NCBI GenBank assembly: GCA_902522865.1
Contig: CABYXC010000001.1
Coordinates: 1 to 64,000 of the forward strand
Length of the DNA stretch: 64,000 nt
From: an uncultured Alphaproteobacteria bacterium
Lineage (GTDB): Bacteria; Pseudomonadota; Alphaproteobacteria; HIMB59; GCA-002718135
Direction: 5' to 3'
The notes below the pieces were generated by a model that worked only from the letters and a program-made list of their open reading frames with translations, was not told where the DNA came from and searched no databases. Positions 1 through 64,000 of this stretch are shown here, piece after piece. The translations under genes and the position numbers were made by a program. Position 1 is the first letter of the stretch. Each line of letters starts with the position of its first letter.

Positions 1-348
1 TGATTCTAATCCATTATCTTTAAATGCATTAATAGCAACCTCAGTATGAGTTTTAGTAAAAAATTTGAAATTTTTTTTAATAAGTGTATTTTTTATTTCT
101 TCAAAATTATATATCGAACCATCAAGCATAATTGAATATCTGTTATCAACTGACATAGGTTCTCTTGCTATATCTCTTGTGTCTGTAGAAAGCATATTAA
201 CATGTGATAGAAAAGTATTTTCAAATTCAAGAAAACCTTGTTTATATGGCCCTCTATGTCTTATTAATTTTCCCATATCATAGATGGTTTTTTTGAAGTA
301 ATTTTTATTTTTTGAGTTTTTTAAAATTATTCCAGCAATGCCCGACAT
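1..348 (-). CDS. Asparagine synthetase-like protein with a degenerate glutaminase domain (3' end beyond window)
   Basis: Reading frame of 116 codons open from an ATG at 348 to the window edge. It aligns without gaps over residues 25-116 to the class II glutaminase domain of the intact asnB at 7695, sharing the blocks RHRGP, PMSVD, IYN and HTEVAINAF. The N-terminus reads MSGIAGII where active enzymes have MCGI, so the nucleophile Cys2 is Ser. Other glutaminase positions are also changed: the Arg of the RLSIID block is Asn51, the Asn of YNGEIYN is Asp76, and the Asp of SDTEV is His101. Family knowledge: relatives with a dead glutaminase domain, such as beta-lactam synthetase, use only the ATP-dependent C-terminal half. 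That half lies outside the window, so the reaction cannot be named. Divergent from yggT. Confidence 0.85.
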   Translation of the reverse strand, partial: MSGIAGIILKNSKNKNYFKKTIYDMGKLIRHRGPYKQGFLEFENTFLSHVNMLSTDTRDIAREPMSVDNRYSIMLDGSIYNFEEIKNTLIKKNFKFFTKTHTEVAINAFKDNGLES

Positions 349-464
349 GAGCTTGATTATAATTAACAAATTTAAAATATACAGTACTATTAATAAATTT
401 CTTAGTTTTATGAGATAAGCTAATTTACTTTTATTAATTTCTGTTTAAATGGTTAACTACTAAT

Positions 465-746
465 ATGAATTCTTTATTATATTTAATTATTCAAATCATA
501 AACTTATTTCAGTTTGTTCTTATAGTTTATATAATTTTAACTTGGTTGGTAAACTTTAATGTAATTAATACCGGAAATAGACTTGTTTACAGTATCCTAG
601 ATACTTTATATCGATTATGTGAACCAAGTTTAAATTTTGTTAGAAGATATTTGCCCAATTTCGGAGCTATAGATTTATCTCCTATAGTTGTTTATCTAGG
701 CTTGTGGTTTATTAAAAGTCTACTTGTTGAGTATTGGCCTAGATAA
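465..746 (+). CDS. yggT: YggT family membrane protein
   Basis: A 93-residue protein with two hydrophobic segments (about residues 3-27 and 68-87). Between them is the family signature region: a Leu-rich loop, then CEPSLNFVRRYLPNFGAIDLSP. Length is normal for the single-domain YggT family, inner-membrane proteins of unclear role sometimes linked to osmotic protection or cell division. The stop is two bases before folD, so the two are probably co-transcribed. The promoter should lie in the 116-bp gap shared with the divergent asparagine-synthetase-like gene. Confidence 0.85.
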   Translation: MNSLLYLIIQIINLFQFVLIVYIILTWLVNFNVINTGNRLVYSILDTLYRLCEPSLNFVRRYLPNFGAIDLSPIVVYLGLWFIKSLLVEYWPR

Positions 747-748
747 TT

Positions 749-1627
749 ATGCCTCATATATTAGATGGAAGAAAAGTTTCCCAAAATTTAAAAGATAATT
801 TAAAAATTGAAATTGAAAATATAAAATATAAATTTAACAAAGTTCCTGGCTTAGCTGTTGTACAAGTAGGAAATGTTGCTGCAAGCAGTGTATATGTTAA
901 GGCTAAAACAAAAGCCGCAAAAGAAGTTGGTATTAATGTTTTTGATTATCATTTAGAAGAAGCTACTAATCAAAGTGAACTTATTAATTTAATTAATAAG
1001 CTAAATAATAATAAAGATGTAGATGGTATCCTTGTTCAATTACCCTTGCCACATACTATAAATGAAGAAGTAGTTTTAAATAGTATTTTGCCTGAAAAAG
1101 ATGCTGATGGGTTTCATCCCCTAAATGTTGGTAAACTTTCAATTAGTCCAAAAAATGATGAACATTTAATGATACCATGTACACCGTATGGTTGTCTGTT
1201 ACTTTTGCGAGAGCTTAATATTAATTTAACTGGTAAAAATGCTGTTGTAATTGGTAGATCAAATATAGTTGGTAAACCTATGGCACAATTATTACTAAAG
1301 GAGTCTTGCACTGTTACAACAGTTCATTCAAAAACTATAAATATTGAAAGTATTTGCAAGAATGCTGATATTTTAATAGTAGCAATTGGCAAACCTGAAT
1401 TTGTTGATAAAGATTGGGTTAAAAAAGGCGCTATTGTTATTGATGTTGGTATCAATAGGATCAAAATAAATGAAGAGAAATCAAAATTAGTAGGTGACGT
1501 TTTATTTAGTGATGTAGAACATAAGGTAAGTGCAATTTCTCCAGTGCCTGGAGGAGTGGGACCAATGACGATTGCATGTTTGTTGAGAAATACAACTGCT
1601 GCTTTTAAATTAAAGTATAATAATTAA
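749..1627 (+). CDS. folD: Bifunctional methylenetetrahydrofolate dehydrogenase/cyclohydrolase
   Basis: A 292-residue cytosolic enzyme that interconverts 5,10-methylene-, methenyl- and 10-formyl-tetrahydrofolate using NADP, supplying one-carbon units to purine synthesis. The catalytic segment YVKAK (Tyr49, Lys53) is present, followed by DGILVQLPLP, the nucleotide-binding segment GRSNIVGKPMA and the C-terminal SPVPGGVGPMT signature. Length is normal. It sits two bases after yggT, and its last four bases overlap the end of the convergent glycosyltransferase gene. Confidence 0.97.
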   Translation: MPHILDGRKVSQNLKDNLKIEIENIKYKFNKVPGLAVVQVGNVAASSVYVKAKTKAAKEVGINVFDYHLEEATNQSELINLINKLNNNKDVDGILVQLPLPHTINEEVVLNSILPEKDADGFHPLNVGKLSISPKNDEHLMIPCTPYGCLLLLRELNINLTGKNAVVIGRSNIVGKPMAQLLLKESCTVTTVHSKTINIESICKNADILIVAIGKPEFVDKDWVKKGAIVIDVGINRIKINEEKSKLVGDVLFSDVEHKVSAISPVPGGVGPMTIACLLRNTTAAFKLKYNN

Positions 1628-2475
1628 AAGGAACTTATTCTATAAATATGTTCTAAAAAGAGGTCAACGGAGATAATTTCTCTTGCTTTAGAACAGTGTT
1701 CGCAAAGTTTTAATTTTACTCCACATGGCGATTGTTTATTTTCATAATAAATATTTTCATGAAAGTCATAGCCTATTACATCTGGTGATATCCAACCTCC
1801 GAAATATAGAACAGCTTTTTTATTTAATGCTGCTGCAACATGACCTAGACCTCCCTCGGGACCAACATAAAAATCAACTTCTTCAATTAATGCACAAGCA
1901 AGTCTAAAATCCATTTCCTGAGGTGTATATATTCCATCAATCTTTTTAACTTGGTTATGATTTGATTGAATAATCAAATAATCATTTTTTAATTTATTTA
2001 TTAATCTTGTCCAATTCTGAATACCCCAATCTTTGTTTTGATGTTTTATACTAAATTGTGCATCATTTATTTTAGTTGATGAAGTTTCAATGAAAATCAT
2101 ATTTCTAAATTTTTTATTATGATTTTCATTCCAAAATTTTTTAGCTTTAGATATAAGTTTTTTTGCTTCTATTTTTTCTTGATCTGAAAAAAATATTTCA
2201 CCTGGAATAGGTTTAAATTTTCTCCAAACATAATTATTTGGGATACTTTTTTCATAATCTATATAAGGTCTATTTAATTCATGGTAGTCAATTAGATGGA
2301 TAGGTTTGTTATTATCTAAATTTCTACAGTCTGCTATATTTGGATTATTTTCATAAATTGGAGAATGGAAGGCATGATTTTTTTCTGCAATGCCAATAAC
2401 GATTTGTCTTTCAGGAAACTGTTTTTTAATTTTAGCCGCTAAAGACGTTACAAGTAAATCATCGCCGTAACCCAT
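1624..2475 (-). CDS. GT9-like glycosyltransferase
   Basis: A 283-residue protein starting MGYGDDLLVTSLAAKI, which resembles the start of ADP-heptose-type (family 9) transferases. The C-terminal half has VDFYVGPEGGLGHVAAALNKKAVLYFGG, the usual GT9 nucleotide-sugar site with a G-P-x-G-G-L-G-H turn. A Cys-rich stretch, CGVKLKLCEHC, lies near the C-terminus. An in-frame stop just upstream fixes the ATG, so the protein lacks the few N-terminal residues before the first Gly loop seen in classical heptosyltransferases. Six bases downstream of argG, probably the same transcript. Acceptor unknown; lipopolysaccharide or another surface glycan is likely. Confidence 0.7.
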   Translation of the reverse strand: MGYGDDLLVTSLAAKIKKQFPERQIVIGIAEKNHAFHSPIYENNPNIADCRNLDNNKPIHLIDYHELNRPYIDYEKSIPNNYVWRKFKPIPGEIFFSDQEKIEAKKLISKAKKFWNENHNKKFRNMIFIETSSTKINDAQFSIKHQNKDWGIQNWTRLINKLKNDYLIIQSNHNQVKKIDGIYTPQEMDFRLACALIEEVDFYVGPEGGLGHVAAALNKKAVLYFGGWISPDVIGYDFHENIYYENKQSPCGVKLKLCEHCSKAREIISVDLFLEHIYRISSF

Positions 2476-2481
2476 AGAAAA

Positions 2482-3669
2482 TTAATTATTTTTACGAAGT
2501 CTTATTGAATTTATTTTTATAAAACCCTCTGCATCTTTTTGATCATATTCGCCTACTTCATCAAATGAAACTAATGAATTGTCATAAAGAGAGTTGCTTG
2601 ATCTTCTGCCCAAAATAATCACGTTACCTTTAAATATTTTAATTTTGACATCACCATTAACTTTGTGTGATATTGAATCTATCAGTTTTTGCATTGCTAT
2701 TCTTTCAGAAGAAAACCAAAAACCGTTATAAATTACTTCAGCATATTTTGGCATCAATTCATCTTTAAGATGAGCTTCGCCTTTATCTAAAGTTATACTC
2801 TCTATTGCTCTTCTTGCATCTAATAAAATCGTACCCCCTGGGGTTTCATAAACCCCTCTGGATTTCATTCCAACAAATCTATTTTCTACAATATCTATTC
2901 TTCCTACTCCGTGACTTCCAGCTATAGAATTTAATCTTGTAAGAATTTCGTGGGGTTTTAGTTTCTCTTCATTTATAGAAACTGGGTTGCCGTTTTCAAA
3001 TCCAATTATTATAATTTCTGCTTTATCTGAAGTATCTTCAATAGATTTTGTTCTAGAAAAAACATGTTCGGGTGGTTCAAGCCAAGGATCTTCAAGAAGT
3101 TTACCTTCAGAAGAAGTATGAAGAAGATTTGCATCCGTACTAAATGGAGGCTCTCCCATTTTATCTTTAGGTACTGTTATCTGATTTTTTTCAGCATAAT
3201 CTAATAAATCATTTCTAGAATCAAATTCCCAATCTCGCCAAGGTGCTATAACTTGGATTTTTGGATTATTTGCATAGTATCCAAGTTCAAATCTAACTTG
3301 ATCATTACCCTTGCCAGTAGCTCCATGCGCCACAGCATCAGCTCCTACAATTTTAGCTATTTCAATTTGCCTCTTTGCAATTAAGGGTCTGGCTATAGCT
3401 GTACCCAACAAGTATGCTCCCTCGTAAAGAGCATTAGCTCTAAACATTGGAAAAACATAATCTCTAACAAATTCTTCTTGTAAATTTTCGATAAATATTT
3501 CTTTAACACCGAGGCTTTTTGCTTTTGTTTCAACCGGTGAAAGTTCTTCTCCTTGACCAATATCTGCCGTGAAAGTAACTACGGGGCATTTATATTTATT
3601 TTGAAGCCACTTGAGAATTACACTTGTATCTAATCCGCCTGAGTAAGCTAAAACAATTTTCTTGGGCAT
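2482..3669 (-). CDS. argG: Argininosuccinate synthase
   Basis: A 395-residue enzyme joining citrulline and aspartate with ATP in arginine synthesis. The ATP-pyrophosphatase P-loop [15 protein letters not shown] is at residues 7-21, followed by the [12 protein letters not shown] block and the conserved EDPWLEPP and [24 protein letters not shown] regions. Length and motifs are normal. Its ATG directly follows the stop of the upstream IalB-like gene with no gap, so the two are probably translationally coupled. Confidence 0.98.
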
Positions 3670-4143
3670 TTAACAATCGTTTATTAACTGATTATACGCT
3701 GCAGTAAATCCATTAAGAGTATAAGTATCATTGGTAATTGTGCCTCGAGAAGACTCGCCAGTAACCTTAAGCTCTAATCCTTTTTTCATAGCAAAAATTA
3801 CTTTTGAATCTTCTTCTGTCCAAGCAGCAGTTGGCAAATCCTCAGTTGTATAAAATTTGTACTCTCCGTTATCTATTCTTATAATGATATCAGAAGGAAC
3901 TTTGTAGCTATAACCTGCCTCTATTTGAACTACGGTCTCTGGATTACCTATATTCTTATAGACTAAAACATAGAAGTCTCCCCTTTTTTTATCGCTTGGT
4001 AAATCTGTTTCTGTAGATAAACTACCAATATAACAATACTCATCAGTCTCCTCAAAAGACCATTTGCCTGGTTCTAAAGCATTAAGAGCACTAGGAAGTG
4101 CTACATATAGTACAAGTAAAAACTTAAGAAAAATTTTCATCAA
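3670..4143 (-). CDS. Invasion-associated locus B (IalB) family periplasmic protein
   Basis: A 157-residue protein with a signal peptide (residues 1-22, cleavage near LNA-LE). The mature part follows the IalB pattern: a W near the start, EYCYIGS, a basic RG before a beta-strand (DFYVLVYK), then GYSYKVPSDIIIRID, FYTTEDLPTAAWTEED, AMKKGLELKVTGESSRGT, DTYTLNGFTAAY and a C-terminal Cys. The two Cys could form a disulfide in the periplasm. Common in alphaproteobacteria; function in free-living species is unknown. First gene of a run with argG. Confidence 0.75.
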   Translation of the reverse strand: MMKIFLKFLLVLYVALPSALNALEPGKWSFEETDEYCYIGSLSTETDLPSDKKRGDFYVLVYKNIGNPETVVQIEAGYSYKVPSDIIIRIDNGEYKFYTTEDLPTAAWTEEDSKVIFAMKKGLELKVTGESSRGTITNDTYTLNGFTAAYNQLINDC

Positions 4144-4212
4144 TTACTTCTTTTAGTATATCTTATGCGATTAGTTAAGAGCGTTTAAGCAATGTTCGAA
4201 TCTTTTTAAATT

Positions 4213-4749
4213 ATGGAAAAATCAAACCTTAATAACTTAATGAACAGGATTCAAAAGGACCGCGACGAAATGGCTTTTTCGGAAATCTTTGATTTTTTTG
4301 CACCAAAAATAAATGCTTATTTTATTCAAAATAGAATCAAAATTGAGAGTTCTGAGGAATTAACTCAAGAGGTTTTAAGTACTGTTTGGGTAAAATCAAA
4401 CCTATATGATTCAACAAAATCAGCTCTTTCAACATGGATATTTACTATTGCTAGAAACAAAAAAATAGACTTTTTCAGGAAAAATTCAAAAATAAATTTT
4501 CAAGAAGAAGATATACGAGAGTTTTTATACCAAGATAGAGAAGTTGACCCAATTGAAGAAAATGAGGCAAAAAAACAAGTAGAAAGAATAAATAATGAGC
4601 TCGATGAACAGCAAAAAATAATGATAAAAATGAACTTTTTCGAAAATAAAAGTCATAAAAAAATTGCAGATGAGCTTGAAATTCCTTTAGGGACAGTTAA
4701 ATCAAGAATAAGGCATATTTTAACCAAAATGCAGGGATTTTTAAGATGA
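4213..4749 (+). CDS. ECF-type RNA polymerase sigma factor
   Basis: A 178-residue sigma-70 family protein with only regions 2 and 4. Region 2 (about 25-95) includes AEELTQEVL-type helix sequence and the STWIFTIARNKKIDFFRK core. Region 4 (about 120-175) has KSHKKIADELEIPLGTVKSRI, the helix-turn-helix that contacts the -35 element. The linker is acidic. It overlaps the next gene by four bases; that gene encodes a ChrR-like cupin anti-sigma factor, so this belongs to the ECF/ChrR class that responds to singlet oxygen in Rhodobacter. No clear target promoter motif was found just upstream. Confidence 0.93.
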   Translation: MEKSNLNNLMNRIQKDRDEMAFSEIFDFFAPKINAYFIQNRIKIESSEELTQEVLSTVWVKSNLYDSTKSALSTWIFTIARNKKIDFFRKNSKINFQEEDIREFLYQDREVDPIEENEAKKQVERINNELDEQQKIMIKMNFFENKSHKKIADELEIPLGTVKSRIRHILTKMQGFLR

Positions 4750-5375
4750 ATGGAACAGTAGTAAAAAATCAACTTATCTTCGATTTTGCATCAGGAATAC
4801 TAGGTCCTGCAAAGTCGCTATTTGCATCAACATATCTACAACTAAATTCAAATGCTTCTAAAATTAGCAGTACATTTGAAAATATGTTGGGTGAAAATTT
4901 AATGGATAACGAAAATATTCATCCTAAAAATTTGACGTATAAGGAATGCATTAATAATGAAAATATTAAATCTGCTTCAAATCTTAAGGATCCAGTGACC
5001 AGCTTCTTTGGAAACCTAAACAATTTAAATTGGAAACAAGTCTATAAAGGTTTCAAAGAATATACTGCATCGATTGATGATAAAGACGAATTAAAATTAA
5101 TTAAAATGGACCCTGGGGTTTCTGTACCTCTGCACTCCCATGGTGGAAAAGAATATATTTTAGTGTTAGAAGGTAGTTTCTGTGATGAATATGGTGAATA
5201 TTCAAAAGGCGATATTCAAATAAATGATCAGAAAATTAAACATACGCCAATAGCATCTAAGGACACAGGCTGTGTATGTTTGAGCATAACAGAAAAAGAT
5301 GTAATATTTTTTGGTAAGTATGGCTCTTTCTTAAATTTATTTACATTTATCAAATCATTTTTTAAACAAAAATAA
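4746..5375 (+). CDS. ChrR-like cupin anti-sigma factor lacking the N-terminal zinc ligands
   Basis: A 209-residue protein coupled to the ECF sigma gene. The N-terminal helical part (LIFDFASGILGPAKSLFAST) matches the ChrR anti-sigma domain, but the expected HLxxCxxC zinc motif reads YLQLNSNA: Tyr30, Asn34 and Ala37 replace the His and two Cys, and the early His is also absent. The C-terminal cupin keeps its metal site: VPLHSHGGKEYI with two His and a Glu, and KHTPIA with the last His. Inferred role: hold the sigma factor inactive until photo-oxidative stress, by a fold that no longer needs zinc in the anti-sigma domain. Confidence 0.82.
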   Translation: MNGTVVKNQLIFDFASGILGPAKSLFASTYLQLNSNASKISSTFENMLGENLMDNENIHPKNLTYKECINNENIKSASNLKDPVTSFFGNLNNLNWKQVYKGFKEYTASIDDKDELKLIKMDPGVSVPLHSHGGKEYILVLEGSFCDEYGEYSKGDIQINDQKIKHTPIASKDTGCVCLSITEKDVIFFGKYGSFLNLFTFIKSFFKQK

Positions 5376-5399
5376 CATCATTATTGTATAACATTATAC

Positions 5400-5780
5400 G
5401 TGTCTAAAATTCACGTAGATTTCATTAGAGGTAAAGAGGTTGAGAGTAGTCACCAAGTTAAAGTATTAGTAACGAATGCTAATGGTAAAACTTTATTGTC
5501 TACAAATAATGATAATGAATTTTTTTTCCCACGATCATCAATTAAAATATTTCAAGCTATTCCTTTTGCAATGTCAAACGCAATCAAAAATTATAGATTA
5601 AGCAATAAACAGATAGCCTTAGCCTGTGCTTCACACAAAGGAGAAAAATTTCATATAAGAGAACTAGAAAAATGGATTTCAAAAATAAACTTAAAAAAAA
5701 CTAGTCTACAGTGTGGTATTCATGGGCCATTAGATAAAGAGGCTTTTGAAAAAATAATACATTCTAGAAAAAAAATTTAA
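5400..5780 (+). pseudogene. Asparaginase (PF06089-type), N-terminal part before a frameshift
   Basis: GTG-start frame of 126 codons. It carries the N-terminal half of the thermolabile bacterial L-asparaginase family: FIRGKEVESSH, the FPRSSIKIFQAIPF block, ASHKGEKFH and QCGIHGPLDKEA. The frame ends at TAA 5778-5780 right after an A8 tract (5768-5775). Dropping one A joins it in frame to the downstream part. The full protein would be about 331 residues, close to the family length, and would hydrolyse asparagine to aspartate and ammonia. The break may be a real mutation, a read error in a homopolymer, or a site rescued by slippage. Confidence 0.8.
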
Positions 5781-6396
5781 TGAACTACATAATAATTGTG
5801 CTGGCAAACATTTAGGAATGTTAACAAGTTGTTTAGTCAATAATCATAAAATTACAAACTATCTTGATTATAATCACACACATCAAAAAAATATTAGAAA
5901 AATTTTAAATAAATTTACAGGAACTAAAATATCAAAGAAAAATTTCTCTCTAGATGGTTGTAGTGCTCCACAATATTCATTTAAAATTAAATCTATATCA
6001 AAGGCATTAAATAATTTGATTAAAAGTTATAAAAATAATTATCATTATACTGAACAAGTAAGAATCTTGGTTGATTCAGTTTTAGAAAATCCTGAATTCA
6101 TTGGAGGAACTGCAAGTTTTGACACAAAAGTAATTAAAGCTTCAAAAGGAAAAATGTTTTGTAAAAGTGGAGCTGAAGGAGTTTTTTTATTTGTTGATAT
6201 TCAGAAAGAAATTAGTGGTGTAATTAAAATTACAGATGGAAATGAAAGAGCTATTCCAATTACTATAATAAATATTTTAAAAAATTTAAAAATTATGAAT
6301 AGGGAAGAGTTAAAAAATTTAGAAAAAAAAGAAAAATTTGAGCTACAAAATCATGCAGGTAAAAAAATTGGGCGTGTCAGATTTATAATGCAATGA
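5776..6396 (+). pseudogene. Asparaginase (PF06089-type), C-terminal part after a frameshift
   Basis: Continuation of the asparaginase in the next frame. Read from 5776 it gives FNELHNNCAGKHLGMLTSC, containing the family NNCxGKHxGML motif, which lies upstream of the first ATG at 5818. This shows that the ATG is not the natural start. Further motifs are DGCSAPQYSF, GGTASFDT and KSGAEGVF. The end overlaps the 3' end of the convergent DUF3429 gene by 14 bases. All motifs after the break look conserved, which favours a recent or tolerated frameshift over old decay. Confidence 0.8.
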
Positions 6397-6814
6397 GTAA
6401 TAAAAATATGATAATCAATACTGTTAAAGGCAATCTGAGAAAGTAATATGCTTTTTTATTTATCTCATTTGCAAATAAAATAACATAGTCAAAAAATAAC
6501 TGAGTTAATAAAAGTAAAGTTATTAAAATAAAAATTATCAAAATTTCAATATTAAGAAGACTTAAAATAATAATCATAACTGCAAATAAACTAGGCAAAA
6601 ATCCATATATTACTATGTGAGTGGGTGGATTATTTTTTAAATTCCAATTTATAGACCCTATGAAAACAATTATGATTAGGCTGTAGTAAGTAATAAAACT
6701 AAGTAGATATTCTTCTTCAACTATTAAAAAATAGTATTTATCTAAAAAAGTTAAAACATATGGTATTAATCCTAAATATGAAATTAGAAATTGAAAATTA
6801 ATTTTTTTGGACAT
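6383..6814 (-). CDS. DUF3429-type integral membrane protein
   Basis: A 143-residue very hydrophobic protein with about five membrane segments. It shows the DUF3429 pattern: LGLIPYVLTFLDK at the N-terminus, YYSLIIIVFIGSINWNL in the middle (aromatic-rich strand ending in FxGxxxW), and YGFLPSLFA in the third segment. Function of the family is unknown. It is convergent with the asparaginase gene and its start is five bases from the divergent kinase-like gene, so the two share a very short promoter region. Confidence 0.65.
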   Translation of the reverse strand: MSKKINFQFLISYLGLIPYVLTFLDKYYFLIVEEEYLLSFITYYSLIIIVFIGSINWNLKNNPPTHIVIYGFLPSLFAVMIIILSLLNIEILIIFILITLLLLTQLFFDYVILFANEINKKAYYFLRLPLTVLIIIFLLLIAL

Positions 6815-6819
6815 TTGGT

Positions 6820-7695
6820 ATGATTGAGCAAAATATCATTTTAGAAATTGAAAAACATTTAGATAATAAAAAAATTATAGATAGCAAGTTATTATCAGAT
6901 TCTTTTGGTATTAATTGCTTAAGAATTGTCACAAGTGATAGAAAAGAGTTTATTGTCAAATATTATTACAAAAATAATGATAAATTTAATGCTATAAAAT
7001 CTGAAACAGATAATCTTCTTTTTTTTAATAGACAAAAGTTTAGTCAGTTCCCAAGTATTATTAACTATAATGATAATTTATTAATAATGTCATTCATAAA
7101 TAACGATGATGATCAACCAAACCAAACAAATGGTGATTTATTAAATTCTATAATTTCTCTTCACTCCAAAAAAAGTGAAGATTACGGTTTTAGTTTTGAC
7201 ACACAAATTGGTGGTTTGAGACAGATTAATTCAAGTTCTAAAAATTGGCTAGAGTTCTATAGAGATAAAAGACTAAATTACATATTTGACTTAGTTAACA
7301 AAAACCAACCTATGGATGAAACTATTAACACTAAAATTGATTTATTAATTAAAAAGATAGATAATTTTATACCTAACAAACCAATATCATCTCTATTACA
7401 TGGTGACTTATGGGAAGGTAACATACTTTTTAAAAATAAAAAATTTGTCGGATTTATTGATCCAGGATCCTTTTATGGTCATAATGAGCTAGAATTATCT
7501 TATTTGAGATGGTTTGACCCCAAATTTATTGACGAAAATTTTTTAGATAAATACAATGACCACATCAAGATCGATAAGTATTACTTAGAATATGAACCAA
7601 TCTATCAATTATATTATTCACTATTAAATGTTTATTTATGGGATAGAAGCTATATTGAAGATGTACGTAAACTGCTGGAAAAAATTAAAATATAA
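6820..7695 (+). CDS. Fructosamine kinase family protein
   Basis: A 291-residue protein of the fructosamine/ketosamine-3-kinase family, which phosphorylates sugar adducts on proteins or amino acids and so starts deglycation. The core is SSLLHGDLWEGNILFKNKKF followed by GFIDPGSFYGHNELELSYL, matching the catalytic HGDLW-x-GN and the metal-binding DPx block, and the C-terminal YQLYYSLLNVYLW helix. The usual DPA reads DPG. A conserved GGLRQ segment precedes these. The last base overlaps the asnB start, which suggests translational coupling; substrate not known. Confidence 0.85.
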   Translation: MIEQNIILEIEKHLDNKKIIDSKLLSDSFGINCLRIVTSDRKEFIVKYYYKNNDKFNAIKSETDNLLFFNRQKFSQFPSIINYNDNLLIMSFINNDDDQPNQTNGDLLNSIISLHSKKSEDYGFSFDTQIGGLRQINSSSKNWLEFYRDKRLNYIFDLVNKNQPMDETINTKIDLLIKKIDNFIPNKPISSLLHGDLWEGNILFKNKKFVGFIDPGSFYGHNELELSYLRWFDPKFIDENFLDKYNDHIKIDKYYLEYEPIYQLYYSLLNVYLWDRSYIEDVRKLLEKIKI

Positions 7696-9581
7696 TGTGT
7701 GGAATTAATGGAATAATATTTAAAACATCTAAGACTGACGTTTCAAAAATACTAAAAATGAACGCACTTTTAGATCATAGAGGGCCAGACGATAGTGGAT
7801 TTATTAATCATAAGAATCTTTTACTTGGTCATACTAGGTTATCTATTATTGATATATCAAATCTTGGCTCTCAACCAATGTCTGTAGATGGAAGATATTG
7901 GATTATTTATAATGGAGAGATTTATAATTATAAAACTTTAAGAGAAGAGCTAATACTAAAGAAATATAAATTCTATTCAAATTCAGACACAGAGGTTGTT
8001 CTTAATGCATATAAAGAGTGGGGGGCAGAGTCATTTCAAAAGTTTAATGGAGAATGGTCTTTTGCAATACTAGATAAAAAAAATAATGAGGTAATAATTT
8101 GTAGGGATGGTGTTGGATATAAACCTTGTTATATATTTGATAATAATAATTTTTTTGCATTCAGTTCTGAAATAAAAGCGTTTTACGCATTAGAAAATAA
8201 AATTGAGTTTGATAACAATAATCTAGGTATAAATTCTACTACTCTAAATAATTGTTCTAAGACAATATTTAATAATATTAATCAACTTACTCAAGGAAGA
8301 TATTTAAACATAAATTTAAATAATTTAGAGAAAAAAATATTTAGATGGGACTATCCACTTAAAAATTTACCAAAAATCAATTCAGGATTTAGAGAGAATG
8401 TTAATGATTATTTTGATCTTTTATATGAATCTACGAAATTAAGATTGAAGAGCGATGTTAAAACTGGAACTTCACTTAGTGGCGGTTTGGATTCCTCCTC
8501 TATTTTCACATTGATGAATTTAATACAAAAAAATGAAAAATTAGGTGAAGATGATTTAGATTTGAACCCAATTATAATGAATTATGAGGAAATGAAAACT
8601 AAAGAGGACGCAGTTAAATTATCAAAAAAATTTAAAAGAAATTACCAAATAGTTAATTTTAAAAAGATGACAGCTGATAAAACAATGGATCTTGTTTCAT
8701 CTCTAGAAGTGGTAGAAGAGTTTTTTATTCAATTTGAACTTTATAAAAGACAAAAAGAAAAAGGTATTAAAGTTAGTCTTGATGGTCATGGAGCTGATGA
8801 ATTTTTGGGGTATCCAAATTGGATACCAGAATTATCTGTAGATATTTACAATAGTATTGCTAATAATTTTAAAATAATAAATAAATTTGGAAAAACTCAA
8901 AATATCAATAAATTTAAAAGATTATTTGGCGTAGGTGAAAGGGAAATTGTTCCAATATCTTTTAAAGTAACTCCAGACCTAAATTATGGCTTTAAAAACT
9001 ATTTAAATACAGGTAATTTTGATGGTGGTTATCAAATTATTAATGACGATTTAGATGATTTAGAAAATTTTCCTTACGAGTTATGTTTTACTTATTTGAT
9101 GTCTTATTGTGGCTGGTTTCAGTTTTTCTTAAATAAGTGGGACAGAGCATCAATGTCAAATTCGGTTGAAGTTAGAATGCCTTTTTTAGATAATGATGTA
9201 AGATTATTTGGATTAGCATTAAGTAGCTCTAATAAGTTGAAAAATGGTTTTACAAAATCGGTTTTAAGAGAAGCTTTTAAAGAATATTTTCCTAAAAGTA
9301 TGTATACGCAACAATTTAAACAGGGCCTAACCATACAAAATGTTGATTATAATAAAGATACTATAAATTTGATTTCTGAAATAATTAATGAAGATGAGTT
9401 TAAAGCAAATAATGTTATCAATTTTAAAAACATTAATGATGATTTTACTAATAAACAAAATTTAGATAAAATATGGTTGCTTTGTAAATATTTCTTGATG
9501 ATAAAAGGTTTCAAAAATAGATATGATTCTATTAATATTGATTTGAAAGCTAGAGAGAAAAGTAATTTATTAAATTCTTAA
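7695..9581 (+). CDS. asnB: Asparagine synthase (glutamine-hydrolysing)
   Basis: A 628-residue two-domain enzyme making asparagine or a related amide. The N-terminal class II glutaminase starts MCGINGII with Cys2 and keeps HRGPDDSG, HTRLSIID (Arg48), YNGEIYN (Asn73) and SDTEV (Asp98). The synthetase domain has the P-loop TSLSGGLDSSSIF and the DGHGADEFLGYP block. Start codon overlaps the stop of the kinase-like gene. The divergence of the synthetase half and the neighbourhood leave open that the amide acceptor is a glycan or peptide precursor and not free aspartate. Confidence 0.93.
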   Translation: MCGINGIIFKTSKTDVSKILKMNALLDHRGPDDSGFINHKNLLLGHTRLSIIDISNLGSQPMSVDGRYWIIYNGEIYNYKTLREELILKKYKFYSNSDTEVVLNAYKEWGAESFQKFNGEWSFAILDKKNNEVIICRDGVGYKPCYIFDNNNFFAFSSEIKAFYALENKIEFDNNNLGINSTTLNNCSKTIFNNINQLTQGRYLNINLNNLEKKIFRWDYPLKNLPKINSGFRENVNDYFDLLYESTKLRLKSDVKTGTSLSGGLDSSSIFTLMNLIQKNEKLGEDDLDLNPIIMNYEEMKTKEDAVKLSKKFKRNYQIVNFKKMTADKTMDLVSSLEVVEEFFIQFELYKRQKEKGIKVSLDGHGADEFLGYPNWIPELSVDIYNSIANNFKIINKFGKTQNINKFKRLFGVGEREIVPISFKVTPDLNYGFKNYLNTGNFDGGYQIINDDLDDLENFPYELCFTYLMSYCGWFQFFLNKWDRASMSNSVEVRMPFLDNDVRLFGLALSSSNKLKNGFTKSVLREAFKEYFPKSMYTQQFKQGLTIQNVDYNKDTINLISEIINEDEFKANNVINFKNINDDFTNKQNLDKIWLLCKYFLMIKGFKNRYDSINIDLKAREKSNLLNS

Positions 9582-10630
9582 ACACACGGGTTCGGATCTG
9601 ACAAATGAATATCTTCAATTTCTTTTAAAACCTCTTGTGATAAAGTAATATCTATACTGTCAATATTTTCTTTAAGTTGCTCTATTGTTGTAGCACCAAT
9701 TATATTACTGGTAACAAAAGGACGATCATTCACAAATGCATTAGCAAAGGTTGAAGGTGCCATTCCATGTTTTTGAGCAAGTTTGAAATATTTTTCAATT
9801 GCTTTTTCACCTCGTTCAGTATGATGTCTAGAAAATCGTCTTGGCCAAAGAGTATACCTTGCTTTCTTTGGATTTTTACCACCAATATATTTTCCACTTA
9901 ATCTTCCTCCGGCTAAAGGTGAATAAGCAAGTAAACCACAATTTTCTCTAATTGAAACTTCAGAGTTATGAATATCGAAAACACGGTTTACCAAACTATA
10001 GACATTCTGTATTGACATCATTCGGGGAAGTTTTTTTTCTTTAGAAATTTGAAGGTATTTCATAACACCCCAAGGTGTTTCATTAGATAAACCAGCAAAT
10101 CTAATCTTTCCTGCTTTTACAAGCTGATCTAAATTATATAAAACCTCTTCAACAGTGGTCCAATCAATGTCACTAGCATCGTATTCAAAATCTAAAATTC
10201 CAAACTTTGGCACGTTTCTCTCGGGCCAGTGTAATTGGTATAAATCAATATAATCAGTTTTTAATCTTTTAAGACTCTCATCTATTGCAGCATTCATATT
10301 TTTTTTATCAAAACCTAAACTTTTTGATCCTTCTCTTATCCACTCAAGACCATCTGATTTTGAAGCTATTTTTGAAGCTAAAATAATTTTGTCTCTATTT
10401 TTTCTTTCTTGAAACCAATTTCCAACTATTTCCTCTGTTTTTCCATATGTTTCTTTTCTAGGCATAACAGCATATAACTCTGCAGTATCAAAAAAATTGA
10501 CACCTCTTTCAACAGCATAATCCATTTGGTCATAACCTTCTTCTTGACTGTTTTGCTCACCAAAAGTCATTGTACCTAAACATATGACACTTACATCAAT
10601 ATCTGTATTACCTAATTTTCTATATTTCAT
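9578..10630 (-). CDS. Aldo/keto reductase, Tas-like (downstream copy)
   Basis: A 350-residue NADP-dependent oxidoreductase with the barrel fold. Visible are YRKLGNTDIDVSVICLGTMTFGEQN at the start, FFDTAELY carrying the catalytic Asp and Tyr, ILASKI with the Lys, YIDLYQLHWP with the His, and LAYSPLAGGRLSGKY in the cofactor region. It ends DPNPCV, typical for Tas-type reductases. Its paralogue lies 18 bases upstream; 217 bp (9873-10089) are nearly identical to 10944-11160 there, while flanks are clearly diverged. Substrate unknown. It ends four bases inside asnB (convergent). Confidence 0.93.
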   Translation of the reverse strand: MKYRKLGNTDIDVSVICLGTMTFGEQNSQEEGYDQMDYAVERGVNFFDTAELYAVMPRKETYGKTEEIVGNWFQERKNRDKIILASKIASKSDGLEWIREGSKSLGFDKKNMNAAIDESLKRLKTDYIDLYQLHWPERNVPKFGILDFEYDASDIDWTTVEEVLYNLDQLVKAGKIRFAGLSNETPWGVMKYLQISKEKKLPRMMSIQNVYSLVNRVFDIHNSEVSIRENCGLLAYSPLAGGRLSGKYIGGKNPKKARYTLWPRRFSRHHTERGEKAIEKYFKLAQKHGMAPSTFANAFVNDRPFVTSNIIGATTIEQLKENIDSIDITLSQEVLKEIEDIHLSDPNPCV

Positions 10631-10648
10631 TTTTTATATTCATAGTTA

Positions 10649-11698
10649 TTACACGCAAGGATTAGGATCATAAAGATGAATATTTTCAATCTCCTGTAGA
10701 ATATCATCTGTTAAGGTTATATCTATGCTGTCAATATTTTCTTTAAGTTGCTCCATTGTTGTAGCCCCAATAATATTACTTGTTACAAAAGGACGATCGT
10801 TTACAAAAGCATTTGCAAAAGTAGATGGAGGTATGCCATGCTTGTTGGCAAGGTTAACATATTTTTCTATAGCATTTTCTCCTCTCATCGTGTTATGTCT
10901 ATTAAATCGGTTAGCCCATAATGTAAATCTTGTATTAGGTGGGTTTTTACCACCAATATATTTTCCACTTAATCTCCCTCCGGCTAAAGGTGAATAAGCA
11001 AGTAAACCACAATTTTCTCTAATTGAAACTTCAGAGTTATGAATATCGAAAACACGGTTTACCAAACTATAGACATTCTGTATTGACATCATTCGGGGAA
11101 GTTTTTTTTCTTTAGAAATTTGAAGGTATTTCATAACACCCCAAGGTGTTTCATTAGATACTCCTATGTGCCTTACTTTTCCCTGCTTAACTAAATCTTG
11201 AAGACAAGATAAGACTTCTTCTAACTCTACCCATGAATCTTCAGGATCATATTCAAAATCTAATTTTCCAAACTTTGGCACTTTTCTTTCTGGTGCATGC
11301 AGTTGGTATAAATCAATATAATCAGTTTTTAATCTTTTAAGACTACCATCAATTGCTGCATTAATATTTTTTTTATCAAAGATAAGATTTGGGCCTCCAT
11401 CTCTTATCCAGCTGTTGCCTTCACTTTTAGCACAAATTTTAGTTGCTAAAATTACATCTTTTCTTTTATTATTTTGACCAAACCAATTACCAATAATTTC
11501 TTCTGTTTTTCCATATGTTTCAGCTCTAGTTGGTATAGAATAAACCTCAGCTGTATCAAAAAAATTTACACCTCTTTCAAATGCATAATCCATCTGCTGA
11601 AAGCCATCATCTTGATTATTTTGTTCTCCCCAAGTCATGGTACCAAGACAAATAACGCTTACATCTAAATCTGTAGTCCCTAGTTTTCTATACTTCAT
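10649..11698 (-). CDS. Aldo/keto reductase, Tas-like (upstream copy)
   Basis: A 349-residue paralogue of the next gene with the same catalytic set: FFDTAEVY, ILATKI, YIDLYQLHAP, LAYSPLAGGRLSGKY, and the same DPNPCV end. First gene of a two-gene run. The divergent Bax-inhibitor gene starts 70 bases away. The first 180 residues differ substantially from the downstream copy while residues about 180-251 are almost identical, which shows a recent local sequence exchange. Substrate unknown. Confidence 0.93.
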   Translation of the reverse strand: MKYRKLGTTDLDVSVICLGTMTWGEQNNQDDGFQQMDYAFERGVNFFDTAEVYSIPTRAETYGKTEEIIGNWFGQNNKRKDVILATKICAKSEGNSWIRDGGPNLIFDKKNINAAIDGSLKRLKTDYIDLYQLHAPERKVPKFGKLDFEYDPEDSWVELEEVLSCLQDLVKQGKVRHIGVSNETPWGVMKYLQISKEKKLPRMMSIQNVYSLVNRVFDIHNSEVSIRENCGLLAYSPLAGGRLSGKYIGGKNPPNTRFTLWANRFNRHNTMRGENAIEKYVNLANKHGIPPSTFANAFVNDRPFVTSNIIGATTMEQLKENIDSIDITLTDDILQEIENIHLYDPNPCV

Positions 11699-11768
11699 AT
11701 TATTTTTACAAAATGCCTTGAAATTGTCGGATTTATAGCGATATTAGTAATAATTAAAAGGAGAAATT

Positions 11769-12521
11769 ATGGCTTTAGACTTTAATCAACGATCTTATAC
11801 TAAATCAGTAGATCAGACAGCAATTGATGAAGGCTTGAGAGCGTATATGCTTAAAGTCTACAATTACATGACAATTGGCTTGTTACTTACTGGATTTATT
11901 GCTTACTTCTTTGGAAAAGCATCAATAGTTACTAACGACATGGGTCAAATTGTGGGTGTAACGCAAGTGGGTGCATTACTTTTTGGATCACCATTAAAAT
12001 GGGTTGTTATGCTAGCTCCGCTTGGATTTGTATTTTATTTAAGTGCTAGAATTAATAGGATGTCAGTTTCTGCAGCTCAGATAACCTTTTGGTTATTTGC
12101 AAGTATAATGGGCCTATCTCTTGCTTCAGTATTTATTGAGTTTACTCAAACCTCTATTGCAAGAGTATTTTTTATTACAGCAAGTACATTCGGAGCAATG
12201 AGCTTATATGGTTACACGACAAAAAGGGACTTAACAAAACTTGGTGGTTTCTTATTTATGGGACTAATTGGTATTATTATTGCAAGTGTTGTGAATATCT
12301 TTGTAGGCTCAACAGCATTACAGTTTGCAATCTCGGTTATTGGTGTTCTAGTTTTTGTTGGACTAACTGCATACGATACACAAAACATAAAAAATATGTA
12401 TTATGGTGGTGATAGTGAAGAAATAGGATCAAAAAAAGCATTGATGGGTGCATTAAAATTGTATTTGGACTTCATCAACTTATTCATTTTATTGCTACAA
12501 TTATTTGGTCAAAGAAGATAA
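11769..12521 (+). CDS. Bax inhibitor-1/YccA family membrane protein
   Basis: A 250-residue protein with about seven hydrophobic segments and the family end signature: an acidic and Tyr-rich region (GLTAYDTQNIKNMYY) and LYLDFINLFILLLQLFGQRR. Bacterial members are inner-membrane proteins, proposed to act as calcium leak channels or as FtsH modulators. It has a good ribosome-binding site (AAAGGAG, seven bases before the ATG) and is followed by an intrinsic terminator. Confidence 0.92.
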   Translation: MALDFNQRSYTKSVDQTAIDEGLRAYMLKVYNYMTIGLLLTGFIAYFFGKASIVTNDMGQIVGVTQVGALLFGSPLKWVVMLAPLGFVFYLSARINRMSVSAAQITFWLFASIMGLSLASVFIEFTQTSIARVFFITASTFGAMSLYGYTTKRDLTKLGGFLFMGLIGIIIASVVNIFVGSTALQFAISVIGVLVFVGLTAYDTQNIKNMYYGGDSEEIGSKKALMGALKLYLDFINLFILLLQLFGQRR

Positions 12522-12552
12522 TTCTTTTAAAACCCAAATATCTTTTTATTAT

Positions 12553-12581
12553 ACCCAGTCTTTTAAAGACTGGGTTTTTTT
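12553..12581 (+). terminator. Intrinsic terminator after the Bax-inhibitor gene
   Basis: Inverted repeat CCCAGTC-TTTTAAA-GACTGGG followed by seven T. The T-tract ends directly before the ATG of the next gene at 12582. Confidence 0.9.
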
Positions 12582-14390
12582 ATGTCTAACTTAGAAAATA
12601 AACTTAAAAAAATTATTGATATTTTCAATAATGTAAATAGAGAAATTGCTTTCAAGGATATTAAAAAATTATCTGAAAAATATGATAAAAACAAAAGCGT
12701 TCAAAATGTTTTGTTTCAAATAGCTAAAAAAATTGGTGATGTTGATGTATCCATTATTGCTTTAAAAAAATTAATAAATCTTGAAGATAATAATACTTTA
12801 TACCTTTCCCAATTATATAAATTACTTCTAGCAAAAGGTTTTTTTGATGAAGCACTAGAAAATATTAATGTTATACTAAAACTAGACAATAAAAATTATG
12901 ATGCCTTGCGTGATAAATCTTATATTTATTATCTAAAAAATAATAATAACGAAGCAAAGAAATACATAGAAAATATTTCAAATTTAAAAGAAGATGATTA
13001 TTTTGGATACAATATTAAAGGCTTAATATACCTTAAAAATAACTCTTATAAAGAAGCTAGAAATTTTTTTAATATAGCTATAAAAATAAATGCAAAGTAT
13101 GTAGATAGCTACAATAACTTAGGAGCATGTTTACTTGAACTAGAAAAACTTGATGAGGCAAAAAAAGTATTTAATACTGCCTATTTCATAGATAACAAAA
13201 ATGTATCAACTTTAATAAATTTAGCTAATGTTCTAAGTCTTGAAGATAATATTTTAGAAGCAGTCAAATATTATAATGAGGCTCTAAATTTAGATCCGAA
13301 TAATCAGGAAATTTTATCTAACTTAGCTATTTGCTATTGTAGAGATAGTAAAGAAAAAGAAGCAAAAATTTTTTATGATAAAGCATTAAAAATTAATCCA
13401 AATGATTATAAATTAATGTATGCGTATTGTACGCTACTATTAAAATTAAATAACTTTAGTAAATCATGGGAATTATTTGATTCAAGATTATTAATAGAAA
13501 AAAATAAAAATAAGTTAAATAATTTTGATTTAGTTAAAAATAATTTATTTAACAATCTAAAAATTAATCCAAAAGACAATTTGCTAGTTTTAAGAGAACA
13601 AGGAATAGGAGAAGAAATTTTATTTAGTTCAATATATCCTGAAATTATTGATAAATTTGGAAACCTGAAAATAGAAGCTGATAAAAGATTAGTTCCTATT
13701 TTTAATCGATCATTTGGAAAAAATATATTTGTAGAAGATGGATATTATTCAAAAAATCCTACTTTATCAGATTTCAATAAAATTACATATGCAGGAAGTT
13801 TGATTAAATTTTTTAGAAAAAATAAAAATGATTTTGATTATAGTCGATACTTAATTGCAAGAAAAGATCTAGTTAATCACTACAAAGAAAAACTACGTGC
13901 GCATAAAGATAAATTAAAAGTAGGTATATCTTGGAAAAGTGTAGTTAATATTTATGGCAATTTGAAATCATTGTCTATTATGGATTTTGAGTCTTTATTT
14001 AATAAAAAAAGACTAATTATTAATTTACAATACGGCGATATTGATTCTGATAGAAAATATATATTAAGTCAAAATAAACACTTGGAAGTATATGATGAAT
14101 TAGATTTATTTAATGATATTGAAGGATGTATGGGGTTACTAACAAATTTAGATTTATTTATTACTGTTAGTAATTCAACAGCACATTTCGCAGGCGCTCT
14201 TGGTATACCAACAATACTCATTTGTCCAAAAAAATCATCTACGTATTATTATTGGAATACACAAAGTGGTTCTTCGGTTTGGTACAAAAATATAAAAGTT
14301 TTAGGAATTGAAAAGTCAATTAATGAAACAGTAAATTTAATAAATAATATTTTGGATAAAAGCAATGAATTTGAATTTTCAAATAAATAA
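12582..14390 (+). CDS. TPR protein with GT9/OGT-like glycosyltransferase domain (copy 1)
   Basis: A 602-residue protein. Residues 1-300 hold about eight tetratricopeptide repeats with spaced Asn-Leu-Ala and Asp-Pro-Asn turns (for example YNNLGACLLELEKLDEAK). From about 330 comes a two-lobed domain: REQGIGEEILFSSIYPEI, then KVGISWKSV, INLQYGDID and TNLDLFITVSNSTAHFAGALG, the nucleotide-sugar end seen in GT9/GT41-like transferases. Next gene is a paralogue overlapping by 26 bases. Acceptor unknown; protein or surface-glycan modification is likely. The ATG follows a terminator T-tract with no ribosome-binding site visible. Confidence 0.85.
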   Translation: MSNLENKLKKIIDIFNNVNREIAFKDIKKLSEKYDKNKSVQNVLFQIAKKIGDVDVSIIALKKLINLEDNNTLYLSQLYKLLLAKGFFDEALENINVILKLDNKNYDALRDKSYIYYLKNNNNEAKKYIENISNLKEDDYFGYNIKGLIYLKNNSYKEARNFFNIAIKINAKYVDSYNNLGACLLELEKLDEAKKVFNTAYFIDNKNVSTLINLANVLSLEDNILEAVKYYNEALNLDPNNQEILSNLAICYCRDSKEKEAKIFYDKALKINPNDYKLMYAYCTLLLKLNNFSKSWELFDSRLLIEKNKNKLNNFDLVKNNLFNNLKINPKDNLLVLREQGIGEEILFSSIYPEIIDKFGNLKIEADKRLVPIFNRSFGKNIFVEDGYYSKNPTLSDFNKITYAGSLIKFFRKNKNDFDYSRYLIARKDLVNHYKEKLRAHKDKLKVGISWKSVVNIYGNLKSLSIMDFESLFNKKRLIINLQYGDIDSDRKYILSQNKHLEVYDELDLFNDIEGCMGLLTNLDLFITVSNSTAHFAGALGIPTILICPKKSSTYYYWNTQSGSSVWYKNIKVLGIEKSINETVNLINNILDKSNEFEFSNK

Positions 14391-16149
14391 TCTTCTTAAA
14401 AAATTTGATTCTGGAAACAAATTGAAAATTTATAGAGAATTAGAAAAAATTTTTAAGAAAAATAAAAATAATAATCTACTCCGTTATAATTTAGCAGTAA
14501 TACAACAAAAACTTAATTTAAATGCTGAAGCAAAATCCAACTACAATTATTTAATTAAAGAAGAAAAAAATCTAAAAGCAATGATAAATCTCTACAATAT
14601 TTATTTTACTGAAGAAAAATATTTTGAGGCATTAAATTTAATAAACAATATATTAGAAATACAAAAGATTGAAAATATACATAAGGATAAAGCTTTTGCT
14701 TTTTTAAAGCTTAATAATATCAAGGGCTCTAAAGAAATATGTGTGCATTATTTAAGTAAAAATAATAAAGATATAGTTTGCCTGAACATTTTAGGTCAAT
14801 GTTTTTTTATAGAAGAAAATTATAACGAGGCGATAAAAATATTTAAAGATATTTTAACATTTGATTCTAAAAATTTATCTGCACTAAATTCATTAGGAAG
14901 AATTTATCACGAAAAACGTGATGCAAAAAAAGCAGAAAAGTTTTTTCTAGATGCATTGAAAATAGATAGTCTATCTTTTCATGTTATAAATAACATAGCA
15001 GGATTTTATAGAGAAGAAGGAAAAAGTAATAAAGCTATTGAATACTATAAAAAAGCAATTGTACTGAATCCTAACAATGCATATATTTATAATAATCTAG
15101 CAAAAACTTATTTTGACATAAAAAAACATGATGATGCAAAAGAAAATAGCTTTAAAGCATTAGAGTTAAAACCAAATGATGGTGATGTAGAAAAAACTCT
15201 ATCATTTATTTATCTCAAAGATCATGATTTTGAAAGTGGATGGAAATACTTCGATGGAAGATTAAGATTGAATGAATTTATAAAAAAAAATGAGAATATT
15301 GAAAAATTAAATAAAAAATTATTTAGAAAAAAGGAAATTAATCAATCAAAGGGAAATTTTTTAATTGTAAGAGAACAAGGTGTAGGAGATGAAATTTTAT
15401 ATGGATCTATGTATGGTGATCTCCTTAAAAAAGTAAAAAATATTAATATTGAATGTGATCCAAGATTATTAAGTTTATTTAAAAGATCTTTTCCAGAATA
15501 TGGTAATAAGTTTGTTGAGCTTGGGAGTATTTCTAATCAAGATAATAAATTAGAAAAAATTGATTATGTTTTATATGCTGGTAGTTTAGGGCAGTATTAT
15601 CGAAAAAATTTAACTAATTTTATTAGTGCCCCATATATGAAAGTGGATGAGGAAAAATATCAGAAAATACATAAAAAAATTTTAAAATATAAGGGTAAAT
15701 ATAATATTGGAATTTCTTGGAAAAGTTTTAATAATAGATATGCATCTGATAAATCATTACATTTAAATGACTTCAAAGATGTTTTTAGGGTTCCAAACTG
15801 CAATGTTTTTAATTTACAATATGGCGATGTTGCAGATGAGATTAATAATTTCAATAATAAAAAAAATGAACTTCTGAATATAGAAGATTTAGATCTTTAT
15901 AATGATTTTGAAGGTATAGCTTCACTTTTAAAGTCCCTTGATATCTTTATAACAGTCAGCAATAGTACTGCGCATCTAGCAGGTTCACTAGGGGTCAAAA
16001 CAATACTTATAAAACCAGATAACTACGCTCTTTTTCATTATTGGAATCAGAAAAATAATAAAACACCTTGGTATAATTCTTTGGAATTAATTGAAAGAAA
16101 GAGTTTTTTAAAGGGGTCTATAAATTTAGAAAATTATTTAAATCTATGA
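14365..16149 (+). CDS. TPR protein with GT9/OGT-like glycosyltransferase domain (copy 2)
   Basis: A 594-residue paralogue of the preceding gene with the same layout: TPR repeats to about residue 300 (YNNLAKTYFDIKKHDDAK is one), VREQGVGDEILYGSMYGDL, NIGISWKSF, FNLQYGDVADE, and SLDIFITVSNSTAHLAGSLG. The pair arose by tandem duplication and has diverged widely, so the two probably act on different partners or as a heteromeric enzyme. It overlaps the preceding gene by 26 bases and the convergent GT8-like gene by six. Confidence 0.85.
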   Translation: MNLNFQINNLLKKFDSGNKLKIYRELEKIFKKNKNNNLLRYNLAVIQQKLNLNAEAKSNYNYLIKEEKNLKAMINLYNIYFTEEKYFEALNLINNILEIQKIENIHKDKAFAFLKLNNIKGSKEICVHYLSKNNKDIVCLNILGQCFFIEENYNEAIKIFKDILTFDSKNLSALNSLGRIYHEKRDAKKAEKFFLDALKIDSLSFHVINNIAGFYREEGKSNKAIEYYKKAIVLNPNNAYIYNNLAKTYFDIKKHDDAKENSFKALELKPNDGDVEKTLSFIYLKDHDFESGWKYFDGRLRLNEFIKKNENIEKLNKKLFRKKEINQSKGNFLIVREQGVGDEILYGSMYGDLLKKVKNINIECDPRLLSLFKRSFPEYGNKFVELGSISNQDNKLEKIDYVLYAGSLGQYYRKNLTNFISAPYMKVDEEKYQKIHKKILKYKGKYNIGISWKSFNNRYASDKSLHLNDFKDVFRVPNCNVFNLQYGDVADEINNFNNKKNELLNIEDLDLYNDFEGIASLLKSLDIFITVSNSTAHLAGSLGVKTILIKPDNYALFHYWNQKNNKTPWYNSLELIERKSFLKGSINLENYLNL

Positions 16150-16839
16150 TTTAAACTTATTAGAAAGATATTCATCTCTTTCTTCAAGCCATTCCTTTGC
16201 GAATTCAACATCCTGCCATTCGGAAAACCATGGACCTCCTCTAGTATAATGAACTGCATAGGGTTTCTCATTATTATGTCCCGAAGTCCATCCTTCTAAC
16301 CAATTCCATCTTTCATCTAAAGATCCAATTTCGTTATCATCACACCATTTAAATTGATGGAGATATGCGCCTGTTTCATTATTAACTTTTTCGACAGTTA
16401 GTTTTTTTGTACTAGGATGAGAGCAATTATATAAAATAAAACTAGACCAATTTTTTCTTGGATATATAGTCTGTTTTTGTCCATCCATTTTATGTTTCTC
16501 TTTTGGTGTATATTCATGTTTTACACAATAGACGGCTTTATTTTCATCAAGATTTTTGAATAAATTCGAAACATCTCCTAAGAAAATAAAATCACAATCA
16601 CAGAAAACTGCCCACCCTTGATAATTTGTAAGTTTTGGAACTAAAAATCTAGAGTAAGTAAATTGTGTAGATGCTAAAGGATCAATGTTTCTGGTATATA
16701 AGTTTTTAGCAACAAGCTCATCAAGTTTTAAAGATATAACATTTATATTAGCATTGGTTCGCTTTAGAAGTGAATGTTTGCAAACTCTGTAAGCTATATC
16801 TTCCTTAGAATCATAACCTATAAAGAAATTAATTTTCAT
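16144..16839 (-). CDS. GT8-like glycosyltransferase
   Basis: A 231-residue protein with no membrane segment. It begins with a Rossmann-like strand (INFFIGYDSKEDIAYRVCKHSL), and a DxD-type metal site occurs in GWAVFCDCDFIFLGDVSNLF. The C-terminal region ends with VHYTRGGPWFSEWQD, where family-8-like transferases carry a His for the metal. Substrate and product unknown. Two bases downstream of hemY and convergent with the TPR-transferase pair. Confidence 0.7.
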   Translation of the reverse strand: MKINFFIGYDSKEDIAYRVCKHSLLKRTNANINVISLKLDELVAKNLYTRNIDPLASTQFTYSRFLVPKLTNYQGWAVFCDCDFIFLGDVSNLFKNLDENKAVYCVKHEYTPKEKHKMDGQKQTIYPRKNWSSFILYNCSHPSTKKLTVEKVNNETGAYLHQFKWCDDNEIGSLDERWNWLEGWTSGHNNEKPYAVHYTRGGPWFSEWQDVEFAKEWLEERDEYLSNKFKS

Positions 16840-16840
16840 A

Positions 16841-18145
16841 CTAATTACTATTCTGTCTTATCATCATTGGAGATGACCAAACAAGAGAATTATAATTACC
16901 AGAGTTAGATAGAGAACTCCATTCTTCTTGTGGTTGATTAGTAATTCTACATATCCAAGTATTTTCCAATTTAGCATTTTCAGCTCTCATTAACCAAGCA
17001 TCACTTTTCTGTTTATCATTATTCTCTCCAAGCTCTATATCAGACATAAAATAACAAATATCTTTTGAGGGATTAGAGCCAATCATTCCAATTATATTTT
17101 CTCTAGCAATATCCCATTTTAAATTCTTTATAGCAAAATAAATTAAAAGTTTTTTTGATTCCTCTTCACTTATATTATTTTTAATTATTTCATTTATAAA
17201 ATTCATATCAGTAAGGTTGTTGTCATTAAGTATTTTTATTATAATAGAACGAAGTAAAGAGCTTGGATTTATAGTCCAATATTTCTTTATTAATTTTTTT
17301 AGATACCTTTTATCATTTAAATTTGCATTGATTTCTAAATGAAGCTTTATGTATGGAGGAAAGTTTTTTTTCAAATCTAAAGCTTTTGAAATATTTTTTA
17401 AAGCATCTTTTATATCACTGTCATATTTTATTTTAGCAATTTCATAAAATCCTATTGATTTATTTTCATTTAAATTGTTTTTATCTATAATCTTATTAGA
17501 AAATGCTTTGTCGGATAAAAATATCACTTGATTCCAATTTTTTGTCTTTGCAGCAATAAATATTAGTGTGTCATAAAGTTTTTCAATATTTGGATTAATT
17601 GAAAATAATTTTTCTCCATATAAAAAAGCGTGATGATAATCATGATTTCTTAGATTTTGCTCCATTAAGCCTCTATACCCAAGTGTTTCAGTTTTTTTTG
17701 ATTTAATCATATCTTCATAAACATTATTTAATTCTGGATATTTTTTTTCTATTTTTAAAACTTCAGACTTAAGTAGTAGAGACAATGATGGATCATCTTT
17801 AAGATAGCTATTCATTTTTTTATGTGATTTGAGTGCTGTCTTATTATCTTTATTTGCAATAGCAATCATTGCATCAATAAAATACAAATATCCTTTTTCA
17901 ATTTTATTATACTTTTTTTTAAGTAAATATTTACTAAGTGAAAACCTTGATCGAAAAAATAAATAAAGTGTTAGATACAGTAGAAAGGTAAAAGATATTA
18001 AGGCAACTGCAAATAAATTTGAAGAAAAAGAATATTTTAAACTTCCTATATCTAAAGATATAATAAATGGATTTGTAAAAATAAAAGTCAGAGCTATTAT
18101 TAATAGCAATAGCTGTATTACAAATACTGCAAACCTATACATCAT
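16841..18145 (-). CDS. hemY: HemY family membrane TPR protein
   Basis: A 434-residue protein with two N-terminal membrane helices (about 5-27 and 41-65), the FRSRF turn and a large helical-repeat domain, as in the HemY family. HemY proteins are tied to the haem pathway by gene order but have no proven enzymatic step. The C-terminal part has a conserved W-rich stretch (AWLMRAENAKLENTWIC). The start overlaps the stop of the upstream Mic60-like gene by four bases. In other alphaproteobacteria hemC and hemD sit before this pair; here they do not. Confidence 0.82.
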   Translation of the reverse strand: MMYRFAVFVIQLLLLIIALTFIFTNPFIISLDIGSLKYSFSSNLFAVALISFTFLLYLTLYLFFRSRFSLSKYLLKKKYNKIEKGYLYFIDAMIAIANKDNKTALKSHKKMNSYLKDDPSLSLLLKSEVLKIEKKYPELNNVYEDMIKSKKTETLGYRGLMEQNLRNHDYHHAFLYGEKLFSINPNIEKLYDTLIFIAAKTKNWNQVIFLSDKAFSNKIIDKNNLNENKSIGFYEIAKIKYDSDIKDALKNISKALDLKKNFPPYIKLHLEINANLNDKRYLKKLIKKYWTINPSSLLRSIIIKILNDNNLTDMNFINEIIKNNISEEESKKLLIYFAIKNLKWDIARENIIGMIGSNPSKDICYFMSDIELGENNDKQKSDAWLMRAENAKLENTWICRITNQPQEEWSSLSNSGNYNSLVWSSPMMIRQNSN

Positions 18146-19020
18146 TTAATTTCAATTAATGCTTTTACAAAAGCATTGTAATTTTTGATTTCGTTTAAAG
18201 ACAGTTGAAAAAACAATTCATAATTTTCAATCTTATTAATAGTATAATAGGCCTTAGTTATATTTCTATTTTTAATATGAAACTTTATCTCATCTAACAA
18301 TAAAATTCTTTCATCAATAATTGTATTCTCAGAAGATGGTGAAAGGTTTATGTAAGGTAAAAAAATTTTATTTAGAAAGTTATTATTTTCATTCATAATG
18401 CTTTTTAAATATAAATTTACTTCATCATTGAATTGATTTTCTAAAAACATATGGCCTTTATATTTTTTATTTTTTAGAATTGATAATTTTTCTAATACAG
18501 GAGTTTTGTCACTTCCTAAAATTGTTTCAAGATACTTCAATTCATTATCAATATTTAGGCTATTTTCGTACTTAATTTTAATTAATTCAATTATCTCATT
18601 GATGGACTGATTTATTAATTCAGGATTATTTCTCGAAAGGTTTTCTTTTTTTTTGTTTTTTAAAGAAGAAATGTCAGAGCTTAAAGAGTTAAAATTTTTA
18701 TTTAGCAAATCTATACTTTCGTTAATTGCTGTCAAATCGACCACTGGTTCATTTTTTGAATTTTCTTTAATAATTTTTTCTATTTTTATTAAAGCTGTTT
18801 TTGTTTCTAATATTTCCTTAGATATATTTTTTATAAATTCAGCATTTTCGTTAATATTTACTCTAAGTTCGTTTTCTAATTCAAGTTGAATTTTAGATGT
18901 CTCCTCTTCATTTTGATAATTAACATAAAGAAGATAAATTAGGAAAAAAATACATAGTAGAAGAACAAAACTTAATGAAAATTTAGATAAAAGATAAAAG
19001 CTATCAAAAAATTTTTTCAT
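18142..19020 (-). CDS. Mic60/mitofilin-like membrane protein (COG4223 type)
   Basis: A 292-residue protein with one N-terminal membrane helix (about 13-33), a coiled-coil region (35-135, many Glu, Lys and Asn with heptad Leu/Ile), and a C-terminal helical domain. The placement immediately before hemY with a four-base overlap, beside tsaD, is the usual one for alphaproteobacterial Mic60, the relative of the mitochondrial crista-junction protein. It is shorter than most family members. Assigned by architecture and position, since the C-terminal mitofilin signature is weak by eye. Confidence 0.6.
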   Translation of the reverse strand: MKKFFDSFYLLSKFSLSFVLLLCIFFLIYLLYVNYQNEEETSKIQLELENELRVNINENAEFIKNISKEILETKTALIKIEKIIKENSKNEPVVDLTAINESIDLLNKNFNSLSSDISSLKNKKKENLSRNNPELINQSINEIIELIKIKYENSLNIDNELKYLETILGSDKTPVLEKLSILKNKKYKGHMFLENQFNDEVNLYLKSIMNENNNFLNKIFLPYINLSPSSENTIIDERILLLDEIKFHIKNRNITKAYYTINKIENYELFFQLSLNEIKNYNAFVKALIEIK

Positions 19021-19081
19021 TAGCTTTTTTTAACATTATTAGTTTGTTGTTTAACAGTGTAAAATACTATACCTAAAAAAT

Positions 19082-20095
19082 ATGCTAGTATTTGCTTCAG
19101 AAACCTCGTGCGACGAAACATCAATATGTTTAATGGAAAACGAAAATATTATGGAACATATAACTTTTTCTCAAGAAATACACAAAAAACATGGAGGAGT
19201 TGTTCCTGAATTAGCTTCTAGGTCACATTTAGAAAAAATTCAAATCATGACTAATGAATTGTTTTCTAAAGAAAAGATAGATCCAAATGAAATAGATGTA
19301 TTTTCGGCTACTTGTGGACCAGGGCTTATAGGAAGTTTATTAGTTGGAACAACTTTTACAAAATCTTTAGCAATTTCTTTTCAAAAACCATTTATTCCAA
19401 TCAATCATCTTGAAGGCCATATACTTTCAACAAGTTTTAACAATAACATTAAATTTCCAAGTCTCATTGTGCTTCTAACAGGTGGGCATACTCAGGTATA
19501 CCTTATGAAAAATGAAAATCATATTGAACTATTAGGACAAAGTATTGATGATGCTATAGGAGAGGCTTTTGATAAAACTGCAAAGTTAATAGGGTTATCA
19601 TATCCTGGTGGTGCTAAAATTGAAATAGAAGCACAAGGTGGTGACGAAAATAGATTTATTTTACCAAAAGCATTAGTTAAAGAAAAAAATTTTGATTTTT
19701 CATTTTCTGGTATTAAGACTCATGTTAATATTTTAACAAAAAAAAATAAAATTGATAAAAAATTTATCAAGGACTTATCCGCATGCTTTCAAAAAAATAT
19801 TACAGAAATGCTAATTGAAAAACTAGAAAGAGGGCTTAAAAGACTGGAGTTAGATAAACAATATGTAAAATCAATTTCAGTTGTAGGAGGTGTATCAAAT
19901 AATAAATATATAAAAAATAAAATAGAAAATTTTTTTGTAAATAAAAATATTGAAATATACTATCCAGTAAAAGAAATGATGACTGATAATGCTGCTATGA
20001 TCGCTTGGGCATGCTTCAAAAATTATAATATCAATAAACACGATATATATTTTAAACCTCAACCAAAATTGAGCGTAAATAATAAATTAAATTAA
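19082..20095 (+). CDS. tsaD: tRNA N6-adenosine threonylcarbamoyltransferase
   Basis: A 337-residue enzyme (Gcp/Kae1 family) that transfers threonylcarbamoyl to A37 of ANN-decoding tRNAs. ASETSCDETSICL and the metal-binding HLEGH (after PFIPIN) are present, with LTGGHTQVYL, the FDKTAKLIGLSYPGG block and VVGGVSNNKYI. Length is normal. Divergent from the Mic60-like gene with a 61-base gap. Confidence 0.97.
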   Translation: MLVFASETSCDETSICLMENENIMEHITFSQEIHKKHGGVVPELASRSHLEKIQIMTNELFSKEKIDPNEIDVFSATCGPGLIGSLLVGTTFTKSLAISFQKPFIPINHLEGHILSTSFNNNIKFPSLIVLLTGGHTQVYLMKNENHIELLGQSIDDAIGEAFDKTAKLIGLSYPGGAKIEIEAQGGDENRFILPKALVKEKNFDFSFSGIKTHVNILTKKNKIDKKFIKDLSACFQKNITEMLIEKLERGLKRLELDKQYVKSISVVGGVSNNKYIKNKIENFFVNKNIEIYYPVKEMMTDNAAMIAWACFKNYNINKHDIYFKPQPKLSVNNKLN

Positions 20096-20105
20096 TAAAA
20101 ATACT

Positions 20106-20759
20106 GTGAACAAAAAAATTGCTTATGCTATCTTTCAAAATAAAAAAACTGATAAAAAACTTGTATATTATCCAGTTGCAAAAAATGCAAATTCATCAGC
20201 TAAATTATTTTTTTTAAGGCACTTAAAAATAGATAAAAACTATTATTTTCTAGGTGATAAGGTGCCTGAATATGAATTTCATCAGAATGATAAATATAAA
20301 TATTTGGATCAGAATTACAATTTAGTAAACTTTATTCCAAGTTATACACCTTTTAAAAAAATAGATGTTGATGAAAAATGTTGTATAATAAGAGATCCGC
20401 TAAAAAGATTTATATCGGCTTATAAGAATAGAATTTTATATCACAAGGATGTTGCTTTCCAAAATTTGGATATAAACGAAATAATTGAAAAATTAGAAAA
20501 TAATTTATTTGATAATAGACATTTTCTTCCTCAAAGTTACTGGCTAGGCGATGATTTAAAATATTTTACAATAGTTTCAAATATTTCTAATATGGAAATT
20601 TTTATAAATGGTGTAAATAATTTTTTCCAAAGTAAAATTGATTTTCCCAGAATTCAAACAGGCGGTATTGGGGAAAATATTGATTTAACTAATAGTCAAA
20701 TAACTAAATTAAAGAAAATTTATTATTCAGATTATGATTTAATAGGAGATTTGTTATAA
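20106..20759 (+). CDS. Sulfotransferase family protein
   Basis: A 217-residue protein starting with GTG, ten bases after tsaD. It has the two nucleotide-binding blocks of the Sulfotransfer_2 family: YYPVAKNANSSAKLFF (the 5'-phosphosulfate loop) and CCIIRDPLKRFISAYKNRI (3'-phosphate loop, RDPxxRFxSAY). It would move sulfate from PAPS onto a carbohydrate or similar acceptor. No other sulfation gene is nearby. Confidence 0.78.
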   Translation: MNKKIAYAIFQNKKTDKKLVYYPVAKNANSSAKLFFLRHLKIDKNYYFLGDKVPEYEFHQNDKYKYLDQNYNLVNFIPSYTPFKKIDVDEKCCIIRDPLKRFISAYKNRILYHKDVAFQNLDINEIIEKLENNLFDNRHFLPQSYWLGDDLKYFTIVSNISNMEIFINGVNNFFQSKIDFPRIQTGGIGENIDLTNSQITKLKKIYYSDYDLIGDLL

Positions 20760-20765
20760 TTAATG

Positions 20766-20787
20766 TTTATAAAAATCTTTTTATAAA
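20766..20787. repeat. A/T-only perfect hairpin upstream of the EVE gene
   Basis: TTTATAAAAA and TTTTTATAAA form ten-base-pair arms around a two-base TC loop, in the 37-base gap after the sulfotransferase gene. It may be a weak terminator or simply AT-rich sequence. Confidence 0.4.
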
Positions 20788-20796
20788 AATGCAAAA

Positions 20797-21207
20797 ATGA
20801 AAATTAATTATTGGCTTTTAAAGTCAGAGCCTGAAGCTTGGTCATGGGATAATCAAGTTAAGGAAGGCGCATCAATGTGGGATGGGGTCCGAAATTATCA
20901 AGCTAGAAATAATTTAAAAGAAATGAAAAAAAATGATTTATGTTTTTTTTATCACTCAGTTACAGAAAGAACTATTGTTGGTATTGTTAAAGTAGTAAAA
21001 GAATATTATCCAGATCCAACTGATAAAACAGGTCGTTTTGTTGTAGTTGATATTAAAGCAACAAAAAAACTAAAAAATCCAGTCACTCTCGATCAGATAA
21101 AAGAAAATATTAAATTACAAAACATTGCACTTGTTAAACAAAGTAGACTCTCCGTAATGCCTTTAAAAAAAACTGAATGGGATATAATAATTAAAATGTC
21201 AAATTAG
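20797..21207 (+). CDS. EVE domain-containing protein
   Basis: A 136-residue stand-alone EVE (thymocyte nuclear protein 1-like) domain: YWLLKSEPEAWSWDNQ at the start, MWDGVRNYQARNNLKEM, DLCFFYHSV, VGIVKVVKEYYPDPT and the final LVKQSRLSVMPL. The fold is related to PUA and YTH domains that read modified bases, so binding of modified nucleic acid is plausible. Length and motifs are normal for the bacterial single-domain form. Confidence 0.93.
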   Translation: MKINYWLLKSEPEAWSWDNQVKEGASMWDGVRNYQARNNLKEMKKNDLCFFYHSVTERTIVGIVKVVKEYYPDPTDKTGRFVVVDIKATKKLKNPVTLDQIKENIKLQNIALVKQSRLSVMPLKKTEWDIIIKMSN

Positions 21208-21262
21208 CCTAAAAAAATAATTACTTGTTGATATTTAAATAAATTAGAATTAGTCTCTAAAT

Positions 21263-23185
21263 ATGGAAATTAAAAAAGAATGGCTTGAACATGCAAAGGT
21301 TAATGAAGAAAAATATTCTTCAATGTATGATCAATCTCTTAAAAAAAATGATGAATTTTGGGCAGATCAAGCACAAAGAATTGATTGGATTAAAAAATTT
21401 ACAAAAATCAAAGATATAAAATATTCTAAAGATGATGTTAGTATTAAATGGTTTGAGGATGGAAATCTTAATGTTTCTTATAATTGTATAGATAGACATG
21501 CTAAAAATAATCCAGATAAAATTGCTATAATTTGGGAGGGAGATGACCCAAATGAAATAAAAAAAATTACATACAAAGATCTATTAACAAATGTATCAAA
21601 AGCTGCAAATGTACTTAAAGAAATCGGAGTAAAAAAAGGTGATCGAGTAACAATATACTTAACGATGATACCTGAGTTGGCTTACATGATGTTAGCATGC
21701 GCAAGAATTGGAGCGGTCCATTCAATAATATTTGGAGGCTTTTCTGCAGAGTCGATAGCAGGTAGGATAAAAGACTGTAAATCAGAATATGTAGTGACAG
21801 CAGACGAAGGAGTCAGGGGTGGAAAAACTATTCCTTTGAAATTAACTACAGATAAAGCACTAGAATCATGTCCAGATGTTAAAAAATGTTTAGTTGTAAA
21901 GAGGACAAATAAGGAAATAGAGCTAAAAAAAGATAGAGATATATTTTACGATGATATTTTAAAAGATGTTGATAGTTATTGTGAACCTGAAATCTTAAAC
22001 GCTGAAGACCCTTTGTTCATTTTATATACCTCAGGGTCAACAGGTAAGCCTAAAGGAGTTATGCATACAACGGGTGGTTATATAGTGTATGCTTCAATGA
22101 CACATGAATACATCTTTAATTACAATGATGGAGATATATACTGGTGTACTGCAGACATAGGTTGGATTACTGGTCACAGTTATATAATTTATGGACCACT
22201 ATCTAATGGTGCAACAACTTTGATGTTTGAGGGCGTGCCTAATTACCCTGACTTCTCCAGATTTTGGCAAATAGTTGATAAACATAAAGTAAATATATTT
22301 TACACAGCACCAACAGCTATTAGAGCTTTAATGAGAGAAGGGGATGATTATGTTACAAAAACTAGTAGATCATCTTTAAAACTTTTAGGAACAGTTGGAG
22401 AACCTATTAATCCAGAAGCGTGGAAGTGGTACTATGAAATTCCAGGCAATTCAAAGTGTCCAATTGTAGACACATGGTGGCAAACTGAGACAGGTGGAAT
22501 ACTAATATCACCTCAGACAGGTGCTATAAATTTAAAACCAGGCTCTGCGTCAAAACCTTTTTATGGAATAGAACCATGCATTGTTGATAAAGATGGTAAT
22601 GAGTTAGAGGGCGAATGTGAAGGAATGTTATGCATGAAACGTTCATGGCCTGGTCAAATGCGAACTGTTTATGGAGATCATAAAAGATTTATTAATACTT
22701 ATTTTTCTCAGTTTGATGGAAAGTATTTTACAGGTGATGGGTGCAAAAGAGATAAAGATGGATATTATTGGATTACAGGTAGAGTAGATGATGTAATTAT
22801 TGTGTCAGGACATAATTTAGGTACTGCAGAAATAGAAAGTGCTTTTGTTTCTCATAAAGATGTTTCTGAAGCAGCAGTTGTTGGTTATCCTCATGATATA
22901 AAAGGTAATGGTTTATATTGCTACGTTTCTCTTAAAGTTGGTGTAGATTCATCAGAAGAGTTAGTCTTGGATCTGAAAAAAACCATTAGGGAAAAAATAG
23001 GTCCCATCGCTTCTCCTGACTTTATACATGTTACATCGGGCTTGCCAAAAACAAGATCAGGCAAGATTATGAGAAGAATTCTAAGAAAAATTGCTTCAAA
23101 TGAATTTGAAAATTTGGGAGATACCTCAACACTTGCAGATCCTTCAGTTGTAGATGATTTAATTGCTAACAGGAAAAATAGATAA
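21263..23185 (+). CDS. acs: Acetyl-CoA synthetase
   Basis: A 640-residue AMP-forming acetate:CoA ligase. The adenylation signature [20 protein letters not shown] and the acetate-pocket WWQTETGG are visible, with [23 protein letters not shown] in the hinge and the C-terminal [15 protein letters not shown], whose Lys is the usual site of regulatory acetylation. Length is normal. It activates acetate taken up or produced in metabolism. Stop is three bases from the end of convergent tdk. Confidence 0.98.
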
Positions 23186-23188
23186 ATT

Positions 23189-23740
23189 TTACCTTGGCTC
23201 CCAATGTTTTAAACACCTAGGTTCATAAATATTTGCTGCACCAACTTGAGTCCTTTCACCACCTTCTGTTTTTCTATAAGTTTTCGTTGCCTCAACACCA
23301 CAAACATTACAAAAACCATAAATCTTAACAATTTTATCTGATAAGCCTAAAAGCATTGAAGAAGTTTCCCATGGCTTTCCTCTTGAATCTTGATCAAGAC
23401 CAGCACAAACAACATCTATACCGTTATTCAGGATATTTTCGACATTGTTAAGAGTATCATGTGTATCCATGAATTGAATTTCATCTAAAAAAACCATGTC
23501 TACATTACTTTTATCAAACTTAAATTTTTCTAAAACTGTCTTCCAGCTACTCATCGCGTAGCATTCATGACTTAAATCGTTGTGTGTTATTATTTTTTCA
23601 TTTGAATATCTGTTATCTATGCTGGGTTTTATAACAATAATTTTTTTATTTTGATGTTTTGCCCAAAGTATTCTCTTTAGTAATTCACTTGTTTTGCCAG
23701 CGAACATTGCTCCGACTATTGTTTCTAAATTACCTCTCAT
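23189..23740 (-). CDS. tdk: Thymidine kinase
   Basis: A 183-residue TK1-type enzyme for thymidine salvage. P-loop VGAMFAGKTSELLKR near the N-terminus, the DEIQFMD Walker B-like block, AGLDQDSRGKPW, and a zinc ribbon with CNVCG and a C-terminal CLKH that keep the two ligand pairs. Length is normal. The promoter would lie in the 68-base gap shared with divergent rsmB. Confidence 0.96.
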   Translation of the reverse strand: MRGNLETIVGAMFAGKTSELLKRILWAKHQNKKIIVIKPSIDNRYSNEKIITHNDLSHECYAMSSWKTVLEKFKFDKSNVDMVFLDEIQFMDTHDTLNNVENILNNGIDVVCAGLDQDSRGKPWETSSMLLGLSDKIVKIYGFCNVCGVEATKTYRKTEGGERTQVGAANIYEPRCLKHWEPR

Positions 23741-23808
23741 AAGTGAATATTTTTATAATATTTTATATTATATAACTATTTTTAATAAATAATAAATTAT
23801 TTTGAATA

Positions 23809-25074
23809 ATGATTAAAGGTGAAAAAATTAGACTTGATATTCATAAAATTCTAATCTCCATTTATAAGTTTAACAAAACATTAAATAGTTATTCAATAAA
23901 AAAAACAATCTCCAAATATGAAGACTCTGATATAAATTTTTTACATACTGTTTTATTGAATTCAATGAGATATCAATATCACACAGCAAAAATAATAGAT
24001 CTTTATGTTCATAAAAAGGTAAGGGAACAAGAAAAAATATTACTTCTTAGTTCAATTACGCAGATTGTTTTTTTAAACTTCAAAGATTATGCTGTAATAA
24101 ATTGTAGTGTGGAAATTGCTAAAAAATTAAAAATTTATCATGGTTTTATAAATGCTTGTTTAAAAAATATATCTAAGAATAAAAGAAAATTAGCTAAAGT
24201 TAAAATTAGTTATAACGATTTTCCAAACTGGTTTAAAAATAGAACAGAGGATATTTCTGAGATAGATAAAGAATTATTTATTGCTAATTTTAATCAAGAA
24301 CCAAGCATACATTTAGTTTTTAAAAATAATATTGAAATGAAAAATTTTGAAGAAGAAATAATTGCAACGACAGATATATCTGGTTTCCTTGTCTCAAAAA
24401 AAAATCCAAAAAAAATTCAATCATTTAACAAAGGAAATTGGTGGATTCAGGATTTTTCTTCTTTTTATCCATTATTTAACTTTAATGAAAAAAATAAATT
24501 TAAAAATTATTTGGATGCCTGTGCTGCTCCAGGCGGTAAGTCATTTCAGCTCTTATCAAAAAAATTTGATGTTACGCTAAATGATAAAAGTTTATTAAGA
24601 TTAAAAATTCTTAAATTAAATTTAAAAAGATTGAAATTTGATACAAAGATTTTGAACGAGGATTTTATTAATTTTAATTCTAATAAAAAATATGATGTAA
24701 TTATTATCGATGCACCTTGTTCTGCTGTTGGTACAATTAGAAAAAATCCAGAGATTTTTTTTAAAAGTAAAGAACCTGAGTTCAAAAATTTATTAAAAAC
24801 TCAAGAAGAAATGTTGCTAAAAGGTACAACTTTATTAAAACCAAGTGGCATAATAATCTATATGGTTTGTTCATTTCTTAAAGTTGAAACAGATGATCAA
24901 ATTAATAAATTTTTAAAAAAAAAGACTGACTTTGAATTATATAATTTCAAAATAAATAATAGAAATACTAATTATTCAAAGTTTATTAAAGATAAGTGTA
25001 TGAAAACTTTACCCATTAGTATTTTAAATCAGAATATAGATGGTTATTTCGCAGCATTTCTAAAAAAAAAGTAA
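23809..25074 (+). CDS. rsmB: 16S rRNA (cytosine-C5)-methyltransferase RsmB-like
   Basis: A 421-residue protein with a NusB-like RNA-binding domain (about 1-135) and a SAM-dependent methyltransferase domain. Visible: DACAAPGGKSFQL (motif I), DAPCSAVGTIRKNPE with the catalytic-site Cys (motif IV), and MVCSFLKVETD, where the second active-site Cys sits (motif VI). Expected to methylate C967 of 16S rRNA. First gene of the rsmB-heparinase-purH run that is typical of alphaproteobacteria; the stop is next to the following ATG. Confidence 0.92.
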   Translation: MIKGEKIRLDIHKILISIYKFNKTLNSYSIKKTISKYEDSDINFLHTVLLNSMRYQYHTAKIIDLYVHKKVREQEKILLLSSITQIVFLNFKDYAVINCSVEIAKKLKIYHGFINACLKNISKNKRKLAKVKISYNDFPNWFKNRTEDISEIDKELFIANFNQEPSIHLVFKNNIEMKNFEEEIIATTDISGFLVSKKNPKKIQSFNKGNWWIQDFSSFYPLFNFNEKNKFKNYLDACAAPGGKSFQLLSKKFDVTLNDKSLLRLKILKLNLKRLKFDTKILNEDFINFNSNKKYDVIIIDAPCSAVGTIRKNPEIFFKSKEPEFKNLLKTQEEMLLKGTTLLKPSGIIIYMVCSFLKVETDDQINKFLKKKTDFELYNFKINNRNTNYSKFIKDKCMKTLPISILNQNIDGYFAAFLKKK

Positions 25075-26607
25075 ATGATTTTAATAATAAAAAAATTTTT
25101 CTTAAATATTTATGCTCTTAATTTTAAATTAAGAAAGGATATTTCATTTATAGATTTAAATTTTAGAAAAATGGATTTCACAAACTATGCACAAATAAAA
25201 TTGTTTATATTTAAAAAAAATTTTTATAAACTTAAAAATAAACACGTACAAAGTTTTGATTTTCTTAATTTTTCAAATAAACTTGGTGGGGAGATTGGTT
25301 TAAACCTATCAAAAGAAATGGTATTCAATTGGTATGAAATTAATAAATATAAAATAAATTATCCATGGTCAGAAGACCTGGTATCAAAAAGATTCATTAA
25401 TTTGGTATACAATTATGAATATATGAAATCATCTTCAAAATTTGACGAAGATAAAAAACTGAAATTAATTATTCAATTTCATATGGATAGGGTTTTATTT
25501 GACTTTAATCAAAAAAAAATTAATGAAATCACCTCATTTGATCTACTGGCATTTCTGTTATCTTCTTTTCTTTTAAAAAAAATTAACCAAAAAAAAATTG
25601 AATATCTAAAATTTATAATCGATAGTCAAATTGATAAACTAGGGATGCATAAAAGTTATAATATATTGGAACACGTAAAATATATAAATAATTTAAATGA
25701 AATGAAGAATGTTTTTCTTTTTTTTAAAAATACAGAAATAGAAGATATCAATCAAATTATATTAAAGATGAGTTCAATTTTAAATGAGTATTTTCATATT
25801 GATGGAAGTATCCCACTATTTAATGGATCAAACAATAATTATACTAAAGTTGTTCGTGACTCGATAAATAAAGATACTTTCTTTAGAAAAAGAAGCTTTT
25901 CTAATATTAGAAACGGAATTGCTTTTTACGCAGACAAAAATAAAAAAATTTTCTTTGATGTTGTACAACCAAATAGAGACTTAATTAGCTCAAACCTAAG
26001 TTCAGGCACATTGTCTATAGAGTTCAGTGGATGTGGTGAAAAAATAATAACCAACTGTGGAGCCAGCGAAAGCTTTGGTAAAAATCCTGAATATTTAAGA
26101 TATAGTGCAGCACATTCTACTATAATATTGCAAAATACAAATGTTAGCGAAATAAAAGAAAACAATCCACATATAAAATATCCTCAATCAGTTGTTTTTA
26201 ACAAAGAAAACAATCATGATAGTGAAGTTTTTGAAGGATCTCATAATGGCTATGCAAAAAAGTTTAATAAAATAATAAAAAGAAAATTATTAATTAATAA
26301 AAATAAAATTAGATTAGATGGTGAAGATTCTCTAATTTCATTAAAAAAAATAAACAATAGATTGATTTACCATATAAGATTTCATCTTGCTGAAGAAATA
26401 TCTTATAATTTTACAAACAATAAAAAAAATATAATTTTAAAAACAAGATTAAATAATATATGGATTTTTAAATCTGAAGCAGAACTTGTTGTAGAAGATA
26501 GTATTTTAGTCGACAAAAATGTTACTAAACCTATTAAGCAAATAGTAATAAAAGGTATAATTACAGATAAAAAAATAATACAAAAATGGTCACTAGAAAA
26601 AATTTAA
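25075..26607 (+). CDS. Heparinase II/III-like protein
   Basis: A 510-residue protein. Helical N-terminal half and a beta-rich C-terminal half. The C-terminal part has the heparinase II/III pattern (about 285-400): GIAFYADKNKKIFFDVVQPNRD, SSGTLSIEFSGCGEKIITNCGAS, and YSAAHSTIILQNTN, with a His in the putative catalytic region. Members next to purH are common in alphaproteobacteria and have no proven substrate; the oligo- or polysaccharide lyase function is inferred. Its last 22 bases overlap the start of purH. Confidence 0.8.
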   Translation: MILIIKKFFLNIYALNFKLRKDISFIDLNFRKMDFTNYAQIKLFIFKKNFYKLKNKHVQSFDFLNFSNKLGGEIGLNLSKEMVFNWYEINKYKINYPWSEDLVSKRFINLVYNYEYMKSSSKFDEDKKLKLIIQFHMDRVLFDFNQKKINEITSFDLLAFLLSSFLLKKINQKKIEYLKFIIDSQIDKLGMHKSYNILEHVKYINNLNEMKNVFLFFKNTEIEDINQIILKMSSILNEYFHIDGSIPLFNGSNNNYTKVVRDSINKDTFFRKRSFSNIRNGIAFYADKNKKIFFDVVQPNRDLISSNLSSGTLSIEFSGCGEKIITNCGASESFGKNPEYLRYSAAHSTIILQNTNVSEIKENNPHIKYPQSVVFNKENNHDSEVFEGSHNGYAKKFNKIIKRKLLINKNKIRLDGEDSLISLKKINNRLIYHIRFHLAEEISYNFTNNKKNIILKTRLNNIWIFKSEAELVVEDSILVDKNVTKPIKQIVIKGIITDKKIIQKWSLEKI

Positions 26608-27191
26608 ATCAAAAATTTGCACTTATATCCGTTTTTGATAAAGGAAAATTAAATTACTTATGTAAAAATTTAGATTTACATAACTATAATTTTATTTCAA
26701 CTGGTTCCACTGGTAAAAAGATTAGAAAGTTAGGCTTTGATTGTATTGATGTATCTAAAATCACAAAATTTAAAGAAATGTTTGATGGAAGAGTTAAAAC
26801 TCTTAATCCACTAATTTACAGCTCTATTCTTCATATTAGGGATAACCATAAACATAAAAGGCAATTCTCATCTCTAAAAATTCCTAAAATTGATATTGTA
26901 ATTGTTAATTTGTATCCTTTTTATAAATATTCTAAATATTTAAAAGGTATTGAAGCAATAGAAATGATAGACATAGGTGGACCTAGCTTATTAAGAGCAG
27001 CGAGCAAAAATTATAAATTTATAACTCCAATTATAGATAAAAATGATTATGAAAAATTAATTTTAAACTTAAATAAAAATCATGGCCATACAGACGAGAC
27101 TTTTAGAAAAAAAATGGCTTTAAAAATTTTTAGAGAAACATCTAATTATGACCGACAAATATCACAATGGTTTAATGATAAAAAAAATTAA
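26586..27191 (+). CDS. purH: PurH, N-terminal IMP cyclohydrolase part before a frame break
   Basis: A 201-codon frame carrying the complete MGS-like IMP cyclohydrolase domain: ALISVFDKGKL, NFISTGSTGKKI, MFDGRVKTLNPLIYSSIL, VIVNLYPFYKY and MIDIGGPSLLRAASKNY. It ends YDRQISQWFNDKKN at TAA 27189-27191 just after an A8 tract (27180-27187), exactly at the linker to the transformylase domain. One base less would fuse both parts. The domain could fold alone if the gene is truly split. Confidence 0.9.
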   Translation: MVTRKNLNQKFALISVFDKGKLNYLCKNLDLHNYNFISTGSTGKKIRKLGFDCIDVSKITKFKEMFDGRVKTLNPLIYSSILHIRDNHKHKRQFSSLKIPKIDIVIVNLYPFYKYSKYLKGIEAIEMIDIGGPSLLRAASKNYKFITPIIDKNDYEKLILNLNKNHGHTDETFRKKMALKIFRETSNYDRQISQWFNDKKN

Positions 27192-28092
27192 TAAAGTTAA
27201 GCTAAGATATGGTGAAAATCCTAACCAGGATGCGTACTTAATAAATTCAAATAAGAAATCAATTTTTGATTTTCAGATTAATGGAAAACAAATAGGTTAT
27301 AACAATATTATTGATTTAGATAGTGGGTTAAGATGCTTAAATGAGTTTAATGAACCAACCTCTATTATAATAAAACATACGAATGCTTGTGGAATTGCTT
27401 CTGCAAAAAATATTTATACTGCCTTTAATAAATCCTATGAAAGTGATAGTAAAAGTGCTTTTGGGGGTATAATTCTATTAAATAAAAAAGTTGATATTAA
27501 GCTTGCTAATAAAATAAATAAACATTTCTTTGAATTAGTTGCTGCTCCAGGATTTGATGATAAAGCTCTAGAAATATTGAGAAGAAAAAAAAATTTAATA
27601 ATAATAAAACTACCTAAAATTATTAAAAGTTTATTAGATTTCAAATCTACACTTTTTGGTGACCTATATCAAACGAGAGATTTATTAAATATAAATAAGA
27701 AATTTATTCAATTGGCAAGTATTAAAAAAGCAAAAAGTAAAGAAATTGAAGATTTAGTTTTTTCATTGAAGGTAGTGAAACACTTAAAATCAAATGCTAT
27801 CGTTTTAACTAAAAATAAACAAACAATAGGCTTAGGTAGTGGGCAGACAAATCGGATAGATGCTTTAAATTCAGCAATTAAAAATAAAAAATTTTATTTT
27901 GGGAGTAAATCGTTTGTTTGTGCTTCTGATGGTTTTTTTCCTTTTACAGATAGCATAAAACTTTTAAATAAAAATAATTGTAAAGTTATTGCTCAACCTT
28001 CTGGATCAATAAATGATAATAGGATTATTAATTATGCAATTAAAGAAAAAATATCGCTGTATTTTATCAAAAATAGGTTATTCAAACATTGA
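27175..28092 (+). CDS. purH: PurH, C-terminal AICAR transformylase part after a frame break
   Basis: AICAR formyltransferase domain in the next frame. ATG at 27175 is the start closest to the domain boundary; another ATG lies at 27148. Motifs: LRYGENPNQDAYL, IIKHTNACGIASAKN with the catalytic Lys-His pair, FGGIILLNKKVD, GLGSGQTNRIDAL, SDGFFPFTDSI and IAQPSGSINDNRI. N- and C-terminal parts together total about 506 residues, the normal PurH length. It catalyses the formyl transfer before IMP closure, using 10-formyl-THF made by FolD. Confidence 0.9.
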   Translation: MIKKINKVKLRYGENPNQDAYLINSNKKSIFDFQINGKQIGYNNIIDLDSGLRCLNEFNEPTSIIIKHTNACGIASAKNIYTAFNKSYESDSKSAFGGIILLNKKVDIKLANKINKHFFELVAAPGFDDKALEILRRKKNLIIIKLPKIIKSLLDFKSTLFGDLYQTRDLLNINKKFIQLASIKKAKSKEIEDLVFSLKVVKHLKSNAIVLTKNKQTIGLGSGQTNRIDALNSAIKNKKFYFGSKSFVCASDGFFPFTDSIKLLNKNNCKVIAQPSGSINDNRIINYAIKEKISLYFIKNRLFKH

Positions 28093-28244
28093 AAACAAAA
28101 ACTAAATTACCTAGATATGTTAAAATTTTAATAGAAAAATATCCTAGAATTGTTTCAGGAAGAAAAAATTTCAACAAACATCATCTTAGAATAATAAATT
28201 CAATAATAATTATAAAAAAATATTTTAATAATAATAAAGTTTAG
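28089..28244 (+). CDS. Possible small basic protein (51 residues)
   Basis: TTG-start frame overlapping the purH stop. It encodes a basic peptide with LPRYVKILIEKYPRIVSG followed by a hydrophobic IINSIIIIKKYF end. No recognised family. The 225-base gap between purH and the next gene holds nothing else I can support. It may be chance in AT-rich DNA. Confidence 0.25.
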   Translation: MKTKTKLPRYVKILIEKYPRIVSGRKNFNKHHLRIINSIIIIKKYFNNNKV

Positions 28245-28317
28245 TCTTATATTTAAAAGTTAATATCGTATTTATTTGATTTGTTTACTGGAAGCTTTTT
28301 ATAATATAAGATAAGTT

Positions 28318-28920
28318 ATGACTAAACCAAATCTTTTTTTTCCAACACCAGTTTGGGCGCTACAACTAGAAAATTATAAAACAATAAATGAAGAAATGTT
28401 TTCGTACATTAAAAATATACAAAATCAAGATCAAGATGGTATTCAAAAAAGTAATGTTAAGGGTTGGCATTCAAAGGATTTTGATCTTGATGAAGATGTT
28501 CCAAAAAAATTTATAAACCATATTTCTCCAATTATTAAAAACGTATTTTTTGATATGAATTGGGAAGATCAAAAGCAAACAGTAAAAATAAATAATATGT
28601 GGACAATAATTAATACTGGAGGAGCTGGAAATTTAAGACATCAACATGGAAATAGTACTCTGAGTGGAGCTTATTATGTTAGAGCTCCAAAAAATTCAGG
28701 TGAAATTGTCTTTTATGATCCGAGACCTGCTCCTGTTTTTTCTCATCCTAACGTAAAGGGACCAAATTTACTGAACGCACAAGTAAACGGCATAAGCCCA
28801 AAAGAAGGTGCTCTTGTTTTATTTCCAAGTTTTTTAGATCATTCAGTTAATGAAAACTTATCTGATGATGAAAGAATTGTAATTAGTTTTAATATAAAAG
28901 TTGGCATGAAAACTTCTTAA
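28318..28920 (+). CDS. Putative 2OG-Fe(II) oxygenase (TIGR02466-like)
   Basis: A 200-residue protein beginning LFFPTPVWALQLE, the usual start of this group. WHSKDFDL, then RHQHGNSTLSGAYYVRAP, FYDPR, and FPSFLDHSVNENLSDDERIVISFN give a His/Asp-x/His plus Arg arrangement like that of iron and 2-oxoglutarate oxygenases. Substrate unknown; homologues are common in marine bacteria and their phages. Convergent with a second protein of similar type. Confidence 0.75.
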   Translation: MTKPNLFFPTPVWALQLENYKTINEEMFSYIKNIQNQDQDGIQKSNVKGWHSKDFDLDEDVPKKFINHISPIIKNVFFDMNWEDQKQTVKINNMWTIINTGGAGNLRHQHGNSTLSGAYYVRAPKNSGEIVFYDPRPAPVFSHPNVKGPNLLNAQVNGISPKEGALVLFPSFLDHSVNENLSDDERIVISFNIKVGMKTS

Positions 28921-28951
28921 TCAATATTAAATTTATAAATATTAATTCAGG

Positions 28952-29635
28952 TCAGAATTTTGTCCAATTTCTAAAGCTTGGCATAAGATGCTCAAAACCT
29001 TTGCTACTTTTCAACATTATTGTTACATCACCAGAAATAGAAATTCTAGGTTGTGCAGATTTATTGGGTAAAGTAGCATGGGGAGTTTTAGATGGAAAAA
29101 TTATTATTGAATCTTGTTCTAAGTCGAACATAGATTTGTCTGAATTATAAGCGTTAGGTTTCATAATTAGAGATTTTTCTAATTTACTACTAGTAAAAAT
29201 ATTTTTGGCAATTTCATTTTGTAATTCATTAGATCTAAATATTATTCCACCTGAATCTTGAGGCTTAAAAAGATAGTAAGCAAAACTTATGTTAGATTGG
29301 GAATGTGTGTGAAAATTTATACTCTGTTCATTTTCAGTGAAAGTTGCCCAGGATCTTTGGTAGTATATTTCTAGAAGATCTGTATTTACTTCTAGGGTTT
29401 TTAAATATTCTATAATTGAATTGGAGATTTTATTAGATAAATTTTTAAAAACATTGTTTGAGAATAGAAATTCATAACCTTTGGTATCACCTGTCCAGGC
29501 ATAATCGCTTTGCTTCTGTTTATTTTCTTTTTCCCTCATTTTTTTAATTTCTTTTATCATGATGTTTCTCTCATCTTCATCAATAACAATTTTATCTTGC
29601 ATTACTGTTAAGGGAAAAAGATTAAAAATTTTCAT
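28952..29635 (-). CDS. Putative 2OG-Fe(II) oxygenase-like protein
   Basis: A 227-residue protein with the same scheme as its convergent neighbour: IFNLFPLTVMQDKI at the start, then NFHTHSQSNISFAYYLFKPQDSGGIIF, and IIIFPSKTPHATLPNKSAQPRISISGD with the second His and the Arg for the 2-oxoglutarate carboxylate. Overall similarity to the neighbour is low, so an old duplication or independent acquisition is possible. Substrate unknown. No obvious partner gene. Confidence 0.65.
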   Translation of the reverse strand: MKIFNLFPLTVMQDKIVIDEDERNIMIKEIKKMREKENKQKQSDYAWTGDTKGYEFLFSNNVFKNLSNKISNSIIEYLKTLEVNTDLLEIYYQRSWATFTENEQSINFHTHSQSNISFAYYLFKPQDSGGIIFRSNELQNEIAKNIFTSSKLEKSLIMKPNAYNSDKSMFDLEQDSIIIFPSKTPHATLPNKSAQPRISISGDVTIMLKSSKGFEHLMPSFRNWTKF

Positions 29636-29694
29636 AAAATTATTTTACCATTATTAATGGTTGTTTAAAGCATAATTCTAATTTTATTAAATTT

Positions 29695-30429
29695 CTATAG
29701 TTGTTTTTTATTTTTTATTTCCTTCAAGAATTCAATTACACTTATTTGATTTAGCTGAAGCTTATTAATAATTTCTTTTCCAATGATGCCCACAAAATGA
29801 AAAAAATTAGGCTTTTGTATTTTTTTTGCATTAGGAAGAAAAGGCATATAGTTCCATTCTCCACCCAATTCATTAAAAATATCTAGATTTTCTAAAATGA
29901 ATTCATTTAGTAACATATTGTCAGAATTTTTACCTTTGGGTCTATTTTTATCATTTAACCTTTTAATCATATAATCAGCTAAAATATTTGCGCTAGATTT
30001 ATCACAAAAAGTTACTCCAGAATTATAATATCCAAAGTTTTCACCTAAATTATTTACTTGCCTAAATATTTTTGAAGAATTTCCTTCTGGCTCCTTTACA
30101 TTCATTAGGCCCTTAAAGTGTGGAATTGGATCAGCGTCAGGATAAATATAAACATCATTGTCTATATATATTGTAAAATCATACTCATTTTTAAAATGAA
30201 AATAACGCTCAAAAGAATAGTGTTTATTAACTGAACCTAAAAAATCATAAGTTCCATATTTTATGTCATATTCGCTTTTAGTAATTAAAGAGTAGCCATA
30301 ATTATGTTTTGAACAATAATTTTTAACAGATGGAATAAAAATATTTCTAATTGGATCTATAGTATTAGCAGTTCCCCACTGTGTACCTCTACCAATATCA
30401 ATTTGAATAATTAGAGTTTTATTTTTCAT
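29695..30429 (-). CDS. Glycosyltransferase-like protein with DND motif
   Basis: A 244-residue protein; the ATG at 30429 is preferred because it lies one base after the upstream stop (TGAAATG) and the domain begins TLIIQIDIGRG. It has FTIYIDNDVYIYPDADPIPH, a DxD-type metal site, NFGYYNSGVTFCDKS, and NFFHFVGIIGKE near the end, as in family-8-like nucleotide-diphospho-sugar transferases. Acceptor unknown. In a run with the FkbM methyltransferase upstream. Confidence 0.65.
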   Translation of the reverse strand: MKNKTLIIQIDIGRGTQWGTANTIDPIRNIFIPSVKNYCSKHNYGYSLITKSEYDIKYGTYDFLGSVNKHYSFERYFHFKNEYDFTIYIDNDVYIYPDADPIPHFKGLMNVKEPEGNSSKIFRQVNNLGENFGYYNSGVTFCDKSSANILADYMIKRLNDKNRPKGKNSDNMLLNEFILENLDIFNELGGEWNYMPFLPNAKKIQKPNFFHFVGIIGKEIINKLQLNQISVIEFLKEIKNKKQL

Positions 30430-30430
30430 T

Positions 30431-31105
30431 TCAATACCACTCGAAAAACCAGTCTCCATATAAATTCTTTTCTTTTAATGTTTTTATTAATTTCTGATAT
30501 TTGGGAGTAAAATCATGATTTTTAATTAATTCAACATCTCTCTCTGGTTTACCATGTAGTTCACATAAAACACATTTTATCTTTGATCTATTTTTTATTA
30601 TAAAAGGCATAATTTCATACTCGCTTCCTTCTATGTCAATTTTTATTAGATCAATTCTTTCAAATTTAGATAATAGATCCTCAATATTAAAAACGTTTAT
30701 TTCAGTGTAATTATTTTTTGAAATATTATCTTTTGTTTCTTTTAACGAAGAACTTTCTAGATAAGTTGAGTCCGTGATACCTTTTGATTTATAATGAAGG
30801 TAAAGATTTGACTTGCCTGAAAAATTTGAAATTGCTAAATTATAAACTTTTATACGTTTGTCATCAATAAACCTTCTCTTTAATATTTCAAAGCAAAGTA
30901 TATTTGGCTCAAAGGAGTAAATCTTACAACCTTTATTTTCCAATATATAACTTGAAATATTACCTATGTTTGCTCCAATATCTAAAACTATAGATTTTTC
31001 ATCGAGACTATTAATTATATTATTAAAATTTTTATCTACAGATAAACTGCAATAAGCTTTTGAATTTGATTGTAATAGTTTTAATAATAAATTGTTTTCT
31101 TTCAC
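30431..31105 (-). CDS. FkbM family methyltransferase
   Basis: A 224-residue SAM-dependent methyltransferase. SAM site VLDIGANIGNISSYILENKG (motif I), YSFEPNILCFEILKRR after it, then RIDLIKIDIEGSEYEIMPF, the family signature with the acidic IDxEGxE. Such enzymes O-methylate sugars or other small groups, often within surface glycan loci. Two-gene run with the downstream glycosyltransferase; the start lies 74 bases from the divergent cytidylyltransferase gene. Confidence 0.88.
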   Translation of the reverse strand: MKENNLLLKLLQSNSKAYCSLSVDKNFNNIINSLDEKSIVLDIGANIGNISSYILENKGCKIYSFEPNILCFEILKRRFIDDKRIKVYNLAISNFSGKSNLYLHYKSKGITDSTYLESSSLKETKDNISKNNYTEINVFNIEDLLSKFERIDLIKIDIEGSEYEIMPFIIKNRSKIKCVLCELHGKPERDVELIKNHDFTPKYQKLIKTLKEKNLYGDWFFEWY

Positions 31106-31179
31106 AACATGTTAATAATATATGAATATGGTATTGATTACTATTAGATTGAATCAATATATGTTATTGTATTTTTATT

Positions 31180-31842
31180 ATGTCAATTGCAATAGTTTTA
31201 CAAGCTAGGAAGAATAGTCAAAGATGTAAAAATAAAATGTTAAGAAGATTCGATGATAGTTCTCTGTTTGAAATACAAATTAAAAAATTTCAAAAACTTA
31301 CAAATAATTTTAATGTCTACTGCGCAGTGGGTGAAAAGCCATTCTTCTCTATATTAAAAAATTATAAAAAAATTAATTTAATAATTAGAAATAAAATAAG
31401 TGTAGAATCTGATTTGATTGAAAACGTATTTAATTATTTGAATCAAATTGAAGAGAGCACGATTTGCTTTATTAATCCTTGTAGTCCGTTTTTAAAAGCT
31501 TCAACTGTACAGAATGCTTTAAATTTATTTGAGAAATTAAATCTAAAAAGCTTAACAAGCGTTATTGAAAAAAAAACGTGGTATTTTGATCATAAGTATA
31601 ATCCAATAAATGATAATTCAAAATGTGATACGAAAGTTCTAAATGCCATATATGAATGTAGTCATAGTTTTCACATATTTAATAAAAAATTTTTCATTAA
31701 AAATAAAAAATATTGGGATAATAAGAAGAACGATCCTTATTTATTTAAAATTGGAAACACAGAGGCTTTAGATATAGATACTGAAGAAGAATTTAAATAT
31801 ATAGAAAAGATTTATAAAGTATTAAAAAATTCTACCCTCTAG
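31180..31842 (+). CDS. Cytidylyltransferase (CMP-sugar synthetase-like)
   Basis: A 220-residue protein of the acylneuraminate/KDO cytidylyltransferase type. The N-terminus SIAIVLQARKNSQRCKNKMLRR carries the nucleotide-binding QARxxSxRxxxK loop, followed by CFINPCSPFLKA, and ALDIDTEEEFKYIEKIYK at the C-terminus with the conserved Asp. It would activate an acidic sugar as CMP-sugar. The exact sugar cannot be told; no sialic- or legionaminic-acid synthase is in the window. Confidence 0.78.
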   Translation: MSIAIVLQARKNSQRCKNKMLRRFDDSSLFEIQIKKFQKLTNNFNVYCAVGEKPFFSILKNYKKINLIIRNKISVESDLIENVFNYLNQIEESTICFINPCSPFLKASTVQNALNLFEKLNLKSLTSVIEKKTWYFDHKYNPINDNSKCDTKVLNAIYECSHSFHIFNKKFFIKNKKYWDNKKNDPYLFKIGNTEALDIDTEEEFKYIEKIYKVLKNSTL

Positions 31843-31905
31843 GAGATTTAACTTAAATTCTATTCATTTATAAATGATTATTATGTATTATTTATAATTA
31901 AAGCC

Positions 31906-32613
31906 ATGTTTGAAAAATATAAAAATAAATATAATGGACAAAGATGCTTTATAATTGGTTCAGGGCCAAGTTTGCTCCAAGAGAATTTGTCTTTAATTAA
32001 AAATGAAAAAATTTTTGTTGTTAACAGGAGTTACAAGGCGCTTGAGCAAGGGTTGCCACATTACAATTTCTATGTTTGTGTAGACAAAAATGTTTATGAA
32101 AAAAATTGCAATGAAATACAAAAATTAAGTAAATTTCCAAGATTTTATAACCACACTTTTTTAGACAGTGAGTCTTATTGGAATGGACCTAGGGAAAGAT
32201 TCATTCCTATTTTTAGGCATGAGAATAAAAATTCGATACTTTATAAAAGTTTAGTTTTTAACATTATGCCGACTCATTACTATGATGGCTGGGGAAATAC
32301 ATCTACTGCTGTCCTAGATACAGCTTTAATTGCATTTTTTTTAGGTTTTAAAGAAATATATTTTCTTGGAGTAGATATGTCATATAAAACCAATACTGAA
32401 ACACATTTTTATGGTAAAGACTATTTTAATTCAAGCCAACCTTATGATAAAATTGATAGACCAGTTGAGTTTAAAAGTGAAACTTTAAATGTGGTAGTAA
32501 AAAATTTAAATAATTTTTTCTATAAAAATGATGTTAAAATGGTAAACTTAAGCTTAGGCTACACCCAAGAAAATCTGTTTGTTAAAAACAAACTAAGTGA
32601 AATATTTAAATAA
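31906..32613 (+). CDS. MptE-like/DUF115 domain protein
   Basis: A 235-residue protein beginning YNGQRCFIIGSGPSLLQENL, then IFVVNRSYKA, FYVCVDKN, GWGNTSTAVLDTALIAFFLGFKEIYFLGVDMSY: the pattern of the 6-hydroxymethylpterin diphosphokinase MptE-like (DUF115) fold found in motility-associated and glycan loci. In bacterial surface clusters its role is unproven. Follows the cytidylyltransferase in the same direction with a 63-base gap. Confidence 0.78.
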   Translation: MFEKYKNKYNGQRCFIIGSGPSLLQENLSLIKNEKIFVVNRSYKALEQGLPHYNFYVCVDKNVYEKNCNEIQKLSKFPRFYNHTFLDSESYWNGPRERFIPIFRHENKNSILYKSLVFNIMPTHYYDGWGNTSTAVLDTALIAFFLGFKEIYFLGVDMSYKTNTETHFYGKDYFNSSQPYDKIDRPVEFKSETLNVVVKNLNNFFYKNDVKMVNLSLGYTQENLFVKNKLSEIFK

Positions 32614-32622
32614 TAAAAGTAT

Positions 32623-33288
32623 TTAAATTTTTTTTAAAATATGTTCCTTATTAATAATATCTACTATTTCATAATTATGATCTTCTAGAAATTTAAGAGA
32701 TTTTGAATCATTTGGAGAATCTTCTTCTATACACAAAATAGGGTCATTATTATCTAATGTTTTTATTGCACCTTCAAGTACCTCTAGCTCAAACCCCTGA
32801 ACATCAATTTTTATAAAATCTATATTGGTATAATTAAAATTATCTAATTTTTTTACTTCAACATCTAAAGTTTTTGTTTCAACTGAAAATTCTCCATAAA
32901 TAGGATTTGATTTATTATCATAACCAGTTTTTGTTTTATTTATGAAAGATGAAGCACCAGAATTTGTTGAGTGAATAAGAAGATCTTTTGTTTCATTTTT
33001 AGAACCTAATGCACATGAATTAATAGTTGATTTATTTAAATCAATGTTTTTCTTTAAATAGTCAATACAAAATTTATTGGGTTCAAAACAGATTAAATTA
33101 TCAAAAAAATGCGATAGATCTTTTGACCAGAGACCAATATTTGCTCCTATGTCTATAGCTAATCGCCAATTTTTAACATGAGACAATGCTCTATTTCTCT
33201 GCGCTTCTTGGTAATGTTCAAATTGCTCTAAATATTTTATGAAGTGGATGTCTGTTTCTGGAATATAATATTCTCTTATTTTCTTCAT
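32623..33288 (-). CDS. FkbM family methyltransferase
   Basis: A 221-residue SAM-dependent methyltransferase. RLAIDIGANIGLWSKDLS (motif I), NLICFEPNKFCIDYLKKN, then NIDFIKIDVQGFELEVLEGA, the FkbM signature. It is not a close copy of the one at 30431. Convergent with the MptE-like gene (nine bases apart). Likely methylates a surface glycan sugar. The 164-base gap upstream is AT-rich with no gene. Confidence 0.88.
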   Translation of the reverse strand: MKKIREYYIPETDIHFIKYLEQFEHYQEAQRNRALSHVKNWRLAIDIGANIGLWSKDLSHFFDNLICFEPNKFCIDYLKKNIDLNKSTINSCALGSKNETKDLLIHSTNSGASSFINKTKTGYDNKSNPIYGEFSVETKTLDVEVKKLDNFNYTNIDFIKIDVQGFELEVLEGAIKTLDNNDPILCIEEDSPNDSKSLKFLEDHNYEIVDIINKEHILKKI

Positions 33289-33452
33289 AAATGTATCAAT
33301 ATAAATTTATTATAAAAATTATTTTATATTATAAAACCCTATTACAACTTTATAAAAAATGGAATTTAAAACTTAAGATTAGCTTAGAGTTAGAGGATTA
33401 GGTATTACTAATTATCAGTGAAAATATATATTTTTTAATTTTATAATTAATT

Positions 33453-34013
33453 TTATTTTAGAACTTTTAAAATATAATTTGTTTGTTTAACAACATTATT
33501 GTATTTTTCTATTGTCTCATTTAATTCATTTTTAGAAATTTTTTTATCTTCTAACAGTTTTAAATATTTTGTATCCAAAACTACTTCATTCTTAATAATT
33601 TTAAAATTTATATTATGTATCATGGCTAGCGGTGTATTAGCGGCACCAATTTTTTGCCATTTTTTATTTAAATCTAAGTCAAATAAACTAAGACCTAGGG
33701 TTGTTATAGGCCTTACATGTGTTGGATCTGCTAAAAAATCATCGTGTCTTGGATGAGGTACCAAAATATAAATATTAGCTTGGTCGCAACAAATTCTGTA
33801 AAGTTCTTTCATAATATTAATAAATATATCTGGAGTCTGACCAATATGTTCCAATACATGAATTAATTTAATTTCTTCTATTTCATTTTCTAGGAATGGA
33901 TAAGGAAATATCTCAAGATCATGTAATACATCAGGTTCAAATGTGTTAAATTTATCTACGTTTAGGAAACCTGGTATTCTTTTATCTCCACTACCCAAGT
34001 TGAGTTTTTTCAT
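33453..34013 (-). CDS. Class I SAM-dependent methyltransferase (SAM-binding, glycan-associated type)
   Basis: A 186-residue protein when started at the ATG 34013, where the conserved KKLNLGSGDKRIPGFLNVDKF motif I begins; a 10-residue longer frame exists. DVLHDLEIFPYPF and IKLIHVLEHIGQTPDIFINIMKELYRIC are typical of small methyltransferases in sugar loci (type 11/25-like). Its upstream 40 bases nearly match the leader of the island operon at 35506. The integrative element inserts just beyond its promoter. Confidence 0.78.
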   Translation of the reverse strand: MKKLNLGSGDKRIPGFLNVDKFNTFEPDVLHDLEIFPYPFLENEIEEIKLIHVLEHIGQTPDIFINIMKELYRICCDQANIYILVPHPRHDDFLADPTHVRPITTLGLSLFDLDLNKKWQKIGAANTPLAMIHNINFKIIKNEVVLDTKYLKLLEDKKISKNELNETIEKYNNVVKQTNYILKVLK

Positions 34014-34180
34014 TATTAATTTATAGTATAAAAAATTAAACATAAATATGTTTTTGTTTAACTACTTCCTAAATTCTTAAGATTCATCTAATTTTATTAG
34101 ATAAGGCTCTTAATTAGAATTAAAAATTTGCAGCTGCTTTTTTACAAATGGTTTTTAGATAAAAAAGATGGAACTGCGAT

Positions 34181-34232
34181 TTGGAGCGGGCGAAGGGATT
34201 CGAACCCTCGACTTCAACCTTGGCAAGGTTGC
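34181..34232 (-). repeat. Distal attachment site, tRNA-Gly 3' fragment
   Basis: 52 bases identical to 39160-39211, starting TTGGAGCGGGCGAAGG and ending CAAGGTTGC. It contains the CCA, acceptor 3' strand, T arm and anticodon arm of tRNA-Gly but not the 5' half, so it is not a functional tRNA. Confidence 0.93.
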
Positions 34233-34320
34233 CATGTACAATTGAGATCGGCCTTTTCCTAGATAAACTATATCATAAAAATTGAATTCTTTTTTTGATT
34301 GGAGCGTAAGAGGAGCGTTC

Positions 34321-34527
34321 ACCACAGTTACCACAGTTAAAAAAAATTACTGTGGGTCTAATTTTTCAATGATTACTTGAGTTTTTTGACAGTTCACCAC
34401 AGACCACAGTTCTTTTCGTAAATCTAATAAATAAATTAAATTGTTTTACGTTTTGATTTTACGTTAAAGTTAAAAATGGTGTTTTAACTGTGGTAGTGTG
34501 GTTCGACTGCCCTAAAACTTCTGTGGT
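34321..34527. repeat. Cluster of CCACAG boxes beside the distal att site
   Basis: Eight copies of a CCACAG-type box in about 210 bases: ACCACAGTT twice in tandem at 34321-34338; one inverted at 34349; two tandem at 34396-34411; two inverted tandem at 34486-34503; one inverted at 34521-34527. Two of the groups share a GTTC lead (GTTCACCACAG). Arm-type integrase or excisionase sites are the natural reading; iteron-like replication sites are a second. The rest of 34233-34458 has no gene. Confidence 0.7.
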
Positions 34528-34728
34528 GTTTAATTCTTTTACGGGAATATTAACGATTAATGATTTTTTATTTTGTTTTAATTTAAATTCAGGACACAAA
34601 TCAACAAATCTGTGTGGCGTTGGGTGGTTGATCGTTTTAAATTCTAAATTGTCATAACCAAACATGGACGTTTGTCCGTTTGCTTCGTAGTATTGTTTAA
34701 GTATCGAGTCTTTTCTAGTTATTGGCAT
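34459..34728 (-). CDS. Element protein of unknown function (89 residues)
   Basis: Last gene of the three-gene leftward operon, five bases after the previous stop. A short, mostly polar protein with no signal peptide or known motif (starts MPITRKDSILKQYYEANG). The 3' end of the frame runs through the inverted CCACAG boxes, so its tail NHTTTVK is encoded by the repeat. Because it is cytosolic and lies beside the att site and boxes, an excision or control factor is possible, but nothing in the sequence proves this. Confidence 0.5.
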   Translation of the reverse strand: MPITRKDSILKQYYEANGQTSMFGYDNLEFKTINHPTPHRFVDLCPEFKLKQNKKSLIVNIPVKELNTTEVLGQSNHTTTVKTPFLTLT

Positions 34729-34733
34729 GATTA

Positions 34734-35144
34734 TTAAAATGACTCACACTTAGCGTATATTAACGCTGTTCCTCGTGTTCCAAAATTTGTGGTAAAGAAT
34801 AAATGTCCTTTAGAAAATGAAACATAAGTAGATTTATCTGCAGCGTCAAAAGATGATATCTGTGAATAGTCATTTATAATAGGGAGTTCCATATTTTTGA
34901 AAATGTTATCTCTATCTTTATTAAATATAATTTTTTCTTTGGTTACTTTAAAAGAAAAGTTTAAATTTAAAAACTCCTCAAATCTAAATTGATCTTCGGG
35001 TTTAACTTCAAACATACCAGGAGGAGGTTGTTTCTCTGGAACAATCCCAACATTTTTAATTTGCTCACAAAAATAAACTTCTGCTAGTTCAGCAAAAGCA
35101 CTTGTTGAAAAAAACAATACAATAATAAAAATTAACTTTCTCAT
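34734..35144 (-). CDS. Secreted element protein with two-cysteine architecture (136 residues)
   Basis: Signal peptide MRKLIFIIVLFFSTSAFA is followed by a mature domain with one Cys near its start (AEVYFCEQ) and one near its end (YAKCESF), rich in beta-strand sequence between, for example FEEFLNLNFSFKVTKEKIIF. A periplasmic or surface disulfide-closed protein is likely. The first 15 residues equal those of the next gene upstream, although the mature parts are unrelated. Two-base gap to that gene. Confidence 0.7.
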   Translation of the reverse strand: MRKLIFIIVLFFSTSAFAELAEVYFCEQIKNVGIVPEKQPPPGMFEVKPEDQFRFEEFLNLNFSFKVTKEKIIFNKDRDNIFKNMELPIINDYSQISSFDAADKSTYVSFSKGHLFFTTNFGTRGTALIYAKCESF

Positions 35145-35146
35145 TC

Positions 35147-35506
35147 CTAATAAATTAATTGTAATTTTTTTTTATCAATCTGTTTGAGAAAATTTACATT
35201 GGTTATACAAACTATTCTATCAACGTTAAAATTTGACAAACTACCTACAACCTTGACTGTAATATCTGATTTCATATTTGATGGAGGCCAAATAATCTTA
35301 AGTTTATTATTAGGTTTGTTACTACAACCTCCTACAATTTTCCAAGTTTCATCAATCTTCATATTAGATAATGGCCCAACAATCTTCACAGTAAAGTCAG
35401 TGGATCGGTTGGTTGGGGGAGACCATACCTCAAATGCATTATCAATTTTGATTGAGTAAACACTAGTTGAAAAAAATAGAACAATAATAAAAATTAATTT
35501 TCTCAT
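35147..35506 (-). CDS. Secreted element protein with internal repeats (119 residues)
   Basis: Signal peptide MRKLIFIIVLFFSTSVYS, then two copies of a roughly 35-residue unit. Compare DFTVKIVGPLSNMKID with DITVKVVGSLSNFNVD; each is preceded by a W-x-PP-[ST]-N segment. The second copy ends DRIVCITNVNFL. Two Cys. No known family recognised. The antisense strand also has a long frame, but the shared signal sequence with the next gene identifies this strand as coding. First gene of the leftward operon; its leader nearly matches that of the chromosomal methyltransferase at 34013. Confidence 0.7.
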   Translation of the reverse strand: MRKLIFIIVLFFSTSVYSIKIDNAFEVWSPPTNRSTDFTVKIVGPLSNMKIDETWKIVGGCSNKPNNKLKIIWPPSNMKSDITVKVVGSLSNFNVDRIVCITNVNFLKQIDKKKLQLIY

Positions 35507-35646
35507 TAGTAATTTATAATATAAAAAAGATTAGACATAAATATGCTTTATTTAATTAATAAGCTTATCCTATGATAGAACTTATAATTCTCGAACTTAT
35601 TATTATAGCTTTAATAATCAATAAATAGCTAGTGGATCCAGAACAC

Positions 35647-35675
35647 TTAACAATTTAAGTACTTGGTGGTAGAAT
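35647..35675 (+). promoter_or_regulatory. Sigma-70-like promoter for a leaderless mRNA (copy 1)
   Basis: TTAACA, 17 bases, TAGAAT with an extended TG (TGGTAGAAT). The ATG at 35683 follows the -10 box after seven bases, which puts the expected start of transcription at or just before the initiation codon. The same 42-base arrangement occurs upstream of 36671. Confidence 0.65.
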
Positions 35676-35682
35676 AATTAAA

Positions 35683-36147
35683 ATGATAATTTTGAGATAT
35701 ATCCTCCTTATTTTTTTTACCTTTTCTTTAGGAGTAAAAGCAAACTCTATAGAAGGGGGAGATTGGATAGTTACAGATTTTGTAGGGGAAGATATATTTG
35801 TTAAAACAGATAAAATTATTGGGCAAAAACAAAAATTTTATGATGGTATTGATGGAGTATTTCTTAATTGTAAAGGTGGTAGTGTTTGGGGCTACACTAA
35901 ATATGATACTCTAGAAGAATTAATTTCCAATAAAGAATTTAAATTATTGCAAGAACATAAAGAGTCTCTTAATTTAATAGAAACAATTTATTATGTTCAC
36001 CGTCTTTCTTGTTCTGGTGAGAGAGAAGGTGAAACTATGATGAGCTTATATCCTTTCATTACAAATGGTGACCCAAACAGTCAAAAAGCTTATTATATTT
36101 TTGAAATGGGTATATTTGAATTAGAAATTAAGGAGCCTAGAAATTAA
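35683..36147 (+). CDS. Secreted element protein (154 residues), first of rightward run
   Basis: Signal peptide of about 21 residues (MIILRYILLIFFTFSLGVKA-NS). The mature part begins IEGGDWIVTDFVG and has two Cys (FLNCKGG and LSCSGER). No family recognised. It sits behind a promoter that leaves no room for a leader, so translation probably starts at the mRNA 5' end. The stop overlaps the next start (TAATG), hence coupled. Confidence 0.7.
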   Translation: MIILRYILLIFFTFSLGVKANSIEGGDWIVTDFVGEDIFVKTDKIIGQKQKFYDGIDGVFLNCKGGSVWGYTKYDTLEELISNKEFKLLQEHKESLNLIETIYYVHRLSCSGEREGETMMSLYPFITNGDPNSQKAYYIFEMGIFELEIKEPRN

Positions 36148-36611
36148 TGATAAGGTTATTTGGTATTGTATTAGTGGTTTTAATTTCTGCTAATGTTTAT
36201 GCCAATCAATTAATCTGCACACCTTCTTCAAGCGTTATTCTTGATCTTGATGGTGTAACAATAAATACAGACGAAAATAAATTTTTTAAATTACTAAAAA
36301 ATGGCGAGTCGTTTGACACATATAGAAATGCGCCTAAGTTTTTGTTTATACTAGATGAAGAGAATTTAATGCTCACAACAATATTTACTCCTAGTGGTTC
36401 TGATAAAGCAAGTAAGCCTGAAAAAGAAAAAATGAAACTTGTTTATGAAAAAGCTGAAGAAGATAATGAAACTTTAGCAAATTATAGAACCTATAACTTA
36501 GGAGAAATGGGCAACTTTCAAATAAATCTAGACTCATTATATTTTATTAGAACTATGACCTCGTTAATTGATACAAGTTATATTTATATTGGCTACTGTG
36601 TAGAAAATTAA
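36147..36611 (+). CDS. Secreted element protein (154 residues) with two terminal cysteines
   Basis: Signal peptide MIRLFGIVLVVLISANVYA, then mature NQLICTPSS with a Cys near the start and IYIGYCVEN with a Cys at the end. This is the same spacing scheme as the protein at 34734, and the region before the last Cys is also aromatic-rich, so the two may share a fold. Acidic. No known family. Coupled to the preceding gene by a one-base overlap. Confidence 0.7.
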   Translation: MIRLFGIVLVVLISANVYANQLICTPSSSVILDLDGVTINTDENKFFKLLKNGESFDTYRNAPKFLFILDEENLMLTTIFTPSGSDKASKPEKEKMKLVYEKAEEDNETLANYRTYNLGEMGNFQINLDSLYFIRTMTSLIDTSYIYIGYCVEN

Positions 36612-36634
36612 GGGTTAGTAAATAAGTAGAACCC

Positions 36635-36663
36635 TTAACAATCTCCTCAGTTGGTGGTAGGAT
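36635..36663 (+). promoter_or_regulatory. Sigma-70-like promoter for a leaderless mRNA (copy 2)
   Basis: TTAACA, 17 bases, TAGGAT with TG at the extended position. ATG at 36671 is seven bases after the -10 box. 30 of 42 bases before the ATG match copy 1, with identical spacing, which also supports ATG 36671 over the in-frame GTG at 36668. Confidence 0.65.
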
Positions 36664-36670
36664 AATCGTG

Positions 36671-37927
36671 ATGAAGAAACTATTTCTACTCGTTGGGTTG
36701 GTTGTTTTCCTAACGCCTATGGTAGGAGCTTACGAAAGCTCATATAAAAAATGTAAAATAAAAAATGGTAAGATTGAACACTCACAATTTTTTTCACGCT
36801 GTTACGCAAAAATAAAACTTTCAGATGGAGGAAAATATGATGGTGAGTTTAATAATGGGTATTTTGAAGGAAGAGGAACTTATGAATATCCAAATGGTGA
36901 TGTGTATGAGGGTTATTGGAATAGTGGTAAATATCATGGAGAAGGGATCTTAACACTTGCCAATGGGGAAAAGAAAATTGGTGAATGGACTTTAGGTGTT
37001 TTTGAAGGTGAGGAGGTAATAAGTAAAAATTTTTATTGCAAAAGATCAAGTGGTAAAGTTTATAAATCAAAACTAGGATGTTCTAAAAATATTGAGATTA
37101 CTGAAGAAGAATTTTTGAATGCTTCTAAGAAATTTTATTGTAAAAAATTTAATAATGAACTTTACGTATCAAGTAAATGTAATGGAGGTGATGAAATTAT
37201 AAGTCAAAAAACCTTTGCTAAATTAAAAAAGGAAAAAGAAATAGAAAGGGATAATGTTAATAAAAATTCTAGGTTAGAATTAATTTCAAAATGTCAAAAT
37301 CAATACCCTGAGTTTGCTAATCTTAGTCCTATTTCGCAAAATAGAAGAATAGATCGAATCACGGGTAATTGTGGAATAAACTTCATTGTAACCTCCAAAT
37401 CTAGAATATGCCAACTTGGAAAATATAGAGAGGAGTACAGGCATATTTGCTCTGAAAACGTAATCCAAAATAAAAAAGATGCAGTGTTTAAAGAATTAGC
37501 ACTATCCCTAGGTTGTGGCTCTAAAAGTAAGGATATTAATAAATGCGTTCAAAGATGGTTACCAACTATCATTCAGACTGGTCCAATCGATCTGGAGGAA
37601 ATTGAAGAATTAAAAAAAGACAAAGAGTTAATGGGGGAGATAGTGTTTACTATTAATGAAATTGAACGCGAAAAGAATCAAAATGAAAATCAAGAACCAA
37701 CGGAAGAAGAAAAACAACAGGCACTAGCTCAACAAAATGCAACTGGCCAAGCTACATGGAAATATACCTCAACTGGTATTGGGTATTTTGATTTCGGAAA
37801 TGGTTTCGGTTGGGCACCACCTAATCCCAAAAGAGATAAGATTATAAGTGGGTTATTAGTGAGCCAGCGAACAAAGAATAAGTTAATGATTGGGTCAAGA
37901 GGTAGAACTATTTTTATCCCAAGATAA
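36671..37927 (+). CDS. Secreted MORN-repeat protein
   Basis: A 418-residue protein from the ATG at 36671. Signal peptide to about residue 20 (VGAYESS), then three to four MORN repeats in residues 50-105 (DGGKYDGEFNNGYFEGRG, YPNGDVYEGYWNSGKYHGEG, LANGEKKIGEWTLGVFEGEE). Next come two Cys-rich segments (FYCKRSSGKVYKSKLGC and FYCKKFNNELYVSSKC), a helical middle, a Gln-rich stretch near 345 and a basic end. MORN repeats bind lipids or proteins in many contexts. A cell-envelope or surface target is plausible. Largest cargo gene of the element. Confidence 0.85.
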   Translation: MKKLFLLVGLVVFLTPMVGAYESSYKKCKIKNGKIEHSQFFSRCYAKIKLSDGGKYDGEFNNGYFEGRGTYEYPNGDVYEGYWNSGKYHGEGILTLANGEKKIGEWTLGVFEGEEVISKNFYCKRSSGKVYKSKLGCSKNIEITEEEFLNASKKFYCKKFNNELYVSSKCNGGDEIISQKTFAKLKKEKEIERDNVNKNSRLELISKCQNQYPEFANLSPISQNRRIDRITGNCGINFIVTSKSRICQLGKYREEYRHICSENVIQNKKDAVFKELALSLGCGSKSKDINKCVQRWLPTIIQTGPIDLEEIEELKKDKELMGEIVFTINEIEREKNQNENQEPTEEEKQQALAQQNATGQATWKYTSTGIGYFDFGNGFGWAPPNPKRDKIISGLLVSQRTKNKLMIGSRGRTIFIPR

Positions 37928-37961
37928 AAAAAGGGCTAGTGATAGGCCTTACCACTAACCC
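37922..37961 (-). terminator. Intrinsic terminator for the integrase transcript
   Basis: On the minus strand GGGTTAGTGG and CACTAGCCC form a hairpin followed by seven T. It lies about 120 bases after the integrase stop and touches the end of the MORN gene. The gap 37962-38080 holds no gene I can support. Confidence 0.75.
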
Positions 37962-38080
37962 AGTCGGCCTATACGCTAGTTATAAGCCAAGCCAAACAGA
38001 ATAAATAAAAACTATAATATGATATACAATCCAAAGCTTTATTGGGAATAAGGCTAGCCAGAATATAAAACCAATCATAG

Positions 38081-39082
38081 CTAACCTAACTTTCTTGCAA
38101 CTTGTTCGGGATCAAGTTTTGTATAAACTTTTAACAAAACGGATGGTTGCTTATGGCCACTAAGCAATTGAACAGTAGGCAAATCATAATTTCTAATTTG
38201 AAACATGTTGGTTATTGCTGATCTTCTTAGGTCATGCCAACGAAAGTCAACTAAACCGATCTTATTACGTACTCGATAGAAATGTTTATCCAAACTATCA
38301 ACAGTAAAAGGAAACATAGTTCCGTCTAACTGTCTTGGAAGTGTAGCCAATATGTGAAACGCATGTTCGCTCAATGGTATTGTTCTATCTTCCCCGTTCT
38401 TGGTATCGTACAAAGTGAGAGTTCTTGCTTCCCAGTTAATGTGTTTACGATTTATTCCTAGAAGCTCACCTTTTCTAATTGAAGTTTCTAACGAAAAACC
38501 AACTGCGGGTTTTAAATAGATATTCTTATAATCCTGACAGCCTTGAAGTAATCTTTCTTCTTCATGGAAAGTTAGCACTCGATCCCTTGGTTTATTTTCT
38601 GGTTCACGTTTAAATATTTTACAAGGATTGTTGGGAAGATATATTTCCCAATCTGTTAAAGCTGTTTGAATAACAACAGATATAAAATTGAAATCTTTGT
38701 TAAACGTTGGACCTTGAACTTCCTCTAATCTTCGATCCCGATATTCGGCTAAATGCTTAGTCGAAAATCTTAATAGATTTACGTTTGAAATCTCATCGTC
38801 CAGAAGCTGTCGCAATCGATATTCCTCGTTCTTCCACTGCTTTTTCTTCTTATGTTTTTCTTCATTAACGTATCGTTTGAATAGATCGCCCAAGGTAACT
38901 TTCGACGCTGATGAATAATCCGAGTAGTCCCCTTTATCTAATTTAGTTTCCATAGACCTAGACCACCTTTTGGCCTCTGTTCGAGTCATGAAAGTTTTTA
39001 GAATAGGTTTGATTCCTACACGTCTAATTTTTACTTCGTACGAGTATCCGTTACGGACTTTTCGTCTGTAAATTGTCGCCAT
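38081..39082 (-). CDS. Tyrosine-type site-specific integrase
   Basis: A 333-residue recombinase. The start at ATG 39082 gives MATIYRRKVRNGYSYEVKIRR, an AP2-like arm-binding N-terminus; a longer frame runs into the tRNA gene and yields only spurious residues. A SAM-like core domain spans about 70-165. Catalytic set: Arg in TSIRKGELLG, Lys in YDTKNGED, HDLRRS, GHKQPS and Tyr in KVYTKLD. Positioned directly inside the tRNA-Gly att site and transcribed into the element. Base composition is visibly richer in G and C than the chromosomal neighbours, in line with a foreign origin. Confidence 0.95.
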   Translation of the reverse strand: MATIYRRKVRNGYSYEVKIRRVGIKPILKTFMTRTEAKRWSRSMETKLDKGDYSDYSSASKVTLGDLFKRYVNEEKHKKKKQWKNEEYRLRQLLDDEISNVNLLRFSTKHLAEYRDRRLEEVQGPTFNKDFNFISVVIQTALTDWEIYLPNNPCKIFKREPENKPRDRVLTFHEEERLLQGCQDYKNIYLKPAVGFSLETSIRKGELLGINRKHINWEARTLTLYDTKNGEDRTIPLSEHAFHILATLPRQLDGTMFPFTVDSLDKHFYRVRNKIGLVDFRWHDLRRSAITNMFQIRNYDLPTVQLLSGHKQPSVLLKVYTKLDPEQVARKLG

Positions 39083-39159
39083 AAATTTCTCACTTTCTAA
39101 GAAAAAGTGATCTTCAACTGTCGGAGAGGTGTCGGAGGTACGTGTTCGCTTGCTCTTTA

Positions 39160-39211
39160 TTGGAGCGGGCGAAGGGATTCGAACCCTCGACTTCAACCTT
39201 GGCAAGGTTGC
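39160..39211 (-). repeat. Proximal attachment site within tRNA-Gly
   Basis: 52 bases identical to 34181-34232. It covers the tRNA from the anticodon stem to the CCA end, so integration keeps the tRNA whole. Just inside, GTCGGAG occurs twice (39120 and 39131), possibly further integrase sites. Confidence 0.93.
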
Positions 39212-39235
39212 GCTCTACCCCTGAGCTACGCCCGC
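39161..39235 (-). tRNA. tRNA-Gly (anticodon GCC)
   Basis: Minus strand folds as a 75-base tRNA: acceptor GCGGGCG pairs with CGCCCGC; D arm GCTC/GAGC; anticodon stem CAACC/GGTTG around loop TTGCCAA (anticodon GCC); T arm GAGGG-TTCGAAT-CCCTT; encoded CCA. The 5' half is chromosomal and the 3' part is contributed by the integrated element. Confidence 0.97.
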
Positions 39236-39287
39236 TTAATATACAATTACCATTTTGAGTTTATAAGTCAATATTTGAGAAAATGAT

Positions 39288-40106
39288 TTATTTAAATCTT
39301 CTTCTATAAACAACATCAACAAGCAACATATGAGGAAGGGTTAATGCAGCAAGTCCAATAAAAACTACTTTTAATATCGACTCATATAATGATAAATTTT
39401 GAACTAAATAGTAAACAATTCCTAAACCTCCAATCCAAGAAATAACTGTAAAAAGAATTGTGGAGTAAATAACAAAGTATTTGTTTTTTAAATTCAAATA
39501 AATATTTTTAATCAGATGTTTTAAATGTTTGTAAGTGTGAAAAAAACAGAAATATATTGCAAAACTTAGTAATGGGTCAAAAAAATAAAAAATTAATAAA
39601 AGAAATAGAATCTCAATAATTCCTATTCGCAATTTCTTTTCAAACAAAGAAAGATAAATAAAATATATTATAGATAATAGTGTTAAAAAATATGGAATGA
39701 AAAAATATTTTTGGATTGAGTAAATATTATTATTTGTCAGATATTCAAATATCAAAAAAGATTGATCTTCATTGAAAAATATTATTCCAAAAATAATAGT
39801 CATTCCATAAGTAAAACTAATAGAATACTTATATTTATTTATTTTATAATTTGTCCAATCACATAATCCAAAATGGACAATAGTCATTATAATAAAAATC
39901 GTTAGCGCAATAATAGGAAAATATACCCAGAATAAAATTACCAGAGAAAATAAAATTAGGTAGTAAAATATAAATTTTAGAAATTGTATTCTGTTACTAA
40001 AACCTACTAATGAAGCAACTGCACCATCAAATGATCCATGTGGAAGACCAATGAAAAAAATTAATAAAAAAGAAATAATATTTAAAATTGTAAAATCGGA
40101 TAACAT
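39288..40106 (-). CDS. blh: Brp/Blh family beta-carotene 15,15'-dioxygenase
   Basis: A 272-residue membrane protein that cleaves beta-carotene to two retinal. The family His motifs are all present: GLPHGSFDG near the N-terminus, VHFGLCDW, FFHTYKHLKH and LPHMLLVD near the C-terminus. Six to seven membrane segments. Last gene of a crtI-crtB-crtY-blh run; its start is two bases from the crtY stop. Retinal made here is the chromophore for a rhodopsin, which is not in this window. Confidence 0.92.
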   Translation of the reverse strand: MLSDFTILNIISFLLIFFIGLPHGSFDGAVASLVGFSNRIQFLKFIFYYLILFSLVILFWVYFPIIALTIFIIMTIVHFGLCDWTNYKINKYKYSISFTYGMTIIFGIIFFNEDQSFLIFEYLTNNNIYSIQKYFFIPYFLTLLSIIYFIYLSLFEKKLRIGIIEILFLLLIFYFFDPLLSFAIYFCFFHTYKHLKHLIKNIYLNLKNKYFVIYSTILFTVISWIGGLGIVYYLVQNLSLYESILKVVFIGLAALTLPHMLLVDVVYRRRFK

Positions 40107-40107
40107 A

Positions 40108-41190
40108 TTATTTAAATAATTCTTTTATAAAAGAAAGCTTGGGCATACTATTTATAATTTTTAACTTAGTTAGCAGATTTGATTCACCCATCATAAAACT
40201 TTGGAATTCGTTTCCATTTAGATTTGATGCGAGTTTTATAAATGATTTTCCATCTTCTCTGTTACTTTTTAAATAATTAATAAAAATTTTATCCATTTTT
40301 TTTTCTAAAAAATTATGGGTATTTACATAGTTCTTCTTTGAATTTTTTAGCAATTGGATTTGCTTTATAAGAAATGAAAAGGCATATCCAGTGGAGGGTT
40401 TGCACGCACCTCCTCTAATACCAATATTAAAAATATTAGAATTAACTGATCTTTTTTCCTCAGCAAAAAACATTGGTATTACTCCTTTTTCTGAGCTCTG
40501 TTCTTTAAATTCATTGATATTATTTTTTTTCAAATAATCATTTATTTTTTTTCTGTACCAAGAGGTGTGAAAAACATCTTTTGAAAAAACCGTTGACTCA
40601 ACAAGTGCTTTATTGTGACTAAATGGTAGAATATATATAAAATGTAAAATATTATTTTCTTCCGTAAAGTGCATTAAAGTTAACTTATTTTCATTAAAAG
40701 TATTATCTTTCACAGTAATATTAATTCCAAAAAAATGTTGTAATAATTCACCTTTTTTTTCTTTTGTTGATCGTGAGTCATATATTTTTTGAGCGTAATA
40801 TATTTTGTTATCAGCAGTTATTATTTTAAAATAATTTTGTTCAGGAAAATATTGAATAACTTGTTTATTTACTATTTCTAAGTTATTTTTTGTTTCTAAG
40901 CAGAATTTTTTCCAAGTTTTAAAACTTATAACACAATAAGGTTTATCTAAACTTGTATGTGTTATATCAAGATTTTTGTTTCCAATAGTCCAGTTATACC
41001 ATTTTTTTTCGATAATATTTTCAAAAGGCCTCATCCAATCTGTTAACCAAAAACCAAAAATATTATCTCTTTTATTTATATCTTCACTTTCAAATGCAAT
41101 AATTTCATTTAAGCCATTTCCGTAAAGAATTTTATTTACTGCTAAACCACTAGGGCCTAAACCGATTATAGCAGCTTTATAAATTTTCAT
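40108..41190 (-). CDS. crtY: Lycopene beta-cyclase
   Basis: A 360-residue FAD/NAD-dependent cyclase making beta-carotene from lycopene. Rossmann start AAIIGLGPSGLAVNKIL, FGFWLTDWMRPF, IYDSRSTKEKKGELLQHFFG, FIYILPFSHNKALVESTVFS and GIRGGACKPSTGYAFSF all follow the CrtY pattern. Length is slightly below the family mean. Start overlaps the end of crtB by 14 bases. Confidence 0.92.
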   Translation of the reverse strand: MKIYKAAIIGLGPSGLAVNKILYGNGLNEIIAFESEDINKRDNIFGFWLTDWMRPFENIIEKKWYNWTIGNKNLDITHTSLDKPYCVISFKTWKKFCLETKNNLEIVNKQVIQYFPEQNYFKIITADNKIYYAQKIYDSRSTKEKKGELLQHFFGINITVKDNTFNENKLTLMHFTEENNILHFIYILPFSHNKALVESTVFSKDVFHTSWYRKKINDYLKKNNINEFKEQSSEKGVIPMFFAEEKRSVNSNIFNIGIRGGACKPSTGYAFSFLIKQIQLLKNSKKNYVNTHNFLEKKMDKIFINYLKSNREDGKSFIKLASNLNGNEFQSFMMGESNLLTKLKIINSMPKLSFIKELFK

Positions 41191-42058
41191 TTGGAAGAAT
41201 ATCTCTTATTTTTTGATATTTATAATTCATCAATGGAATAAAAATGAAAAGGAAAAGTGATTTAATTGTAATAAAGGATTTTTCTAATGTGTTTAAATAT
41301 ATTCTTTCTCTAAAATATTTTTTTTTATTTGATTTTATTTTTATACCAATACCTCTATAAACATTAGCCGCAATGAATATTCCCAGTCTAGTAGAGAGAG
41401 GGATATATTTCAAACCAGCAAAACCATTTTCATAAAACTTTTCTGATAAAGTTATTACTTTATGAATTGCATTTGATATTTTTTCATCATTATCTGAAGT
41501 AAATTCATTTTGATTGTTTAAGTCTTTTAAAGAAATATTAGGTATCCAGCTAGCTGGTAAATATATTCTTTTAATTTTGGAGTCTTCATAAACATCGCGT
41601 GCTATATTTGTTAATTGCATACCAATTCCTAAATCAATTGCAGATTTTGATGCTTTTTCATGTTTTACTCCTATAATTTTAGACATCATTAAACCAACAG
41701 TACCAGCAACATGGTAGGAGTATTTTATAAGCTCCTCCTTATTTTGAATTCTAATATTCTTCTGATCCAAAATTAATCCGTCAATTAAATCGATAAAAAT
41801 AGCATTATTAATGTTATTTTTTTTCAAAAAAACATTTACCTTATTTTTTTTATTATTTTTAATTTCCTCAATTGAGTTTTTAAGATAGTTAGATTGGTCT
41901 TGGCTATGCTTATCAGCAATATCATCAAAATATCTACAAATTGAATAGAGAATACCAGCATTTTTTTTTGAACTTTTTGGTAAAAAAAAACTTGCCCAAT
42001 AAAAACTTTTACCTTCTCTTTTAAGGTCGGTCGACGAATTTAGTTCTAAATCAATCAT
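41177..42058 (-). CDS. crtB: Phytoene synthase
   Basis: A 293-residue enzyme that condenses two GGPP to phytoene. Both Asp-rich motifs are visible: YSICRYFDDIADKHSQD and GIGMQLTNIARDVYEDS followed by IYLP. FYWASFFLPKSSKK is at the N-terminus. Length is normal. In the crt run with a two-base gap after crtI. GGPP synthase is not in this window. Confidence 0.94.
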   Translation of the reverse strand: MIDLELNSSTDLKREGKSFYWASFFLPKSSKKNAGILYSICRYFDDIADKHSQDQSNYLKNSIEEIKNNKKNKVNVFLKKNNINNAIFIDLIDGLILDQKNIRIQNKEELIKYSYHVAGTVGLMMSKIIGVKHEKASKSAIDLGIGMQLTNIARDVYEDSKIKRIYLPASWIPNISLKDLNNQNEFTSDNDEKISNAIHKVITLSEKFYENGFAGLKYIPLSTRLGIFIAANVYRGIGIKIKSNKKKYFRERIYLNTLEKSFITIKSLFLFIFIPLMNYKYQKIRDILPNENL

Positions 42059-42060
42059 TG

Positions 42061-43536
42061 TTATTTTAATTCAGATTTGATGATATTTTCAACAACTTTA
42101 GCTGAAGAAAGAACACCTGGTATTCCAGCCCCTGGATGAGAGCCTGCTGCAGAAAAATATAAATTTTTAATTTTTTTGTCTTTGTTGTGATATCTAAACC
42201 AAGCTGACTGTGTAAAAATTGGTGCTATAGAAAATCCTGCTCCGTGCATAGAATTGTAATCGTTTTTAAAATCTTTAGGATTCATCCAAAATACATCTGT
42301 GATATTTTTTTCTAAATCTGGCATAATTGTTTGAGATAGTTCTTTAACTATTTTATTTTTAAGATCTTCTGATTCAATATCCCAATTAACGTTGCCTTGT
42401 AAATTTGGTACTGGGCATAAAACATAAAAGCTATCACAGCCTTCTGGGGCAAATGATTTATCTGTAGCAGTAGGCCTATGAATATATAGAGAAAAATCTT
42501 CAGATAAAATTTTATTTTTAAATATATCATGAAGCAAAGATTTAAATCTTTCTGTCATCCAAATGGTGTGGTGAGCAACCTTATGATATTGTTTTTTTGT
42601 TCCAAAAAAAAGCACAAAAAGACCCATTGAATACAGTAAATTTTTTTCTTTTAACACAGGTCTACTTAAATTATGTTTTTTTAAAAGTTTTGAATAGACC
42701 ATAGGTGGATCAGCATTACAAACAACCAGATCTAAGTCTCTGATTTCTTCATTGTTTGTTAATATTTTTGTAATCTTATCATTTTCAACAACTAGTTCTT
42801 TTGCCTCCGTGTTTGTTTTAATATTAATACCTGAATCAACCATTAATTTTTTTAATTCAGTTACAATTTTACCAGTTCCACCCATACAGAAAAACACTCC
42901 CCATTTTCTCTCTAAGTAATGAATTAAAGCATAAATCGATGTTGTTGTATGAGGATCACCTCCAACTAAAAGCGGATGAATTGAAAATGCTTTTCTAAGA
43001 TAAGGGTTTTTTAGATAACTGTTAACAAGTTGAGATACCGTGAAATAACTTTTTAAAATGATTAAATTAGGAATAACGCCTAACATTTTAAAAAAAGAAA
43101 TGAATGGTTTGTCAGCTAGTTTTGTAAAACCTACATCAAATATTTTTTTTGATTGATTTAAAAGCTTATAATATCCTTTTATGTCCCTCTTATCAAATTT
43201 ACTAATTTCTCTGTTAGTTTTTTCGACTGTGGAACAATAATCAAATGTTTTACCATCATGAAAATAATACCTATACCAAGGCTCAAGAGGAACAAAATTC
43301 AAATAATTTTCTCTTTTTTTTCCAAATAAACTAAATAATTCATCAAATAGAAATGGTGCTGTTATAACCGTTGGTCCAGCATCATGCTTAAAACCATTCA
43401 CTTCAAAAACTCTTGCTCTTCCTCCAAGCTCATCTAATTTTTCAATAATTGTTGTATCATATCCTAATTTTTTTAATCTTAAACTAATCGCAATGCCCCC
43501 AAAACCACTTCCTATAACTACTGCTTTTTTTCTCAT
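42061..43536 (-). CDS. crtI: Phytoene desaturase
   Basis: A 491-residue FAD enzyme that converts phytoene to lycopene. Dinucleotide fold AVVIGSGFGGIAISLRL at the N-terminus; HDAGPTVITAPFLFDELF; GGTGKIVTELKKL in the middle; and the carotenoid-desaturase end FSAAGSHPGAGIPGVLSSA. First gene of the carotenoid run; 57 bases separate it from the divergent aminoacyl-tRNA editing gene, so a light- or stress-controlled promoter would lie there. Confidence 0.95.
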   Translation of the reverse strand: MRKKAVVIGSGFGGIAISLRLKKLGYDTTIIEKLDELGGRARVFEVNGFKHDAGPTVITAPFLFDELFSLFGKKRENYLNFVPLEPWYRYYFHDGKTFDYCSTVEKTNREISKFDKRDIKGYYKLLNQSKKIFDVGFTKLADKPFISFFKMLGVIPNLIILKSYFTVSQLVNSYLKNPYLRKAFSIHPLLVGGDPHTTTSIYALIHYLERKWGVFFCMGGTGKIVTELKKLMVDSGINIKTNTEAKELVVENDKITKILTNNEEIRDLDLVVCNADPPMVYSKLLKKHNLSRPVLKEKNLLYSMGLFVLFFGTKKQYHKVAHHTIWMTERFKSLLHDIFKNKILSEDFSLYIHRPTATDKSFAPEGCDSFYVLCPVPNLQGNVNWDIESEDLKNKIVKELSQTIMPDLEKNITDVFWMNPKDFKNDYNSMHGAGFSIAPIFTQSAWFRYHNKDKKIKNLYFSAAGSHPGAGIPGVLSSAKVVENIIKSELK

Positions 43537-43593
43537 TGTTAATTTTGTAATTGTATTTAAATACCTTATTTCTTAATAAATATAATATTATTT

Positions 43594-44106
43594 ATGCTTA
43601 CAAAGACAGATTTATTTGAATTACTTAGTGTAAAAAATAAAGAATTTCAAATTCATGATCATGATCCTTTATTTACAGTTGAAGATTCTGAAAATCTAAG
43701 AGGTGAAATTAAAGGGGCGCATACAAAAAATTTGTTTTTAAAAAACAAAAAAAATAATTTTTTTCTTTTTAGTTGTGATGAAAATGCAAAGGTTGATTTA
43801 AAGCTATTTTCTAAATCTATCGATGCTAAGAATTTATCATTTGCTAATGCTGAATATTTAGAACAACTTTTGGGTATAAAGCCAGGATCTGTCTCACCAT
43901 TTGCCCTTCTTAACGATAAAGATAATATTGTTGAATTTTACTTAGATGAAAAACTTTTTGATAGTGAAATAATTAACTTCCACCCTCTAATAAATACCAC
44001 AACTATAAGTATTAAAACTTTAGAGTTTATTAACTTCCTCCTTGAAAATAATAAAAAAATTCATATTTTCTCACTGGATAGTTATAGTATAGTCAAATCT
44101 TTATGA
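43594..44106 (+). CDS. Prolyl-tRNA editing protein (YbaK/PrdX type)
   Basis: A 170-residue stand-alone editing domain that removes wrongly attached amino acids from tRNA-Pro. It reads FQIHDHDPLFTVEDSENLRGEIKGAHTKNLFLKNKKN, then the conserved LGIKPGSVSPFALLNDKDN and FYLDEKLF. The active-site Lys region (TKNLFLKN) is present. Length is normal. Overlaps the following gene by four bases. Confidence 0.9.
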   Translation: MLTKTDLFELLSVKNKEFQIHDHDPLFTVEDSENLRGEIKGAHTKNLFLKNKKNNFFLFSCDENAKVDLKLFSKSIDAKNLSFANAEYLEQLLGIKPGSVSPFALLNDKDNIVEFYLDEKLFDSEIINFHPLINTTTISIKTLEFINFLLENNKKIHIFSLDSYSIVKSL

Positions 44107-44969
44107 ACGAAAATACAAATATAATAGATGTTACTGAAACAGAGTTTAATGACCAGGTTATTGAAGCAAGTGAGAATAAATTAATTGTTGTTGATTTTTG
44201 GGCTCCTTGGTGTGGTCCTTGTAAACAATTAACACCAATTTTAGAAAAAATAATATCAAAATCAGTAGATAAAATTACCTTAGTAAAAATTAATATCGAT
44301 GAAAATCAACAAATTGCTGCGCAATTAAGAATTCAATCAATTCCTACAGTGTATGCATTCAAAGATAAACAAATTGTAAATGCATTTCAGGGCGTTATTT
44401 CTGAAGGCCAGATTATTGAATTTATTGAAAAATGCTTAGGATCTAAAATTAATGAAGACTTCACTGAATTTTATAATGAAATAAAAAGCGCTATGGCTGA
44501 AAATAAGTTTGAACAAACTAAAGACACTCTTCTAGAATTTATTTCTAAAAACTCAGATGAAATTAAAGGTATTTGTTTTTATTTAGAATGTTTGATCGAG
44601 CTTAAACAATTTGAAGAGGTTGAGGTGTTCATTAGTTCATTAGAAAAAGATGTACAAGAAAAGGATGAGGTTAAACAGGTTTTAAAAAAGATGGAAATTG
44701 TGAAAAATAATTCATCCGGACCAAATATTGATGAGTTACTTGGTAAGCTTGAAAATGAACCAAATAATATCGATTTAATTTTAGAAATATCTGATAAATA
44801 TTTTTCGATGAAAAAATATGAAAATGGAATGGATTTGCTTCTAAAAAATTATCCAAAAGACAAAGATAGTATAAAAAATAAGATGGTAGAGTTTTTTGCT
44901 GTACTTGGAAATAGTGATCAAGTTACTATTCAATATAGGAAAAAACTTTCACAATTAATGTTTTCATAA
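44103..44969 (+). CDS. Thioredoxin-TPR protein (CnoX/YbbN type)
   Basis: A 288-residue protein with an N-terminal thioredoxin domain (VVDFWAPWCGPCKQLTP at about 30-46; cis-Pro region IQSIPTVYAF) and a C-terminal helical-repeat part of about 170 residues. This is the architecture of CnoX, a redox-linked holdase chaperone. The CGPC pair is intact, unlike the SxxC of E. coli CnoX. The next start follows by one base. Confidence 0.9.
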   Translation: MNENTNIIDVTETEFNDQVIEASENKLIVVDFWAPWCGPCKQLTPILEKIISKSVDKITLVKINIDENQQIAAQLRIQSIPTVYAFKDKQIVNAFQGVISEGQIIEFIEKCLGSKINEDFTEFYNEIKSAMAENKFEQTKDTLLEFISKNSDEIKGICFYLECLIELKQFEEVEVFISSLEKDVQEKDEVKQVLKKMEIVKNNSSGPNIDELLGKLENEPNNIDLILEISDKYFSMKKYENGMDLLLKNYPKDKDSIKNKMVEFFAVLGNSDQVTIQYRKKLSQLMFS

Positions 44970-44970
44970 A

Positions 44971-45564
44971 ATGGAAATCCCAATTTTTCCTTTAAACGGA
45001 GCCGTCCTTTTTCCAGGAACAAGCTTGCCTCTGAATATATTTGAAAAAAGATATATTGAGATGGTTGACTTCGCTCTTTCAAAAGAAAGGTGTATAGGTA
45101 TGATACAAACTAATGAAAAAAATAGACTCTATAATATTGGATGTATTGGAAAAATACATAATTTTAGTGAAACATCAGACGGAAGGTATTTAATTAGCTT
45201 ACAAGGCACTAATTGTTTTAAAGTTAAGAAGGAGTTAGAAAAAAAATATAAATTTAGGTTAATAGAGGCTGAAATGCTAGAGTTTGAAGAAGATAAAAAA
45301 CTCATAAATGAAAAACAAAAAAATAATCTTCTCGAACAATATAGACAATATGTAAAAGTAAAAAAAATTAACCTAAACATAGAGGAAATTCAAAATATAG
45401 ACTTTAACCAAATAATTAAGTTTATTGCAATGATTTCACCTTTTAGCGACATCGAAAAACAAGTTCTTTTAGAAACAAAAAATTTAAGTGATTTTTATAT
45501 GAAACTACAATCAATTTTAGAGCTAGAAATCGTGGAAGGAAATAATAATAAAACTATTAATTAA
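44971..45564 (+). CDS. Lon substrate-binding-domain protein
   Basis: A 197-residue protein equal to the N-terminal domain of Lon without ATPase or protease parts: IPIFPLNGAVLFPGTSLPLNIFEKRYIEMV at the start, IGCIGKIHNF and GRYLISLQGTNCF. Common in alphaproteobacteria next to the thioredoxin-TPR gene. Function is not proven. Its last four bases overlap the convergent Ubi hydroxylase gene. Confidence 0.88.
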   Translation: MEIPIFPLNGAVLFPGTSLPLNIFEKRYIEMVDFALSKERCIGMIQTNEKNRLYNIGCIGKIHNFSETSDGRYLISLQGTNCFKVKKELEKKYKFRLIEAEMLEFEEDKKLINEKQKNNLLEQYRQYVKVKKINLNIEEIQNIDFNQIIKFIAMISPFSDIEKQVLLETKNLSDFYMKLQSILELEIVEGNNNKTIN

Positions 45565-46742
45565 TTAACCCCCATAGCAAAATCACTGATTTTATTTTTA
45601 ATCTTTTTACTTCTCTCTATTAAATTTATAGCCGAGAATCTTGCATGATTAAAGATTGAATTGTCAAACTTAAAGATGCTATCAACTTTATCGGTGATTT
45701 GGTATAGTCTATAAGCTTTGAAAAAGTTATCTTTTTGAAATTCTTTACAAAATATCTCATCCCCCAATTCCAAGCCTAGAGAATTGTACTTTTTGACAAG
45801 ATTGTATAAACTTTCTACATCTTTCATTCCTAGATTCCAACCTTGTCCCGCGATTGGATGAAATGAATGGGCTGAGTCGCCTAGATAAACAATTCTTTTT
45901 TCAAAAAACTTTGAATTTAAATGTGCTTTTAGTGGAAAGGTTTGTTTTGTAATTATTTTATTTATTTCACCTATACTCCCTTTGATTTTTTTATTTAAAA
46001 TAGAAATAATTTTATTGTCATCTAAAGATAATAATGAGTTTATAAATTCATTAGTATTTGTCCAAACTATAGAGCTTTGAAAATAATTTTTATTTTTTTG
46101 CATTGGAAGGATTGCAAGAGGGCCATTATTAAAGAAAAACTCGAAAGCAATATTATTGTGATTTTTTGAATGATAAAAATTTATTACAATTGCTTTTTTT
46201 TTATAATCTTTACTATAAATCGGTGTTTTAAAAATTTTTCTAATTGAGCTATTTTTCCCATCAGATGCCAATAAAAGGTTTGAATTAACAAAGAAATTAT
46301 TTTGCTTTGATATAATTCTATTATCTTCATAAAAAATATCTTCAAGTCTTACATTATTGAAAATTTTTACATTATTTTGTTCTTTTAATTTTCTATATAA
46401 AATATCAAGTATAAATTCATTTTTAACTATGTATCCCAAATTTGATTTTCTTCTTTGGTTATCAAAATAAATTTTATTTGATTGATTTCTGTCTATTATT
46501 TGAATTTTTTTAATTGGTTCTGCATAATTACCAATTTCTTTCCAAATATTTATTTCTTCAAGAAATTTTTTTGTTCCCTCAGATATTGCGGTAGTCCTTT
46601 TATCTAATATTTTTTTGTGATTAAATTTAGCTTTTTGTTCTAAAATAACAACTTTAGTACCAAGTTTAGAAAGTGAATAGGCTATCGATGCGCCTATAAG
46701 TCCTCCACCAACAATATTAATGTTTGATTGAATTTCTTTCAT
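45561..46742 (-). CDS. UbiH/UbiF/Coq6-type FAD hydroxylase
   Basis: A 393-residue flavin mono-oxygenase of ubiquinone synthesis. NIVGGGLIGASIAYSLSKLG (FAD), LLLASDGKNSSIRKIF in the central DG motif, and IVYLGDSAHSFHPIAGQGWNLGMKDVE, the GD motif of the family. Which ring position it hydroxylates cannot be decided by eye. Divergent from ftsK with 47 bases between. Confidence 0.9.
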   Translation of the reverse strand: MKEIQSNINIVGGGLIGASIAYSLSKLGTKVVILEQKAKFNHKKILDKRTTAISEGTKKFLEEINIWKEIGNYAEPIKKIQIIDRNQSNKIYFDNQRRKSNLGYIVKNEFILDILYRKLKEQNNVKIFNNVRLEDIFYEDNRIISKQNNFFVNSNLLLASDGKNSSIRKIFKTPIYSKDYKKKAIVINFYHSKNHNNIAFEFFFNNGPLAILPMQKNKNYFQSSIVWTNTNEFINSLLSLDDNKIISILNKKIKGSIGEINKIITKQTFPLKAHLNSKFFEKRIVYLGDSAHSFHPIAGQGWNLGMKDVESLYNLVKKYNSLGLELGDEIFCKEFQKDNFFKAYRLYQITDKVDSIFKFDNSIFNHARFSAINLIERSKKIKNKISDFAMGVN

Positions 46743-46789
46743 AATTTTCTTCGAATTACCATAATCTAAATGTATTACAATCTAACTAT

Positions 46790-49024
46790 ATGTTCAAGTA
46801 TGGTTCATTTAGGAATTTTGTATTTAAATTTATATTAGGAATAATATTATTTGGATTTGGCTTAATTTATCTTACTAGTCTTTATTCATATTCTCCAAAT
46901 GACCCAGGGTTTAACCAATTAAATTACAATACAAATAATAGTCAGATTGAAAATCTTTTAGGTTTGTTTGGTGCACATTTATCAAGTTATTCATTAGTTT
47001 TTATTGGTACTCTAAGCTACTTATCAGCAATTTTTATAATACTTGAAGGTGGAAAATTATTATTAGGTATAATTAGTCGACTTATAATATTAAAATTTGT
47101 ATCTAATATAGGTGGAATAATATTCATCAATTTTTCATTAAAATCTGTTGATATTACATATCTAAAGACAGGCTTAATTTCGCAGTTCTTAATTGATTTA
47201 TTTACAAATATTAATTTATCTTTAGCAGAAAATATTTTTGTTTATTTTATCATAATTTTTTTAGTTTTTATTTTTGGTATAATTTTAATACTCTTATCTT
47301 TTAGCATAAAGTTTGCCTTGATAAATAAGATCGCTTCTCTTTTAAAAATTCTTAGATATTTTAAAGTTATATTTTCTTTATTTAAATTACTTAAATTTAT
47401 AAAGTTTAAAAACAAACCGATGAAGAAAATTTTAAGAAGTGAGCCGACAATAAAGAAAAAAAATTATGTCAATCTAAACAGAAGAAATGATACAAAGTCT
47501 AAATCTGCAAAACAACTTGAATTGGATAATTTTAGCTATAGTCTTCCTTCAAAAGATATTCTCTCAAAATCAAATTTAAAAAACGCCAAAAATAGAGAAG
47601 CTGATAAATTAAATACAGATGCAGCTATGAAATTAGAAAAGGCTCTTTCTGAATACGGTGTTGATGGCAAAATAGTTGGTTTCAGTAGTGGGCCGATTGT
47701 GACTTTGTTTGAATTTGTTCCGAATGCAGGAATTAAATCTAGTAAAGTAATAGGTTTATCAGATGATATTGCTAGAGCAATGTCATCCATATCTGCTAGA
47801 ATTTCAACTCAGCCAGGAAAAACCAGTCTTGGTATTGAGATTCCTAATGCCAGAAGAGATAGCGTTTTATTTGGAGATTTAATTGAGGAAGAAGAGTTTG
47901 AAATGGAGAGTGACTCTCTTACACTAGCCTTAGGTAAAGATATATCAGGTAAAAATGTTTTTACAAACTTGGAGCGTATGCCTCACCTTTTAATAGCTGG
48001 CACAACTGGTTCTGGTAAATCAGTAGGTATAAACACAATGATATTGAGTATACTTTATAAGTTTAAACCTAATGAATGTAAGTTGATTTTAATAGATCCT
48101 AAAATGCTAGAATTGAGTGTTTATGAAGATATTCCACATTTATTAACACCAGTTGTAACCGATCCAAAGAAAGCAGTATTTGCACTTAAGTGGGTAGTAA
48201 GAGAAATGGAAAATAGATATAAATTAATGAGTTCATTAAACGTAAAAAATATTGATTCCTATAATGACAAGGTGTTTAGGACAATCTCTTCCGGAAGAAA
48301 ATTATATCGAGAAGTCCAAACCGGAGTTGATGATAACACAAGGATGCCTATAATTGAGAAACAAGAAATACTTCTAGAAAAAATGCCTTACATAGTTGTT
48401 GTAATTGATGAAATGGCAGACTTAATGATGGTTGCTGGAAAAGAAGTTGAGTCATTAATTCAAAGACTGGCACAAATGGCAAGAGCATCTGGTATTCATT
48501 TAATTACCGCAACTCAAAGACCCAGCGTTGATGTAATTACTGGAACAATAAAGGCAAATTTTCCCAGTCGTGTAAGTTATAAAGTATCAAGTAAATTTGA
48601 TAGTAGAACAATCCTTAACGAAATGGGGGCTGAACAATTACTAGGCAGCGGTGATATGTTGTTCTTGGAGAATGGTGGTATAATAAAAAGATTGCACGGG
48701 GGTTATGTTTCAGAAAATGAAGTTGATAGAGTTGTTAGCCACATTAAAAAACAAGCCACATTTGATCATAGTAAAGAAATATCTTTGTCAGAAAATGATT
48801 TAAATACCTCGGCTAAAGATGATTTAATATCTAGTAACAGTGATGAACTATACAGTAAGGCTGTTGAAATCATTATTAAACAACAAAAAGTTTCAACCAG
48901 CTATTTACAAAGGTATCTACAAATTGGTTATAATAGGGCAGCTAGAATAGTTGAAAAAATGGAAGAAGATGGAATTATAAGTGAAGTAAATAGTGCAGGT
49001 AAGAGACATGTTCTTAAAAAATGA
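46790..49024 (+). CDS. ftsK: DNA translocase FtsK
   Basis: A 744-residue septal translocase that clears chromosome termini. About four membrane segments in residues 10-175, a short basic linker, then the motor: LIAGTTGSGKSVGINTMIL (Walker A near 404-415), YIVVVIDEMADLMMV (Walker B) and ITATQRPSVDVITGTIK. The C-terminal winged-helix gamma domain (LYSKAVEIIIKQQKVSTSYLQ and following) would read KOPS. The linker is short, so it is a compact form. Followed by lolA, the usual order in alphaproteobacteria. Confidence 0.97.
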   Translation: MFKYGSFRNFVFKFILGIILFGFGLIYLTSLYSYSPNDPGFNQLNYNTNNSQIENLLGLFGAHLSSYSLVFIGTLSYLSAIFIILEGGKLLLGIISRLIILKFVSNIGGIIFINFSLKSVDITYLKTGLISQFLIDLFTNINLSLAENIFVYFIIIFLVFIFGIILILLSFSIKFALINKIASLLKILRYFKVIFSLFKLLKFIKFKNKPMKKILRSEPTIKKKNYVNLNRRNDTKSKSAKQLELDNFSYSLPSKDILSKSNLKNAKNREADKLNTDAAMKLEKALSEYGVDGKIVGFSSGPIVTLFEFVPNAGIKSSKVIGLSDDIARAMSSISARISTQPGKTSLGIEIPNARRDSVLFGDLIEEEEFEMESDSLTLALGKDISGKNVFTNLERMPHLLIAGTTGSGKSVGINTMILSILYKFKPNECKLILIDPKMLELSVYEDIPHLLTPVVTDPKKAVFALKWVVREMENRYKLMSSLNVKNIDSYNDKVFRTISSGRKLYREVQTGVDDNTRMPIIEKQEILLEKMPYIVVVIDEMADLMMVAGKEVESLIQRLAQMARASGIHLITATQRPSVDVITGTIKANFPSRVSYKVSSKFDSRTILNEMGAEQLLGSGDMLFLENGGIIKRLHGGYVSENEVDRVVSHIKKQATFDHSKEISLSENDLNTSAKDDLISSNSDELYSKAVEIIIKQQKVSTSYLQRYLQIGYNRAARIVEKMEEDGIISEVNSAGKRHVLKK

Positions 49025-49604
49025 GAGATATTTATTAGTATTAATTTTGCTTACGTGTCTTTTTTTATCAAAAAATATTCATTCAAACCCAAACGATATA
49101 AATAAAATTATAGATTATTTAAATTCCTTAAAATTTTTTTCAGCTTCCTTTATACAAAATGATGGTGAAGATTTAAGTGAAGGCAGGGTGTATATTGGAG
49201 AAAAAAGAGTGAGAGCAGAATATATTTTACCAACTAAAATTTTAATTATTTTAGATAAAGATAAAGCAATGTATTACAATTATGAGCTTGAAGAGGATGA
49301 GTTTTTTAATCCTAAAAATACAAATGCTTGGTTTTTTTATGATCTATTTAGAAACCCCTATTTTTTAAAAGATAGTTTGGTAGAACTAAAGGATAATGAA
49401 ATAATTCTTGAAAAGGTTGGAGTTGATAGCGAACAAAATAATTATTTAATAAAAACATTCTTTGAAAACAACCCTTTAATACTAAGAAAAGTAGAGGTTC
49501 TTATTAATGACAATTTTCTCCAACTGTCAATATTTGATCATGAATATAATAAAGAATTTGATAACAGTTTTTTTAAACTTATAAATCCTAAACTTCTAAA
49601 TTAA
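49008..49604 (+). CDS. lolA: Outer-membrane lipoprotein carrier protein LolA
   Basis: A 198-residue periplasmic chaperone from ATG 49008, which has an AGGTAAG ribosome site; an in-frame GTG lies 15 bases earlier. Signal peptide of about 26 residues (LLTCLFLSKNIHS). Mature start reads INKIIDYLNSLKFFSASFIQND as in LolA, followed by GRVYIGEKRVRAEY and YYNYELEED. It overlaps the end of ftsK by 17 bases. LolB is not in the window. Confidence 0.82.
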   Translation: MFLKNERYLLVLILLTCLFLSKNIHSNPNDINKIIDYLNSLKFFSASFIQNDGEDLSEGRVYIGEKRVRAEYILPTKILIILDKDKAMYYNYELEEDEFFNPKNTNAWFFYDLFRNPYFLKDSLVELKDNEIILEKVGVDSEQNNYLIKTFFENNPLILRKVEVLINDNFLQLSIFDHEYNKEFDNSFFKLINPKLLN

Positions 49605-50200
49605 GGTTTGATTAACAACTTGTCCCTTCTTGATTGTATTTTTATTGAGGTATTAATTTGATTCATTTTTTTTCTTATTCTCGTTAGATGACTTTCCAGT
49701 GAGTTTGTTTGGATGCTATTTTTGATATTTAAAATATTCTCTTTAATAAAATCTTTGTTGGTTTCTTTTTCACTTATTAAATGTGTTAGTATTTCCACCT
49801 CTACCTTAGTAAGATAGCAAAATAAGTTATTTTTAGTATTTGTTAATTTTTCATTTTCAATAAATATGTCATGAAAATAAACTTTTAAGTTTTCTACAAA
49901 ATTTTCAATTAGTGTTTTAATTTTGCTTATTGACAAAGGTGTTTGTATAAAATTATTTTTTTTATTTATAAAGTTTATATTTTTAATATTCGATACGATT
50001 AAATAATTGCCACTTATTTTTTCAAGATTCATAATTTTAAAATCTTCCTCATTGTTTAAAATCATAATACTTGGCCTCATATGTTTTTCTAAAACTTGAA
50101 ATTCATCTAAATCAAATAAAAATAAATTATAGTCTGATAATAATTCGCTTAAGAAAGATTTAATTTTTCTATTTGCGTATATATTGATTGAATACTTCAA
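49601..50200 (-). CDS. Response-regulator-like protein with degenerate receiver domain
   Basis: A 199-residue protein. The C-terminal third (LTKVEVEILTHLISEKETN, SLESHLTRIRKKMNQ) matches an OmpR-type winged helix. The N-terminal half has strand/helix spacing like a receiver but lacks the acidic pair and phospho-acceptor Asp in the expected places, so phosphorylation is unlikely. DNA targets unknown. Alphaproteobacteria have similar orphan proteins in the ftsK-lolA neighbourhood. Overlaps lolA by four bases (convergent) and the yggS stop. Confidence 0.6.
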   Translation of the reverse strand: MKYSINIYANRKIKSFLSELLSDYNLFLFDLDEFQVLEKHMRPSIMILNNEEDFKIMNLEKISGNYLIVSNIKNINFINKKNNFIQTPLSISKIKTLIENFVENLKVYFHDIFIENEKLTNTKNNLFCYLTKVEVEILTHLISEKETNKDFIKENILNIKNSIQTNSLESHLTRIRKKMNQINTSIKIQSRRDKLLIKP

Positions 50201-50835
50201 ATTCTCTTACCAAATAAAATTGTGCCAAGCCTAATATACTTTGGTTTAAAGTTTAATGCACTCTCATAATCATCACTCATTCCAATACTTAATTCAGCAA
50301 TATTATTTTCATTTGCTAAAAGCTTTAATTTACCAAAATGAAACTTTGGATCTTCATCTATTGGTGGTATGCACATCAAGCCGCTTATTGATAATTTCAT
50401 TTCACTTTTTAAAAAAAACAAAAAATCTTTTGTATCTTCTGGAAAAATTCCACTTTTTGTTTTTTCTTTACCAGTATTAATTTGAAGAAAGATTTTCTTG
50501 TGTTTAAGTAAATGTTTATATTTGGAAAATTCCTTTGCTATTTTTTCTCTGTCTAAAGTATGAAATACGTCAAATAATGAAAGGGCTGCTTTGACTTTAT
50601 TTGACTGAAGCGGTCCTGTTAAGTGTAGCTCTATTTTAGGATTATTTTGCTTAATTGTTTGGAATTTTTCTTGTGCCTCCTGGACCCTATTTTCACCAAA
50701 TATATAAACTCCTTGGTTAATTGCCTCTAGTATACTTTCGGTAGGGTGATTTTTAGATACAGCCACTATTTCAGTAGAATTGCTGGTTTTTTTTAAAAAA
50801 TCGTTGATTTCATTGAATTTTTTAATATTAAACAT
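50197..50835 (-). CDS. yggS: YggS family pyridoxal-phosphate homeostasis protein
   Basis: A 212-residue PLP-binding barrel with no known catalysis, controlling free PLP. VAVSKNHPTESILEAINQG holds the PLP-Lys; FGENRVQEAQEKF, LHLTGPLQSNKVKAAL and ELSIGMSDDYESAL are family blocks. ATG 50835 is preferred: the earlier in-frame ATG (50862) lies in a hairpin (ATGTTGT, A6, ACAACAT at 50843-50862). Confidence 0.92.
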   Translation of the reverse strand: MFNIKKFNEINDFLKKTSNSTEIVAVSKNHPTESILEAINQGVYIFGENRVQEAQEKFQTIKQNNPKIELHLTGPLQSNKVKAALSLFDVFHTLDREKIAKEFSKYKHLLKHKKIFLQINTGKEKTKSGIFPEDTKDFLFFLKSEMKLSISGLMCIPPIDEDPKFHFGKLKLLANENNIAELSIGMSDDYESALNFKPKYIRLGTILFGKRI

Positions 50836-50897
50836 AAATTTGATGTTGTAAAAAAACAACATTATTTGAAAAATTATAATAATTTATTATGCTTTTT

Positions 50898-50926
50898 TTG
50901 AAATTTATTCAATTTTTAAATAATAA
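50898..50926 (+). promoter_or_regulatory. Porin promoter, sigma-70-like
   Basis: TTGAAA, 17 bases, TAATAA. The expected start near 50933 precedes two palindromes in the leader. A strong ribosome-binding site AAAAGGAG follows before the ATG at 50989. Confidence 0.7.
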
Positions 50927-50933
50927 GCTCTTA

Positions 50934-50972
50934 ATACAAGTTTGTTGCTTGTATTTAATGAATATTCATTAA
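50934..50972 (+). promoter_or_regulatory. Two adjacent palindromes in the porin 5' leader
   Basis: ATACAAG-(7)-CTTGTAT at 50934-50954, then the perfect 18-base palindrome TTAATGAATATTCATTAA at 50955-50972, ending about six bases before the ribosome-binding site. Either an operator pair or stabilising hairpins at the 5' end of the mRNA. Confidence 0.65.
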
Positions 50973-50988
50973 CTCAAAAGGAGTAATT

Positions 50989-52029
50989 ATGAAAAAAGAA
51001 CTATTAATTGGAACTGCTCTAGTTTCTACGCTTGGTGCTGCTTCAGTTGCTGAAGCTGTAACGGCTACTATGAGTGGTAACCACCAAACTGGTGTTGAGT
51101 TTGATTCACCTACAAGTGGAACAGACACAAATGCTCAGAAAAATGATAACAACTTTACTGTGTCATTATCTGAAACTACTGATGGTGGTATGACTATTTC
51201 ATCTAGCTTTAAAGTAATGGATGAAAATACTAAAGAAGACTATGATGCTGGATTTACTTTAGCGTTTACTGATGGATCAAAACTTGATGTATTAAACGCT
51301 GGTAACGCAGCTGGTTCACATGCTGTTTCTATTCCAGGTTCAGCGGGTGCGGAAGGTGTAACAGTTACAACTTCTAACAGCGCTTCTACTGGTTTAGACT
51401 TTATGACTGGCTCAACTGCATTAGGTATTGAGTATCACACTGCTGCTGACTTCTTAGCAGATGGTTTAAAAATGTCTTTCTCTGCATCAACTGATTCAGG
51501 AAAGACTAATGAAGCATCTTACAGAACAGACAGTCACGTTGCGATTGGTGCAACTTACGTAACTGACCTAGGTGACAGTGCTGTAACTATTGGTGCTGGT
51601 TATACAGCTCAAGAAGGTTCTACTACTGGTTTCTCACCAACTAGTGATCCAGGCGGAATGCACGTAGGTGTAAGTGCTGTAACTGGCGACTTAACTGTTG
51701 CTGTTGGTTTTGCTGATGGTGATACAGTCGGTGGTGACGGAGATGCATTAGAAGTTGCTGGTGATGTTGTTAGTGCTGGTGTGAAGTATGTTACTGGAGA
51801 CCTAACATTTAATGTTGGTTTTGCATCTGGTACTGCAGCTGATGGTACTATGGGTACAGCAGGAACTACTGATGACTCATTAGACTCAACTTCTGCTAGT
51901 GTTTCATATGCTGTAGCTGCTGGTGTAACTGCAATTCTTGGTTATACTGATGTTGATTCAGCAGATGAAGGTTCTAATGATGATACTGATGGATCTGCAT
52001 GGTACATCGGTGCAAACATGTCATTCTAA
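50989..52029 (+). CDS. Outer-membrane porin
   Basis: A 346-residue protein with a clear signal peptide (residues 1-23, ending SVAEA), alternating hydrophobic strands rich in Gly, Asp, Thr and Ser, and a C-terminal Phe (YIGANMSF), the sorting signal for the outer membrane. Fits alphaproteobacterial general porins, with about 16 strands expected. Codons are biased to GCT, GGT, ACT and GTT and G+C is above that of neighbouring genes, as in highly expressed genes. Strong ribosome-binding site. Flanked by its own promoter and terminator. Confidence 0.93.
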   Translation: MKKELLIGTALVSTLGAASVAEAVTATMSGNHQTGVEFDSPTSGTDTNAQKNDNNFTVSLSETTDGGMTISSSFKVMDENTKEDYDAGFTLAFTDGSKLDVLNAGNAAGSHAVSIPGSAGAEGVTVTTSNSASTGLDFMTGSTALGIEYHTAADFLADGLKMSFSASTDSGKTNEASYRTDSHVAIGATYVTDLGDSAVTIGAGYTAQEGSTTGFSPTSDPGGMHVGVSAVTGDLTVAVGFADGDTVGGDGDALEVAGDVVSAGVKYVTGDLTFNVGFASGTAADGTMGTAGTTDDSLDSTSASVSYAVAAGVTAILGYTDVDSADEGSNDDTDGSAWYIGANMSF

Positions 52030-52050
52030 TCTTAGATTTAATATCTTTAA

Positions 52051-52082
52051 AAACGGCACTTTAATTAGTGCCGTTTTTTTTT
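52051..52082 (+). terminator. Intrinsic terminator after the porin
   Basis: AACGGCACT-TTAATT-AGTGCCGTT, a nine-base-pair stem, followed by a run of T. Confidence 0.93.
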
Positions 52083-52122
52083 ATGTTTTACATTTATGCC
52101 CCAATACAATAATTAGATTTGT

Positions 52123-52728
52123 ATGAATATCACTAGGCTAGTTATATTATTCTCTTTATTCTTTGTGTTCTCATGCAATAGCAATAAAAGTGAGGATGAG
52201 ATGAAGGAGCTCTGGTCTAAAGCACAAACTAGGGACTCAATAATTGAGAGGTCAGGAACAAAATTTAATTCAGGTGTGGATATGGATTTAGCAATGACAG
52301 ATGCTGAAACAAGATTACAAAGTGGTGGTGGTTTGTTAGGTAAAGGGGGCATATCATTTAGTGGTATATTGGGTGACGATGATGAAAAAAATATAACAAC
52401 TCAATCAATTAATTTAGGGGTAAATGTTTTTCTATGGAGGGGCGCATTAGAAACTATTGATTTTATGCCTATTAGTTCTGCTGATTCAGTGGGAGGAATA
52501 ATTATTACCGATTGGTACTCAACTCCAAGTAATCAAAATGAAAGGTGTAAGCTAAACATACTTATTTCAGGTAAGGTACTCAAAACTGAAAATTTAAAAG
52601 TAACTTCTTTTTGTCAAGATTTTAAAGACCAAATATGGGTCAGCAAAGAAGTAGATAAAGAAAAAAATGTAAAGATTGAAAACGCGATTTTAAATAAAGC
52701 AAAAAAATTAAAAATTCAATCAAGCTAA
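52123..52728 (+). CDS. DUF3576 lipoprotein
   Basis: A 201-residue protein with lipobox VFSC (signal peptide 1-17). The mature part has the DUF3576 layout: a helical N-terminal piece, a Gly-rich stretch ([15 protein letters not shown]), [29 protein letters not shown] and ITDWYSTP. Lipid anchoring to the inner or outer membrane is expected. It lies just before leuS, the usual place in alphaproteobacteria. Function unknown. Confidence 0.82.
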
Positions 52729-52730
52729 AA

Positions 52731-55241
52731 GTGTCATCGAGATACAATCATAAAATAGTAGAAAAGAAGTGGCAAGACATTTGGCACAACAAAAAAATAT
52801 TTCAAACATCAAAAGATTTAAATAAAAAAAAATACTATGTTTTAGAAATGTTTCCCTATCCATCTGGTAAAATTCACATGGGGCATGTAAGAAACTATAC
52901 ATTGGGTGATGTAGTAGCAAGATATAAAAAAATGATGGGGTTTAATGTTTTACATCCAATGGGTTGGGATGCATTTGGTTTACCTGCAGAAAATGCTGCT
53001 TTAACTGAAAATAAACATCCTGAAAGTTGGACATATCAAAATATAAAAGTAATGAAAAGCCAGTTGTTACAAATGGGTCTGTCTTTAGATTGGGACAGAG
53101 AAGTTGCAACGTGTCATCCAGATTATTATAAGCATGAGCAAAAATTTTTTATAGATATGTACAAAGCAGGTCTTGCATATAAAAAAGAAGCAGAGGTAAA
53201 TTGGGATCCTATTGATAAAACAGTACTTGCAAATGAACAAGTTATTGATGGCAAAGGTTGGAGATCGGGAGCAATAGTAGAAAAGAGAAAGTTATCTCAA
53301 TGGTTTTTAAAAATAAGTAAGTATTCTGAAGAACTATTAAAAGATTTAGATGATTTAACAGACTGGCCTAATAAGGTAAAAATAATGCAATCAAATTGGA
53401 TAGGGAAATCTACTGGAGCAGAAATTGACTTTAAGCTATCAGATGACAGCTCAAAAGTTACAGTTTTTACAACAAGACCAGACACTATTTTTGGTGCAAC
53501 ATTTATAGCTTTATCAACAGACCATGAATTATCAAAAAAAATTTCAAGTAAAAACAAAGAGTTGAGTAGGTTTATTAAAGATTGTGACAAATTAAATCCT
53601 GAGAAGGATAAAAAAGGTTTTGAAACTGGTTTATTTGTAAATCATCCATTTATAGAAGGTAAAAAATTACCTATCTACGTAGCTAATTTTGTCTTAAAAG
53701 AATATGGTCTTGGCTCAATTTTTGGTTGCCCAGCTCATGATCAAAGAGATTTAGATTTTGCTAATGAATATAACCTGGGTGTGATACCGGTTGTTAAACC
53801 AGACAATATTGAGGAAAAAAATTTTGAAATTAAAAATGTTGCATTTACAGAAAATGGAAAAATAATAAACTCAGATTTTTTAAATGGACTAGATGTTGAA
53901 TCTGCAAAAAAAAGAATACTTGAAGAAATAGAAAAAAATAAAATTGGTAGAAAAAAAACAAACTTCAAACTAAGAGACTGGGGTATATCAAGACAGCGTT
54001 TTTGGGGGTGCCCAATACCTATAATTTATAGAGAAGACGGAGAAATATTAACAGTCGAAGAAAATAAACTTCCAGTAAAATTACCTGATATTCAAAATTT
54101 TGGAGAAAAATCTACTTCTTTAAACGACATTCCTGATTGGAAAGAAACTGTCTGTTCTAAAACGGGAATGAAAGCTATTAGAGAAACTGATACGTTCGAT
54201 ACTTTTTTTGAATCTTCTTGGTATTATTTTAGATATTGTAATTCTAGATCCAATAAACCGTTTCATAAAGAAGATATAGACTATTGGCTGCCAGTAGACC
54301 AGTACATTGGTGGAATAGAGCATGCAATTTTACATTTGTTATATTCCAGATTTTTTACAAAAGCTCTAAGAGATTTAAGTTATTTTAATTTAGATGAACC
54401 GTTTAAAGGTTTGTTTACACAGGGAATGGTAACTCATTTGACATATAAAAATCAAAAGGGAGAGTGGGTTGAGCCTAAAGATATTGTAAAATCTGGAGAT
54501 GCATTAAAAGACAATGAAGGTTTTGATATTAATGTTGGTAAGATTGAAAAAATGAGTAAGTCAAAAAAGAATGTTGTTGATCCAAATGACATAATTAACT
54601 TGTATGGAGCTGATACAGCAAGGTGGTTTATGTTATCTGATAGTCCCCCAGAAAGAGATTTGCAGTGGACTGATACTGGTATTGCTGCTTCATTTAAGTT
54701 TATAAATAAATTATATGAATTTATTGAAAAATATAAGAGTTATAAGATGGATATCGAGAATGATAATGAAATTATTGAAACTCTCAAAATAAAAATCAAT
54801 GAAGTAACTGAAAACATAGATGCTTTTCAATTTAACAAATCTGTGGCTAAAATATATGAATTTGTAAATGTTTTGAATGAAGCGCAATCTAAAAGTAAGA
54901 TTTCAAAAGAAAGCTTTAAGTGGTCTTTAAAAAAACTTTCTTTAGTTCTACAGCCATTTACCCCTCATATAAGTGAGGAAATCTGGTCAAATTTAGGATA
55001 TTCTACATTGTGTATTAATGCAAATTGGCCAATTGAAGAAGTTAGAAAAAAAGCTAAACTAAAAGTTGCTGTTCAAATAAATGGTAAGACAAGAGAAGTT
55101 ATTGAATTTGATGAAAACCTAACAAAAGACGAGGTCTTGGAGATTGTAATAAATAATAATAAGATTAAAAAAAATATATCGGGTAAAACTATAAAGAGGG
55201 AAATATATGTTCCTGGTAAAATACTTAATTTAGTTGTTTAA
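52731..55241 (+). CDS. leuS: Leucyl-tRNA synthetase
   Basis: An 836-residue class I synthetase with GTG start two bases after the lipoprotein gene. [19 protein letters not shown] holds the HIGH-type site (HMGH), the CP1 editing region has [12 protein letters not shown], and [13 protein letters not shown] is the KMSKS loop. The C-terminal domain ends [19 protein letters not shown]. Length is normal. Its stop overlaps the lptE start (TAATG). Confidence 0.98.
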
Positions 55242-55729
55242 TGAGATACGTATTAGTTTTTGTTGTATTTTGTATTTTGCAGTCATGTAGCAATATTGAA
55301 TTTGTTTATAATGATAAAAAGAATTTAACAAACCCATTATATGAAAAAACGAAGATAAGTACAGGTGGTTTAGAATTAGCGTTTTTAAAATCTTACCTAC
55401 CAATGTTTTTTGGAAATACAAAAAACGAAAAATATAGCTTATCAATAATAATTGAAGAAGAAAAAACAAGAAGATCAGTGGAAACTAATCAAGCAGTGTC
55501 TGATTTAAGATATGAATTAAAATTTTATTATGAGTTAAAAAAAATAGACGAAAGTTGTTTAGTTTTTAAAAAGAAAATTTTGTCTAGTTTTTCAATTAAC
55601 CCAAAATCCTCAGGCTTTAACTATGGTACGGATGTTTCTTTAGAAAAAAAATATGAATTGGCAATAACAGAAAATTTAAATCAGTTTATTTCATACTTAT
55701 CAGTTATAAATTTAAACAGTTGTTTATGA
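55241..55729 (+). CDS. lptE: LPS-assembly lipoprotein LptE-like
   Basis: A 162-residue lipoprotein with signal peptide and lipobox LQSC (Cys at about 16). The sequence after it is weakly conserved, but the gene position between leuS and holA is that of lptE, and the pattern of a short beta-rich domain fits. It would plug the LptD channel that inserts lipopolysaccharide into the outer membrane. Confidence 0.75.
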   Translation: MRYVLVFVVFCILQSCSNIEFVYNDKKNLTNPLYEKTKISTGGLELAFLKSYLPMFFGNTKNEKYSLSIIIEEEKTRRSVETNQAVSDLRYELKFYYELKKIDESCLVFKKKILSSFSINPKSSGFNYGTDVSLEKKYELAITENLNQFISYLSVINLNSCL

Positions 55730-56664
55730 AAGTAGATCCGCTAAATATATTGTTAAACGAAAACCCTAATCTTAACCAAAAATTTTATTTTATTAGTGGA
55801 AACGAAGTTAGTTTAATTGAAAAGATTTGTAGCTCATTAATTGAAAAATACCAAAAAAAAGAGGACATTACTAAAATCGAATTGGATACTATTGAAAATT
55901 TTAAATATGAAAATAGTCTTTTTGGGGGTAAAACGATATTTTTTGCAAGAAATTGTAAGGGTATTAAAAATAAAAATTTAGACAATTTAAAAAATGGGGA
56001 TGGAGTGTTTATATTTGTTCAAGAAAATTCCCAAAAAACAAAAGTTCAAAAAGAAATTTTTAAAAGCACAGATAATGCATGTATTATTGATTGTTATGAA
56101 CTGAACAAAGCCTCAAAAATTAAAATCTTAAATGAGTTTTTAAAAAAAAAGGAAATAAAAATACCAGAAGACGTATATTGGTTTTTAGTTGATAAATTAG
56201 ATAATCGATATGCTTTTCTTGAGAATTCATTAAATAAAATTCTAGAAATTGACATTCATAATATTACAATTGAAAATATTAGGAAGTTAATATCTCAAGA
56301 AAGCTCTGCAAAAGAAAATCTTTTTTTCCAAATGTTTAGAAAGAATAGTGATATTGTAAAAATATATAAAGATAAAATTATTTCAAACAATGATGTAAAT
56401 GAACTTTATTATAGTTGTAAATATTTCTGTCAGTTATTGATAGATAGTGAAACAGCTGAAGATTATAAAAAAAAAATACCACGATATTTATTTAAAGAAA
56501 AAGATTATTTGATAGAAATTTATAAAAAATATAATTTTAAAAAGAAAAAAAAGATTTTGAGTCTGCTGTCAAATATGGAAAGGGTATTAAGAAAAAATAG
56601 TAACTTGTCTGTGGCTTATGGGCTTAGGTTTGTTTTAAATATTAAGAAAATTACTATTTCTTAA
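55726..56664 (+). CDS. holA: DNA polymerase III subunit delta
   Basis: A 312-residue clamp-loader subunit. ATG 55726 overlaps the lptE stop by four bases. It begins KVDPLNILLNENPNLNQKFYFISGNEVSLIEKI as in delta subunits, then LFGGKTIFFARN and FLVDKLDNRYAFLENSLNKIL. Sequence is highly AT-rich and diverged; length is slightly below average. It overlaps the 3' end of convergent parB by 11 bases. Confidence 0.88.
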   Translation: MKVDPLNILLNENPNLNQKFYFISGNEVSLIEKICSSLIEKYQKKEDITKIELDTIENFKYENSLFGGKTIFFARNCKGIKNKNLDNLKNGDGVFIFVQENSQKTKVQKEIFKSTDNACIIDCYELNKASKIKILNEFLKKKEIKIPEDVYWFLVDKLDNRYAFLENSLNKILEIDIHNITIENIRKLISQESSAKENLFFQMFRKNSDIVKIYKDKIISNNDVNELYYSCKYFCQLLIDSETAEDYKKKIPRYLFKEKDYLIEIYKKYNFKKKKKILSLLSNMERVLRKNSNLSVAYGLRFVLNIKKITIS

Positions 56665-57493
56665 GCCTTTTCATTAAATCATCAAGTTGATTTAAGTCAG
56701 AATAATAAAGGGTTAGAGATCCTGAAGAACCATTTTCATTGAATTGTATTGACGTTTTCAGACCTATTTTATCAGAAAGTTCTTTTTCAAGATCAAGAAT
56801 GTTAGGGTCTTTTGTGCTTTTTTTACCTTTACTTTTTTTAAACTGAGATGTTATTTTTTCTACTTGTCTTACACTAAGTTTTTTTTCAATTATTTCATTT
56901 GCTTTATTAATGGCATCTGGCACACCAATAAGAGCCCTAGCATGGCCCATTGATAACTCGCCATTTATTACCATTTCCTGTATTTTTTTATCAAGTTCTA
57001 AAAGGCGTAGAATGTTTGATATATGGCTTGAGCTTTTACCTATTAATTTAGAAAGGTTTTCGTTATTAATTCCTTTAATATCGATAAGCCCTTTATATGC
57101 ATTAGCCTCTTCAATAACATTTAGGTCTTCTCTTTGAATGTTTTCTATTAAAGCTGCCTCCAGAACATTTATATCATCTAGTTCTTTGACAACACAATCC
57201 ACTTCATGCATTCCATTGATTTGACATGCTCGCCATCTTCTTTCTCCAGCAATTATTTGAAACTGATTGTTATTTGTTGGCTTTACAATTATTGGTTGAA
57301 TTAGACCTTGGTTTTTAATTGAAGACGAAAGCTCTTTTAGTTCATCGTCTTTAAAGCTTTTTCTTGGTTGGAGGGGATTAGGCACTATTTGAGAAATATT
57401 AATTTTTTGAATCACGCTCTCACCAATGTCTTTTTTGTTAGATGTAGATAAAAGGGCTCCTAGACCCATGCCTAGTTTAGTTTCTTTATTCAT
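56654..57493 (-). CDS. parB: Chromosome partition protein ParB
   Basis: A 279-residue CTPase that binds parS near the origin. It opens ETKLGMGLGALLST, like the ParA-contact peptide; the CTP-fold has IVPNPLQPRKSF, IIVKPTNNNQFQIIAGERRWRA and AALIENIQREDLNVIEEA. The helix-turn-helix is in the SKLIGKSSSHISNILRL region. A C-terminal dimer part ends SLTLYYSDLNQLDDLMKRL. Start overlaps parA by eight bases. Two parS-like sites lie 3.2-3.5 kb upstream. Confidence 0.96.
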   Translation of the reverse strand: MNKETKLGMGLGALLSTSNKKDIGESVIQKINISQIVPNPLQPRKSFKDDELKELSSSIKNQGLIQPIIVKPTNNNQFQIIAGERRWRACQINGMHEVDCVVKELDDINVLEAALIENIQREDLNVIEEANAYKGLIDIKGINNENLSKLIGKSSSHISNILRLLELDKKIQEMVINGELSMGHARALIGVPDAINKANEIIEKKLSVRQVEKITSQFKKSKGKKSTKDPNILDLEKELSDKIGLKTSIQFNENGSSGSLTLYYSDLNQLDDLMKRLKK

Positions 57494-58259
57494 AGTTTTT
57501 ATTTTGATTTAAAATTACTTCTTTTGCAAGCTCAATATAAGCTAAAGATCCTGCAGCTTGTGTATCGTATAGCAATGCTGGTTTACCATGGCTTGGCGCT
57601 TCAGATATTTTTACATTTCTAGGAATTGTTGTTTTGTACACTTGGTTCCCAAAATGTTGCCTTACATCTTTTTCTACAAGTGAGCTTAATGAATTTCTTT
57701 TGTCTAGCATTGTAAGTAATATTCCCTCAATTTTTAAGTCTTTATTATAATTTTGTTGAATTAGGTTAATTGTATTCATTAAAGCTGAAAGACCCTCAAG
57801 GGCAAAAAACTCAGACTGAAGAGGAATAAGTGTGGTGTCAGATGCAACCAATGAGTTGATTGTTAGAAATCCAAGTGCAGGCGGACAGTCAACAAAAATA
57901 AAATCAAAGTCATTAATTTCAGAAAATATAGATTTAAATACAAACTCTCTTTTTTCAAAATTTGTCAGCTCCACCTCAGCAGCCGCCAGGTCTGTGTTTG
58001 CTCCTATTATTTTTAGACCAGGAATTAGTGTTTCTTTAATTCCTTCGATTAAAAGTTTCTTTTCGTGAATCATTTCATAAATTGTTGGTTTTCTTGAATC
58101 ATAACTAAGGCCTAGTCCAGTACTCGCATTACCTTGTGGGTCAGCGTCAACAATTAACACATTTTTTTTTACTGCAGCTAATGAGGTGGCAAGATTTATA
58201 GTTGTTGTGGTTTTGCCAACCCCACCTTTTTGGTTAGATATAGAAATTATTTTTTTCAC
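57486..58259 (-). CDS. parA: Chromosome partition ATPase ParA
   Basis: A 257-residue ATPase. Deviant Walker A ISNQKGGVGKTTTTINLATSL at the N-terminus, VDADPQGNASTGLG (switch I) and FIFVDCPPALGFLTINSL (Walker B). Moves ParB-bound origins. In a run parB-parA-rsmG-mnmG-mnmE. Start overlaps the rsmG stop by four bases. Confidence 0.97.
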   Translation of the reverse strand: MKKIISISNQKGGVGKTTTTINLATSLAAVKKNVLIVDADPQGNASTGLGLSYDSRKPTIYEMIHEKKLLIEGIKETLIPGLKIIGANTDLAAAEVELTNFEKREFVFKSIFSEINDFDFIFVDCPPALGFLTINSLVASDTTLIPLQSEFFALEGLSALMNTINLIQQNYNKDLKIEGILLTMLDKRNSLSSLVEKDVRQHFGNQVYKTTIPRNVKISEAPSHGKPALLYDTQAAGSLAYIELAKEVILNQNKNYE

Positions 58260-58861
58260 AGTTTTTTATATTTGTAAATTTTTAATACATACCCGTCTCC
58301 CTCACTTTGACTTGGATAAAGATCGTATTCAAAGCTATAGGATTTTTTTGCATCGTGTATTTCTTTTTTAACACTTCTTCCTTTTAGAAAAAGCAGTGAT
58401 GTATTTTTTTTAGTAAAAAATCGTGAATAATCTAATAATTTTTCTAATGGAGCAAAAGCTCGGCAGATAATAAAGTCAAATTTTTGATTTCTAATTTTTT
58501 CAACCCTTGTACAAATAGTTTTTATTTCTAAATTTTGCTCATATGCAAATTCTTTAATAAAGTTTATTTTTTTCATCTTAGAATCAATCAATAATATATT
58601 TGAATGTCCAAAAATATGAAGGATCACCCCAGGTATCCCTGCGCCAGTACCAAGATCTATTATAGATAATTTTTTTTTCGAAATAAACTCAGACAATTGT
58701 AATGAATCGTTGATATGTCTATCCCAAGCTACATCAATTGTGGAGGGCCCTACCAAATTATGTATTTGGTTACTTTTTGTTAACTTGAGTATGTAGCTAT
58801 CAATTAAATCAATTTGCTTCCTGCTTAGATTATATTTTTTTATTACAGCGCTTTTATCCAA
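58256..58861 (-). CDS. rsmG: 16S rRNA (guanine-N7)-methyltransferase RsmG
   Basis: A 201-residue enzyme methylating G527 of 16S rRNA. NLVGPSTIDVAWDRHINDSLQL precedes the SAM site LSIIDLGTGAGIPGVILHIFG; FIICRAFAPLEKLLDY follows. Length is normal. Between parA and mnmG (two-base gap to the mnmG stop). Confidence 0.95.
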   Translation of the reverse strand: MDKSAVIKKYNLSRKQIDLIDSYILKLTKSNQIHNLVGPSTIDVAWDRHINDSLQLSEFISKKKLSIIDLGTGAGIPGVILHIFGHSNILLIDSKMKKINFIKEFAYEQNLEIKTICTRVEKIRNQKFDFIICRAFAPLEKLLDYSRFFTKKNTSLLFLKGRSVKKEIHDAKKSYSFEYDLYPSQSEGDGYVLKIYKYKKL

Positions 58862-58862
58862 A

Positions 58863-60728
58863 TTATGCTGCTTTTTTATTTTTATTTTTTTTAATATATC
58901 TAAGAAGTGCTATGGTGGCCGCTGGTGTTACCCCAGATATTCTTGAGGCTGCACCAAGAGTTGGTGGTTTAATTTTTGTTAATTTTTCAACTATCTCATT
59001 AGATAAGCTGCCAACTAGTTTATAATTCGTTGATTTTGGAATTGTTAAACTTTCTTCTTTTTCAAAATCTTGTATATCCATTCTTTGTCTGTCAAGATAA
59101 CCTGCGTACTTAGCTTCAATTTCTATTTGTTCTATTACATCATCTTCTAAATCACTTAATTCAGGAAGTATTTTTTTAAGCTTATGAGTTGTAATATTAG
59201 AAAACGATAAAAGATCTATGATATTTCTTTTCTTTCCGTCTTTATTTATTTTTATACCTTCTTTCAGAAGTGCGTCTGGTGAGAATTTGTGATTTTTAAC
59301 AAACTTAAACCCCTCTTTGATCCTTCTGGATTTTTTTTCAAATTCTCTTTGCCTATCTATATCAACACAACCTATATCAATTCCAAGAGGTGTAAGTCTT
59401 AAATCTGCATTATCAGCCCGAAGTAAAAGTCTATATTCGGATCTTGAAGTGAACATTCTATATGGCTCTTTAGTTCCTTTTGTAACCAAATCGTCTATCA
59501 AAACACCTATATATCCGGAGGACCTAGGTATTATAAATTCTTTATTAGATTTTGTTTTAAGCGATGCATTTATCCCAGCCATTATACCTTGTGCAGCTGC
59601 TTCTTCGTATCCGGTTGTTCCATTTATCTGCCCTGCAAAAAATAAATTTTTAATTTTTTTTGTTTCAAGTGTGTGTGTTAGTTCTTGTGGGTCAACAAAA
59701 TCATATTCAATTGCATAAGCAGGCTGTGTAATTGTAACATTCTCTAAGCCTTTAATCGTTTTAACAAATTGCTCTTGAATTTCAGTTGGAAGTGAAGAGG
59801 ATATTCCGTTTGGATATATTAAATCACTATCTAATCCTTCTGGCTCAAGAAATATCTGGTGTGACGACTTATTTTTGAATTTATGAATTTTATCTTCAAT
59901 AGATGGGCAATACCTAGCTCCCATTGATTGTATTTCTCCCGAATACATTGGTGATAGGTTTAGGTTCTGAGCGATTATTTCATGGGTATTTTTATTAGTA
60001 TGAGTAATAAAACAAGATATTTGAGGAATGTGGATATCTCTGTTGATAAAAGAAAATGGAACGGGTTTTTTATCTGGGTGTTGTTCATCTAAGTCATTGA
60101 AATTTATAGTTTTTTTAAGTAATCTTGGGGGTGTTCCTGTTTTCAATCTGCCTATTGAAAACTTTAGCTCTTTAAGCCTTTTTGCAAGCTTTATTGAGGG
60201 CTTATCACCAACTCTTCCAGCTTCTTGCTTTTCAGAGCCTATTCTTATTAATCCTTGTAAGAAAGTGCCTGTAGTTAAAACCACAGATTTAGATTGTATC
60301 TTTTTGTTATCACCTAAAATAACACCATTTACCTGATTATTTAAAACAATTAAATCTTCTACTGACCCCTCAATAATTTGAAGATTTTTTTGCTCAGATA
60401 CAAGCTCGTTTATGGCATTTTTATATAAAATACGGTCTGTTTGCGCCCTTGGACCTCTTACAGCCGCACCTCTGCTGGAGTTTAACATTCTAAACTGTAT
60501 ACAGGATCTGTCTGTGGCTTTGGCCATAATTCCATCTAAAGCATCTATTTCCTTTACAAGATGTCCTTTTCCAAGACCTCCAATTGCAGGATTACATGAC
60601 ATTTCTCCTATTTTATCAACTTTATGAGTAATTAAAGCTGTTTTTGATCCAGTTCTTGCAGATGAGCATGCTGCTTCTACGCCTGCATGCCCCCCACCAA
60701 TTACAATTACATCAAATTTATGGTCCAT
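58863..60728 (-). CDS. mnmG: tRNA uridine-5-carboxymethylaminomethyl enzyme MnmG
   Basis: A 621-residue FAD enzyme that acts with MnmE at U34 of tRNA. The ATG at 60728 ([20 protein letters not shown]) is chosen; the upstream in-frame GTG lies inside a parS-like site. FAD loop [60 protein letters not shown] and [12 protein letters not shown] are all present. Normal length. Confidence 0.97.
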
Positions 60729-60734
60729 TTCTTT

Positions 60735-60746
60735 TTTCACGTGAAA
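60735..60746. promoter_or_regulatory. parS: parS-like site between mnmG and mnmE
   Basis: Perfect palindrome TTTCACGTGAAA, the core of the bacterial parS consensus, fits exactly between the mnmE stop codon (60747-60749) and the mnmG ATG (60728). The outer two bases on each side deviate from the full 16-base consensus. ParB is encoded 3.2 kb away. Confidence 0.85.
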
Positions 60747-62033
60747 TTACTTTCCTATACAAAAATCACTAAATATTATATCTAAAATTTTCTCAATATC
60801 AAATTTTTGATTAATTCCATCAATATACATAATTGATCTTCTAACATTTTCAGCAGCAATATCTATTTGTTTTAAATCTAAACTTTTAAGTAGTACAAAC
60901 GATTTCTTTAGGCTTTCCATGTGTCTTTCACGTGAAAAGACTGGTCCAGAAATTGGTTTTTTCTTTAATTTTGAAGATATTTTTTTAATAAGTGGTTCAA
61001 TTCCATAACCAGATACTGATGAAATATTGTGTATCCCACTAATTTTCTTTTTATTTGTATCATATTTTGATTTAACAAATATTTTTGATTTGATTTTACT
61101 GTAGTTTTTCTTTTCATTGTTTTTGAGAAAAACTATATTTAAATCAGACTTTTCTGCGCTCTCTAGGGATCTTTCAATACCTATTTTTTCAATTAAATTT
61201 TTATATTTTCTTATTCCAGCTGTATCAATAAATGTGTATTTATCTCCTTGTATATCTAGCGTAGAGCTTACCAAATCTGTTGTAGTGCCTGGTATATTAG
61301 TAACTATAGAAACCTCCTTATTATTAATATAATTAATAAAGGAAGATTTTCCTGTGTTTGGCTTTCCAATAATAGTTATTTTAAAACCGTTATGAATTTG
61401 TCTAGATAAACTTGATCTTTCGATAATATTTTCAATTTGTTTATATATGTTCTTATTTTGTTCTCTTATGTTTTTATATATTGCTTTAGGAAGGTCTTCA
61501 TCAGCAAAATCAATTATAGCCTCTATATCTGCTAGAAGTTTTTTTTGTTTATTTGATATTTCATTAACTAATTTATCTAAATTTCCACTTAAATTACCAA
61601 TGGCTATCTTTCTTTGATTTTCAGTTTCTGCATTAACTAAATCATTAATTGTTTCAGCTTCCAAAACACTAAGCTTATCATTCATTAGAGCTCTTTTAGT
61701 AAACTCTCCAGGCTCAGCAAGTCTGATTTGTTTTTTTAATAGGGTTTTAGTTATTTTGTTAATTACAGAAACACTTCCATGACAAGATATTTCCACCATA
61801 TCCTCCCCTGTGTAGCTTTTTGGTGATTTAAAAAAAGTTGTTAACGTCTGATCTATAAAGCTCTTTCCATCTAATAAGTCGTTTAATGTAGCAAAGTTTG
61901 TTTTAAATTTTTTTTTAGAAGATATTGATTTAATTATTGTATGAGAGCCTTTTCCCGAAACCCTAAAAACAGCTATACCTGATTTACCTCTTTGCGTAGC
62001 AAGAGCAAAAATTGTCTCTTTAGAAGCTTTCAT
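60747..62033 (-). CDS. mnmE: tRNA modification GTPase MnmE
   Basis: A 428-residue GTPase partner of MnmG. N-terminal tetrahydrofolate-binding domain (ALATQRGKSGIAVFRVSG, SYTGEDMVEISCHGS); G domain with GKPNTGKSSFIN (G1), NIPGTTTD (G2/K-loop) and DTAGI (G3); C-terminal FCIGK with the catalytic Cys. Somewhat short against about 450 in most bacteria. A second parS-like palindrome lies inside the gene. Confidence 0.96.
   Translation of the reverse strand: MKASKETIFALATQRGKSGIAVFRVSGKGSHTIIKSISSKKKFKTNFATLNDLLDGKSFIDQTLTTFFKSPKSYTGEDMVEISCHGSVSVINKITKTLLKKQIRLAEPGEFTKRALMNDKLSVLEAETINDLVNAETENQRKIAIGNLSGNLDKLVNEISNKQKKLLADIEAIIDFADEDLPKAIYKNIREQNKNIYKQIENIIERSSLSRQIHNGFKITIIGKPNTGKSSFINYINNKEVSIVTNIPGTTTDLVSSTLDIQGDKYTFIDTAGIRKYKNLIEKIGIERSLESAEKSDLNIVFLKNNEKKNYSKIKSKIFVKSKYDTNKKKISGIHNISSVSGYGIEPLIKKISSKLKKKPISGPVFSRERHMESLKKSFVLLKSLDLKQIDIAAENVRRSIMYIDGINQKFDIEKILDIIFSDFCIGK
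60926..60937. promoter_or_regulatory. parS: parS-like site within mnmE
   Basis: TTTCACGTGAAA again, 191 bases from the first. It is in coding sequence, in the region encoding SRERH near the MnmE C-terminus. Two cores so close, next to parAB, fit a ParB loading zone. Confidence 0.8.
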
Positions 62034-62097
62034 TTTTTGGGAATTAAACCCAAGATGATATTAAGTAAATAAGAAAGATTATAAAAAAAATTTATAT

Positions 62098-63354
62098 TTA
62101 TTTAGTTCCCATGCTTTGGAAGAATTCGTTGTTAGTTTTTGTATTTTTCATTTTATCTAACAAGAACTCCATAGCTTCTGTGCTTCCCATTGGGGCTAGT
62201 ATTTTTCTTAAAATAAAGATTTTTCCAAGCTCGTCTTTATCAAGTAATAATTCTTCTTTTCTTGTTCCTGATTTACCAATATCAAAAGCTGGATAGGTTC
62301 TTTTTTGACTTAGTTTTCTATCTAGAACCATTTCACTATTACCAGTACCTTTAAACTCTTCAAATATAACTTCATCCATTCTACTTCCTGTATCTATTAA
62401 AGCAGTAGCAATAATTGTAAGCGATCCACCTTTTTCTACGTTCCTTGCAGCTCCAAAAAATCTTTTCGGTCTTTGTAGAGCATTGGCATCAACACCGCCT
62501 GTTAATACCTTTCCACTAGAAGGCACAACAGTATTATATGCTCTTCCAAGTCTGGTGATTGAATCAAGGAGTATTACAACATCATGTTTATATTCAACCA
62601 GTCTTTTAGCTTTTTCAATTACCATTTCAGCGACCTGAACGTGACGAGACGCAGGTTCATCAAAGGTTGAACTAATTACCTCACCCTTAACTGATCTTTG
62701 CATATCAGTAACTTCTTCTGGTCTTTCATCAATTAATAGAACAATCAGTTTAGCGTCTGGACTATTAGCAGTTATAGCATTAGCAATTTTTTGCATAATT
62801 ATTGTTTTACCAGTGAAAGGTTGTGCAACAATTAATTGTCTTTGTCCTTTTCCAAGAGGAGCAATAATATCAATTATTCTTTCTGTATTATCTGGCATAG
62901 GTTTTTCTTGCTCAAGTTTGAACCTTGCTTCAGGATACAATGGTGTTAAATCTTCAAAGTTAACCCTGTTCTTAACTAAATCAGTTTCTTGACCGTTTAT
63001 TTTGTTAATTTTAGTTATGGCAAAGTATCTTTCTCCTTGCTTTGGAGATCTAATTTCACCTTCAACACTATCACCTGTTCTTAAGCTAAATTTTTTAATT
63101 TGAGATGGAGAAATATAGATATCATCTGGTCCTGGAAGATAATTTGACTCTGAAGACCTTAAAAAACCGAAACCATCTTGCATAATTTCAATAACGCCCA
63201 AACCAGTAATAATCTCACCCTCTTCAGCAATAGTTTTTAGAATTGCAAACATCAAATCTTGCTTTCTAAGTGACGAAGGGTTCTCTATACCAAGCTTGTC
63301 AGCCTGCTTTAAAAGCTCTTGGGGTTCTTTTCCTTTTAATTCTTGTAAATTCAT
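62098..63354 (-). CDS. rho: Transcription termination factor Rho
   Basis: A 418-residue RNA helicase. N-terminal helical and cold-shock-like RNA-binding domain ([28 protein letters not shown]); [21 protein letters not shown] as P-loop; [15 protein letters not shown]; and [14 protein letters not shown]. Length is normal. Last gene before the probable replication origin, transcribed away from it. Confidence 0.98.
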
Positions 63355-63776
63355 AATGTTGATGGAGTAGTTTAGAAATGAAATATTTTAATAATCAAAA
63401 TTGAAGTTAATGTCAAAATAATAATAAATATATAATTTATATATTTAATTGTAGTATTAGTTGTAAGGTTAAAAAGCTTAATTACTGCTTTATTATTGCA
63501 TCATTCTTTATTTACCAACATATGAACAACAACACTAACAAATATGTTAATTTAAAGAATATTGAAAAAAAATTATTATTTTTAAATAATTTGTAATGCA
63601 AAAAACCTCTAATAACTTGTTATTAATTTTGTATAATAAAGATATTAACACCCACCTTATAATATTTAGACAAGTTATTAAGTTGTTGACAACACATTTT
63701 TAAAAAAAAAGAACTATTTCTTAAATTCAAATTATATTTAATAATGTTTATAACTATAATTTTTATTAACACACTT
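63355..63776. other. Probable chromosomal replication origin (oriC) region
   Basis: A 422-base gene-free, very AT-rich gap between rho and maf, which in many alphaproteobacteria flank oriC. The genes on both sides point away from it. It holds an AT-only stretch (about 63430-63460), inverted repeat AATAACTTGT (63611-63620)/ACAAGTTATT (63670-63679), GTTGTTGACAAC at 63682-63693, and several DnaA-box-like near matches (for example TTACCAACA). No perfect TTATCCACA box was seen. hemE, often adjacent elsewhere, is not here. Confidence 0.6.
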
Positions 63777-64000
63777 ATGCACCAAAAATTTATATTAGCT
63801 AGTTCGAGCAAATCTAGATACAAAATATTAAAAAATGCAGGATTGAATTTCACACAAAAAAAACCGAATTGCAACGAAGAGGATATTAAACAAACTATTA
63901 ATAGAAACACAAAGCCTGAGATTTTTGCAAAAAAACTTTCTTATGAAAAAGCAAGAAGTGTAAGTATAAAAAAATTGTACGCCAATAAAATTGTTTTGGG
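63777..64000 (+). CDS. Maf family nucleotide pyrophosphatase (3' end beyond window)
   Basis: Open frame from ATG 63777 to the window edge, 74 complete codons. The start reads HQKFILASSSKSRYKILKNAG, the Maf substrate loop (LASxSxxR), and continues with a CNEEDIKQ acidic piece and AKKLSYEKARSV, then NKIVLG. Maf proteins hydrolyse non-canonical or standard NTPs and are implicated in division control. An in-frame ATG at 63744 is less likely. In related genomes it is followed by aroE, coaE and dnaQ. Confidence 0.88.
   Translation, partial: MHQKFILASSSKSRYKILKNAGLNFTQKKPNCNEEDIKQTINRNTKPEIFAKKLSYEKARSVSIKKLYANKIVL

Follow-up and report, generated by a model that had tools for sequence, protein, structure and literature searches.

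Glutaminase-dead homologues of the asparagine synthetase AsnB are already a known kind of protein. The beta-lactam and carbapenam synthetases are AsnB homologues of this sort: their N-terminal domain is without the cysteine and they make no use of glutamine. The lasso peptide isopeptide cyclase (NF033535) is a further AsnB homologue. In E. coli asparagine synthetase B (1CT9) the side chains of R49, N74, E76 and D98 hydrogen-bond glutamine (PMC11296641), and both the AsnB-like PesC and canonical asparagine synthetases take ammonia instead of glutamine (PMC13060819). The locus described here combines an AsnB-like gene with a lost glutaminase active site and an intact paralogue. It lies in a window, the whole stretch of DNA analysed, which comprises bases 1-64000 of a contig (C1) from an assembly of 35 contigs (73% complete; 27.7% G+C). 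Low G+C, genome sizes and a division of the order into two families would suit the marine order HIMB59 with its family GCA-002718135 (PMC10734472). The window begins at base 1 of this contig and hence its edge is a real assembly end. The relevant features are:

1 to 348, minus strand: 5′ part (116 codons) of the glutaminase-dead AsnB-like gene, cut at the contig end (GATase_7, E 1.3e-9)
465 to 746, plus strand: yggT, bounding a variable site on the right and oriented divergently to the AsnB-like gene (Pfam YGGT, 4e-18; synteny in 59 relatives)
749 to 1627, plus strand: folD-like gene, the anchor for locating the site in relatives (about 90% identity in near relatives)
6820 to 7695, plus strand: fructosamine-kinase-like gene, in the genus the conserved partner of the intact AsnB-like paralogue, whose start it overlaps
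7695 to 9581, plus strand: intact AsnB-like paralogue (type A), with full GATase_7 and Asn_synthase domains and Cys2 present

The reading frame at 1-348 runs from MSGIAGII to NGLES, is open up to the contig edge and encodes the N-terminal 116 residues of an AsnB-type class II amidotransferase: it scores 37.8 to 39.1 bits against the GATase_7 profile, above the cut-off of 25, and its class II glutaminase domain can be aligned with E. coli asparagine synthetase B over the visible part (E 5e-5). Unlike the latter, it lacks both the nucleophile and the glutamine pocket. In the HMMER alignment of the fragment to 1CT9, by which the positions were mapped, the N-terminal cysteine (Cys1) of a glutamine-hydrolysing AsnB is a serine, and the pocket residues Arg49, Asn74, Glu76 and Asp98 are Asn, Asp, Ser and His, respectively. 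A sequence-only reading of the window had noted the MSGIAGII terminus in place of MCGI and the residues Asn51, Asp76 and His101 against the intact asnB; the codons bear this out, both against that gene (7695-9581) and against a relative at the same site in another genome, G079 (Ser2 TCG vs TGC, Asn51 AAT vs AGA, Asp76 GAT vs AAT, His101 CAT vs GAT). In addition, position 78 (Glu in YNGEIYN) has Ser and position 35 (Asp in HRGPD) has Tyr. The statement that all visible catalytic residues are replaced holds for the nucleophile and the four pocket side chains, but not for the oxyanion glycine G75, the sole residue of the known glutaminase chemistry that the fragment keeps. A correct alternative start restoring the cysteine had been named as a refutation: translation from the TTG that lies upstream in frame, at 369, yields MLIIIKLMSG, which has none. 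It is conceivable that the N-terminal serine serves as a substitute nucleophile, though the glutamine pocket is gone as well.

The losses are concentrated at the active site. Eight of the 23 near-invariant columns are lost, namely all five catalytic ones and three of the 18 others (those matching Asp33, Leu50 and Gln60), and the chance of all five catalytic columns falling among the eight is small (p = 0.0017). The structural blocks, in contrast, are kept, as had been claimed from the letters: 15 of the 18 non-catalytic near-invariant columns are retained against 43 of 93 ordinary columns (p = 0.003).

As to the named families, a search of the PDB returned only 1CT9 and 7YLZ and revealed no affinity of the fragment to beta-lactam or carbapenam synthetases, let alone a closer one than to AsnB; in trees built without BLS and CarA sequences it nests in the AsnB-like clade of its genus. 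The new use on the model of beta-lactam synthetase that the sequence-only reading suggested would therefore be speculative. The match to the lasso cyclase model is weak (E 3e-5; score 22.7, where the whole-protein cut-off is 525), and generic AsnB models score far better on the fragment.

The history of the gene can be read from the yggT site, i.e., the space from a solute-binding-protein gene to yggT, which we compared across 59 genomes of the order. In 47 of these nothing lies there (about 90-190 bp between the two genes), ten have a gene for a 219-residue methyltransferase-like protein, and one (G062) has an FAD-dependent oxidoreductase. G079 carries an intact AsnB-like gene of 636 residues, oriented as in the window, together with a sulfotransferase-like gene. 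In the genus this is a small variable insertion site whose cargo may be nothing, methyltransferase-like, an FAD oxidoreductase, or AsnB-like plus sulfotransferase-like (L063, L070, L081). The window genome carries two AsnB-like genes of one clade, the intact type A copy by the fructosamine-kinase-like gene and the altered one at the yggT site; G079 is without a counterpart of the paralogue at 7695. The fragment is about 50% identical, without gaps over its 116 residues, to the G079 protein (L063:6391-8301), which is of the same clade, site and orientation, and about 50% identical over the same length to a same-clade protein of G124 (L064:5537-7438). Both of these have Cys1, Arg49, Asn74, Glu76 and Asp98 intact, whereas the window copy has none of the five. 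In a tree of the glutaminase domain the fragment is sister to the G079 copy (ultrafast bootstrap 96, SH-aLRT 87), and the two group with the G124 copy (98/99); a larger full-length tree, built by a quick method, recovers the same group of three (SH-aLRT 100). The end branch of the fragment, at 1.02, is seven-fold longer than that of G079 (0.14) and compares with 0.37 for G124.

The dead form is known from one sequence, of 116 residues. Among the best-match loci from searches of 162 genomes in the order and 385 in the class, it is the sole protein whose entire pocket is replaced; a scan of the genome collection gave only three distant AsnB proteins (31-36%), and no relatives of the fragment were found in the viral contigs and phages searched. 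A Cys-independent pattern scan of the gathered loci recovered only one other homologue with Ser at position 1, from the alphaproteobacterial genome G237 (L107; L156:1330-3216). This protein begins with MSGIFG, adjoins an aminotransferase-like gene and keeps Arg49, Asn74, Glu76 and Asp98 despite the change of Cys1 to Ser, and is hence a milder version of the change seen in the fragment.

The synthetase half lies beyond the contig end. Searches of the genome with PF00733, GATase_7, the full G079 protein and the neighbour genes did not find the remainder: of Asn_synthase domains the paralogue at 7695-9581 has one and contig C5 the other, and PF00733 gave no third match. The family 3 solute-binding-protein gene that usually neighbours the site was likewise not found in the assembly. 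The genes that follow it in relatives, however, are the leftmost ones of another contig (C2), the nearest being cut after 63 residues. C2 thus starts across the site from C1; accordingly, the two contigs flank one gap, which contains the remainder of the AsnB-like gene and should measure about 2.5 kb unless it holds something else as well. The sister protein of G079 has the SGGIDSS loop in its synthetase half.

Taken from sequence comparison, the reading we prefer, and to which we give about an even chance, is that the fragment gene is the positional counterpart of the intact amidotransferase, with its glutaminase function lost, and that the remainder works as a glutamine-independent ligase. 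The ancestor at the site would have been an intact glutamine-dependent AsnB-like amidotransferase, as in G079. In the window lineage the N-terminal domain shed both its nucleophile and the entire glutamine pocket but, within the visible 116 residues, kept the residues that define the fold; it would persist as a scaffold. The C-terminal ATP-pyrophosphatase half may persist and have no need of glutamine: it would use ATP to activate a carboxylate, which it would then couple to free ammonia or another amine. Glutamine-dependent work would fall to the intact paralogue (7695-9581). In other words, the gene is probably a redundant copy that has lost the glutamine-splitting half-reaction, a known kind of change. 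A more tentative extension, which we consider possible at about one chance in four, is that in this streamlined marine alphaproteobacterium an AsnB-like enzyme independently gave rise to an ATP-dependent ligase that needs no glutamine and makes a new amide or lactam.

Whereas a glutamine-independent ligase is probable, a decaying copy is less likely, with roughly one chance in three by our estimate: given type A, the copy at the yggT site would have lost constraint, and the loss of the active site would be the first sign of this. The intact paralogue renders the fragment gene potentially dispensable, so that redundancy is a live alternative; the seven-fold acceleration of the branch speaks for it too, as does the emptiness of the site in most relatives, which implies that its contents can be dispensed with. 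Against early decay stand the preferential retention of the structural columns and the intact frame and length: the fragment shows no indel relative to the G079 copy over 116 codons, and its codon-position GC (0.33, 0.29, 0.16) is still gene-like. In a simulation with an assumed frameshift rate we let the G079 sequence drift neutrally until its identity had fallen to the observed 50%. With all of the divergence neutral, 0.01-0.07% of runs kept an open frame without frameshift; with neutrality limited to the final 20 points of identity the share was 4-7%, and with the G124 sequence as the start it was about 8%. For decay that set in only late on the branch the simulation gives P of about 0.05 to 0.25. 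The contention that the clean frame argues against decay hence stands in part: long neutral decay is unlikely, whereas over 116 codons the frame is only a moderate argument against late decay, which is allowed.

A non-catalytic role, e.g., as partner subunit of the intact paralogue, is a doubtful though still conceivable reason for the protein's persistence, at perhaps one chance in ten; the retention of fold residues alongside a lost active site would suit such a role, and the possible partner is encoded in the same genome. Less probable still is an artefact, either sequencing errors or a chimeric contig end: the contig does break off at this very point, and an apparent homopolymer frameshift affects the asparaginase gene (5400-6396), but three of the five catalytic replacements are at least two bases from the G079 codon, and the same neighbour relation, site, orientation and sister position of the intact G079 copy argue against a chimeric join, which we reject, and mark the intact state as ancestral.

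If the missing half is intact, the glutamine-independent ligase would represent an evolutionary snapshot of an AsnB-like enzyme shedding its use of glutamine, comprising the intact same-site copy in the sister genome, the dead-glutaminase copy here and the intact paralogue in the window genome; the loss would then be traceable and the change in the synthetase site readable. If the gene is decaying, it would exemplify ordinary gene turnover at a variable site.

Two further observations concern the neighbourhood. The L-asparaginase II gene mentioned above occupies two reading frames, whereas relatives have a single one of about 331 residues. Where the frame breaks, a poly-A run is one base longer than in G089 and G109, which reflects either an error of assembly or amplification or a true frameshift. 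The type A paralogue passes TIGR01536 (327 bits, cut-off 267). The fragment's clade mostly has the motif DGHGADE (DGLGPDE in G079), whereas most other gathered AsnB-like proteins have SGDGGDE or similar; the overlap of a fructosamine-kinase-like gene with an AsnB-like gene bearing DGHGADE, in place of the usual SGxGxDE, is widespread in the genus (6820-9581 in the window, and equivalents).
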